Source: Phycisphaerales bacterium (lineage in GTDB: Bacteria > Planctomycetota > Phycisphaerae > Phycisphaerales > UBA1924). From it: DNA of 37,958 bases. The notes under the pieces are model-generated. The model made no database searches. It was not told where the DNA came from and saw nothing but the letters and a program-made list of their open reading frames with translations. Each line of letters starts with the position of its first letter. Positions within the stretch are counted from its first letter, which is position 1. Below are positions 1-37,958 of this stretch, piece after piece. The translations under genes and the position numbers were made by a program. The stretch lies in NCBI GenBank assembly GCA_016742055.1, contig JACVCK010000003.1, forward strand, positions 1 through 37,958, in the 5' to 3' direction.

Positions 1-886
1 GGAAAATCAGCGCCGAGTAGTACACCCACAGCAGGATGATGATCACCGACCCCGCGGCGCCGTACACGCTCGCCGTCGTGCTCCGCCCCATGTACATCCC
101 CACCAGGAACTTGCCCAGACTGAACAGCAGCGCCGTGATGAACGCGCCCACCCACGTGTCCCGCCACGTGATCTTCACCCCGGGCAGAACCTTGAACATC
201 GCCGCGAACAGCGACGTGATCACCAGCAGCGGCACGACGAAGTTCGTCACCTGCAGGAAATTGATCGGGATCGGCAGGTGGCTGTTCGCCCACTTGGAGA
301 GCCCCGCCAGGAACGCGCTCAGCGCCAGCGACACCAGCAGGAGGAACGCGATCGCCAGCACCATCGCCAGCGAGAGCAGACGCGTCTCCAGCACCTTCCA
401 GAACGTCCGCAGCGTCACTTTCGGCGGGGTCGGAGCGTCCATCACCACGTTGAGCGCCAGCCGGATCTGGCTGAACACCGCCGTGGCGCCGATGAACACC
501 GTCGCCGCGCCGATGATCGTGGGAACCAGGCCGCCCCAGTTCGTGCTCACCCGCGACATCATCGCCTCGACCTGCGCCGCGCCCTCGGGGCCCACCAGCG
601 CCTCAAACTGCGCGATCAACGCCGTCCGGCCCTCCTCCCGCTGGCGGAACACCTTGTCCGCCACCGCCACCACGATCAGCAGCGTCGGGGCGAGCGAGAA
701 GATGGTGTAGAACGCAATCGCCGCGGCCATCTGCGGGCACCGATGCCGCGCGTACCCGCTGAACGCCGTGACGATCACCTGCCACGCATTCCTCAAGTGA
801 GTAAACCGCCGGAAGAGCGCGATCCTGGGGGCCGCGCCCGGAGCGGGGGGAGATGCGGGGGCCGGGGGATGCGGATCGGTGGTCAC
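1..886 (-). CDS. YihY/BrkB family inner-membrane protein (C-terminus cut by window edge)
   Basis: Translating the minus strand gives an open frame that runs off the left edge, so the C-terminus is missing. Near residue 50 it reads GYARHRCPQMAAAIAFYTIF, the conserved start of the first membrane segment in the YihY/BrkB family. Further hydrophobic segments follow, and it ends in YGAAGSVIIILLWVYYSALI, the family's late membrane hairpin. The family was once called ribonuclease BN, but members are multi-pass membrane proteins of unsettled function. I chose the GTG at 886 because the conserved block needs an N-terminal extension and because TATCGT (894-899) lies 7 nt upstream, a -10 spacing seen repeatedly in this window. 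There is no Shine-Dalgarno sequence. The first 25 residues are rich in Pro and Ala and may be cytosolic. Family assignment is firm; function is not. Confidence 0.85.
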   Translation of the reverse strand, partial: MTTDPHPPAPASPPAPGAAPRIALFRRFTHLRNAWQVIVTAFSGYARHRCPQMAAAIAFYTIFSLAPTLLIVVAVADKVFRQREEGRTALIAQFEALVGPEGAAQVEAMMSRVSTNWGGLVPTIIGAATVFIGATAVFSQIRLALNVVMDAPTPPKVTLRTFWKVLETRLLSLAMVLAIAFLLLVSLALSAFLAGLSKWANSHLPIPINFLQVTNFVVPLLVITSLFAAMFKVLPGVKITWRDTWVGAFITALLFSLGKFLVGMYMGRSTTASVYGAAGSVIIILLWVYYSALIF

Positions 887-893
887 GGCTGGG

Positions 894-899
894 ACGATA
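894..899 (-). promoter_or_regulatory. -10 element (TATCGT) for the YihY/BrkB gene
   Basis: TATCGT on the minus strand ends 7 nt before the GTG start at 886, with no ribosome-binding site between. This fits transcription beginning at or next to the start codon. No good -35 is visible. Confidence 0.4.
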
Positions 900-961
900 G
901 CGCCCCGGGCCACCCCCCTCGCGGGGGGTGTGGGGGGATTCCGTCCGCCGCGGCCCTTCGA

Positions 962-967
962 TAGCGT
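962..967 (+). promoter_or_regulatory. -10 element (TAGCGT) for the small membrane protein gene
   Basis: TAGCGT lies 7 nt before ATG 975. It is divergent to the -10 at 894-899, so the two promoters share about 60 bp. The -35 region is not recognisable. Confidence 0.35.
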
Positions 968-974
968 CCCGACC

Positions 975-1319
975 ATGGAGGTGTCCCCATTGGAAGACAA
1001 CCCTGAATCGTTCCATTCTCCGCGCGTCGACGTGCTGGTCCACCGCGGCCCCAAAGTGTTCACGATCGGGCTGCTGTCTCTTCTCCTCTCCGGCTGCTCG
1101 CTGGTCGGCCTGATCCTTGCGCTGCTCGCGATGGCCTGGGGTGGGAACGACCTGGAGGCGATGAACGACGGCCGCATTGACCGCGAGGGCTACTCGCTCA
1201 CCGTGGCGGGGCGCATCCTGGGGATCGTCGGCCTGATCTTCAGTTGCTTCTCGGTCCTCTACTGGGTGTTCTTCATCGTCCTGTTCGCGACGGGAGCCGC
1301 GCTGGCGCCCCGTCCCTGA
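975..1319 (+). CDS. Small membrane protein, DUF4190-like
   Basis: The 114-aa protein has two hydrophobic segments, about residues 28-50 and 80-108, separated by a polar stretch reading NDGRIDREGYSLTVAGRILG. This arrangement of two helices around a G(R)ID..G..L..AG..LG loop resembles DUF4190-type small membrane proteins, whose function is unknown. The start is ambiguous. ATG 975 has a -10 element 7 nt upstream and could be leaderless. An excellent Shine-Dalgarno sequence, GGAGGT (977-982), sits 7 nt before a TTG at 990, which would give a 109-aa protein starting MEDNPES. It stands alone between the divergent YihY gene and hpd. Confidence 0.6.
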   Translation: MEVSPLEDNPESFHSPRVDVLVHRGPKVFTIGLLSLLLSGCSLVGLILALLAMAWGGNDLEAMNDGRIDREGYSLTVAGRILGIVGLIFSCFSVLYWVFFIVLFATGAALAPRP

Positions 1320-1347
1320 GCGCCGATCGGCCGATCCCGGAGGGGGC

Positions 1348-1353
1348 TAAAAT
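1348..1353 (+). promoter_or_regulatory. Candidate -10 (TAAAAT) for hpd
   Basis: TAAAAT is a strong -10 match in GC-rich surroundings, 80 nt before the hpd start. The -35 position (1325-1330, GATCGG) is a poor match, so the promoter is tentative. Confidence 0.35.
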
Positions 1354-1433
1354 GGCGTCGGTGGACCCCGCGCCGGGCCGCGATGCCCCGCGCGACGGGC
1401 CCATGCTCCCGCGACCCCTTGGAGGCCCGTCCG

Positions 1434-2633
1434 ATGACCACCTTCGCCAGCAAGCCCGCCGCCGCCCCGCAGAACACCGACCCTCTGACCCTGATCGACG
1501 TGGACCACGTCCGGTTCTACGTCGGCAACGCCAAACAGGCGGCCTACTTCTACGCCCAGTGCTTCGGGTTCCAGGTCGAACAGATCGCGGACCTGACCAC
1601 CGGCTGGCGGAAGAGCGCCCAGTACCTCCTGACCCAGGGCAACATCCGCTTCGTGCTGGAGACGGCGCTGACCGACGACCACCCCGCCGCGAAGGAGTGC
1701 ATGCTCTACGGCGACGGCGTCAAGGACGTCGCCTTCACCGTCTTTAACGCCGAGGCCGCATGGAAGCAGGCGGTGAAGAACGGCGGCAAGTCGGCGATGG
1801 AGCCGACGGAGATCAAGGACGAGAACGGGTCCGTCGTGGTGGCGTCGATCCAGACCTACGGGCGCTGCGTCCACTCCTTCGTCGAACGCCGCGGCGGCTA
1901 CGCCTACGACAAGTTGAAGACCGGCGGAACGTTCGCCCCCTACTTCAAGCGCGTGCCGCAGTTCGCGCTGAACGACTACAACCTCAAGCATCCCTGCGGC
2001 CTGAAGTTCGTGGACCACCTGGTGGGCAACGTCGAACTCGGCGGCATGAACCGCTGGGTGGAGTGGTACGAGAAGGTGCTGGGCTTCTCGATGTTCAAGC
2101 ACTTCGATGACGCCGACATCTCGACGGAGTTCTCGGCGCTGATGAGCAAGGTGATGGCCTCGGGCAACAACCTGATCAAGATGCCCATCAACGAGCCGGC
2201 CGAGGGGAAAAAGAAGAGCCAGGTGCAGGAGTACCTCGACTGGCACAAGAACGTGCCGGGCGTGCAGCACCTGGCGCTGCGAACGGACGACGAACTGCAC
2301 AGCATCTCGGAGTTGCGCCGGCGCGGCGTGGACTTCCTCGCGATCCCCGAAACCTACTACACCCAGGTCTGGGACCGCGTGAACAAGATGCTCACCGCCC
2401 ACGGTCACACCCCGGTCAAGGAAGACCACCAGAAGGTCAAGGACCTGGGCATCCTCGTCGACGCCGACGACGAGGGCTACCTCCTCCAACTCTTCACCAA
2501 GCCCCTGCAGGACCGCCCGACGTTGTTCTTCGAGATCATCTGCCGCCGCGGGAGCCAGAGTTTCGGCAAGGGCAACTTCAAGGCGCTGTTCGAGGCGCTG
2601 GAGCATGAGCAGGAGCGGCGGGGGAATTTGTGA
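1434..2633 (+). CDS. hpd: 4-hydroxyphenylpyruvate dioxygenase
   Basis: Converts 4-hydroxyphenylpyruvate to homogentisate in tyrosine catabolism; cytosolic Fe(II) enzyme. The 399-aa length fits the eukaryote-like HPPD class. Two vicinal-oxygen-chelate domains are visible: residues 20-150 (VDHVRFYVGN) and 190-370. The expected iron ligands are His195 (KFVDHLVGNV), His279 (GVQHLALRT) and Glu367 (FFEIICRRG). The C-terminal GSQSFGKGNFKALFEALE helix that closes the active site is also present. ATG 1434 is preceded by GGAGG (1421-1425) at 8 nt, which rules out the in-frame ATG at 1383. fahA, for a later step of the same pathway, lies 1.3 kb downstream on the opposite strand; homogentisate 1,2-dioxygenase is not in the window. 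Confidence 0.97.
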   Translation: MTTFASKPAAAPQNTDPLTLIDVDHVRFYVGNAKQAAYFYAQCFGFQVEQIADLTTGWRKSAQYLLTQGNIRFVLETALTDDHPAAKECMLYGDGVKDVAFTVFNAEAAWKQAVKNGGKSAMEPTEIKDENGSVVVASIQTYGRCVHSFVERRGGYAYDKLKTGGTFAPYFKRVPQFALNDYNLKHPCGLKFVDHLVGNVELGGMNRWVEWYEKVLGFSMFKHFDDADISTEFSALMSKVMASGNNLIKMPINEPAEGKKKSQVQEYLDWHKNVPGVQHLALRTDDELHSISELRRRGVDFLAIPETYYTQVWDRVNKMLTAHGHTPVKEDHQKVKDLGILVDADDEGYLLQLFTKPLQDRPTLFFEIICRRGSQSFGKGNFKALFEALEHEQERRGNL

Positions 2634-2679
2634 GATGAGGAAGGGTCCCCGGAAGGGCGGCGTTTGGACAAACTTCAAA

Positions 2680-2712
2680 GCCCCCACCCGGCCTTTGGGC
2701 CGGGCGGGGGGC
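2680..2712. terminator. Bidirectional GC-rich hairpin between convergent genes
   Basis: The arms at 2680-2693 and 2698-2712 pair over about 14 bp with one mismatch around a short T-rich loop. It lies 47 nt after the hpd stop and just after the end of the convergent small gene, so it could terminate both. No long U-tract follows on either side. Confidence 0.6.
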
Positions 2713-2722
2713 GCTCAATCCG

Positions 2723-3115
2723 TCACTCCACGCCGATGTGGCGCAGCGCCTCGGCGCGGAGTTTCTGGAAGTCGGTGAGGTCCGGCGCGTCGTCGCGGGA
2801 CTTGGCGAACGCACGCTGGCCATAGGCGTCGGAGAGACGCGCCAGCGTCGTGTCGCGCGTGTCGATCTGCGACTTGTCGCCGTGCTGGTCTTCCACCAGC
2901 ACGAACGGCAGGCACACCTCGAGCACGCGGTACGGGCCGTCGTCCGCCTTCAGGCGGCAACGCAGCACGCCGACCTCGCGGCTGGCGATCGAATCGTCAT
3001 AACACGAGCCCGCGGGGCGCTCGTACACGCGGTAGACCGCGGCCACGAACTGGCCCGGCGCGACATCCTCGGGCGCGAGCGTGCGCACGGACGTGATGGA
3101 GTAGGCGTCAGCCAT
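2723..3115 (-). CDS. Hypothetical protein, 130 aa
   Basis: A soluble acidic protein that I do not recognise. It begins MADAYSITSVRTLAPEDVAPGQFVAAVYRV and has a central beta-rich part with ...GVLRCRLKADDGPYRVLEVCLPFVLVED. It carries three cysteines in total (residues 38, 53 and 68), without a metal-binding spacing. No signal peptide or membrane segment is present. The start is well supported by GGAGG 5 nt upstream (plus-strand 3121-3125). It looks like a lone gene, convergent with hpd. The frame has normal composition for this genome and is probably a lineage-specific conserved protein. Confidence 0.7.
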   Translation of the reverse strand: MADAYSITSVRTLAPEDVAPGQFVAAVYRVYERPAGSCYDDSIASREVGVLRCRLKADDGPYRVLEVCLPFVLVEDQHGDKSQIDTRDTTLARLSDAYGQRAFAKSRDDAPDLTDFQKLRAEALRHIGVE

Positions 3116-3361
3116 GACAACCTCCAGAAAACAGAGGGAAACCAGAACAACGCGATATGGAAGAACTCAGAGCCCCGCAGGGAGCAGCGTCAGTTGACGC
3201 CGCGGCCCATCGCAAGCGCACGACCGCCGAGGGAGCGTTTCGCTCCTTCGGCTTGTCTCATCATGGGTTGATCGTGGCGCATGGGAACCTCTTGAGGGGG
3301 CAATCATGGCGCCGATTCCGGGGGAGTCAAGCCCGAATCAAAATATTGATGGGCCGCACGC

Positions 3362-3931
3362 TCACCAGAGTGAAGCGCCGGTGATCGACCGCTCCAGGTC
3401 CAGCAGGAACGCCTTACGCTCCAGCCCCCCGCCGTAGCCGCGCAGGCCGCCGTCTTTCTGGATCACCCGGTGGCACGGCACGACGATGGCGATGCGGTTC
3501 CGGCCGTTCGCCAGCCCCACGGCCCGCTGCGCGCCCGGGCGTTGCAGCGCGAGCGCCACATCTTCGTACGAGCGCGTCTGGCCGCACGGGATCAGCAGCA
3601 ACTGCTCCCACACGCTCCGCTCCCACGCCGAGCCCCGGAGGTCCAGCGGCACATCAAACGTCGCACGCCTGGCGTCGAAGTACTCCGACAACTGCGCCCG
3701 CACGACGTCGAGGATCGGGTGCGCCGCGTCCGTTGGCTCGGGCGCCGACGTTCCGAACTGCCGCTCGACGTCGCCCATCTCCCGCGCCAGCGCCCGCCGG
3801 TCGTGGAACTCCAGCAGGACCAGCGCCCGCCCGTGAGCGACGGCCAGAAGGGCCCCCACCGGCGAATCGATCCACGTCGCCGCCAGCGCCGTCGGGTCAG
3901 CCGGCCGAACTGTTGGAGCAGCCTTGTCCAT
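3362..3931 (-). CDS. ogt: Methylated-DNA--protein-cysteine methyltransferase
   Basis: Suicide repair enzyme that moves the methyl group from O6-methylguanine (and O4-methylthymine) onto its own cysteine. The 189-aa protein has the usual N-terminal ribonuclease-H-like domain and a C-terminal DNA-binding domain. Residues 151-155 read VPCHRV, with Cys153 as acceptor. The RSYEDVA recognition-helix region and the asparagine hinge (GLANGRNRIAIV) are present. ATG 3931 has an AAGGG just upstream. The gene starts 7 nt after fahA and is probably co-transcribed with it, although the functions are unrelated. Nothing suggests a fused AdaA domain. Confidence 0.95.
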   Translation of the reverse strand: MDKAAPTVRPADPTALAATWIDSPVGALLAVAHGRALVLLEFHDRRALAREMGDVERQFGTSAPEPTDAAHPILDVVRAQLSEYFDARRATFDVPLDLRGSAWERSVWEQLLLIPCGQTRSYEDVALALQRPGAQRAVGLANGRNRIAIVVPCHRVIQKDGGLRGYGGGLERKAFLLDLERSITGASLW

Positions 3932-3938
3932 AAACCCT

Positions 3939-5288
3939 TCAGCGCGACGAGGTCGGCGCCGGCGTCACCACGCCCCGGCACTCGCCCAGCCCAATCCGCC
4001 TCGCCGTCCCGTTCTCACACCAGCCCCGGATGATGACCTCGTCCCCATCCTCGAGGAACTTCCGCGACTCGCCCGTGGGCAGCGCGATCGGCTCGCTCCC
4101 GCGCCACGTGCGCTCCAGCATGCAGCCGCGGGATTCCTTCGTCGTGCCCGACACGGTGCCCGACGCCATGAGATCGCCCGGGCGAAGGTTGCAGCCGTTG
4201 CTCGCGTGGTGCGTGAGCATCTGCGTGATCGTCCAGAACATGTCCCGGAACGAGCCGATGCTCACCCGCGCCGGCGCCAGGCCCTTCTCCCGCATCTTCA
4301 CCGACGCGATCAGGACCTCCAGCGTCAGATCGATCGCCCAAGCCTCGTCTTTCAGGGTCGGCGTCAGGTACGCCAGCGGCGCGGGGTCGCCCTCCGCGCG
4401 GTACGGGCCCGGGAGCCGATACGGGCGCAGCGCGTCGAGCGTCACGATCCACGGCGAAACCGTCGTCGCGAAGTTCTTCGCCAGGAACGGCCCCAGCGGC
4501 TGGTACTCCCACTTCTGGATGTCCCGTGCCGACCAGTCGTTCACCAGGCACACACCGAAAATGTGGTCCGGCGCGGCGTCGATGTCGATCGGCTCGCCAA
4601 GACGATTGCCCGGCCCCACAAAGAACCCCACCTCCAACTCGTGATCGAGCAGGCGCGAGGGTCCGAACGAAGGCGCCGCGGCGTCGTCGGCCTTTGTCTG
4701 CCCCAGCGGCCTCCGCACCGGGCTCCCGCTCACCACCACGCTCGACGCCCGGCCGTGGTAGCCGATCGGCACGTGCTTGTAGTTCGGCAGCAGCGGGTTG
4801 TCCGGGCGGAACATCGAGCCCACGTTCGTCGCGTGGTGCACGCTCGCGTAGAAGTCGGTGTAGTCGCCGATCTCCGCGGGCAGCAGCATCTCCGCACGCG
4901 CCAGGGGGACCAGCGCCCGCTCCCGCAGCGCCGCGTGGTCGCGCACCTTCGACGAACCCTCAAGAAACAACTCGATGATCCGCTCCCGCGCGCTCCGCCA
5001 GGCCGGCCGGCCCATCGCCATGAACTCATTCAGAGTCGGCAGCGCGAACACGTTCTGCCCGGCGATCAGGGAGCCCTCAAAAAGGCCCGACTCGTGCAGC
5101 GCCGACAGGTCGATCACGGTCCCGCCGACGGCCGTGCAGCAGCGGGCGATCTCCTTCGTCCCGGCGCGCCGGAACACCCCGAACGGGATGTTCTGGATGG
5201 GAAAATCGGCGTGCGCGTCGTTGGCGCCGTCGATCCAGGATCGCAGCGCGGGGTCGTTCGTCGGATCGAGCGTCTTGTGTGCGGTCAT
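3939..5288 (-). CDS. fahA: Fumarylacetoacetase
   Basis: Hydrolyses fumarylacetoacetate to fumarate and acetoacetate, the last step of tyrosine and phenylalanine catabolism. The 449-aa length fits the full FAH family with an N-terminal SH3-like part (about residues 1-110) and a catalytic domain. Diagnostic stretches include YHGRASSVVVSG, LDHELEVGFFVG (metal-binding Glu), VNDWSARDIQKWEYQPLGPF (metal-binding Asp) and the C-terminal GTVSG block. ATG 5288 overlaps the stop of the upstream 330-aa gene as ATGA, so the two are translationally coupled; ogt follows 7 nt downstream. The longer in-frame extension to 5411 would run back into the upstream gene and is rejected. Confidence 0.97.
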   Translation of the reverse strand: MTAHKTLDPTNDPALRSWIDGANDAHADFPIQNIPFGVFRRAGTKEIARCCTAVGGTVIDLSALHESGLFEGSLIAGQNVFALPTLNEFMAMGRPAWRSARERIIELFLEGSSKVRDHAALRERALVPLARAEMLLPAEIGDYTDFYASVHHATNVGSMFRPDNPLLPNYKHVPIGYHGRASSVVVSGSPVRRPLGQTKADDAAAPSFGPSRLLDHELEVGFFVGPGNRLGEPIDIDAAPDHIFGVCLVNDWSARDIQKWEYQPLGPFLAKNFATTVSPWIVTLDALRPYRLPGPYRAEGDPAPLAYLTPTLKDEAWAIDLTLEVLIASVKMREKGLAPARVSIGSFRDMFWTITQMLTHHASNGCNLRPGDLMASGTVSGTTKESRGCMLERTWRGSEPIALPTGESRKFLEDGDEVIIRGWCENGTARRIGLGECRGVVTPAPTSSR

Positions 5289-6277
5289 TCGAGAAGGCCC
5301 ATGGCGCGAAGGTCCTGAACCGGCTCCTCGAACGAGCAGGAGCCGAACGAAAGGGCGAGCGTCTCCCGGGCGCGGGCGAGACGGGCGTTGTCCAGACGAA
5401 CCGACTTCCACGCCACGCCCAGATCCCCGAACCGAAGCGCGTCAGCGGAGGACTCGTCCAGCATCGCCGCGAGCGCGCCGGGCGGGCCGTGCTCCGCCTG
5501 CGCCAGCGCTGCGGCCAGGAACACGTTCAAAAACCCGAACATCGTCGCGCGGGGCGGGTTCGGCTCGTAGGTCAGTCGATGCTCGGCCCGCAGCGGATGG
5601 TGCAGCCCGGCCGTCGCCTTGAAGGGCGTCGACGCCGCGGCGCACGCGCCGATGAACCGCGCCAGGTTCTCCACCGTCGGGAACGCCTCGGGCGTCACGC
5701 CCCCGGTTCGGACCTTGGCGCCAACGCCGGGCTCGCCCGCCAGCGCGGTCACCAGGCCCCGCGGGTCGCGGTCGATGGGGATCTCGAAGAACGCCTGCAG
5801 CCCCTCGGGGATGACGTGCAGCGCGCTGTCGATGTGGTTCGGGTTGTCCGCCTTGGTCTCGATGCAATCGACGAGCAGCGCGGGCATGCCGGCGCGGGGC
5901 AGCGGCGCTTCGCCATCGTCCACCGGCTCGGCCTCATCATCCGCGGGGGCGTAGCGGTCGTTGAACGCGTGCGCCGCGTCCAGATCGGCCCGGAGTTTGT
6001 CGCGCTCGCCGGCGCCCGCCACCAGCGCCGTGATCCGCCAGACCCCGCCCCAGGCCTCCTCCGGCCCCGGCGATTCGCACAGCCGCTCGATCGCCTCGGC
6101 GCACTCCCCGAGCCGCGCCGTCGGCAACACCAGCCTCCCCAGCATCCATGCGTGCCGGCCGGCTCGGTGCGCCGCGTAATTGCGGACCGTGGGCGCCATG
6201 TCCAACTTCGCGGGCGGAAAAAGCCCCGCGTAATCGACGATGCCCGACAGCAGCGTGCGGATGCTCTGGGTGCTCAT
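5285..6277 (-). CDS. Conserved protein of unknown function coupled to fahA, 330 aa
   Basis: I cannot assign a function. The protein opens with MSTQSIRTLLSGIVDYAGLFPPAKLDM. Three blocks look like an active-site barrel: GLQAFFEIPIDRDP, VGAKVRTGGVTPEAFPTVENLARFI, and STPFKATAGLHHPLR followed by FGFLNVFLAAA. The strand-loop pattern suggests a TIM-barrel-like fold, with charged or metal-ready residues (Lys-Arg-Thr-Gly-Gly, Lys-Ala-Thr, His-His-Pro). No signal peptide or membrane segment is seen. Its TGA overlaps the fahA ATG (ATGA), a strong sign of a joint role in tyrosine or aromatic catabolism. ATG 6277 fits the conserved-looking N-terminus, and a leader hairpin sits at 6278-6304. Confidence 0.75.
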   Translation of the reverse strand: MSTQSIRTLLSGIVDYAGLFPPAKLDMAPTVRNYAAHRAGRHAWMLGRLVLPTARLGECAEAIERLCESPGPEEAWGGVWRITALVAGAGERDKLRADLDAAHAFNDRYAPADDEAEPVDDGEAPLPRAGMPALLVDCIETKADNPNHIDSALHVIPEGLQAFFEIPIDRDPRGLVTALAGEPGVGAKVRTGGVTPEAFPTVENLARFIGACAAASTPFKATAGLHHPLRAEHRLTYEPNPPRATMFGFLNVFLAAALAQAEHGPPGALAAMLDESSADALRFGDLGVAWKSVRLDNARLARARETLALSFGSCSFEEPVQDLRAMGLLE

Positions 6278-6304
6278 GCGTGGGTCCGGACCTCTCGGAC
6301 CCGC
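6278..6304 (-). promoter_or_regulatory. Leader hairpin immediately before the fahA-operon start
   Basis: GGGTCCG (6282-6288) pairs with CGGACCC (6296-6302) around a 7-nt loop, extended by GC pairs with one bulge. It ends next to the ATG at 6277. TACCAT just upstream on the minus strand (plus 6305-6310) could be the -10. The hairpin may hide the start codon region; no ligand can be inferred. Confidence 0.35.
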
Positions 6305-6351
6305 ATGGTACCGCCCCCGCCGCCCGCGCGTCGGCGACCGCGGCTCCACGT

Positions 6352-6357
6352 TAGGAT
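6352..6357 (+). promoter_or_regulatory. -10 element (TAGGAT) for the GT4 gene
   Basis: TAGGAT ends 8 nt before ATG 6366, with no Shine-Dalgarno sequence between. This arrangement implies a leaderless transcript. Confidence 0.4.
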
Positions 6358-6365
6358 CGCGTCGC

Positions 6366-7436
6366 ATGAACGGCGAAGCGTTCGAGGGCAGATCCGCCTT
6401 GTTCCTCACGCCCTGCTTCCTCGCGCGCCGGATGCACAAGGAAATCCGCGGCGTCGAGGTCTTCGACCTGCTCCTCGTGCGCCGCCTCGTCGAACTCGGC
6501 GTGCGCGTCACCATCGGCGCCGAGCATTCCTGGAAAGGCCGCCTTGAACGCCACCTGGCCGGGGCCATGCCCGAAGCCCTGTACACGCCGAACCTATTCA
6601 AGCCCCTGTGGAACGGCCTGACCCTGGCTCCGCGCCTCGTGGGACGCCGCTTCGACGCCCTCCTGCTCGGCAACGTCGGCAACGGCCTGGGGACCGCCGC
6701 CCGGCTGATCCGCCCCCGCTGCGCGCACGTCGCGCTGATCGCGCACCGGCCCCCGCGTGCCCCGTTCCTCCGCTCCCTCCGAGGCCGTCCGATTGATGTC
6801 GTCGCCGTCAACCCGCAGATTGGCGCCGCCTTCGCCGGCGAGCCCGGATGCCGCGTCACCGTCCGCTACGGCGTGCCCAACGCCGAGCGGTTCCATCCCC
6901 CGGCCGCGCCGCGTCCGATCGACGCGCCGACGCGATTCGTCGTCGTGGGCAAACTCGACACCGCGATGAAGCGAGCCGACCGCGCCATCAGCGCCTTCCA
7001 CCGCCTGCCCCCTGACGTCCGCGCACGCTGCGAACTGCACCTGGCCGGCTACCCCGCTCCACCTCAGAACCTCGGCGAGGGCGTGACCGCCTACGGCTGG
7101 CGCAGCGTGGACGAGATCGCCGCGCTCCTCCGCGAAATGGACGTCTGCCTCGTCCCCAGCGACCCCGGCGAGACCTTCTCGCAGGCGCTCGTGCAGGCCA
7201 TGCTCACCGGGCTGCCCGCCATCGTCAGCGACCTGCCGCCACTGGTCGAGAAAGTCCGCGACGGCGCCGGGCTGGTGTTCCGCAGCGACGAGGAACTCAC
7301 GGGCGCGATGGCCCGCCTCGCGGCCTCGCCCGGCGAACGCCTCGCCAAGGGGCAGGCCGCGCGGCGCATCGCCCTCGAGCGCTACGTCTGGGACACCGCG
7401 TGGTTCGCGCGCAAGCACTTGTTCCAACCCCGCTGA
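6366..7436 (+). CDS. GT4-type glycosyltransferase
   Basis: Predicted to move a sugar from a nucleotide donor onto an unknown acceptor at the cytoplasmic face of the membrane. The 356-aa protein has the two-domain GT-B layout. The C-terminal half shows FVVVGKLDTAMKRADRAISAF (start of the donor domain), LHLAGYPAP, and VCLVPSDPGETFSQALVQAMLTGLPAIVSD. The last holds the E-x7-E region that binds the nucleotide sugar, with the first Glu in PGETF. The N-terminal segment MHKEIRGVEVFDLLLVRRLVELG is acceptor-side. The gene is convergent with the methyltransferase at 7444, 7 nt apart. Substrate unknown; a role in envelope glycan synthesis is only a guess. Confidence 0.85.
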   Translation: MNGEAFEGRSALFLTPCFLARRMHKEIRGVEVFDLLLVRRLVELGVRVTIGAEHSWKGRLERHLAGAMPEALYTPNLFKPLWNGLTLAPRLVGRRFDALLLGNVGNGLGTAARLIRPRCAHVALIAHRPPRAPFLRSLRGRPIDVVAVNPQIGAAFAGEPGCRVTVRYGVPNAERFHPPAAPRPIDAPTRFVVVGKLDTAMKRADRAISAFHRLPPDVRARCELHLAGYPAPPQNLGEGVTAYGWRSVDEIAALLREMDVCLVPSDPGETFSQALVQAMLTGLPAIVSDLPPLVEKVRDGAGLVFRSDEELTGAMARLAASPGERLAKGQAARRIALERYVWDTAWFARKHLFQPR

Positions 7437-7443
7437 CGAACGC

Positions 7444-8463
7444 TCACGCGCCCGAGTCCCGCACCGCTTCCGCCTCAACGATCAGCGTGGCATTGAAGAG
7501 CAACGCCCCGGACATCACGTGGCGCAGCATCTCCCGGTACGGCGCCTCAGCGTCCGGCGGGATGGCGCCCTCCCGGCGCAGGCGCTCGAACTTGCGCACC
7601 GCGCGCCGCTGCGCGCTCACCGTCCCCAGCCAGATGAACAGCGCGAGCGGCGCGAGCAGCACGCTGCTCGGGCTCCAGTTGGAGCGGTGCAGCGCCCGGA
7701 TCCGCAGCCCGCAGTGGTGCAGGGAGTAGCGGAGTTGGTAGTACGAGATCAGGAACGCGTGCCCGTGGTATGTCCGCGTCCCGTCGGGCGAGCGGCCCCA
7801 CACCGAGGTGTGCTCGTCGATGAACGACTTGAGCGCCCGCTGGCCCGCCAGCGCATAGGCGATGCGGGCGCGGATCGAGAGCAGGTTGGGCGTAGTGATG
7901 AGAAGGCGCCCGCCCGGCCTCAGCGCCCGGCGCAATTCGCGCAGCGTCTTGTGCCGGTCCATCACGTGCTCGATGCCTTCCACGCACAGGACCACATCGA
8001 ACGAACCGTCGGCAAAGGGCAGCGGCGCCTCCATGTCCGCCGCGGCCGCACGCAGCGTCCCGACGCGCTTCGGGTCCGAATCCCCGAACAGCGCCCCCCG
8101 GATGTCCGCGTCGAGCCGCACGCCCGTCTCCGATTCGAACGCCTCCACCACTCCCCGGCCCGAATGGCGGGCCTCCGCCCCTTCCAGGTATTCGGGAAAA
8201 AGGTCCGCCGGCGCCACGTCAAATCCCGCGGCGCTGAGCGGCGCGCTCAGCACGCCCGAGCCCGCAGGCATGTCCAGCACTCGCGTCTGGCCGCGCCGGC
8301 TCGGCTCGATCGAGGCGAACCACCGCAGCACGAAGGGATACAGCGAGCGCGTGCGCAGGCAGGCCCGGACGGGCGCGAGCGCGGAGATGGCGCGCCCCGG
8401 CGCTGGCCGCGCGGGGGCGCCGGCGGGGCCCCCGGTCGGCCTGGCTGGGGCGGCGGTCACCAT
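7444..8463 (-). CDS. Class I SAM-dependent methyltransferase with C-terminal hydrophobic segment
   Basis: The 339-aa protein has a Rossmann-type methyltransferase core. Motif I is TRVLDMPAGSGVLSAPLSAAGFDV (residues about 60-83), then DMEAPLPFADGSFDVVLCVEGIEHV and LRPGGRLLITTPN. After the core comes a hydrophobic stretch, SSVLLAPLALFIWLGTV, which may anchor it to the membrane. It starts 9 nt after the deoxyhypusine-synthase-like gene ends, so the two are likely one transcript. Substrate unknown: the neighbours allow either a polyamine-related or a glycan/lipid acceptor. The first 30 residues are Pro/Ala-rich and the exact start is uncertain. Confidence 0.85.
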   Translation of the reverse strand: MVTAAPARPTGGPAGAPARPAPGRAISALAPVRACLRTRSLYPFVLRWFASIEPSRRGQTRVLDMPAGSGVLSAPLSAAGFDVAPADLFPEYLEGAEARHSGRGVVEAFESETGVRLDADIRGALFGDSDPKRVGTLRAAAADMEAPLPFADGSFDVVLCVEGIEHVMDRHKTLRELRRALRPGGRLLITTPNLLSIRARIAYALAGQRALKSFIDEHTSVWGRSPDGTRTYHGHAFLISYYQLRYSLHHCGLRIRALHRSNWSPSSVLLAPLALFIWLGTVSAQRRAVRKFERLRREGAIPPDAEAPYREMLRHVMSGALLFNATLIVEAEAVRDSGA

Positions 8464-8472
8464 TTCGGTTGT

Positions 8473-9546
8473 TCAGCGGGCGACGACGGGCTGATCGAGC
8501 AGGTCGGCGAACTTCCGCGCCGGCCGTCCCTTCCAGAGTCCGCGGTGGTAGGCGTCGGACGCGAGGATCGGGAACGTCGTGGTCGCCTCCCCGAAGACCA
8601 TCTGCTCGTGCACCACGTCCACCTTGCCCCAGGAGCAGGCCTCGCGGAGCGTGGAGCCCGAGAGCGCCCCGTCGCGCGAGTCGGCGACGGTGAGTTGGAT
8701 GGCGTACTTGTGCATCGGCGCCTCGTGGCCGAGCAACTCCGCGGCGACGACGATGTCCTGCGCGAAGTTCTTGGGCACGCCGCCGCCGAGCATCAGCAGG
8801 CCCGTGTCCTTGACCTTGAGTTTCAGTTGTGTTAGTTCGCGGAAGTCCTTGCCGGAGTCGAACGCCACGTGCGTCCCGGGCTCGGGCCGCTCGACCTGGT
8901 GCATAACGATGCCGAAGCCGGCGGAGCAGTCGGAGAACGCCGGCACGAAGATCGGCACGCGCTTCTTGTGGCACGCGAGCACGATCCCGGGGATGTTCGC
9001 GTGATGCTCGGCCAGGTAGGCGCCCATCTGGTCGATCAGTTCGCGCGAGGAGTAGGCCCCGGGCGCGCAGGAGTCGAAGACCTTCCGGGTCACATCGTCG
9101 CAGATGCGGAGTTGGTCCTCGTCGATGTAGGTGTCGTAGATGCGGTCGATGGCCAGGTCGCGCAGGGTGGTGTCGTCCACGGGCGGCGCCTCGGGCGAGC
9201 CCGGCGCCATGTAGTGCCGGAATCCCAGGCCCTCAAAGAAGTCCTGATCGACGATGTTCGCGCCCGTGGACACGATCGCGTCCACCATGTTGTTCTCGAT
9301 GAGCGTGACGATGGTCTTCTTGAGCCCGGCCGACACCATCGAGCCCGCGAGCGTCAGCACCACCGCGCAGTCCTTGTCCGCGAGCATCATGCCGTAGATG
9401 TCCGCCGCCCGGGCCAGGTTCCGCGCCTGGAACGCCGTGTGGCGCATCCCGTCCACCAGCGCGCGGGCGTCCACGCGCGTGATGTCCACATGCTCGACCG
9501 GGCGAGAGAGCAGTTCCTGCTTCGTCCACTTGCCGCTGCTGGTCAT
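8473..9546 (-). CDS. Deoxyhypusine synthase-like protein (probable polyamine aminobutyltransferase)
   Basis: The 357-aa protein belongs to the deoxyhypusine synthase family, NAD-dependent enzymes that transfer an aminobutyl group from spermidine. Family blocks are clear: TLAGSMVSAGLKKTIVTLIE, DAIVSTGANIVDQDFFE, FVPAFSDCSAGFG and GLLMLGGGVPKNFAQDI. Also present is EACSWGK, whose lysine (Lys308) corresponds to the catalytic lysine of characterised family members. Bacteria lack eIF5A, so the classical substrate is absent; a free amine such as putrescine or agmatine is a plausible acceptor, giving homospermidine or a related polyamine. It lies 76 nt downstream of speA, which supports polyamine metabolism. 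GGGAG is 8 nt before the ATG. The reaction is inferred. Confidence 0.9.
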   Translation of the reverse strand: MTSSGKWTKQELLSRPVEHVDITRVDARALVDGMRHTAFQARNLARAADIYGMMLADKDCAVVLTLAGSMVSAGLKKTIVTLIENNMVDAIVSTGANIVDQDFFEGLGFRHYMAPGSPEAPPVDDTTLRDLAIDRIYDTYIDEDQLRICDDVTRKVFDSCAPGAYSSRELIDQMGAYLAEHHANIPGIVLACHKKRVPIFVPAFSDCSAGFGIVMHQVERPEPGTHVAFDSGKDFRELTQLKLKVKDTGLLMLGGGVPKNFAQDIVVAAELLGHEAPMHKYAIQLTVADSRDGALSGSTLREACSWGKVDVVHEQMVFGEATTTFPILASDAYHRGLWKGRPARKFADLLDQPVVAR

Positions 9547-9622
9547 GATCGGGTCTCCCTGTCTCGACGGTCGGGGGGTTGCGTGCGGCGCTGAGGCCCT
9601 GAGGCCCTGGCCGTTCGGTCGT

Positions 9623-11587
9623 TCACTCTTCGAGGTACGTATAGCCGTCCAGCCCCGCCTCGTAGAAGCGGAGGAACGACTGGCTCTCCGCCACGGTCAG
9701 GCGCTTGGCGCGGACGGCCCGCTCGATCTCGCGGCGCATGTTGCGCCGCAGTTCGTTGTGGTCGATCTGCACGTACGACAGCACCTCGGCCACCGTGTCG
9801 CCGCGCACGACCTCGTCGATCGAGTACTCGCCCGACTCGTCGATCGTCACGTGCACCGCGTGCGTGTCGGCCAGCAGGTTGTGCAGGTCGCCCAGCGTCT
9901 CCTGGTACGCGCCCACCAGGAACGCCGCCAGGTAGTACGGCTCGTCCGGGCGCAGCGCGTGCAGTTCCAGCGCCTTCTTGACGTCGCGCTTGTCCACGAA
10001 CTTGTCGATGCGCCCGTCCGAGTCGCAGGTGATGTCCGCCAGCACGCCCCGGCGCGTGGGCTCCTCGTCCAGGCGGTGGATCGGGCAGATCGGGAACAAC
10101 TGATCGATCGCCCACGAGTCCGGCATCGACTGGAAGATCGACATGTTCACGAAGTAGATGTCCGACAGGATCTCCGGCAGGCCGTCCAGTTCCTCCGGCA
10201 TCTCCTTGAACTTCACGGCGCGGTCGAGGATCTTCCGGCCCACCGACCAGAACAGCCGCTCGGCGATCGCCCGCATCGGCAGCGACATGTAGCCCAGCGA
10301 GAACAAACTCATCGCCTCGTCCCGCGCCTGCATGGCGTCGTGGTACGACTCCATCAGGTTCCGGTCCGTCAGGTTCTGGCTCGTCTGGATCAGGTCGATG
10401 ACCGGCTGGGGCACCTCCTGCTCGGCCGCCATCGCCGCCTCCAGTTCGTCCGGCTCCGGCGCCGCGTCGAACGAGGTCGCGCCACGAACGTCGAAGATCA
10501 GCACGCTCGAGTACGCCACCATCGCCCGCCCGGACTCCGACATGATCGTCGGGTGCGGCGCCCCCACGTCGTCGCAGACGCTCTTGATGCGGTACACCAC
10601 GTCCGCGGCGTACTCGGCGATCGTGTAGTTCATCGACGAGTCGAACGCCGTCTGCGAGCCGTCGTAGTCCACGCCCAGCCCGCCGCCGATGTCGATGATG
10701 TCGAGTTTCTCGGCCCCCAGCCGGCGCAGTTCGGTGTAGATGTGCGTCAGTTCGTTGATCGCGTTCTTGAGGTTGCGGATGTCGCAGATCTGGCTGCCGA
10801 TGTGGAAGTGCAGCATCCGCAGGCAGTCCAGCATGTCGTGCTTGCGCAGGTAATCCAGAACCGTCAGCAGTTCCGAGATGAACAGCCCGAACTTCGAGCG
10901 CACCCCCGACGAGCCCTCCCACCGGCCCGAGCCCTTCGCCGCGATCTTGATCCGCACGCCGATCTGCGGGCGCACGTCGTACCGCTGCGCGTGCTTGACG
11001 ATCAACTCCAGTTCGCTGAACTTCTCGACCACGGGGATGATGTTCCGCCCGAGTTTGGTCGCGAGGATCACCGTCTCGATGAACTCATCGTCCTTGAAGC
11101 CATTGCAAACGATGGGCATGTCCGGCCGGTTCTCGCTCATGCCCAGCACCGCGAGCAGTTCCGGCTTCGAGCCCGCCTCCAGCCCGTAGCCCAGCGACGC
11201 GCCCAGGTCGCGGATCTCCTCGACCACGTGGCGCTGCTGGTTCACCTTGATCGGGTACACGCACTTGTAGCCGCCCTTGTAGTCGTGCTCGGCGATCGCG
11301 CGCGTGAACGCCGAAGACAACTCCTCCAGCCGCCGACGCAGAATGTCCGTAAACCGCACCAGCACCGGCGCGCCCAGACCGCGATCGTGCAGTCCCCGCA
11401 CCAGTTCGAGCAGGTCGATCGCCAGCGCCGGCTCCTTCGTGGGCGTGACCACCACGTGGCCCTTGTCGTTCACTCGGAAGAAGCCCTGGCCCCAGTCGGG
11501 CAGGCCGTACAGACGCGCCGAGTCTTCGGGCGTCCAGCGCCCGTGCAGGAACGCGTTCTTCATCGACTGACCGGCGATCGTGGCCAT
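9623..11587 (-). CDS. speA: Biosynthetic arginine decarboxylase
   Basis: PLP enzyme converting arginine to agmatine, the entry to polyamine synthesis. The 654-aa length matches the SpeA (alanine-racemase-fold) class. Lys114 in KCVYPIKVNQQRHV is the PLP lysine. Other marks are LEAGSKPEL, FHIGSQICDIRN, the phosphate-binding IDIGGGLGVDYDGSQ, and the C-terminal CPIHRLDEEPTRRGVLADITCDSDG with the substrate-binding Cys and Asp. ATG 11587 gives a normal N-terminus. It is first in a likely operon with the DHS-like gene and the methyltransferase, driven by the promoter at 11680-11706. No agmatinase or agmatine deiminase gene is adjacent. Confidence 0.97.
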   Translation of the reverse strand: MATIAGQSMKNAFLHGRWTPEDSARLYGLPDWGQGFFRVNDKGHVVVTPTKEPALAIDLLELVRGLHDRGLGAPVLVRFTDILRRRLEELSSAFTRAIAEHDYKGGYKCVYPIKVNQQRHVVEEIRDLGASLGYGLEAGSKPELLAVLGMSENRPDMPIVCNGFKDDEFIETVILATKLGRNIIPVVEKFSELELIVKHAQRYDVRPQIGVRIKIAAKGSGRWEGSSGVRSKFGLFISELLTVLDYLRKHDMLDCLRMLHFHIGSQICDIRNLKNAINELTHIYTELRRLGAEKLDIIDIGGGLGVDYDGSQTAFDSSMNYTIAEYAADVVYRIKSVCDDVGAPHPTIMSESGRAMVAYSSVLIFDVRGATSFDAAPEPDELEAAMAAEQEVPQPVIDLIQTSQNLTDRNLMESYHDAMQARDEAMSLFSLGYMSLPMRAIAERLFWSVGRKILDRAVKFKEMPEELDGLPEILSDIYFVNMSIFQSMPDSWAIDQLFPICPIHRLDEEPTRRGVLADITCDSDGRIDKFVDKRDVKKALELHALRPDEPYYLAAFLVGAYQETLGDLHNLLADTHAVHVTIDESGEYSIDEVVRGDTVAEVLSYVQIDHNELRRNMRREIERAVRAKRLTVAESQSFLRFYEAGLDGYTYLEE

Positions 11588-11679
11588 CGGCGCGTGCGCC
11601 TCTCGGATGGAGGGTGCGGGCAGGGCCGGAGTCGCCGCGGCTGTCGTGCCGCGTCGCCCGCGCCGTCGGAGCAAAGGGA

Positions 11680-11706
11680 AGTATAGACCCCCGCGCCGGG
11701 AATCAA
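11680..11706 (-). promoter_or_regulatory. Candidate speA promoter (TTGATT / TATACT)
   Basis: On the minus strand TTGATT (11706-11701) is followed after 15 nt by TATACT (11685-11680), an excellent -10 in very GC-rich DNA. The spacer is shorter than ideal. Transcription would start near 11673, giving an 85-nt leader. The -35 overlaps the end of the glycosylase gene. Confidence 0.5.
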
Positions 11707-12776
11707 CGCCGACTTTTCGCGCCGCCCGCCGGCGACGACCGCCGGCGCGCCCCGCCAGCCCCCGGCGCGCCGCCGGACCCCTCGGCGCGGAACTTGGACG
11801 CCGTGAACGACGAGCCCACCTCGTCCGGGTCCCACGCCCAGGACGGCCCCCGGCGCTCCTCGTACCACCGCCAGACCTCGAACCAGTACGAGCGGAACCG
11901 GTGGTCGCCAAAGCCCGCGTAATGGGCCTCCAGCCGCTTCTGAACCTCCCGGTCCGTCCCCTTGAGCCCCAAAACCTCCCGCCCGTGCCGCACCGACTCG
12001 GTGTCGATCGCCAGGCGCGAGTACCGCCCCAGGAGTTGCATGATGTTCCCGGCGCCGTAAGGCCCGATCCCCGGAAGTTCCAGCAGCGCCTTGTAAACCG
12101 TCTGGTCGTCATTCGCCGGGTCGGTGAACCAATGCTCATCCAACTCCCCCGACGTCGCCATCTGCGCCAACCGCACCAGCCGGACGTCGCGATACCCCAC
12201 GGCGCAACGGGCCCGCAGCGTCGAAGGCCGCACCCGCGCCAGTTTCTGCGGCGAGGGAAACGCCGGGTGGACCACCGCGCAAAGGCGGCGGTTCATCCCC
12301 ACGGTGTTCGGCCACGCCACGTTGCAGGAGGTGACCGTCTTCACGACATCTTCAAAGAACGTGGGGCTCCGCGACAGCCGTGCGCGGCCCAGCCCAGGCC
12401 CCCCGCTCGCCCATCGAGGGTCGATCCGGTGGAACTCCGCCACACCCCCGTCCCCCATGCTCAGCATTCGGGCGATCAGCCCCGCCGCCTCGGTCTTCTC
12501 CCGACGGCTCAGGGCCCGGTCCGCCACCACCGCCAGCGGCGCCCCGGCCAGCCCCAGCAACGCCCGGCCGTCCGCGTTCCGGCCCAGAGTCGCGCCCTCC
12601 GGGCCCGGCTGGCCGATCGTCAGCGTGGCGACGCCCCCGTCCAGGTCGAACGGGCGCGTCAGCGTCTGCTTCGACGGATCCCAGCGGTTCGGCGCCAGCA
12701 GGAAATAGCCGTAAGAACACAGGTCCCGGGCGAACACCAGGTCGTCCGGGACCGGGATGGTGAAACGGCTGCCCAC
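11703..12776 (-). CDS. HhH-GPD DNA glycosylase (Ogg1/AlkA-like)
   Basis: Base-excision repair glycosylase of the helix-hairpin-helix superfamily. In the 357-aa protein the HhH motif is LPGIGPYGAGNIMQLLGRY and the catalytic Asp follows in SRLAIDTESV. The upstream region SRSPTFFEDVVKTVTSCNVAWPNTVGMNRRLC resembles the start of the Ogg1/AlkA core, including the Asn-rich loop. The N-terminal 110 residues form a beta-rich domain. The lysine of bifunctional enzymes cannot be placed with confidence. The C-terminal 35 residues are low-complexity Gly/Ala/Arg and probably disordered. The GTG start lies 4 nt after the amidotransferase stop, so the two form an operon. Damaged base unknown. Confidence 0.85.
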   Translation of the reverse strand: MGSRFTIPVPDDLVFARDLCSYGYFLLAPNRWDPSKQTLTRPFDLDGGVATLTIGQPGPEGATLGRNADGRALLGLAGAPLAVVADRALSRREKTEAAGLIARMLSMGDGGVAEFHRIDPRWASGGPGLGRARLSRSPTFFEDVVKTVTSCNVAWPNTVGMNRRLCAVVHPAFPSPQKLARVRPSTLRARCAVGYRDVRLVRLAQMATSGELDEHWFTDPANDDQTVYKALLELPGIGPYGAGNIMQLLGRYSRLAIDTESVRHGREVLGLKGTDREVQKRLEAHYAGFGDHRFRSYWFEVWRWYEERRGPSWAWDPDEVGSSFTASKFRAEGSGGAPGAGGARRRSSPAGGAKSRR

Positions 12777-12780
12777 GGCC

Positions 12781-13566
12781 TCAGCGTACGGCCGTGATGG
12801 CCGCTGGCCCGTCCGGCATGTCGCGCCGCGCCGTCTCGCGCCACATCGTGGGCGTCAAAAGCGAAGCGATGTTTACGCAGATCCGGTCCGAGAGCCGGGC
12901 GAACTCCGCGTACTGCTCGTCGGCCTGCTTCGCGGCCTGATCCGGCGACATCCCCGATTCCGCCAGGCCGGCCGCCGCATTCTTCAGGAAGGCGTCCACC
13001 CCCGAGCGGTCCGCCTCGAAGTGCCACTGGAACCCGTAGGAGCGCAGCCCGATCCGGAACGCCTGCACCTTGCACGCCTTGCTCGACGCCAGAATCTGCG
13101 CCCCCGGCGGCCCCTTCACCACTTCCCGCCCGTGCGTCTGGAAAGCGGGCATCGACCAGCGGACGCCCGCCAGAATCGGGTCCGTGTGGCCCGCGGGGCT
13201 CAACGTCACCGTGTGAAATCCATACTCTCCCCGCGCCATCGGCGCGATCTCGCCCCCCAGCGCAGCGCCGAGCATCTGGTGCCCGAGGCAGATGCCGACG
13301 ATCGGGAGATGCCGCTCGTGCGCCTGCTTCAGGAGCGTCATCTCGTTCGCCATCCAAGGCCACTTGGCGCCGCCGGACCCGAGGTTCTCATCGACGTTCT
13401 GAGGCCCGCCAAGCGCGATCACGCCGTCCACGTTGTCCAGGTCCGGCGGGACCGCTTCGCCCTTGTCCGGGCGGACGATGTGCAACTTGTGCCCGTGGTC
13501 GCGCAGCGTCATGCCCAGGCGCCCGGGGCCGCCGATGTCCGAATGCTGGAAGACGAGGATGGCCAT
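12781..13566 (-). CDS. Class I glutamine amidotransferase-like protein
   Basis: Stand-alone 261-aa protein of the GMP-synthase-type amidotransferase group. The nucleophile elbow is GICLGHQ (Cys93) and the His/Glu pair is in GFQWHFE (His182, Glu184). The oxyanion region is VIALGGPQNVDE. The C-terminal 80 residues (SGMSPDQAAKQADEQYAEFARLSDRICVNIASLL) are helical, as in YfeJ/YE1-type proteins with no known synthetase partner. No synthase subunit is adjacent; the next gene is the DNA glycosylase. A hydrolase of gamma-glutamyl compounds is possible. It has a promoter (GTGACC-17-TATCCT, 13576-13604) 9 nt before the start. Confidence 0.88.
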   Translation of the reverse strand: MAILVFQHSDIGGPGRLGMTLRDHGHKLHIVRPDKGEAVPPDLDNVDGVIALGGPQNVDENLGSGGAKWPWMANEMTLLKQAHERHLPIVGICLGHQMLGAALGGEIAPMARGEYGFHTVTLSPAGHTDPILAGVRWSMPAFQTHGREVVKGPPGAQILASSKACKVQAFRIGLRSYGFQWHFEADRSGVDAFLKNAAAGLAESGMSPDQAAKQADEQYAEFARLSDRICVNIASLLTPTMWRETARRDMPDGPAAITAVR

Positions 13567-13575
13567 ATGGAGGGC

Positions 13576-13604
13576 AGGATACTCCCGACCGCGCCCCCGG
13601 TCAC
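13576..13604 (-). promoter_or_regulatory. Promoter of the amidotransferase-glycosylase operon
   Basis: Minus-strand GTGACC (13604-13599), 17-nt spacer, TATCCT (13581-13576), then 9 nt to the ATG. There is no clear Shine-Dalgarno sequence, so the message is probably leaderless or has a leader of only 1-3 nt. Confidence 0.5.
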
Positions 13605-13643
13605 CTTTCGTACGCCCTCGCCCCCGGCGTCTCGAACGCCGAA

Positions 13644-14351
13644 TCAGCGTGCAGCGCGCTCATCCACACGCATGCAGATGGTCGCATCGTGACCCTCCGG
13701 CAGATAGTCCTGCCGAAACCGCACGCCGGTCGCCCGATCCAGCGCCCAGCCCAGCATCGCCGCCGTGTCGAAACGCCTCGCCGGGCTTGAGTCCTGCCGG
13801 CGCAGCCGCTCGGAGCAACGGTCGCTCAGGAAGTTGAACACCAGCGCCGCGCTGCGGCCTTCGGCCAGGCACGGCGCCCCGCGCACGGCGGCCCACGCCC
13901 GATCCAGCACGGCCAGCGCGTCGGGCTGGTCCAGCGTATTCAGCGAACCGGAGAACACCACCACGTCCGGACGCAGCCGCGCAAAGACGCTGTGGTCCGC
14001 CACGAAATCCGCCTGAATGAACTCAGCGCCCGGCACGGCGCACGAGCACGCCGCCGGCGCGACGGACGCCACCCCCTCCAGCCCGATGTACCGCGCCAGG
14101 ACCACGGCCGCCTCCCGCAGGTGCAGCGCCAGGTCCCCGCAGCCCGAGCCGGCGTCCAAGAGCACGCGCCCGCTCAGGTCCGCCATGTCCGCGATCACGC
14201 GAAAGCGCTCGCGCTGCGCTTCGCGGCTGGCCCACAGCGTCGCTTCGAACGACGGCCCGTGCCGTTTCGCCGCGATCTCATACGGCGCGAGGTACTCCGC
14301 GCCCTTCGGGCGCGCGTCGCGAGGCCTCACGATGCGCCGCAGCCGGTCCAT
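13644..14351 (-). CDS. Class I SAM-dependent methyltransferase
   Basis: The 235-aa protein has motif I in GRVLLDAGSGCGDLALHLRE, an acidic second strand (IGLEGV) and PDVVVFSGSLNTLDQPDALAVLDRAW in place of motif IV. The C-terminal EGRSAALVFNFLSDRC has the post-core strand. No close functional family can be named; small-molecule methylation is most likely. Motif I is intact, so it is probably active. It is divergent from the hydrolase gene at 14417, 65 nt apart. The ATG at 14351 is preceded by TAGCAT (14361-14366) at 9 nt, with no Shine-Dalgarno sequence. Confidence 0.8.
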   Translation of the reverse strand: MDRLRRIVRPRDARPKGAEYLAPYEIAAKRHGPSFEATLWASREAQRERFRVIADMADLSGRVLLDAGSGCGDLALHLREAAVVLARYIGLEGVASVAPAACSCAVPGAEFIQADFVADHSVFARLRPDVVVFSGSLNTLDQPDALAVLDRAWAAVRGAPCLAEGRSAALVFNFLSDRCSERLRRQDSSPARRFDTAAMLGWALDRATGVRFRQDYLPEGHDATICMRVDERAAR

Positions 14352-14360
14352 CGACGGACC

Positions 14361-14366
14361 ATGCTA
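14361..14366 (-). promoter_or_regulatory. -10 element (TAGCAT) for the methyltransferase gene
   Basis: TAGCAT on the minus strand lies 9 nt before ATG 14351, mirroring the TAGCAT on the plus strand at 14404-14409. Two identical hexamers 37 bp apart thus drive divergent genes. Confidence 0.4.
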
Positions 14367-14403
14367 GCCGAGCCAAGCCGCTGGACCCCCGCCGCGCGCC
14401 CCC

Positions 14404-14409
14404 TAGCAT
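14404..14409 (+). promoter_or_regulatory. -10 element (TAGCAT) for the amidohydrolase gene
   Basis: TAGCAT ends 7 nt before ATG 14417 and no ribosome-binding site fits, so a leaderless message is likely. The -35 position reads CTGGAC at a 17-nt spacer, a weak match. Confidence 0.45.
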
Positions 14410-14416
14410 CCCGGGC

Positions 14417-15547
14417 ATGAGCCACGCCGATCGGCCCGCCCCGCGACCCCCCACCGCCTCGAACCGACTCGTGCTCGACTACCGCGCCGAGGCCCGCCGC
14501 CTCGGTCCGCCGCCCACGCCGATCATCGACGCCCACGCCCACATCAACGGCCCCGAGGCCGCCAAGGTGTACCGCGAGGCCCGCGACCTCTACGGCGTCA
14601 CCACCGTCTACTCCCAATCGCGCATCGAGGACGCCGAAGCGGTCCGCGCCGCCCTGGACGGCGACGTGCGCTTCGTGGCCGTGCCGCGCTGGATGAGCCC
14701 CGACCGCCGGCACGCGCACACGCAGGGCTTCCTCGACGACATCGCCGAGTGGCGCGAGCGCTTCAACTCCCGGATGGTCAAGTTCTGGACGGCGCCGCGG
14801 ATCCGCGACATCGCCCGCGAGGACTTCGGCGACGCCGACTTTTTCAACCTCGACTCCGAGTGGCGCCGCCGCCAGATGCGCCTAGCGAGCGAACTGGGCA
14901 TGATGATCATGGTCCATGTCGCCGACCCGGACACGTGGTTCGCCACCCGCTACGGCGATGCGTCCAGGTACCTCCACAAGCAGGACCACTACCTCGCGCT
15001 CGAGCGGCTCGGCGACGAGCACACGCAGCCCTGGCTCCTCGCCCACATGGGCGGATGGCCCGAGGACCTGCACTTCTTGGACGGCCTCCTCTCGCGCCAC
15101 CCGAACTTCGTGCTCGACACCTCCGCGACCAAGTGGATGGTGCGGGAGATCAGCAAGCATCCGAGGACGGCGCTGCTGGAGCTCCTCGAGAAACACCGCG
15201 GACGCATCCTCTTCGGCTCCGACATCGTCACCATGGAGCAGCACCTGGCCCCTCGAAAGGACTTCGCCCCCGGCACGCCCGCCGCGACGTTCGCCGCGCA
15301 GGCGAGCACGCGCGAAGAGGCGTTCGACCTCTACGCCAGCCGCTACTGGGCCCTGCGGACGATGTTCGAGACGGCGTACGACGGCGAATCGCCCATCGCC
15401 GATCCCGACCTGATGATGGTGGACCCCGCACGCTTCGACGCCATGTCGGCGCCGCGCTTGGCCGGCAAGGCGCTGCCCAAAGACCTGCTGCGGGCCCTCT
15501 ACCGCGGCGCCTGCGACGCCACGCTCGAAGCGTGGTGGCGGCGCTGA
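14417..15547 (+). CDS. Amidohydrolase family protein (amidohydrolase_2/COG2159-like)
   Basis: Metal-dependent TIM-barrel hydrolase or decarboxylase, 376 aa. The first metal motif is IIDAHAHING (His40, His42). Later ligands or active-site residues fit MMIMVHVADPD, WLLAHMGGWPEDL and ILFGSDIVT (Asp). The C-terminal 90 residues contain YWALRTMFETAYDGESPIADPDLMM. The HxH, H, H, D series is complete, so it is probably active. Substrate unknown; this family includes aminocarboxymuconate-semialdehyde decarboxylase and resorcylate-type decarboxylases. It is convergent with the YhaM-like gene, with only 4 nt between them. Confidence 0.85.
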   Translation: MSHADRPAPRPPTASNRLVLDYRAEARRLGPPPTPIIDAHAHINGPEAAKVYREARDLYGVTTVYSQSRIEDAEAVRAALDGDVRFVAVPRWMSPDRRHAHTQGFLDDIAEWRERFNSRMVKFWTAPRIRDIAREDFGDADFFNLDSEWRRRQMRLASELGMMIMVHVADPDTWFATRYGDASRYLHKQDHYLALERLGDEHTQPWLLAHMGGWPEDLHFLDGLLSRHPNFVLDTSATKWMVREISKHPRTALLELLEKHRGRILFGSDIVTMEQHLAPRKDFAPGTPAATFAAQASTREEAFDLYASRYWALRTMFETAYDGESPIADPDLMMVDPARFDAMSAPRLAGKALPKDLLRALYRGACDATLEAWWRR

Positions 15548-15551
15548 CCCA

Positions 15552-16583
15552 TCAGCCCTCCGCCAGCGGATCGGGCCGGTACAACTTGGTGTTCAGCGCC
15601 CAGTTCTTCTCGGTGAAGTTCCCACCCAGATCAAACGCCCGCGCCTGATCCGGCCTCGCCGCGCCGATCGCCATGTTGCACTTGGCGTCCAGATTGTCCA
15701 GCAGCGAGACGAAGATCGCCTCGGGCGTGGCGGGGATCTTCGCGGCGCCGAACTGCGGCTCGCCGTGATGCGACACGATGATGTGCTGCAGCACGGTGAT
15801 GAACGACCCCGGCATCCGCACACCCGTGGCCCGCATCGCCTGCTGCGCCTTGTCGTGCAGCATGATCGCGCCCTCGACGATGTGCCCCACCAACTCGCCG
15901 CGATCGGTGTACGAAAAGCCCTTCTCCCACGACAGTTCGCGCGTCTTGCCCAGGTCGTGCAGGAACAGCCCCAGCAGCACGATGTCGCGGTTGAGTTTGG
16001 GGTACAGCGGCAGCATCGCCTCGGCGAGGTTCAGCAGTTGCAGCGTGTGCTCGCACAATCCGCCGAGGAAGGCGTGGTGCAGCGCCTTGGCCGCGGGAGC
16101 CTGCAGGAACAGAGACATCAGGTTTTCATCCGCCAGGTACGTCTGCGCCAAGGCCTGCGCCGCGGGATGGCTGAGCGAGCCCAGGATCCGCCGCAGATCG
16201 GCGAACATCTCCTCCGGCGGGCGCTCAGAGCACGGCACCAGGTCTCGCAGTTGATCCGGACTCGGATCGATCGGGTCGATGGCCTGAACGATCAACTGCA
16301 GTTCGCCCTGAAACGGCTGGGTCTCGCCCTCGGCCCACACGAACCCGTCCGTCGGCAGGCGCGAGAACTCCTCCTCCGAGATCGTCCACTTCCGCGCCGG
16401 CAGGTCGCCCGTCCGATCCGCCAGCAGGCAGCGCAGGTACGGCTTGCCCGCGCGCGTGGCGCCCAACTGGGCGTTGGCGATCGCGAACGCGCCGCTGAAT
16501 CGCTCCGCAGGGCCCAGATCGCGGATGTAGCGACGCGCGGGCTTGGACGGGGTGGGAAGGGGGAGTTGAGTCATGTCTGGCAT
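15552..16583 (-). CDS. YhaM-like 3'-5' exonuclease (OB-fold plus HD domain)
   Basis: The 343-aa protein matches the YhaM layout. An OB-fold occupies about residues 25-105 (KPYLRCLLADRTGDLPARKW) and an HD phosphohydrolase domain 165-320. His170 (LHHAFLGGLCEHTL), the His209-Asp210 pair in LFLHDLGKTRE, GHIVEGA and IIVSHHGEPQFGA supply the metal ligands, all intact. YhaM enzymes shorten RNA and single-stranded DNA from the 3' end. Two ATGs, 16583 and 16574, are possible starts and neither has a clear Shine-Dalgarno sequence. Its gene faces the amidohydrolase gene and follows the rarA pair on the same strand. Confidence 0.9.
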   Translation of the reverse strand: MPDMTQLPLPTPSKPARRYIRDLGPAERFSGAFAIANAQLGATRAGKPYLRCLLADRTGDLPARKWTISEEEFSRLPTDGFVWAEGETQPFQGELQLIVQAIDPIDPSPDQLRDLVPCSERPPEEMFADLRRILGSLSHPAAQALAQTYLADENLMSLFLQAPAAKALHHAFLGGLCEHTLQLLNLAEAMLPLYPKLNRDIVLLGLFLHDLGKTRELSWEKGFSYTDRGELVGHIVEGAIMLHDKAQQAMRATGVRMPGSFITVLQHIIVSHHGEPQFGAAKIPATPEAIFVSLLDNLDAKCNMAIGAARPDQARAFDLGGNFTEKNWALNTKLYRPDPLAEG

Positions 16584-16688
16584 CCGTTGAACTGAAACGC
16601 TCGACGCCCGCGGCGCCTCGGGAGGGGCAAACAGTCTAGCGGCTCACGATGCCGGGCCCGCGTCGCCCTCTGAGCCGTCCCGCTCCGA

Positions 16689-16988
16689 TCAACCGCCCCC
16701 GTCCCCGCTGAATTCCCGCGATTCCCCGCTCCCCGCCGCGCCATCGCCCCCGCGGGCCCCCTCCTTCGCCGGGACCGGCTTCATCAGAATCGCCCCCAGG
16801 GCGAACATGGCCAGGAACGCCGGGACGACCGCGAAACACGCGGCGCGAAGGAAGACCGCCGGCCACAGGACCGCCGTCGTCACCAGCGCGAGCGGCAGCA
16901 GGATCATCACCGTGCCGGCGACCCATACGAGGACCGTCAGCCACCACGGCCGCGCCGCCTCTGCAGGACTCGCCGCGCCGCCGCTCAC
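16689..16988 (-). CDS. Small two-helix membrane protein coupled to rarA
   Basis: A 99-aa protein with two hydrophobic helices (WWLTVLVWVAGTVMILLPLALVTTAVLW and FLRAACFAVVPAFLAMFALGAIL), a short N-terminus and a polar, charged C-terminal tail rich in Gly, Glu and Ser. No recognised family. The GTG start at 16988 overlaps the rarA TGA in GTGA, so translation is coupled to rarA; this overlap decides the start, since a longer frame would run inside rarA. A membrane partner for RarA is one possibility, but operon position alone does not prove it. Confidence 0.7.
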   Translation of the reverse strand: MSGGAASPAEAARPWWLTVLVWVAGTVMILLPLALVTTAVLWPAVFLRAACFAVVPAFLAMFALGAILMKPVPAKEGARGGDGAAGSGESREFSGDGGG

Positions 16989-18376
16989 GCCCCGCCCCCG
17001 GCCCCGGCGTCTGCGTCGTCTTCGGACGCGCGGCGTGCGGCGCGGACCTGCTCCAGCCGCCGCTTGAGCATCTCCTCCGCCCCCAGCCCCTCGGGCCTGT
17101 AGTACTCCCGCTCCACGCCCAGATAGTCCTGCCCCGTCACCGCGCCGATGTCGGTGTTGCGCCGGGCGTCGTGGCTGTAGGCGTATCCGCGCCCGTGCCG
17201 CTCGCTCCCGATGCTCTCGGCTTTGTGCCCGTCGCGCAGGAAGATCGGGACCGGCAGCGTGCGCCCCTCGCGCACGTCCGTCAGCGCCTCGTCGATCGCC
17301 AGGTACGACGCGTTGCTCTTGGGCGCCAGCGCCAGGTAGATCGCGCACTGGCCCAGCGTGATCCGCGCCTCGGGCATGCCGATCCGCTCGGTCAGCGACC
17401 ACGCCGCCTCCGCCACCATGATCGCGCGAGGGTCCGCGTTGCCGATGTCCTCGCTCGCCAGGATCGCCAGCCGCCTCGCGATGAACCGCGGGTCTTCCCC
17501 TGCCTCCAGCATCCGCGCGATCCAGTACAGCGCCGCGTCCGGGTCGCTGCCCCGAACGCTCTTGATCATCGCGCTGATCGCGTCGTAATGCTCGTCCCCG
17601 TCCGGGGCGTACACCATCGCCTTGCGCTGGATGCTCTCCTGCGCCGTCGCCAGGTCGATCGTCACATGCTCCAACGGCCCGGCGCCGGCCCCCGCGCTCA
17701 GGACCGCCACCTCCAGCGCCGTCAGCGCCCGGCGCGCGTCGCCGTCGGAGACCTTCGCCCAGTGCGCCAGCGCCTCATCCGTCACCGTCAGGGGCAGTCT
17801 GCCCAGACCCCGCTCCGCGTCCGCGACGGCGCGCCGGAGAATCTGCATCACCGCCGCCTCGGTCAGCGGCTCCAATCGGAACACCGCGCTGCGGCTGACC
17901 AGCGCCGAGTTCACCGCGAACATCGGGTTCTCCGTCGTCGCCCCGATCAGCGTGATCACGCCCCGCTCCACGTCCCCCAGCAGCACGTCCTGCTGCGCGC
18001 GCGTGAACCGGTGGATCTCGTCCAGGAACAGCACGGTGCGGTTCGTCCCCCCGCTGGCCTCCAGACGCGCCGCCGCCTCCTCGATCACCTCGCGGATCCG
18101 CTTCACCCCCACGCTCGCGGCGTTCTCCCGCACAAAGCGACGCTTCGTCGCGTTCGCGATCACCTCCGCCAGCGCCGTCTTGCCCGTGCCCGGCGGCCCG
18201 TGCAGGATGATCGACGTCAGACGGTCCGCGCGGATCAGCCGCGGAAGCAGGCGGCCCTCGCCCACGATGTGCTCCTGCCCGCTGAACTCCTCGAGCGTGC
18301 GAGGGCGCATTCGGCTGGCCAGTGGCTCGGCCGCCCGTCGGGCGCGTTCGCGTTGTGAGTCCCACAGGTCGGACAC
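16985..18376 (-). CDS. rarA: Replication-associated recombination protein A (AAA+ ATPase)
   Basis: RarA/MgsA, the bacterial relative of Mgs1/WRNIP1, acts at stalled replication forks. The 463-aa protein begins with the family's RMRPRTLEEFSGQEHIVGEGRLLPRLI. Walker A is GPPGTGKT (60-67) and Walker B is VLFLDEIHRF (Asp119-Glu120). Sensor 1 falls in LIGATTENPMFAVNSALVSRS. The C-terminal oligomerisation domain shows YWIARMLEAGEDPRFIARRLAILASEDIGNAD and ALAPKSNASYLAIDEAL. It starts with GTG at 18376. TAAGAT lies 5 nt upstream and no Shine-Dalgarno sequence is usable. Divergent from glmS. Confidence 0.96.
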   Translation of the reverse strand: MSDLWDSQRERARRAAEPLASRMRPRTLEEFSGQEHIVGEGRLLPRLIRADRLTSIILHGPPGTGKTALAEVIANATKRRFVRENAASVGVKRIREVIEEAAARLEASGGTNRTVLFLDEIHRFTRAQQDVLLGDVERGVITLIGATTENPMFAVNSALVSRSAVFRLEPLTEAAVMQILRRAVADAERGLGRLPLTVTDEALAHWAKVSDGDARRALTALEVAVLSAGAGAGPLEHVTIDLATAQESIQRKAMVYAPDGDEHYDAISAMIKSVRGSDPDAALYWIARMLEAGEDPRFIARRLAILASEDIGNADPRAIMVAEAAWSLTERIGMPEARITLGQCAIYLALAPKSNASYLAIDEALTDVREGRTLPVPIFLRDGHKAESIGSERHGRGYAYSHDARRNTDIGAVTGQDYLGVEREYYRPEGLGAEEMLKRRLEQVRAARRASEDDADAGAGGGA

Positions 18377-18381
18377 ACCTC

Positions 18382-18387
18382 ATCTTA
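18382..18387 (-). promoter_or_regulatory. -10 element (TAAGAT) for rarA
   Basis: TAAGAT on the minus strand lies 5 nt before the GTG start, consistent with a leaderless message. The -35 region is not recognisable. Confidence 0.4.
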
Positions 18388-18433
18388 CGAAGCCCGAACA
18401 TTCTGCGTCGTTCCCGCCCGAAACCGCCCCAGC

Positions 18434-18445
18434 CCGAACGTTCGG
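18434..18445. promoter_or_regulatory. 12-bp perfect palindrome CCGAACGTTCGG between rarA and glmS
   Basis: A perfect inverted repeat in the divergent intergenic region. A related half, GCCCGAACATTC, lies about 41 bp away near 18391, forming a loose direct repeat (GCCCGAAC at both). GAAC...GTTC halves recall LexA operators of Gram-positive bacteria, but the spacing here is zero, so it may be some other repressor. It lies just upstream of the glmS -10 (GATACT, 18469-18474). Confidence 0.35.
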
Positions 18446-18468
18446 CGGACGAGCCCCGTAGCATTGCC

Positions 18469-18474
18469 GATACT
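18469..18474 (+). promoter_or_regulatory. Candidate -10 (GATACT) for glmS
   Basis: GATACT, the same hexamer used before rpsU, lies 62 nt upstream of the glmS ATG. A good -35 is lacking and the palindrome at 18434-18445 lies just upstream, so activator or repressor control is possible. I see no glmS ribozyme in the 56-nt leader. Confidence 0.4.
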
Positions 18475-18536
18475 GGTGGGGTGCAGCCCCCGAGACGCCC
18501 GCGAGAGGGCCGATTCAACCCCCGAGGAGTAGGGAT

Positions 18537-20369
18537 ATGTGCGGTATTGTCGCGTACGTCGGGAGCAAGCCCTGCTGCCCGCTCCTGATCGAAGGGCTCA
18601 AACGCCTCGAATACCGCGGCTACGACTCCGCCGGCGTCGCGATCCTGGAGCCCTCCGGGCGCATCGACGTCGTCCGCGCCGTCGGGCGCGTCTCGGTCCT
18701 TGAGAACCGGCTGACCCAGCGCAAGCCGCTCATGGGCAGCCTCGGCATCGCGCACACCCGCTGGGCCACTCACGGCGGCGTCACCGAGCCTAACGCCCAC
18801 CCCCACCGCGACGACCGCCACGGCATCGCGCTGATCCACAACGGCATCATCGAGAACTACTCAACGCTCAAGACCTGGCTCCAGGAGCGCGGGCACGTCT
18901 TCAAGTCCGAGACCGACACCGAAGTCCTGACCATGCTCATCGGCGAGTTGTACGACGGCGACCTCGAGGCCGCGGTCCAGGCCGCGCTGCGCGAAGTCAC
19001 CGGCGCGTACGCCATCGCCGTCATCTGCGAGAAGGAGCCGGGGGTTCTGGTCGCGGCGCGCAAGGGCTCGCCCCTGATGGTCGGCATCGGCGCCGACGAG
19101 CACATCGTCGCGTCCGATCCCTCCGCCGTCGTCGCCCACACCACGCAGGCGATGACCCTCGAGGACTACCAGGTGTGCCGCCTCACGCCGGACTCCTTCC
19201 GCACCTCCACCATCGACAACGTCCCCGTCACCCCCAAGGTGCACGAACTGGAGATGGAACTGCAGGAGATCGAGCGGGGCGGCTACCCCCACTTCATGCT
19301 CAAGGAGATCTTTGAGCAGCCCAGCGCGATCCAGCAGACCATGCGCGGACGAATCGACAAGCGCGAGGGACGCATCGTCCTCGGCGGCGTCGGCCAGTAC
19401 GCCCGCGAACTCGTCAAAGCCCGGCGCTTCATCCTGACCGCCCAGGGCACCGCCCTCCACGCCGCGAAGATCGGCGAGTACCTCTTCGAAGAACTCGCCA
19501 AGATCCCGGCCGAGTGCGAGTACGCCAGCGAGTTCCGCTACCGCAATCCCATCATCGAAGAAGGCGCCGTCGTGATCGCCGTCAGCCAGTCCGGCGAAAC
19601 GGCCGACACGCTCGCGGCGCTGCGCGAAGCCAAGGACCGCGGCGCCCTCGCCCTGGGCGTGGTCAACGCCGTCGGCTCCACCATCGCCCGCGAGACCGAC
19701 GCCGGCGTCTACCTGCGCGTCGGCCCCGAGATCGGGGTCGCCTCCACCAAGGCGTTCGTCGGCCAGGTCGCCGTGATGACCATGCTCGCGATGTTCATCG
19801 GGCGCCGGCGCTTCATGTCCGTCGAGCAGGCCGCGGGCCTCATCGACGCCCTCGAGAAGATCCCCGACGCCATCGGGCGCGTGCTCGAAGAGTCCGACCA
19901 CATCCGCAAGGTGGCCACGCGGTACATCGAGCGCGAGAACTGGCTCTTCCTGGGGCGCGGGTACAACTACCCCACCGCCCTGGAAGGCGCCCTGAAACTC
20001 AAGGAAATCTCCTACATCCACGCCGAGGGCATGCCCGCGGCCGAGATGAAGCACGGCCCCATCGCCCTCATCAACGAGGGCATGCCCTGCGTCTTCATCG
20101 CCAACAGGGGCAGCCAGTACGACAAGGTCCTCTCGAACATCCAGGAAGTCCGCGCCCGCGGCGGGCACGTCATCGCCGTCGCCACCGAGGGCGACGACGA
20201 GATCCGCAAGCACGCCGAGGACGTTTTCTACATCCCGGATGTGCCTGAGTGCCTGAGCCCCATGGTCGCCGTCGTCCCGCTCCAACTCCTCGCCTACCAC
20301 GCCGCCGTCCTGCGCGGGCACGACGTGGACAAGCCGAGGAACCTGGCGAAGAGCGTGACGGTGGAGTGA
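18537..20369 (+). CDS. glmS: Glutamine--fructose-6-phosphate aminotransferase (isomerizing)
   Basis: Makes glucosamine-6-phosphate from fructose-6-phosphate and glutamine, the first step to UDP-GlcNAc. The 610-aa length is typical. It begins MCGIVAYVG, where Cys2 becomes the N-terminal nucleophile. The amidotransferase domain (1-220) shows GYDSAGVA, HTRWATHG and HNGIIENY. Two SIS domains follow, with ISQSGETADTLAA-type and KEISYIHAEGMPAAEMKHGPIALI motifs. It ends KPRNLAKSVTVE, the family's conserved tail. GAGGAG (18524-18529) stands 7 nt before the ATG, so this gene is normally led, unlike rarA. It is convergent with the dockerin-protein gene. Confidence 0.98.
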   Translation: MCGIVAYVGSKPCCPLLIEGLKRLEYRGYDSAGVAILEPSGRIDVVRAVGRVSVLENRLTQRKPLMGSLGIAHTRWATHGGVTEPNAHPHRDDRHGIALIHNGIIENYSTLKTWLQERGHVFKSETDTEVLTMLIGELYDGDLEAAVQAALREVTGAYAIAVICEKEPGVLVAARKGSPLMVGIGADEHIVASDPSAVVAHTTQAMTLEDYQVCRLTPDSFRTSTIDNVPVTPKVHELEMELQEIERGGYPHFMLKEIFEQPSAIQQTMRGRIDKREGRIVLGGVGQYARELVKARRFILTAQGTALHAAKIGEYLFEELAKIPAECEYASEFRYRNPIIEEGAVVIAVSQSGETADTLAALREAKDRGALALGVVNAVGSTIARETDAGVYLRVGPEIGVASTKAFVGQVAVMTMLAMFIGRRRFMSVEQAAGLIDALEKIPDAIGRVLEESDHIRKVATRYIERENWLFLGRGYNYPTALEGALKLKEISYIHAEGMPAAEMKHGPIALINEGMPCVFIANRGSQYDKVLSNIQEVRARGGHVIAVATEGDDEIRKHAEDVFYIPDVPECLSPMVAVVPLQLLAYHAAVLRGHDVDKPRNLAKSVTVE

Positions 20370-20435
20370 GTTGAATGGAAAGGACGCCCGAGATGCCTCG
20401 AGCGCCCACCGTTCATCGCGCTTTGTCCGCGTGCC

Positions 20436-22073
20436 TCAGCACGCCTGCCCGTACGAGCCCAGCAACAGGTTCAGATCGGGGAACCCGATCGTCCCGTCGC
20501 AGTCCGCATCGCCGGGCAGCGCGCCCGGCGCCGCGGACTGGCCGTAGTTGCCCAGCAGCGTGTTGAGGTCGCCGAAGGTGACCATGCCGTCGCCGTTGAT
20601 GTCCATCGGGCAGTCTTCGCCGAGCGTGCCGTTGCGGTTCACGTTCTGTGCGAGGACGTCGGCGCCGCCGCTGCGGTTGTCCTGCCAGGTCATCAGCGTG
20701 CGCCCGCAGCCGTCGAGCGCCACCACCAGGTCGTCCTTGCTCGAGAGGGTCGTGTTGGCGGGCACCAAGCCGGGCTCGGCCGGGTCCGAGGGGGGGACCG
20801 CCCACACGAAGGAGCCGTCCTCGGCGATCCGCACGCATACGACGCGCCCGTCCACGACGCTGCCGGTGGGGAAGTCGAACCAAGCCGCGACGATCTCGCC
20901 GGAGCCCTGCGCGTAGGTCACTTCGGGCGAGCGATCTTCGAACGCGTCGAGCGGGCGGATCACCGCGCCCGTCGGGCCGAGCAGGCGGTTGCCCGCGCCG
21001 TCGAAGCGCTGCGTCGAAGCGCCCCAGCGGTTCTGGTTGCTGTTGCGGGTGTGGTAGACGAGCCAGATCACGTCCTCGGCCTGCTGGTACGCGACGTCGG
21101 GGCTCATCTCGAACTCACCCGCAACGGCCGAGGCGGAAAGGCCGTTGTGCGGGAACACCTCGACGCCCGCGCTGGTCACGCGCTGCGCGTAGGCGTTGAA
21201 CTCGTTCGCGATCGACGCGTGCCACGCGAGCACGGCGCCGCCGGAGCCGTCGGGGATCGTGCGCGGGTAGTAGCCGATCGGCAAGGAGCCCAGGTCGAAG
21301 ACGATCGTCGGGTTCGTCCACATGTTCGAGCCGGCCACGTCGTACCGCATGGCGTAAAGGTGGCGCGGGCTCGCGAAACTCGCCGTGTTCCGCAGCCACG
21401 ACACGATCACCGATCCGCCCAGGGAAGGAACCACGTCGCAGAAGCCCGGCTTCTCCGTCCCCGTCGGGCCCACCACCGCCATGCCGCCCGCGCCCAGCAG
21501 AACCTGACCGTCCGCCGTCAGACGCTGCATCCGGATGTCCCCCGGCACGCTCCCGCTCGGGCTGCGGCCCCAGACCGCCACGAACTGTCCGTCGCTCGTC
21601 TCGGTGATCCGCGGCGAAGGGTTGAAGTCCACGCTCTGCGAGAGTTGCACGCCGTCGGGCCCCCAGGCGAACGAGCCGTCGGGCATCACGCGGTACGCCT
21701 GCACCTCGAGGTTGCCGTCGCGGATGTCGGAAAACACCAGCGCGACGCCGCCGGCGGAGTCGCAGATCAGGTCCCAGTCCGTGAGGAACGTCTGCTGGGG
21801 CTTGTCGCTGACCAGCAGGCCGCCGGGGAACATCGGGGCGCCCGACGCCGAGAGGCGCTGAACCTTGACCTTGTAGCCCGAGCCGTCGTTCTCGAACCAG
21901 CCGATCCAGGACGTCCCGTCCTGAGCGGCGCCGATCTTCGGCAGGATCTGCTCCGCCGGCCCGGTCGCGATGAGCGAGTTGACGGAGGGGTTGTCGGTCC
22001 ACTGAGCCGCCGCGGGCAGGGCGCAGGCGGCAAGAACGGCGGCTGTGGCGGCGGCACGGATGAGGGTCGGCAT
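20436..22073 (-). CDS. Secreted protein with C-terminal dockerin-like (GC-type) anchor domain
   Basis: A 545-aa protein with a signal peptide (MPTLIRAAATAAVLAACALPAAAQ, cleaved after AAA or AQ). The body has repeated beta-strand units of the type DGSFAWGPDGVQLS, GQFVAVWGRSPSGS and LMTWQDNRSGGADVLAQNVN, suggesting a beta-propeller. The last 60 residues carry two Ca-binding dockerin-like loops, DINGDGMVTFGDLN and DADCDGTIGFPDLN, each followed by LLG(N/S)YGQ, ending in Ala-Cys. This pattern is known from many planctomycete secreted proteins and is thought to mark surface sorting. The start at 22073 has GGAG 6 nt upstream. Ligand or substrate unknown. Confidence 0.9.
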   Translation of the reverse strand: MPTLIRAAATAAVLAACALPAAAQWTDNPSVNSLIATGPAEQILPKIGAAQDGTSWIGWFENDGSGYKVKVQRLSASGAPMFPGGLLVSDKPQQTFLTDWDLICDSAGGVALVFSDIRDGNLEVQAYRVMPDGSFAWGPDGVQLSQSVDFNPSPRITETSDGQFVAVWGRSPSGSVPGDIRMQRLTADGQVLLGAGGMAVVGPTGTEKPGFCDVVPSLGGSVIVSWLRNTASFASPRHLYAMRYDVAGSNMWTNPTIVFDLGSLPIGYYPRTIPDGSGGAVLAWHASIANEFNAYAQRVTSAGVEVFPHNGLSASAVAGEFEMSPDVAYQQAEDVIWLVYHTRNSNQNRWGASTQRFDGAGNRLLGPTGAVIRPLDAFEDRSPEVTYAQGSGEIVAAWFDFPTGSVVDGRVVCVRIAEDGSFVWAVPPSDPAEPGLVPANTTLSSKDDLVVALDGCGRTLMTWQDNRSGGADVLAQNVNRNGTLGEDCPMDINGDGMVTFGDLNTLLGNYGQSAAPGALPGDADCDGTIGFPDLNLLLGSYGQAC

Positions 22074-22106
22074 GTGGGGCTCCGTCAGGGCGCGGCGGTT
22101 TGGCGC

Positions 22107-22131
22107 AGCCCGACCGATCTGGCCGGTCGGG
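22107..22131 (-). promoter_or_regulatory. Leader hairpin of the dockerin-protein gene
   Basis: CCCGACC (22109-22115) pairs with GGTCGGG (22125-22131) around a 9-nt loop, within the 64-nt leader predicted from the promoter at 22144-22172. It may stabilise the message; no known riboswitch is recognised. Confidence 0.35.
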
Positions 22132-22143
22132 ACGCCGATCGAG

Positions 22144-22172
22144 ATTGTGACGCGGCGGCGCCGCTGCGCCAA
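22144..22172 (-). promoter_or_regulatory. Candidate promoter (TTGGCG / CACAAT) of the dockerin-protein gene
   Basis: Minus-strand TTGGCG (22172-22167), 17-nt spacer, CACAAT (22149-22144). Transcription would start near 22137. The same CACAAT hexamer lies 8 nt before the guanine deaminase start. Confidence 0.45.
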
Positions 22173-22256
22173 TGTTGAGGGGGCGAAAAGGGGCAGATTG
22201 GCGGCAATCCCGGTGGTTGGGCGGGGCGCGAGGGCTTCTCGGGGTCGAAAACGAAC

Positions 22257-22286
22257 AAGGCCGCACGGGGTGAACCGTGCGGCCTT
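22257..22286 (-). terminator. Strong intrinsic terminator of the 16S rRNA transcript
   Basis: A perfect 12-bp stem: AAGGCCGCACGG (22257-22268) with its complement (22275-22286) and a 6-nt loop. On the minus strand it is followed by GTTCGTTTTCG, a usable U-rich tail. It lies about 160 nt past the 16S 3' end. No tRNA, 23S or 5S lies between, so the 16S appears to be a single-gene transcript. Confidence 0.8.
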
Positions 22287-22396
22287 GCGTTGTATCAAAG
22301 AACAGTTGGGTGACCTTCGCGGGTCCATTGCTGGCCCGCTATCCGCCGTGAGGCGGACGAGAGTGTGCTGACTTGCCGGCTGCGGATCTCTCCGCG

Positions 22397-22418
22397 CCTC
22401 TCATGGTTGGATGAGAGG
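22397..22418 (-). promoter_or_regulatory. Hairpin in the 16S 3' trailer
   Basis: CCTCTCAT (22397-22404) pairs perfectly with ATGAGAGG (22411-22418). A second small hairpin, CTAAGG/CCTTAG (22431-22447), abuts the mature 3' end. These may direct trailer processing. The spacer from 22082 to 22446 otherwise holds only the terminator and the dockerin-gene promoter; I see no gene. Confidence 0.4.
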
Positions 22419-22441
22419 ATTGGGGCCGGTCTAAGGAAATC

Positions 22442-23936
<1,495 letters not shown>

Positions 23937-24060
23937 AAGTTCGGTGAACACCGGCCGAAGCCGGCGATCGAATACAACCGAAGGTCTGCCTGTTACCTAC
24001 GTCGGCCTTGCGGCCAACGATCGGCGGTCTCGAACCGGCCGTCTCGCGACGACCGATCCG

Positions 24061-24085
24061 CCCGTGGGCGGCTAGTGCCCACGGG
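24061..24085 (-). promoter_or_regulatory. Perfect 9-bp hairpin in the 16S leader
   Basis: CCCGTGGGC (24061-24069) pairs with GCCCACGGG (24077-24085), with a 7-nt loop. It lies in the predicted 400-nt leader between the rRNA promoter and the mature 5' end. It may be a processing or antitermination structure. Confidence 0.4.
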
Positions 24086-24090
24086 AAAAT

Positions 24091-24150
24091 CGGACATTCT
24101 TCTTGCGTTCAATTCGGAAAGGAATCAACTTCAAGGCACGAGAATGTCCG
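24091..24150 (-). promoter_or_regulatory. 10-bp long-range inverted repeat in the 16S leader
   Basis: CGGACATTCT (24091-24100) is the exact complement of AGAATGTCCG (24141-24150), with a 40-nt loop. A third, related copy (CGCACATTCTCGCG) occurs at 24235-24248. The stem could be an RNase III target. The whole gap 23937-24408 holds no gene that I can see. Confidence 0.4.
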
Positions 24151-24344
24151 GTCAGCGGGCTGTGAACCCCACTGGCCGTTTGGAACGACGACGAGCGCCC
24201 CGGCAGGGCCGGTCCGTGAAGACCGTTCGTCGCCGCACATTCTCGCGGCACACCCAACTGTTCACTTGTCAAAGACGACTGCGGCGAAGGGCGTCACGCC
24301 CGGCGCCGCTGACCGATCGGACTTGCCGTTCGGGCGGATCGACA

Positions 24345-24372
24345 ACGATACCGACCTCACGGCGGGAGTCAA
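24345..24372 (-). promoter_or_regulatory. Promoter of the 16S rRNA gene (TTGACT / TATCGT)
   Basis: Minus-strand TTGACT (24372-24367), 16-nt spacer, TATCGT (24350-24345): the best -35/-10 pair in the region. Transcription would begin near 24338, about 400 nt before the mature 16S 5' end and just after the end of comF. Confidence 0.6.
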
Positions 24373-24408
24373 GCCGGGGCATTCTCACCCACAGATTTTC
24401 CACAAAAT

Positions 24409-25290
24409 TCACCACCCACCCAAACCACGACGGTCTGGGTCCGACGCCACGCCCAACGTCCCCACCCACAGCGCAAACCCGGCTTTTCTGCGGCCTTTCA
24501 GGGCTCCGGCCGCCGCACGCAGGGTCGCGCCGCTGGTCCGAACATCATCGACCAGGACCACCACCCCCCCGGCAGAAATCGGCCCCCCAGCCCTCCGAAA
24601 AGCCCCAGACACGTTCCGGAGCCGCTCCGCCGGGCTCAGCGTCCGCTGCGCCCGGCGGTGCTCCCGCGCTAGAAGCCGCTCCATCCGCCCGCCCACCGCC
24701 GCCGCCACCCCGTGGGCGACCACACCCGCGTGGTCGATGCCCCGAGTCGTCCGCCGAAGCCACGTCGTGGGCATCGGCACGACCACCGCCTTTCCGGCCG
24801 GCAGCCCCGCGTCGAGCATCCGCCGGCCCAGAAGCCGCCCCAGATCGTCCCCCAGCCGCCGCCAACGCGTGAATTTCACCTCGTGGACCCACTGCCGCAG
24901 AGGGCCATCGAACTCCCCCAGCCGAACGAACCGCTCCCAGGGCAGGCGTTCGTCGCGGCACGCGGCGCAGCCAAACTCGGACTCCTCATGAGGCCCCACC
25001 GACCCGCCGCAACGCCCGCAGAACGCGAGGAACCCGTCCGGCTCCCAGCCGATCACCCCCATCCGCCGCGCCAGCGGCAGGGCTGTCGGCGCCAGCCAGC
25101 GTTCCTCCGCCGCTCGGAGCGCCTGCACCAGTCTCGAACCCTCAGAATTTGGCGCGCTCGGCGGAGCGCCCGGCCCGGTTCGCTCAGCGGCGCCAATCGA
25201 GCCGCCATCTGGGCTCGGCGGAGCGGGGGGCCACAAGAACGGCTGATCAGTGCGGCTCACGAGCGCCGGTTTAGCACGCCAGCGCCGCAC
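24409..25290 (-). CDS. comF: ComF family phosphoribosyltransferase-like protein
   Basis: A 293-aa protein with a zinc-finger-like N-terminal part (Cys91, Cys94, Cys108, Cys111 in CGRCGG...CAAC) and a C-terminal PRTase-type domain with the PRPP loop VVLVDDVRTSGATL (about 245-258). ComF proteins are linked to DNA uptake in naturally competent bacteria, but many homologues exist outside competence and their enzymatic role is unclear. The frame overlaps the end of mcsB by 20 nt, so it is in the mcsA-mcsB transcript. The first 50 residues are low-complexity; a later start is possible. Confidence 0.88.
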   Translation of the reverse strand: MRRWRAKPALVSRTDQPFLWPPAPPSPDGGSIGAAERTGPGAPPSAPNSEGSRLVQALRAAEERWLAPTALPLARRMGVIGWEPDGFLAFCGRCGGSVGPHEESEFGCAACRDERLPWERFVRLGEFDGPLRQWVHEVKFTRWRRLGDDLGRLLGRRMLDAGLPAGKAVVVPMPTTWLRRTTRGIDHAGVVAHGVAAAVGGRMERLLAREHRRAQRTLSPAERLRNVSGAFRRAGGPISAGGVVVLVDDVRTSGATLRAAAGALKGRRKAGFALWVGTLGVASDPDRRGLGGW

Positions 25291-26353
25291 GCACCAGTTC
25301 GGCGCGGAGGATTCGCCGCTCGCCCTGGTCGATCTCGCGCCCCGCGGCCTGCTGGAGATGGGCCGGCTGGCAGAGCAGGACGAGCCGGTGCACCACGCGC
25401 AGGTCCACCCCCTCCACCAGCCCCTGCAGGATCCCCAGTCGCGTGAGACTGAGCAGTTGCAGCGACTCGTCCGCGCTGAGAAGGCGCGCGCTTCGCAGCG
25501 TCGCCGCCGCGCGGTGCACCCGGTCCTCCAACGTCATCCGACGCTTGCGCAGCATCGCCTCGCGCGCCTGGCGCTCGTACTCGATGACCTGCGGCACGAT
25601 CTGGCCCTCGAGATCGTCGATGATCTCGCGCTCCGATCGCCCGAGCGTCGTCTGGTTGCTGAGTTGGAAGAAGTCCCCCACCGCCTCCGAGCCCTCGCCG
25701 TAGAACCCGCGGACCGCCAGGTTCATTTTCGAAGCCGCGCGCCGGACCTTCTCAATCTCGCCCGTGAGTTTCAGGCCCGGCAGGTGGAGCATGACCGACA
25801 CTCGGATGCCCGCGCCGACGTTCGTCGGGCAGGCCGTGAGGTAGCCCAGTTTCGGCGCGTACGCGAAGTCCAGGCGCGCCTCGAGCCGGTCGTCCACCGC
25901 GTCGATGAAACGCCACGTTTCATCGAGCGCAAAGCCGCTGCGCATCGCCTGGATGCGCAGGTGGTCCTCCTCGTTGACCATCACCGACAGCCGCTCGCCC
26001 GGCTCGGCCACCGCGACGGCTCGGGGCTCGACGCCCTTGACCATCTGCTTGCTCACCAGGTGGCGCTCGACCAAAGCCAGCCGGTCGATCGTCCGCGCGT
26101 CCGAAAGGTCGATCCAGCGCATCCCCGGCCCCGGCGCCTGAGACGAATCCAGCAGACGCGCCCGCGCCAGCGTCATCACTTCCAGGCGCTGCTCGCGCGT
26201 CGCGGCGTTGGGGAACGGGATGCCCGCCAGGTTCCGCGCCAGGCGGATCCGCGACGACATCACCACGTCCGCGTCCCGACCCTCCCCGCGCAGCCACTCC
26301 ACCGGCGAGGGCTCCCGCGGCGGCTCCGGCTCGCCCGAACCGCGCCCGCTCAC
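25271..26353 (-). CDS. mcsB: Protein arginine kinase
   Basis: Phosphorylates arginine residues on proteins, which in Bacillus marks them for ClpCP and inactivates CtsR. The 360-aa protein has the phosphagen-kinase catalytic fold: VVMSSRIRLARNLAGIPFPN (N-terminal, ATP-phosphate binding), EDHLRIQAMRSG, and YLTACPTNVGAGIRVSVMLHLP with the conserved Cys of guanidino kinases. The GTG at 26353 overlaps the mcsA TGA in GTGA, so the two are translationally coupled; a longer frame into mcsA is rejected. Neither ctsR nor clpC is in the window, so the target of arginine phosphorylation here is open. Confidence 0.95.
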   Translation of the reverse strand: MSGRGSGEPEPPREPSPVEWLRGEGRDADVVMSSRIRLARNLAGIPFPNAATREQRLEVMTLARARLLDSSQAPGPGMRWIDLSDARTIDRLALVERHLVSKQMVKGVEPRAVAVAEPGERLSVMVNEEDHLRIQAMRSGFALDETWRFIDAVDDRLEARLDFAYAPKLGYLTACPTNVGAGIRVSVMLHLPGLKLTGEIEKVRRAASKMNLAVRGFYGEGSEAVGDFFQLSNQTTLGRSEREIIDDLEGQIVPQVIEYERQAREAMLRKRRMTLEDRVHRAAATLRSARLLSADESLQLLSLTRLGILQGLVEGVDLRVVHRLVLLCQPAHLQQAAGREIDQGERRILRAELVRAALAC

Positions 26354-26874
26354 GGCTCCACCTCGCCCGACGAGGGGAACATGCCCGACACCTCGCGCAA
26401 CTGGTCCCGCAGCGCCGCGGCACGCTCGTACTGCTCCGCCGCCACCGCCTCCTGCAACTGCCGGCGCAGCGAAGCCAGGCGCCCGTGCAGGATCTCGGAG
26501 CGGGACCCCGCGCGCCTGGGCGACTTGCCGGTGTGCGTGGCGCCGCCCTCGTGCGCCCGCTCGATCAGCGGCATGAGTTCCTTCTCGAACGTCTTGTAGC
26601 ACTCCCCGCAGCCCAGAAGGCCCTTCTGGCGGAAGTGCGCCCAGGTCATCCCGCAGCCCGGACAGACGCCCGACTTGGCCCCCGGCTCCGGCGCCAGACC
26701 CTGCGACATCACGATCTTCGAGAGCAACTCGTTGATCGGCACCGGCGTCTGATACACGATGCCCTGCTTCCGCGCGCACTTCTCGCAGAGGTGGCGCTCC
26801 ACCTTCTTGCCGTTGCGGATCAACGTCTCGTGGACCGTCGCCTCCGCGCCGCAACCCTCGGTGTCGCAGTGCAT
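26350..26874 (-). CDS. mcsA: McsA-like activator of protein arginine kinase (zinc-finger, UVR domain)
   Basis: A 174-aa protein with Cys pairs C3/C8, C30/C33, C71/C74 and C89/C92, arranged as two zinc-finger modules. A UVR motif of about 33 residues follows (LRRQLQEAVAAEQYERAAALRDQLREV, near 133-166). McsA activates McsB in Firmicutes. It overlaps mcsB in GTGA, supporting the same role. The promoter TTGATC-18-TAGAGT lies 5 nt before the ATG and no Shine-Dalgarno sequence is seen, so the message is probably leaderless. Confidence 0.93.
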   Translation of the reverse strand: MHCDTEGCGAEATVHETLIRNGKKVERHLCEKCARKQGIVYQTPVPINELLSKIVMSQGLAPEPGAKSGVCPGCGMTWAHFRQKGLLGCGECYKTFEKELMPLIERAHEGGATHTGKSPRRAGSRSEILHGRLASLRRQLQEAVAAEQYERAAALRDQLREVSGMFPSSGEVEP

Positions 26875-26879
26875 GGAGG

Positions 26880-26909
26880 ACTCTATCGGTCCGCGGGCGC
26901 CCGGATCAA
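26880..26909 (-). promoter_or_regulatory. Promoter of the mcsA-mcsB-comF operon
   Basis: Minus-strand TTGATC (26909-26904), 18-nt spacer, TAGAGT (26885-26880), then only 5 nt to the mcsA ATG. No CtsR-type operator is seen. Confidence 0.5.
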
Positions 26910-27772
26910 CGATCCTCCCGCGCCGCCTCCCACACCCGCCGAACCCGACGCAGAATCCCCGGCATCGCTTCCAGGGCCAGGGCCGTCGAGGCGTCGCTCG
27001 CGGCCCGGGGCGGGTCCGGGTGGCACTCGAGGAAGAGCGCGTCCACCCCCGCCGCCGCCGCCGCCAGGGCCAGCATCGGCGAACGCTCCGGCCGGCCGCC
27101 GCTGGTCTCCCCAGCGCCGGGCAACTGCGTCGAGTGCGTCACGTCGAAGCACACCGGAGGGCCCGAGCCCGACCCATCGTCGAGTTCGAGGAGGTCGCCC
27201 ACCCCGATGAAGTCATTCACCAGACGGTGGTACCCGAAGAACGTCCCGCGCTCCGTCACCATCGCGTTGGCGCAGCCCGCCTCGCGCAGTTTGCGCAACG
27301 GGCCGACCATCTCGCGCGGCGAGACGAACTGGCCCTTCTTCACGTTCACCACGGCGCCGCGCTTGTGCGCCGCGCGCCCCGCCGCCAGCAGCAGGTCGGT
27401 CTGCCGGCACAGAAACGCGGGGATCTGGATGACGTCCACCACCTCGCCCGCGAGCGTGGCCTGATCCGTCTCGTGCACGTCGGTCGTGACGGGGCAGCCG
27501 ATCTCGCGCCGCACCGCCGCGAGGTGCTCGAGCCCCGGCGCGATGCCCGGTCCGCGGGGGGACGCGCCGCTGGAGCGGTTGGCCTTGTCGAACGATGCCT
27601 TGAAGACGTACCCGAACCCGCACTCGTCGCAGACCTCGCGCAAAGTCCGCGCGATCCGGATGCTCAGTTCAAGGGATTCCATCACGCAGGGGCCCGCGAT
27701 GATGGTCAACGCCCTTCCGGGCCCCGATTCGAGCGGCTTATCGCCCCCTGGGATCGTGCAGGTTCTTCGCAT
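26906..27772 (-). CDS. kdsA: 3-deoxy-8-phosphooctulonate synthase (Kdo8P synthase)
   Basis: Condenses PEP with arabinose-5-phosphate to give Kdo-8-phosphate for LPS inner core. The 288-aa protein has the DAHP/Kdo8P-synthase barrel motifs: ALTIIAGPCVMES (Cys29), FGYVFKASFDKANRSS, PVTTDVHE, VIQIPAFLCRQTDLL and FDVTHSTQLPG. The cysteine in AGPC, rather than an Asn, is the mark of metal-dependent enzymes. The start at 27772 follows TACGCT (27779-27784), with no Shine-Dalgarno sequence. The finding implies Kdo-containing lipopolysaccharide, consistent with the diderm envelope of Planctomycetes. The -35 of the mcsA promoter overlaps the end of this gene. Confidence 0.95.
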   Translation of the reverse strand: MRRTCTIPGGDKPLESGPGRALTIIAGPCVMESLELSIRIARTLREVCDECGFGYVFKASFDKANRSSGASPRGPGIAPGLEHLAAVRREIGCPVTTDVHETDQATLAGEVVDVIQIPAFLCRQTDLLLAAGRAAHKRGAVVNVKKGQFVSPREMVGPLRKLREAGCANAMVTERGTFFGYHRLVNDFIGVGDLLELDDGSGSGPPVCFDVTHSTQLPGAGETSGGRPERSPMLALAAAAAGVDALFLECHPDPPRAASDASTALALEAMPGILRRVRRVWEAAREDR

Positions 27773-27975
27773 CCGCAAAGCGTATCCATGCGTAGCGGAA
27801 TGTGTCGGAGGGGAAAGCCGACTTCCGGCCAAAAACAGGGGCCAATCGCGCTGGGGCCGCACGACCCGGCGTGATGTCGTGGATCGCCCGGCCGGTTCAG
27901 TCGATCTATATCCACTTCGACGGACAGGGAAACCCGGGAAGGACCTCCACTTCTCACGGGTTGGAGGATTGCGCC

Positions 27976-28770
27976 ATGTCGCACATGCCTGAAGAGCCCG
28001 AAGCGTTCGCGGAAGCGGTGCAGACCATGCTCCGACGTCTCCGCCCCGAACTCCAGATCCAACTCATCGGCCCAAGCGAACTGCTCGTGGACGGCCGGCG
28101 TCTGGACCTTGACAACCTCTACCGCCTCGTCAACCACGACCCCGGCCAGGGCGCCGAGATCGTCGAGCAGTACCTCGACCACCTCTTCGCCAACGAGTCC
28201 ATCACCGCGGCCACGATGTCCCTCGACCTCGCGCGCCCGCGCATCATGCCGCGCATCCAGCCCGAAACGATCTTCCAGCGCCTCACGCGCGACCTCGTCG
28301 CCCACGTGCCCTTCGTCAACGACACGGTCATCCTCTTCGTCATCGACCTCCCGCACATGACCGTCAGCGTCACCACGGAGCAGATGGTCCGCTGGGGCGT
28401 GTGCGCCGAGGACCTCGAGCAGATCGCGCGCGAAAACCTCGACCGCTACGCCCCCGCGCTCAACCTCCAGTTCGTGGACTCCAAGGAAGGCGGCAAGGCC
28501 GCGATCCTCGCCCAGCAGGACGGCTACGACGCCGCGCGCCTCCTTATGAGCGACCTGCACCGCGACCTGGCGCCCAAGATGGGCGGCGACTTCCTCGTCG
28601 CCGTCCCCGCGCGCGACATGTTCCTCGCCCTCACCCCCCACCCCGACCCCTTCGTCCACCGTCTCCACGGGCGCGTCGTCCACGACTACCGCCGCCTGCC
28701 CTACCCCATCACCACCCGCCTCTTCTACGTCACCCGCGACGGCGTCGCCGGAACGCCCGCCGCCGCCTGA
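27976..28770 (+). CDS. DUF1444 family protein
   Basis: A 264-aa protein of the DUF1444 (YtpQ) family, whose function is unknown. The pattern of beta strands (DTVILFVIDLPHMTVSVTTEQMVRWGVCAEDLEQIARENLDRYAP) and the C-terminal KMGGDFLVAVPARDMFLAL are typical. It is probably cytosolic; no signal peptide or membrane segment is present. ATG 27976 is preceded by GGAGG (27963-27967) at 8 nt, so the longer frame from 27802 is rejected. It is divergent from kdsA, 203 nt apart. Confidence 0.85.
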   Translation: MSHMPEEPEAFAEAVQTMLRRLRPELQIQLIGPSELLVDGRRLDLDNLYRLVNHDPGQGAEIVEQYLDHLFANESITAATMSLDLARPRIMPRIQPETIFQRLTRDLVAHVPFVNDTVILFVIDLPHMTVSVTTEQMVRWGVCAEDLEQIARENLDRYAPALNLQFVDSKEGGKAAILAQQDGYDAARLLMSDLHRDLAPKMGGDFLVAVPARDMFLALTPHPDPFVHRLHGRVVHDYRRLPYPITTRLFYVTRDGVAGTPAAA

Positions 28771-28843
28771 GCCCCGCCACCCCATCCGAAACCTCCCCCG
28801 CCGCCGCGCTCACCCCGCGGCGGTTATCGTTCCCGCCGCCGCC

Positions 28844-29491
28844 ATGATCCTGCTCATCGACAACTACGACTCCTTCACCTGGAACCTCGTGCAGCGCATC
28901 GGGGAACTCGACCCGTCGCTCGATCTGCACGTCGTGCGGAACGACCGCATCAGCGCCGACGAGGCGGCGCGGCTGAAGCCCTCGCACGTCATCATCTCCC
29001 CCGGGCCCTGCACGCCGCATGAGGCCGGAGTGTCGAACGACATTGTGAAGCGTTTCGCCGGCGTGATCCCCATGCTCGGCGTCTGCCTCGGGCACCAGTG
29101 CATCGGCTTCACCAACGGCATGACCGTCGCCCGCGCGCAGCGCGTGATGCACGGCAAGACGAGCATGATCCACCACGACGGGCGCGGCCTGTTCGCGGGA
29201 GTATCCGACCCCTTCGTCGCGACGCGCTACCACAGTCTGGTGATCCTCCCGGAGACGATTCCGGCGAAGGGCTGGGAGGTTTCGGCGTGGACCTTCGAGC
29301 ACGACGACGCGGCGCCGACCGGCAAACGCAAAGTCGTCATGGGCCTCCGCCGCGCATGGGACGAACCCGGCAAAGCCCCGCTCGAGGGCGTGCAGTTCCA
29401 CCCCGAATCGTTCCTCACGGTCGAAGGGCCGCTGATGCTGGCGAATTTTCTGGGGCTGCCGCGCCCGGCGATGAAGACTGCCGGCTTCTAG
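28844..29491 (+). CDS. Anthranilate/aminodeoxychorismate synthase, glutamine amidotransferase component
   Basis: Supplies ammonia from glutamine to TrpE or PabB. The 215-aa protein starts MILLIDNYDSFTWNLVQ, the family hallmark. The oxyanion region is IISPGPCTPHEAG and the nucleophile elbow is LGVCLGHQ. The catalytic His/Glu follow in GVQFHPESF. TrpG and PabA cannot be separated on sequence alone, and many bacteria use one protein for both. No trpE or pabB is adjacent. trpF lies 1.2 kb away on the other strand. A -10-like TATCGT (28825-28830) lies 13 nt upstream. Confidence 0.95.
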   Translation: MILLIDNYDSFTWNLVQRIGELDPSLDLHVVRNDRISADEAARLKPSHVIISPGPCTPHEAGVSNDIVKRFAGVIPMLGVCLGHQCIGFTNGMTVARAQRVMHGKTSMIHHDGRGLFAGVSDPFVATRYHSLVILPETIPAKGWEVSAWTFEHDDAAPTGKRKVVMGLRRAWDEPGKAPLEGVQFHPESFLTVEGPLMLANFLGLPRPAMKTAGF

Positions 29492-29621
29492 ATGGCGGTG
29501 TCCAAGCGGCTTGTTCTCGGCGCATCATCTCCTTCTCCGGCCCGGAAGGCCGGCACACCGTAGCCCCGCGGCTGAGGTAAGCGGACCTCGCCCGTCAGGA
29601 ACCGGCCAACCCCGAAGCGCC

Positions 29622-29786
29622 TCAGGTGTTGCGCAAGGATCCGGCGAGCGACAGAGGCAGCATCATCGCCAGAACCAACATGCTGATGATGGTCATATCG
29701 GTTCTCGCCGATCGGAGCCACTGCTTGCCCGCCGTACTCTGCCGCCAACGAACGCGAAAGACCATCCAAGGAATCATCACCCGCAC
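29622..29786 (-). CDS. Possible 54-aa small membrane protein
   Basis: A short open frame on the minus strand with GTG at 29786. GGGGGAGG (29796-29803) lies 9 nt upstream, a better ribosome-binding site than most genes here have. The product is basic at its N-terminus (MVFRVRWRQSTAGKQWLRSAR) and ends in one hydrophobic helix (MTIISMLVLAMMLPLSLAGSL). In-frame ATG 29777 is an alternative start. No family recognised. It would be the only gene in the 382-nt gap between the amidotransferase and the 29874 gene. Confidence 0.4.
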   Translation of the reverse strand: MRVMIPWMVFRVRWRQSTAGKQWLRSARTDMTIISMLVLAMMLPLSLAGSLRNT

Positions 29787-29820
29787 CCGTCACAGCCTCC
29801 CCCAGCAGCGCAACCGCAGC

Positions 29821-29843
29821 CCGCTCCCTGACGGTCGCGGTTC
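29821..29843. repeat. Single copy of a CCCTGACGGTCGCGG-type interspersed motif
   Basis: The sequence CGCTCCCTGACGGTCGCGG, which reads as Pro-Leu-Pro-Asp-Gly-Arg-Gly in one frame and EPRPSGSG in the other, is a motif I recall as widespread in planctomycete intergenic DNA. It has short CCGC/GCGG ends that could pair. Only one copy is seen in this window. Confidence 0.4.
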
Positions 29844-29858
29844 ACACAGAGAATCAGA

Positions 29859-29864
29859 TACCAT
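29859..29864 (+). promoter_or_regulatory. -10 element (TACCAT) for the 29874 gene
   Basis: TACCAT lies 9 nt before ATG 29874, with no Shine-Dalgarno sequence between. Confidence 0.35.
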
Positions 29865-29873
29865 CCCCCCGCC

Positions 29874-30314
29874 ATGACTCAAGCGCCTAACGCCCCTGTC
29901 GCCTCCAGTTTCAACCCCGTGAACGTCGCCCGCGCCGTGCTCGCCGCGTCCACGCCTGAGCAGGTCATCCTGGCCATCGCCGGGACCGACTACCAGATCC
30001 ACCTCGTTCCCACCTCGCCCGTCACTGGCGAAGCCGGCAAGCGAACGAGGGGCGTCATCCGCGCCCAGGCCCGCCGAATCGACGTCACGCAGACCGGCGG
30101 GCGGTTCATCGAGCCGGTCTACGGCCGGCCGCGTCGCATCCAGGGGACCATCGTCGCCGTCGACCCCGGCGCCGACACCGTGACCGTGCAGGTCCACGAC
30201 GGCGTGCCGATCGTGTGCAAGACCAACGGCCAGCAGCGCGCGGCGGAGTTCAAGGAAGGCCAGTTCGTGGGCTTCGACGTCGCGCCGGGCTCGACGTTCA
30301 CGCAGAGCGCCTGA
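29874..30314 (+). CDS. Hypothetical protein, 146 aa
   Basis: A soluble basic protein that I do not recognise. It contains ARAVLAASTPEQVILAIAGTDYQIHLVPT, then RTRGVIRAQARRIDVTQTGGRFIEPVYGRPRRIQGTIVAVDPGADTVTVQVHDGVPIVCKTNGQQRAAEFKEGQFVGFDVAPGSTF (given in pieces of strand-rich sequence). The second half has the strand pattern of a small OB-like or SH3-like barrel. It has no signal peptide. It is convergent with the small gene at 30327. Its composition is typical of the region, so it is likely a real lineage-specific gene. The leaderless -10 at 29859-29864 supports the chosen start. Confidence 0.7.
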   Translation: MTQAPNAPVASSFNPVNVARAVLAASTPEQVILAIAGTDYQIHLVPTSPVTGEAGKRTRGVIRAQARRIDVTQTGGRFIEPVYGRPRRIQGTIVAVDPGADTVTVQVHDGVPIVCKTNGQQRAAEFKEGQFVGFDVAPGSTFTQSA

Positions 30315-30326
30315 GCCCGCCCGACA

Positions 30327-30557
30327 TCAGGTCATCGGTTCGGCGATGTGCCCCAGTTCGACTTCATGAAACGCGCCCTCCCCGGGCGCGTGCGGCAGAT
30401 CCCCGCGCGTCACGCGGAAGCAGCGCGTGCCGCACACGCCGTCGTACTCCCTCCGGACGTCCGAGTCCTCTGGGCGCAGGTTGGGAAGGGGGTTCTTGGT
30501 GTTCGCCCCAAACGAGCGGCGAGCATCTTCCGTGGGTCGCGGTTCGCCAGTGTTCAT
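30327..30557 (-). CDS. Small hypothetical protein, 76 aa
   Basis: Unrecognised 76-aa protein starting MNTGEPRPTEDARRSF, with a C-terminal part GVCGTRCFRVTRGDLPHAP containing a C-x3-C pair. The start is backed by GGAGGT 5 nt upstream (minus strand, plus 30563-30568). It is hydrophilic and probably cytosolic. It ends 12 nt from the convergent 29874 gene. Because it has a strong ribosome-binding site, I favour a real gene, but no homologue can be named. Confidence 0.55.
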   Translation of the reverse strand: MNTGEPRPTEDARRSFGANTKNPLPNLRPEDSDVRREYDGVCGTRCFRVTRGDLPHAPGEGAFHEVELGHIAEPMT

Positions 30558-30694
30558 GGCGCACCTCCATGCTCGATTGCCGCCGGGCCCACCAGCCCGG
30601 ACGCCGTAGAACATGATACGCCTCAAACACCAGACTGGCCCATGAAAAAGGGGATATCTGCTGAACTCGCGGCGACGGGCCGAACCCCGCTCGC

Positions 30695-31333
30695 TCAGCG
30701 GTCCGCCGCCCGCACCGCCTCGCAAAATGCCTCAATCAAGGCAGGGTCCTTCTCGCCCGGTCGGCCAGCCACCTCCACGCCGCTCGACACATCCACCGCG
30801 TAGGGCCGCACGGTCCGCACCGCTTCCGCGACGTTGGCTGGGGTCAGCCCTCCGGCAAGGATGATCGGCTTCTCACCCCCGCTCGACTTGGCGTCCGTCA
30901 GGGCCTTCCAGTCCAGCGCCACGCCCAGCCCGCCGGAGGAGCCATCCACCAGGATCGCATCGACCTCCTCCACCTCCGCCCAGCGCGCCAGGTCCTCACG
31001 CACGGTCGCCGCATCGAACCGGATCGCCTTGATGATCCGCGGCCCGCACTCGCGCACCGTCCGCTCCGTCTCCTGCCCGTGCAACTGCCCGAAGTCCGTC
31101 GGGCAGACCTGCTCCACGTCCGCATAGTCGTCGAACGACGCGTTCACGAACAGCCCCACCGTCGTCGCCATCGGCGGCAGACGGTTGATGATCGGCCAGG
31201 CCTCCTCCGGCTCGATGTATCGCGGCGAGGACTTGTAGAACACGAAGCCGACGGCGTCGGCGCCCGCGTTCACCGCCGCGCGAGCCGTCTCCAGCGTGCG
31301 CACGCCGCAGATCTTGATCCGAGTCCGACCCAT
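30695..31333 (-). CDS. trpF: Phosphoribosylanthranilate isomerase
   Basis: Catalyses the third step of tryptophan synthesis, an Amadori rearrangement of N-(5-phosphoribosyl)anthranilate. The 212-aa TIM barrel begins RIKICGVRTLETARAAVNAGADAVGFVFYKSSPRYI, where the KICG cysteine and the following block are the family's signature. The catalytic Asp is in ILVDGSSGG, and the phosphate loops are LAGGLTPANV and DVSSGVE. It starts 24 nt after the rhomboid gene on the same strand. No other trp genes are adjacent, so the pathway is dispersed. Confidence 0.97.
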   Translation of the reverse strand: MGRTRIKICGVRTLETARAAVNAGADAVGFVFYKSSPRYIEPEEAWPIINRLPPMATTVGLFVNASFDDYADVEQVCPTDFGQLHGQETERTVRECGPRIIKAIRFDAATVREDLARWAEVEEVDAILVDGSSGGLGVALDWKALTDAKSSGGEKPIILAGGLTPANVAEAVRTVRPYAVDVSSGVEVAGRPGEKDPALIEAFCEAVRAADR

Positions 31334-31357
31334 CGCTCCCGTCCCTTTCCCCGGCGT

Positions 31358-32491
31358 TCAGCCGAGTTCCTCGAGCAGTTCGCGCGCCAGGCGCCGCTCG
31401 TCCTCTGTCTTCAGCCCCGGCGTCGCCTCCGCAACAAGCGCTTTGGCGCGGACCGGGTCGTTGAACGTGCGGGCGTGGATGAGCCCCAGCATGAGGCGCA
31501 CCCGCGCCGCCTCCGGATCGGCCGGGAACTTCGCCAGGAACTGCTCGTACGCCGCCGCCGCGCCGTCCGCGTTCGAGGCGCTGTACAGCAGGTTCGCCAG
31601 CGTCAGTTGCGTAGCCCGCGCCAGCGAGGCATCGCGCGTGACGTTCAGAAGGTCGCGGTAGGCGCGCCCGGCGCCGAGCGCGTCGCCGGCCTGGGCCGCG
31701 GCGGAGGCGGCCGCCCGCAGCGAAGCGATCTTCTCCGCGTTCGGATCGTCGGGCTTGCGGGGCCGCGAGGCCGCGTCGCGCTGGAACGCCGAGCCGTCCC
31801 GCGTCGTCGCCTCCTTGAACACGCGCCGGCGGTGCGCCTGGCGGCCGAGCGTGAACAGGTCGTACGGCTCGCGCCCGATCCAGCGCAGACCCAGCAGCGC
31901 CATCGTCACCGAGATGCCGTAGGCGTACCCGCCCAGATGCGCCCAGACCGCCACGCCCCGGCGCGGCAGGAAGAAGTCCCACGAGATCGCCATCAGGATG
32001 AACCACAGCGCCGGGATGTGGAACAGCCCGATGATGAAGAACAGCGACAGGACGCGGATCGTCACGCGCGGGAACAGCGTCATGAACGCGCCCGTCACGC
32101 AGGCGATCGAGCCGCTGGCGCCGATCACCGGGCTCGCGCTCATCGCCGCGTGCGCCGCCCCCGCGAACGCACCGCCCACAAGATAGAACGCCAGGAACCA
32201 CCAGCGCCCCAGTTTGTCCTCCACCGGCGGGCCGAACACCCACAAGAACAGGAGGTTCCCGGCGATGTGCAGCAGGCCGCCGTGCAGGAACTGGTACGTG
32301 AAGAACGCCCACCAGCGCGGGGCCTGCGGGTCCAGGACCAACGCGTTCAGCGCCGCGGCGCCGGACGAACCGAACATCGGCCCCTCCAGCACGCTTTGCA
32401 GGACGAACATCACCGCGTTCGCGACGATCAGCCCGATCGTCGTGACCGTGGGCCTGCGGAGCGGTCGATCTGTGCCGACGGGGATGAACAC
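31358..32491 (-). CDS. Rhomboid intramembrane serine protease with C-terminal TPR-like region
   Basis: A 377-aa protein with about six membrane helices in the first 220 residues. The catalytic Ser126 is in PVIGASGSIA and His185 in VWAHLGGYAYG. The rhomboid marks FFTYQFLHGGLLHIAGNLLFLWVFG and GRWWFLAFYLVGG are present. From about residue 255 a soluble helical region follows (RAAASAAAQAGDALGAGRAYRDLLNVTRDAS... and DGAAAAYEQFLAKFPADPEAARVRLMLGLI), looking like three TPR units, probably cytoplasmic and for partner binding. The start is GTG 32491. It lies between guanine deaminase (37 nt upstream) and trpF (24 nt downstream). Substrates unknown. Confidence 0.9.
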   Translation of the reverse strand: MFIPVGTDRPLRRPTVTTIGLIVANAVMFVLQSVLEGPMFGSSGAAALNALVLDPQAPRWWAFFTYQFLHGGLLHIAGNLLFLWVFGPPVEDKLGRWWFLAFYLVGGAFAGAAHAAMSASPVIGASGSIACVTGAFMTLFPRVTIRVLSLFFIIGLFHIPALWFILMAISWDFFLPRRGVAVWAHLGGYAYGISVTMALLGLRWIGREPYDLFTLGRQAHRRRVFKEATTRDGSAFQRDAASRPRKPDDPNAEKIASLRAAASAAAQAGDALGAGRAYRDLLNVTRDASLARATQLTLANLLYSASNADGAAAAYEQFLAKFPADPEAARVRLMLGLIHARTFNDPVRAKALVAEATPGLKTEDERRLARELLEELG

Positions 32492-32528
32492 GCTGCGAAG
32501 GGTTCCTCTGTTGGTGGAGCGCGAAACT

Positions 32529-33770
32529 TCAGATGGACGCCGGGTCCACCACGGCGCCCCCCACCACCCGGGTTTCGATGAGCGAGCCCGACCAGTTATA
32601 GACCAGCCGCCCGATCAGATGCCCGTCCAGCCACGTCTCGGGCGCTCGCAACACCAACAGGTCGGCCGGCGCGCCGACGCACAGCGTTCCCGCGTCCGCC
32701 CAGCCCAGCGCCGCGCCGTTGCCCGACGTGATCAGCCGCCACGCCTCCCCCGGCGTGGGCACATGCCCCGGGCGCCCGGACAGCATCGCGCGGATCTTGG
32801 CCGTTTCGATCATCGCCCGCGCCACCCGCGGCATCGCCACGTCCGCCCCCGCCGCGACGTCCGAGCCGAGCGCCACCCGCACGCCGTGGCGGCGCGCCGC
32901 GTCGAGGTTGAACAGCCCGGACCGCAGGAACACGTTGGCCGTCGGGCAGTGCGCCACGACGCAACCCCGCTCCGCGATCAGCGCCCACTCGCGCTCGGAC
33001 AGGTGGCAGCCGTGCGCCAGGATCGTCCGCGGGCCGAGCAGCCCCGCCCGCTCGTACACGTCCGTGTAGTCCAGCGCCTCGGGAAACAGCGCCCTCACGC
33101 GCCCGCACTCGGCGGCCGACTCCGCCAGATGCGTCTGCACGCAGAGGCCCTCACGCTCCGCCCGCAGCCAGCCCACCTCCGCCAGCAACTCCGCGCTGCA
33201 CGAGATCGCGAAGCGCGGGTTCGCCGATATCTCCACACGCCCCCCGCGCGCCGCCGGCGCCAGCGCCGAGGGCCGCGGCGCCATTCGCGCCCGCTCGCGG
33301 TCCTCCCTCGTCAGGTCGTCCGGCGCCTCGCGATCCATCGCCACACGCCCCACGATGCAGCGAACCCCCGACTGCTCCAGCGCCGAGACGGCCTCCCGGG
33401 TCGCCTCGCCGTGGCTGGTGAGGTAGCCCGCGAATCCGAGCGTGCCCTGCGCGAGCATCCGGCGCAGCGCCAGACGGGTGACGGTCCGCGCCGCCCCGGC
33501 GCCGAACCACCGCTCGGCGGGATAGATGACGCGCTCCAGCCACTCGAGCAGGCCCATCCCGTCGCAGCCGACCGCGTCGAACTGCGGGATATGGAGGTGG
33601 GCGTCGATAAATCCCGGGCAGATGATGCGGTCCGGCCCTCCCACGTCCGGCCGGGCGCGCCCGGGGGGCTCTCCCTCACCCATCTCCGCGATGCGGCCCG
33701 CCTCCACGCGGAGCCACCCGGGCGTCGGCGCCCGGTCGGGATCGGTCAGCAGTCGGCCTCGGACGAGCAT
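32529..33770 (-). CDS. guaD: Guanine deaminase
   Basis: Converts guanine to xanthine in purine salvage or catabolism. The 413-aa amidohydrolase has PGFIDAHLHIPQFDAVGCDGMGLLEWLERVIYPAE, where HxH followed by PQ and LLEWLE is diagnostic of guanine deaminases. Other metal ligands are in VQTHLAES, ILAHGCHLSE and VALGSDVAAG (Asp). The residues after GSDVAAG (ADVAMPRVARAMIETAKI) match the family. The start 33770 (MLVRGRLLTD) follows CACAAT at 8 nt and lacks a Shine-Dalgarno sequence. A longer upstream reading frame is antisense to the citrate synthase gene and is rejected. Confidence 0.9.
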   Translation of the reverse strand: MLVRGRLLTDPDRAPTPGWLRVEAGRIAEMGEGEPPGRARPDVGGPDRIICPGFIDAHLHIPQFDAVGCDGMGLLEWLERVIYPAERWFGAGAARTVTRLALRRMLAQGTLGFAGYLTSHGEATREAVSALEQSGVRCIVGRVAMDREAPDDLTREDRERARMAPRPSALAPAARGGRVEISANPRFAISCSAELLAEVGWLRAEREGLCVQTHLAESAAECGRVRALFPEALDYTDVYERAGLLGPRTILAHGCHLSEREWALIAERGCVVAHCPTANVFLRSGLFNLDAARRHGVRVALGSDVAAGADVAMPRVARAMIETAKIRAMLSGRPGHVPTPGEAWRLITSGNGAALGWADAGTLCVGAPADLLVLRAPETWLDGHLIGRLVYNWSGSLIETRVVGGAVVDPASI

Positions 33771-33778
33771 CGGGCCCC

Positions 33779-33784
33779 ATTGTG
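33779..33784 (-). promoter_or_regulatory. -10-like element (CACAAT) for guaD
   Basis: CACAAT lies 8 nt before the guaD ATG. The same hexamer is the -10 candidate of the dockerin-protein gene. No -35 is seen. Confidence 0.3.
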
Positions 33785-33827
33785 CCGCCGGAAACGCCCG
33801 GGGGCGAACGTCCACCCACGCGGATCG

Positions 33828-33856
33828 TTGCTCCCCCCCACCCCGGCCCGTATAGT
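33828..33856 (+). promoter_or_regulatory. Promoter of the citrate synthase gene (TTGCTC / TATAGT)
   Basis: TTGCTC (33828-33833), 17-nt spacer, TATAGT (33851-33856). Transcription would start near 33863, giving a leader of about 64 nt. Confidence 0.6.
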
Positions 33857-33926
33857 CCGCCGCTTCACCGCCGGGCCCGGACGGGCTTGGCTCCAAACCC
33901 AAGACGAAGATTCGCGAGGGCGCTGC

Positions 33927-35060
33927 ATGGCTGTCGTATCGAAAGGCCTGGAAGGGATCGTCGCCGCCGAGACGCAGATGTCGTTCATCGACGGCGAGAA
34001 GGGGGTCCTCGAGTACGTCGGCATCGCCATCGACGAACTGGCGCGGAACTCCACGTTCGAGGAAACCGTGTTCCTCCTCTGGAACCAGCGCCTGCCCCGA
34101 AAAGCCGAACTGGACGCCTTCAACAAGGCCCTCCGCGCGCAGTACGACCTGCCCCCCTTCATCGACGGCCTGATCGCCGCGTTCCCCAAGAACGCCCAGC
34201 CGATGCACGTGCTCCGCACGGCCGTGTCCGCCATGGCCCTCGTGGACCCCAATCCCAACTCCATCGAGCCCGCCGAGTACCGCGCCAAGGCCCTGGCCAT
34301 CCTCGCCAAGACCGGCGCCATCATCGCCGCCTTCGACCGCCGCCGGCGCGGTCTCGAGCCCATCAAGCCCGACCACTCCCTCTCCTTCGCCGCCAACTTC
34401 CTCTACCTCCTCAACGGCTCCAAGCCCACCCCCACCATGGAGCGGGCCTTCGACGTCTGCATGATCCTCCACGCCGACCACGGCCTCAACGCCTCCACCT
34501 TCACCGGACGCGTCATCGCCTCGACCCTCTCGGACATCTACTCCGTCATGTCCGGCGCCATCGGCGCGCTCCGCGGCCCGCTGCACGGCGGCGCCAACGA
34601 GGGCGTCATGGTCATGCTCGAGGAAATCGGCTCGGTCGAGAAGGTGGACGCCTGGGTCGACGACGCCCTCAAGAACAAGAAGAAGATTATGGGCTTCGGG
34701 CACCGGGTCTATAAGGCCTACGACCCCCGAGCCACCTACCTCAAGACCCTCGCCGAGCAACTGTCCAAGGACACCGGCAACGAAAAGCTCTATCAGATGT
34801 CCAGCGGCATCGAGAAGCGGATGCACGACGCCGTCGCCGCCAAGGGCATCTACCCCAATGTCGACTTCTACTCCGCCACGACCTACCACGCCCTGGGGCT
34901 CAAACTCGACCTCTTCACCCCCATGTTCGCCCTCAGCCGCATCTCCGGCTGGGCGGCCCACTGCATCGAGCAACTTGCCGCCAACCGCCTGATCCGGCCC
35001 GACGCCGAGTACACCGGCCCGCACGAGGTGGACTACACCCCCATCGACCGCCGGGGCTGA
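33927..35060 (+). CDS. gltA: Citrate synthase
   Basis: Condenses oxaloacetate and acetyl-CoA at the head of the TCA cycle; cytosolic. The 377-aa length fits the short type II-related (dimeric, Gram-positive/archaeal-like) class rather than the longer proteobacterial form. The catalytic residues are His220 (RGPLHGGANE), His259 (GFGHRVYKAYDPRA) and Asp313 (NVDFYSATTYHALGL). HADHGLNASTFTGRVIAST is the conserved block. The 2-methylcitrate synthase alternative cannot be wholly excluded, but no prp genes are near. ATG 33927 follows the promoter above; a long frame starting at 32214 reads through guaD antisense and is rejected. A terminator hairpin follows 4 nt after the stop. Confidence 0.95.
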   Translation: MAVVSKGLEGIVAAETQMSFIDGEKGVLEYVGIAIDELARNSTFEETVFLLWNQRLPRKAELDAFNKALRAQYDLPPFIDGLIAAFPKNAQPMHVLRTAVSAMALVDPNPNSIEPAEYRAKALAILAKTGAIIAAFDRRRRGLEPIKPDHSLSFAANFLYLLNGSKPTPTMERAFDVCMILHADHGLNASTFTGRVIASTLSDIYSVMSGAIGALRGPLHGGANEGVMVMLEEIGSVEKVDAWVDDALKNKKKIMGFGHRVYKAYDPRATYLKTLAEQLSKDTGNEKLYQMSSGIEKRMHDAVAAKGIYPNVDFYSATTYHALGLKLDLFTPMFALSRISGWAAHCIEQLAANRLIRPDAEYTGPHEVDYTPIDRRG

Positions 35061-35064
35061 CCCG

Positions 35065-35090
35065 GCGCCCCGGGGCCGGCTCCGGGGCGC
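35065..35090 (+). terminator. Hairpin after citrate synthase
   Basis: GCGCCCCGG (35065-35073) pairs perfectly with CCGGGGCGC (35082-35090), 4 nt past the gltA stop. There is no U-tract. A second inverted repeat, GGCGGTTC/GAACCGCC (35133-35160), lies further on. Confidence 0.55.
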
Positions 35091-35163
35091 GTGCCGAACG
35101 CCCGGCCCCCCGGGCCCGGGAAGGCCAAGAGGGGCGGTTCCGCCCGGTTCTTGAACCGCCCAC

Positions 35164-35192
35164 TTGCCAAACCGCCCCGCCCCGCCGATACT
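35164..35192 (+). promoter_or_regulatory. Promoter of rpsU (TTGCCA / GATACT)
   Basis: TTGCCA (35164-35169), 17-nt spacer, GATACT (35187-35192). Transcription would start near 35199, giving a leader of about 46 nt that holds AGGAGG. Confidence 0.6.
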
Positions 35193-35244
35193 CCCCGACC
35201 CCATTTCCGGCGAATCGATCCCACGCAGGAGGTTTTCCAGTTCC

Positions 35245-35448
35245 ATGGCCATCCGAATCAAGGCCCGCGGCGGCGAGTCCCCCGACCAGATGCTCCGTCG
35301 CTTCAAGAAGTTGTGCGAGAAGGAGGGCTTGACCAAGGAGGTCAAGCGCAAGCAGTTCTTCGAGAAGCCCTCGGAGCGCCGACGCCGCGACATGCGCCGC
35401 TCGGTCAAGCGCTCCCAGATGACCACGCGCGGCGAGTTCGCCAAGTAA
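35245..35448 (+). CDS. rpsU: 30S ribosomal protein S21
   Basis: A 67-aa, highly basic protein. MAIRIKARGGESPDQMLRRFKKLCEKEGLTKEVKRKQFFEKPSERRRRDMRRSVKR (shown in part) follows the S21 pattern: a short beta start, two long helices and the conserved F(Y)EKPSERRRR. S21 sits near the anti-Shine-Dalgarno end of 16S rRNA and helps mRNA binding, which is of interest given the mix of SD and SD-less genes here. AGGAGG (35227-35232) is 12 nt upstream, longer than usual. A longer start at 35164 is not supported. Confidence 0.95.
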   Translation: MAIRIKARGGESPDQMLRRFKKLCEKEGLTKEVKRKQFFEKPSERRRRDMRRSVKRSQMTTRGEFAK

Positions 35449-35464
35449 GCCCGCAGCAGACGCC

Positions 35465-35487
35465 ACGCCGGCCCCTCAGGTCGGCGT
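35465..35487 (+). terminator. Terminator after rpsU
   Basis: ACGCCGGCC (35465-35473) pairs with GGTCGGCGT (35479-35487), allowing one G-U pair, around a 5-nt loop. It begins 17 nt after the rpsU stop and is followed by TGTGCTTT. Confidence 0.55.
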
Positions 35488-35542
35488 TGTGCTTTACCGG
35501 GGGCCCTCGGACCGATCAGGACCGTGGACCTTCCGATTCGTC

Positions 35543-35567
35543 GGAGCCGGGCGCGACGCCCGGCTCC
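35543..35567 (+). promoter_or_regulatory. Perfect 11-bp hairpin upstream of the pyrophosphatase gene
   Basis: GGAGCCGGGCG (35543-35553) pairs perfectly with CGCCCGGCTCC (35557-35567) around a 3-nt loop. It lies 74 nt before the hppA start, so it may be a second terminator or part of the hppA leader. It is not followed by a U-tract. Confidence 0.4.
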
Positions 35568-35640
35568 ACCCCGAACCATTCCGGGTCAACATCACTTCGG
35601 TAGCCGCAGCCCCGGCCCGGCTCGTGAGGAGTCTCCCCCA

Positions 35641-36792
<1,152 letters not shown>

Positions 36793-37245
36793 AGCGGCAT
36801 CGTACTGCCGCCAGCCGCCATCGAGAATGGAGACGGCATCGTGACCGAGATACTTGAACGTCCAGTACACCCGGGTGGCCCCACCGAACTCGGAGGAGTC
36901 CGTCCCCCATGGAACGATCACGACGTGGTCGTCGCCATCGATGCCCAGGCCGCCAATCAGCCCCGCGACCTGCTCGACCGGCGGAATCTGGCCGGGCACG
37001 CCATCGACCTCGGTGCGCCATCCTGCACTGGCATACGGCGCGACAACGGCATTGGCGATGTAGGGCAGGTCACCAAGGTCCGTCTCGGCCACCTTGTCGC
37101 GAATGTCGACGATGACGACGTTCTCGTTGCCGGCATTGGCCTTGACCCAGTCGGCTGTCACCAGCGGCGTGACATCAGCCGCGTGGGCGGTGAAGAGGCC
37201 GGCGCTGACGAAGAGGGCCGCGGCGGCGAGTGATGCGATGCGCAT
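36793..37245 (-). pseudogene. Periplasmic rhodanese (thiosulfate sulfurtransferase), C-terminus missing
   Basis: About 151 codons of a two-domain rhodanese. A signal peptide (MRIASLAAAALFVSAGLFTAHA) is followed by the first rhodanese domain: VTADWVKANAGNENVVIVDIRDK, YIANAVVAPYASAGWRTE, and VVIVPWGTDSSEFGGATRVYWTFKYLGHDAVSILDGGW. The catalytic second domain with the active-site Cys is absent because the gene is cut at the junction. ATG 37245 has GGAGA about 6 nt upstream. The style of signal peptide and sequence suggests a proteobacterium, but this is inference. The frame continues into hppA antisense only by chance. Confidence 0.85.
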
Positions 37246-37403
37246 GCTTTTCTCCGAAATGATGCCGCTATTCATAGCGGCGAAGCGCTTCGAGATCGAC
37301 GAATCGAGAACCAATCGTTCGCGCCCGAGGGAAATGACTTCTTCCACCCGGCGCACCCGCCGAAAAGCGGTTCCTGACGATGGTGCATGGCCGCAGAATT
37401 CCA

Positions 37404-37439
37404 GCCGACCGGCACCATCCCCGGTCGAGGCCGGTCGGC
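37404..37439. repeat. 10-bp perfect inverted repeat in the foreign segment
   Basis: GCCGACCGGC (37404-37413) and GCCGGTCGGC (37430-37439) are exact complements with a 16-nt loop, upstream of the rhodanese. It could be an operator or a terminator. The rest of 37246-37669 shows no tRNA, no gene and no att-like repeat that I can identify. Confidence 0.4.
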
Positions 37440-37669
37440 GATCTACCCTCGCTGTCGCGGCAGGGATCGCATGCGGTGACTGCGAGCTGGCGGAGAGAAA
37501 GTCAGCCATTATGTTGTTCGCAACCGTTCACCGTCGTTCGGCGACATGAAAAACTGCTTTATAAATCAAGCGTATGAGTTGCAATGCTGTACGCGTACGT
37601 CCATGGATGGTCGCCTATAGCCAAGATCATAAGGTGGCCGGTAAGGTGGCGCATTTGAAGGGAATTTTT

Positions 37670-37958
37670 GTGAAGTCAGGGCGCCCAGCTCCCGCTACAC
37701 GAAGCAGAGCGATACAACGGCTAACAGCCCGGCAGGTAGAAACTGCCGCCGTAGGGCAGGCGCATCCGGACGGCGGAGGGCTCTACTTGCGCGTCTCGCC
37801 TGCAGGAAATCGGAAATGGGAGTTGCGTTACACGTCGCCCTCAACTGGCAAGCGAGTGGACATGGGGCTTGGCAGTGCCAACAAGGGACATGTGGGACTG
37901 GCTGCGGCGCGGGAGCTTGCGGCCGTCGCCAGGGAAATGGTCGCCAGGGGGCTAGATC
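37670..37958 (+). CDS. Tyrosine-recombinase integrase, N-terminal part (runs off the window)
   Basis: The last 96 codons form an open frame continuing past the edge. The product has LTARQVETAAVGQAHPDGGGLYLRVSPAG, NRKWELRYTSPSTGKRVDMGLG and VGLAAARELAAVAREMVARG, the arm-type DNA-binding domain (DUF4102) at the start of many phage and genomic-island integrases. The catalytic Arg/His/Tyr lie beyond the window. GTG 37670 is chosen because AAGGG lies 7 nt upstream. An in-frame ATG at 37574 has no ribosome-binding site and would add 32 atypical residues. It reads away from the junction, so it is not positioned next to that breakpoint. Confidence 0.8.
   Translation, partial: MKSGRPAPATRSRAIQRLTARQVETAAVGQAHPDGGGLYLRVSPAGNRKWELRYTSPSTGKRVDMGLGSANKGHVGLAAARELAAVAREMVARGLD

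Follow-up and report, generated by a model that had tools for sequence, protein, structure and literature searches.

Identification of gene X upstream of fahA

During our analysis of a 37,958-nucleotide stretch of contig JACVCK010000003.1 from a Phycisphaerales bacterium (GCA_016742055.1; hereafter the window) we were faced with the question of which enzyme acts between homogentisate dioxygenase (HGD) and fumarylacetoacetase (FahA) in an organism that has a fahA gene and no recognizable gene for the maleylacetoacetate isomerase MaiA. The lack of maiA, which the original prediction for this locus had claimed from the window, also held for the available genome sequence, only 70% complete, in which we saw no matches to MaiA at E ≤ 0.001. 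That prediction had also described a 330-residue gene, here called X, that overlaps fahA by ATGA, and both the translation and the sequence at 5288–5285 bore this out; judged from this arrangement, X and fahA are likely to be translationally coupled. The features of the locus are as follows.

1431–2630, forward strand: hppD, encoding 4-hydroxyphenylpyruvate dioxygenase (HPPD) of the same pathway (TIGR01263, 382.9 bits against a cut-off of 277)
3939–5288, reverse strand: fahA, encoding fumarylacetoacetase (449 residues), the next pathway step (TIGR01266, 585.8 bits against a cut-off of 375.3)
5285–5288, reverse strand: ATGA, in which the stop codon of X (TGA, 5287–5285) overlaps the start of fahA at an offset of −4 nt (read from the sequence)
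5285–6277, reverse strand: gene X, 330 residues with its ATG at 6277, a predicted glutathione-independent maleylacetoacetate isomerase (translation; no Pfam or NCBIfam match; AlphaFold model)

The hppD gene is 1.3 kb past fahA on the opposite strand, and a candidate HGD (L245) is on another contig of the genome, C130. Although L245 scored only 48.7 bits against TIGR01015, it has 72% identity to the HGD near fahA in another genome (G197), and on sequence grounds it is likely to be the homogentisate dioxygenase of the window's genome.

Database searches placed X in no described family. There was no match to Pfam or NCBIfam at E ≤ 1, and when 80 X relatives were compared with Pfam no family was matched by more than one of them at E ≤ 10. 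A sequence search of the PDB returned no close relative, the only match being to CD14 at a chance-level E-value (0.044), and a search of PDB sequences with the X profile gave stomatin (E-value 0.16) and nine weaker matches, all attributable to chance. A chance open reading frame was ruled out, as X has 29 relatives with 35–53% identity that align over almost its full length, and its conservation in 123 aligned members identifies it as a genuine gene. Two stretches in viral contigs fit a pattern, neither of them encoding a relative. A text search of the literature, which covered few subscription papers and no preprints, found no paper naming the X family.

Distribution of X and its co-occurrence with FahA and MaiA

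Of 198 genomes from the window's class, 36 had X; we refer to this class as Phycisphaerae, since Phycisphaerales is the title given to most of the closest relatives with a name. A scan of GTDB genome contigs identified at least 579 confirmed X coding stretches. The best 80 of these were retained for locus analysis; by record title they were mainly from Planctomycetota, with others from Acidobacteriota, Gemmatimonadota, Chloroflexota, Chlorobi/Ignavibacteria, and Cyanobacteria. X was also found in 23 plasmid records, from Streptomyces, Pseudonocardia, Rhodococcus, Nonomuraea, Priestia, and Kovacikia, and in Tsukamurella, where it was located by synteny and then confirmed by profile (E-value 2e-42). 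In every Streptomyces, Pseudonocardia, Rhodococcus, Tsukamurella, and Priestia operon that we examined, X was annotated as a hypothetical protein.

X, FahA, and MaiA were each sought in three genome draws, comprising 198 genomes from the window's class, 119 from the phylum to which an Acidobacteriaceae record (G225) belongs, and 198 from that of an Ignavibacteria record (G213), which we take to be Bacteroidota in GTDB. These 515 genomes include the centres of the draws (G000, G225, and G213), in which X is present by choice. X was detected in 84 genomes, and 83 of these 84 carriers also had FahA (80 of 81 if the centre genomes are left out). The window's class had X in 36 genomes and FahA in 37, with both in 35, X only in one, fahA only in two, and neither in 160 (p = 2.5e-35); in the phylum of G225, X was found in 18 and FahA in 22, with both in 18, X only in none, fahA only in four, and neither in 97 (p = 7.9e-18); and in the phylum of G213, X was found in 30 and FahA in 75, with both in 30, X only in none, fahA only in 45, and neither in 123 (p = 2.6e-15). 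The limit of the FahA search was E ≤ 1e-60 and all 134 FahA matches were above the curated cut-off; none of 14 control genomes matched, so this search had no positive control among them. The sole carrier in the draws without detected FahA (G171) has an HGD-like sequence, and its X (L223) departs from the rest of the family at G192, G193, and A223. The distance matrices of X and FahA were correlated (Mantel r of 0.78 for 65 pairs, with 0 of 2000 shuffles as high), to which we give little weight because shared ancestry alone would produce such a correlation.

MaiA (TIGR01262) was found above the cut-off in none of the 515 genomes of the draws, with only matches at E ≤ 1e-15 considered in the phylum of G213, and in none of 41 genomes holding other X loci (this search covers 41 of the best 80 loci, and three of the genomes are also in the draws). 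Nor were there MaiA-like stretches in 158 loci around X, some of them overlapping, these being the 163 loci scanned minus a Sphingobium control and four glutathione transferase (GST) loci. As positive controls, the Sphingobium MaiA scored 254.3 bits against the cut-off of 171.05, and three of 14 control genomes matched, one of these above the cut-off. GST matches below the maiA cut-off occurred in three of the 198 genomes of the window's class, 24 of the 119 in the phylum of G225 (best score 90.4 bits), and three of the 41 genomes with other X loci (best score 80.7 bits); the X carriers with such weak matches were G270, G306, and G319 in the phylum of G225 and G219, G231, and G232 in the set of 41. 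Two distributions that had been named as arguing against the original prediction, namely X occurring mainly without tyrosine genes and X carriers also having a standard maiA, are thus both contradicted, the former by fahA in all but one of the 84 carriers and the latter by the lack of any maiA match above the cut-off in the draws and the 41 genomes and of any MaiA-like stretch in the 158 loci.

FahA was more widespread than X: 51 of the 134 fahA genomes in the draws had no detected X and no MaiA above the cut-off. This indicates that fahA can work without both, whether by way of a third enzyme, non-enzymatic thiols, or an X that was missed. The X profile found nothing over up to ~6 kb on each side of fahA in these 51 genomes, and clustering of open reading frames of at least 120 residues in the 51 loci gave no plausible candidate for a substitute enzyme beside fahA. 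The recurring families there, to which we assigned names by eye, were glyA-like (17 of 51), flavin-reductase-like (11), an unnamed family (10) that probably consists of antisense frames, HGD (8), and HPPD (6).

Gene order at X loci

In 57 of the 84 carriers (25 of 36 in the window's class, 15 of 18 in the phylum of G225, and 17 of 30 in that of G213) X immediately precedes fahA and shares its strand. Seven of the remaining carriers have fahA within 10 kb, and in 20 it is far away, on another contig, or absent; of the 83 genomes with both genes, 19 have the two far apart or on different contigs. Among the best 80 of the at least 579 X loci (3–21 kb in length), at least 61 contained fahA, at least 17 HGD, and at least 14 HPPD, and in three of the 61 fahA was on the strand opposite to X.

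Six acidobacterial loci (L074, L085, L089, L094, L103, and L104) have the order HPPD-HGD-X-FAH, with HGD matches that are 24–45% identical to the query sequences. HPPD, HGD, and FAH were all above their NCBIfam cut-offs in L094; in L104 HPPD was above and HGD (59.7 bits) below, and the HGDs of L049 and L087 were also below. The same four-gene order is found in Tsukamurella, HGD-X-FAH occurs on plasmids of Streptomyces, Pseudonocardia, and Rhodococcus (the HGD in the two Rhodococcus plasmid records being annotated only as a cupin protein), and Priestia has HPPD-X-fahA-hisC-HGD. All 23 plasmid records with X were also, when matched by accession, among the 119 records with fahA. For comparison, the order in a Sphingobium operon with MaiA is phhA-HPPD-HGD-FAH-MaiA. 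In two cyanobacterial loci (L087 and L105) X is beside HGD and HPPD, and since cyanobacteria make glutathione, the absence of glutathione is not the whole rule for the occurrence of X.

On one Streptomyces plasmid we observed a protein of the mycothiol-dependent maleylpyruvate isomerase (MDMPI) family encoded two genes upstream of X-FAH. It scored 56.9 bits against PF11716 and 39.9 bits against TIGR03083, the latter below the cut-off of 50, and the 10.8 kb around X on this plasmid had no annotated HGD. Neither this plasmid nor the cyanobacterial loci nor the 51 fahA genomes lacking a detected X fit the proposed role neatly, yet they are not in conflict with an isomerase function.

Predicted structure and invariant residues

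An AlphaFold model of X built with 80 sequences was an eight-strand (beta/alpha)8 barrel (pLDDT 94.7, pTM 0.92), so that the TIM barrel raised as a possibility in the original prediction is confidently predicted. A second model, of the Leptolyngbyaceae member L105 built with 36 sequences, none from Phycisphaerales, was likewise a barrel (pLDDT 94.9, pTM 0.92). When the X model was realigned to the 1000 best PDB chains from Foldseek, the top 44 rows were deoxyribose-phosphate aldolase (DERA) or DERA designs, with Z-scores from 15.3 (rmsd 3.4, 218 aligned) down to 13.4, followed by pyruvate kinase at 12.9; the top matches included 1ktn, 1jcl, 1jcj, 1mzh, and KE70 designs, which we take to be DERA. 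With the L105 model, DERA occupied rows 1–39 (Z-scores of 14.4 to 12.9) and pyruvate kinase scored 12.9, a lead of only 1.5 Z. Plain Foldseek E-values were weak for both models, and the plain search with the X model ranked pyruvate kinase top. Going by these models, a DERA-type (beta/alpha)8 barrel appears to be the closest description of X.

Sequence comparisons did not detect this resemblance: the DeoC profile matched none of 80 X members at E ≤ 10, an hhalign comparison of the X family with 11 DERAs was not significant (P 0.043, probability 1.2%), and a comparison limited to E. coli DERA produced no alignment that could be used. We used the comparison with the 11 DERAs solely for register, and in this non-significant alignment the lysines K188 and K220 of X fall opposite Lys167 and Lys201, respectively, of E. 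coli DERA. In the latter enzyme Lys167 is the Schiff-base lysine, on strand 6, and Lys201 is a second lysine, on strand 7. DERA also has a catalytic Asp102 on strand 4, with which the register of E140, invariant in 123 of 123 members and on predicted strand 4 of X, could not be set.

Thirteen residues were invariant in all 123 aligned X members (E140, E165, K188, R190, K220, T222, G224, L225, H226, G248, G312, C314, and P319), and D15 was conserved in 122 with one gap. The model predicts eight of the conserved residues to be at, or slightly beyond, the C-terminal end of a strand: D15 (strand 1), E140 (strand 4), E165 (strand 5), K188 and R190 (strand 6), K220 and H226 (strand 7), and C314 (strand 8). 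The C-terminal strand ends are where barrel active sites lie, so the invariant residues are placed as they would be in an active site. This agrees with the earlier suggestion that the KVRTGG (residues 188–193) and FKATAGLHHP (residues 219–228) blocks look like an active site, as both contribute invariant Lys, Arg, or His residues within the predicted barrel. The codons concerned are these.

5333–5344, reverse strand: Gly312–Ser315 (GSCS) at the end of strand 8 (strand 308–313), with Cys314 as candidate nucleophile; G312 and C314 unchanged in all 123 members
5597–5620, reverse strand: Lys220–His227 (KATAGLHH), strand 7 (strand 219–222) and the next loop; K220, T222, G224, L225, and H226 invariant in 123 of 123
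5708–5716, reverse strand: Lys188-Val189-Arg190 in strand 6 (strand 185–190), with Lys188 as predicted Schiff-base lysine; K188 and R190 unchanged in all 123 members

A divergent form, encoded away from fahA, occurs in six of the 30 X carriers in the phylum of G213; it lacks R190, H226, and C314 and retains K188, K220, and E140. The function of these forms has probably been lost or changed, and they would mark R190, H226, and C314 as the residues tied to the link with fahA.

Proposed function and alternative explanations

X almost certainly acts in homogentisate (tyrosine/phenylalanine) catabolism, and from its pathway context we consider it probable that X is a maleylacetoacetate isomerase that is not homologous to MaiA. 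What the sequences contribute to this reading is the pathway link, the operon slot, the carriers' lack of maiA, and a set of invariant residues; what prediction contributes is a barrel closest to DERA in which strands 6 and 7 each bear a conserved lysine. The unrelated isomerase that had been hypothesized for this locus is therefore well supported by co-occurrence, maiA absence, and a predicted barrel with its invariant residues, though not proven.

In the reaction we propose, X would convert maleylacetoacetate, the product of HGD, to fumarylacetoacetate, which the coupled FahA would then cleave. Lys188, its pKa lowered by Lys220, would condense with one of the ketones of maleylacetoacetate to a Schiff base, and the resulting conjugated iminium would render C2 electrophilic, allowing Cys314 or an activated water to add there; the C2-C3 bond would rotate while single, and departure of the nucleophile would leave a trans double bond. 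Arg190 and His226 might hold the carboxylates or shuttle protons. We favour Lys188 as the Schiff-base residue by a modest margin, from its position, and regard Cys314 as covalent catalyst more tentatively, as somewhat less probable than the reverse. With the nucleophile supplied by the protein itself, X would need no glutathione. A DERA barrel re-engineered for Michael addition via a Schiff base is described in the title of PDB entry 7p76. Our fullest reading, conceivable and held with less than even confidence, is that this unnamed family arose from a class I aldolase barrel of the DERA type and became a cis-trans isomerase that needs neither cofactor nor thiol, whose covalent mechanism draws on both an iminium lysine and a cysteine of the protein, and which fills the MaiA gap of homogentisate catabolism in about eight phyla.

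The retention of both lysines and the aldolase as nearest fold would also suit a lyase or hydratase of the class I aldolase type, working as a repair enzyme on a pathway by-product, e.g., cyclised or over-oxidised maleylacetoacetate or succinylacetone, with isomerisation left to thiols or FahA, and the 51 of 134 fahA genomes that, as far as searched, have neither X nor maiA are in keeping with this. We think it unlikely, however, as the HPPD-HGD-X-FAH order tracks the pathway with X in the slot of MaiA, and as a repair enzyme would be expected beside maiA too, whereas X was in no Sphingobium maiA-fahA plasmid record (one operon was fully read). The aldolase-like barrel could likewise belong to a branch enzyme, the other option offered in the original prediction, that cleaves maleylacetoacetate directly by hydrolysis or retro-aldol reaction and so bypasses FahA. 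Such a bypass would make fahA dispensable, yet 83 of the 84 carriers retain fahA, usually adjoining X, and in the sole carrier without it (G171) X is the one with altered glycines and alanine described above, making this explanation very improbable.

Less probable still, and in our view barely credible, is that X serves FahA as a non-catalytic partner, chaperone, or regulator. While the overlap of the two genes would suit such a role, 13 residues invariant in 123 of 123 members and the catalytic-type side chains at the C-terminal strand ends of the model would not; of the 83 genomes that have both genes, 19 encode X at a distance from fahA or on a separate contig, and a further 51 fahA genomes have no detected X. 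A maleylacetoacetate isomerase unrelated to MaiA continues to be our preferred reading of X.

Comparison with known enzymes

Maleylacetoacetate isomerase is an annotation gap in the tyrosine degradation of large bacterial groups, and X is called hypothetical even inside HGD-X-fahA operons. Naming the X family would close this gap in members of Planctomycetota, Acidobacteriota, Gemmatimonadota, Chloroflexota, Actinomycetota, Bacillota, Bacteroidota, and Cyanobacteriota, and would offer a test based on a single gene. The lysine-cysteine mechanism, if true, would be a second chemistry, reached by convergence, for a step at which the textbook enzyme needs glutathione.

That enzyme, MaiA, a zeta-class glutathione transferase (TIGR01262), shares with X the same predicted reaction and the same place between HGD and FahA. 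Use of glutathione by zeta-class transferases to isomerise maleylacetoacetate is described in PMC10950700. X differs from MaiA in having no match to TIGR01262 (nor to any NCBIfam family at E ≤ 1) and, by the maiA cut-off, the two were not found here in the same genomes. Their folds also differ, that of MaiA being a thioredoxin-like GST fold and that of X a (beta/alpha)8 barrel predicted in two members (pLDDT 94.7 and 94.9).

Among other cis-trans isomerases, the DinB-like MDMPI of actinobacteria acts on a ring-cleavage product without glutathione, as we propose for X. X nevertheless has no match to PF11716 or TIGR03083 at E ≤ 1 (MDMPI_C was matched by one of 80 X members at a chance-level E-value of 6.5), and the fold class of MDMPI differs from the predicted barrel. 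Maleate isomerase, of the Asp/Glu racemase superfamily, uses a cysteine of the protein as the nucleophile in a cis-trans isomerisation, similar to the role proposed for Cys314; its fold is again different from the predicted barrel, and X matches no Pfam family.

The closest structural resemblance is to DERA, which like X has lysines on strands 6 and 7, spaced by 34 residues in the E. coli enzyme and 32 in X. By eye, the two also share an Asp close to the N-terminus (D15 in X, D16 in DERA) and a glycine motif after strand 8, Gly-x-Cys in X (G312, C314) and Gly-x-Ser in DERA (G236, S238). The stretch that separates the strand-7 lysine from the strand-8 glycine is ~57 residues longer in X than in DERA (92 versus 35), and X has a Cys where DERA, by eye, has Ser238, and in addition Arg190 and His226. 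X associates with tyrosine genes, and this genome context favours a substrate other than deoxyribose 5-phosphate.

Homogentisate dioxygenase-like proteins and relatives of X

Our search of the 198 genomes of the window's class (Phycisphaerae) with the homogentisate dioxygenase model TIGR01015 found matching proteins in 54, with best scores of 32-68 bits, and in none of these 54 genomes was the model's cut-off of 510.75 reached. The window's own genome encodes one such protein, and there are further examples in genomes G177, G197 and others:

L245 (contig C130 of the window's genome), 924-2243: homogentisate dioxygenase-like protein

In several genomes of the class fahA lies close to a gene for such a protein, and standard annotation may have overlooked the group.

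We also noted a divergent form of X, the predicted maleylacetoacetate isomerase, in six genomes from the phylum of G213:

L166-L171: divergent X

These proteins retain both lysines (K188 and K220, window numbering) and lack R190, H226 and C314; their genes lie away from fahA, and they possibly have a new function. The X of locus L059, from Leptolyngbya sp. PLA1 (a cyanobacterium by title), clusters with sequences from records of Phycisphaerae and Phycisphaerales at a support of 100/97, in an analysis whose bootstrap had not settled, and the bin title looks wrong.

Neighboring genes

Two neighbors of X and fahA were seen elsewhere:

L228 (plasmid of Streptomyces), 3346-4002: mycothiol maleylpyruvate isomerase-family protein, two genes ahead of X-fahA
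L248 (genome G518), 2561-5353: subtilase with S-layer-homology domain and sorting tail, opposite strand, between X and fahA

In four other genomes of the sample containing G518 the gap has the same size, 3 kb.

The window itself carries two adjoining genes, a pair found here in a bacterium, which are perhaps for polyamine synthesis:

8473-9546, minus strand: deoxyhypusine-synthase-like protein (PF01916, 303.5 bits)
9623-12139, minus strand: arginine decarboxylase
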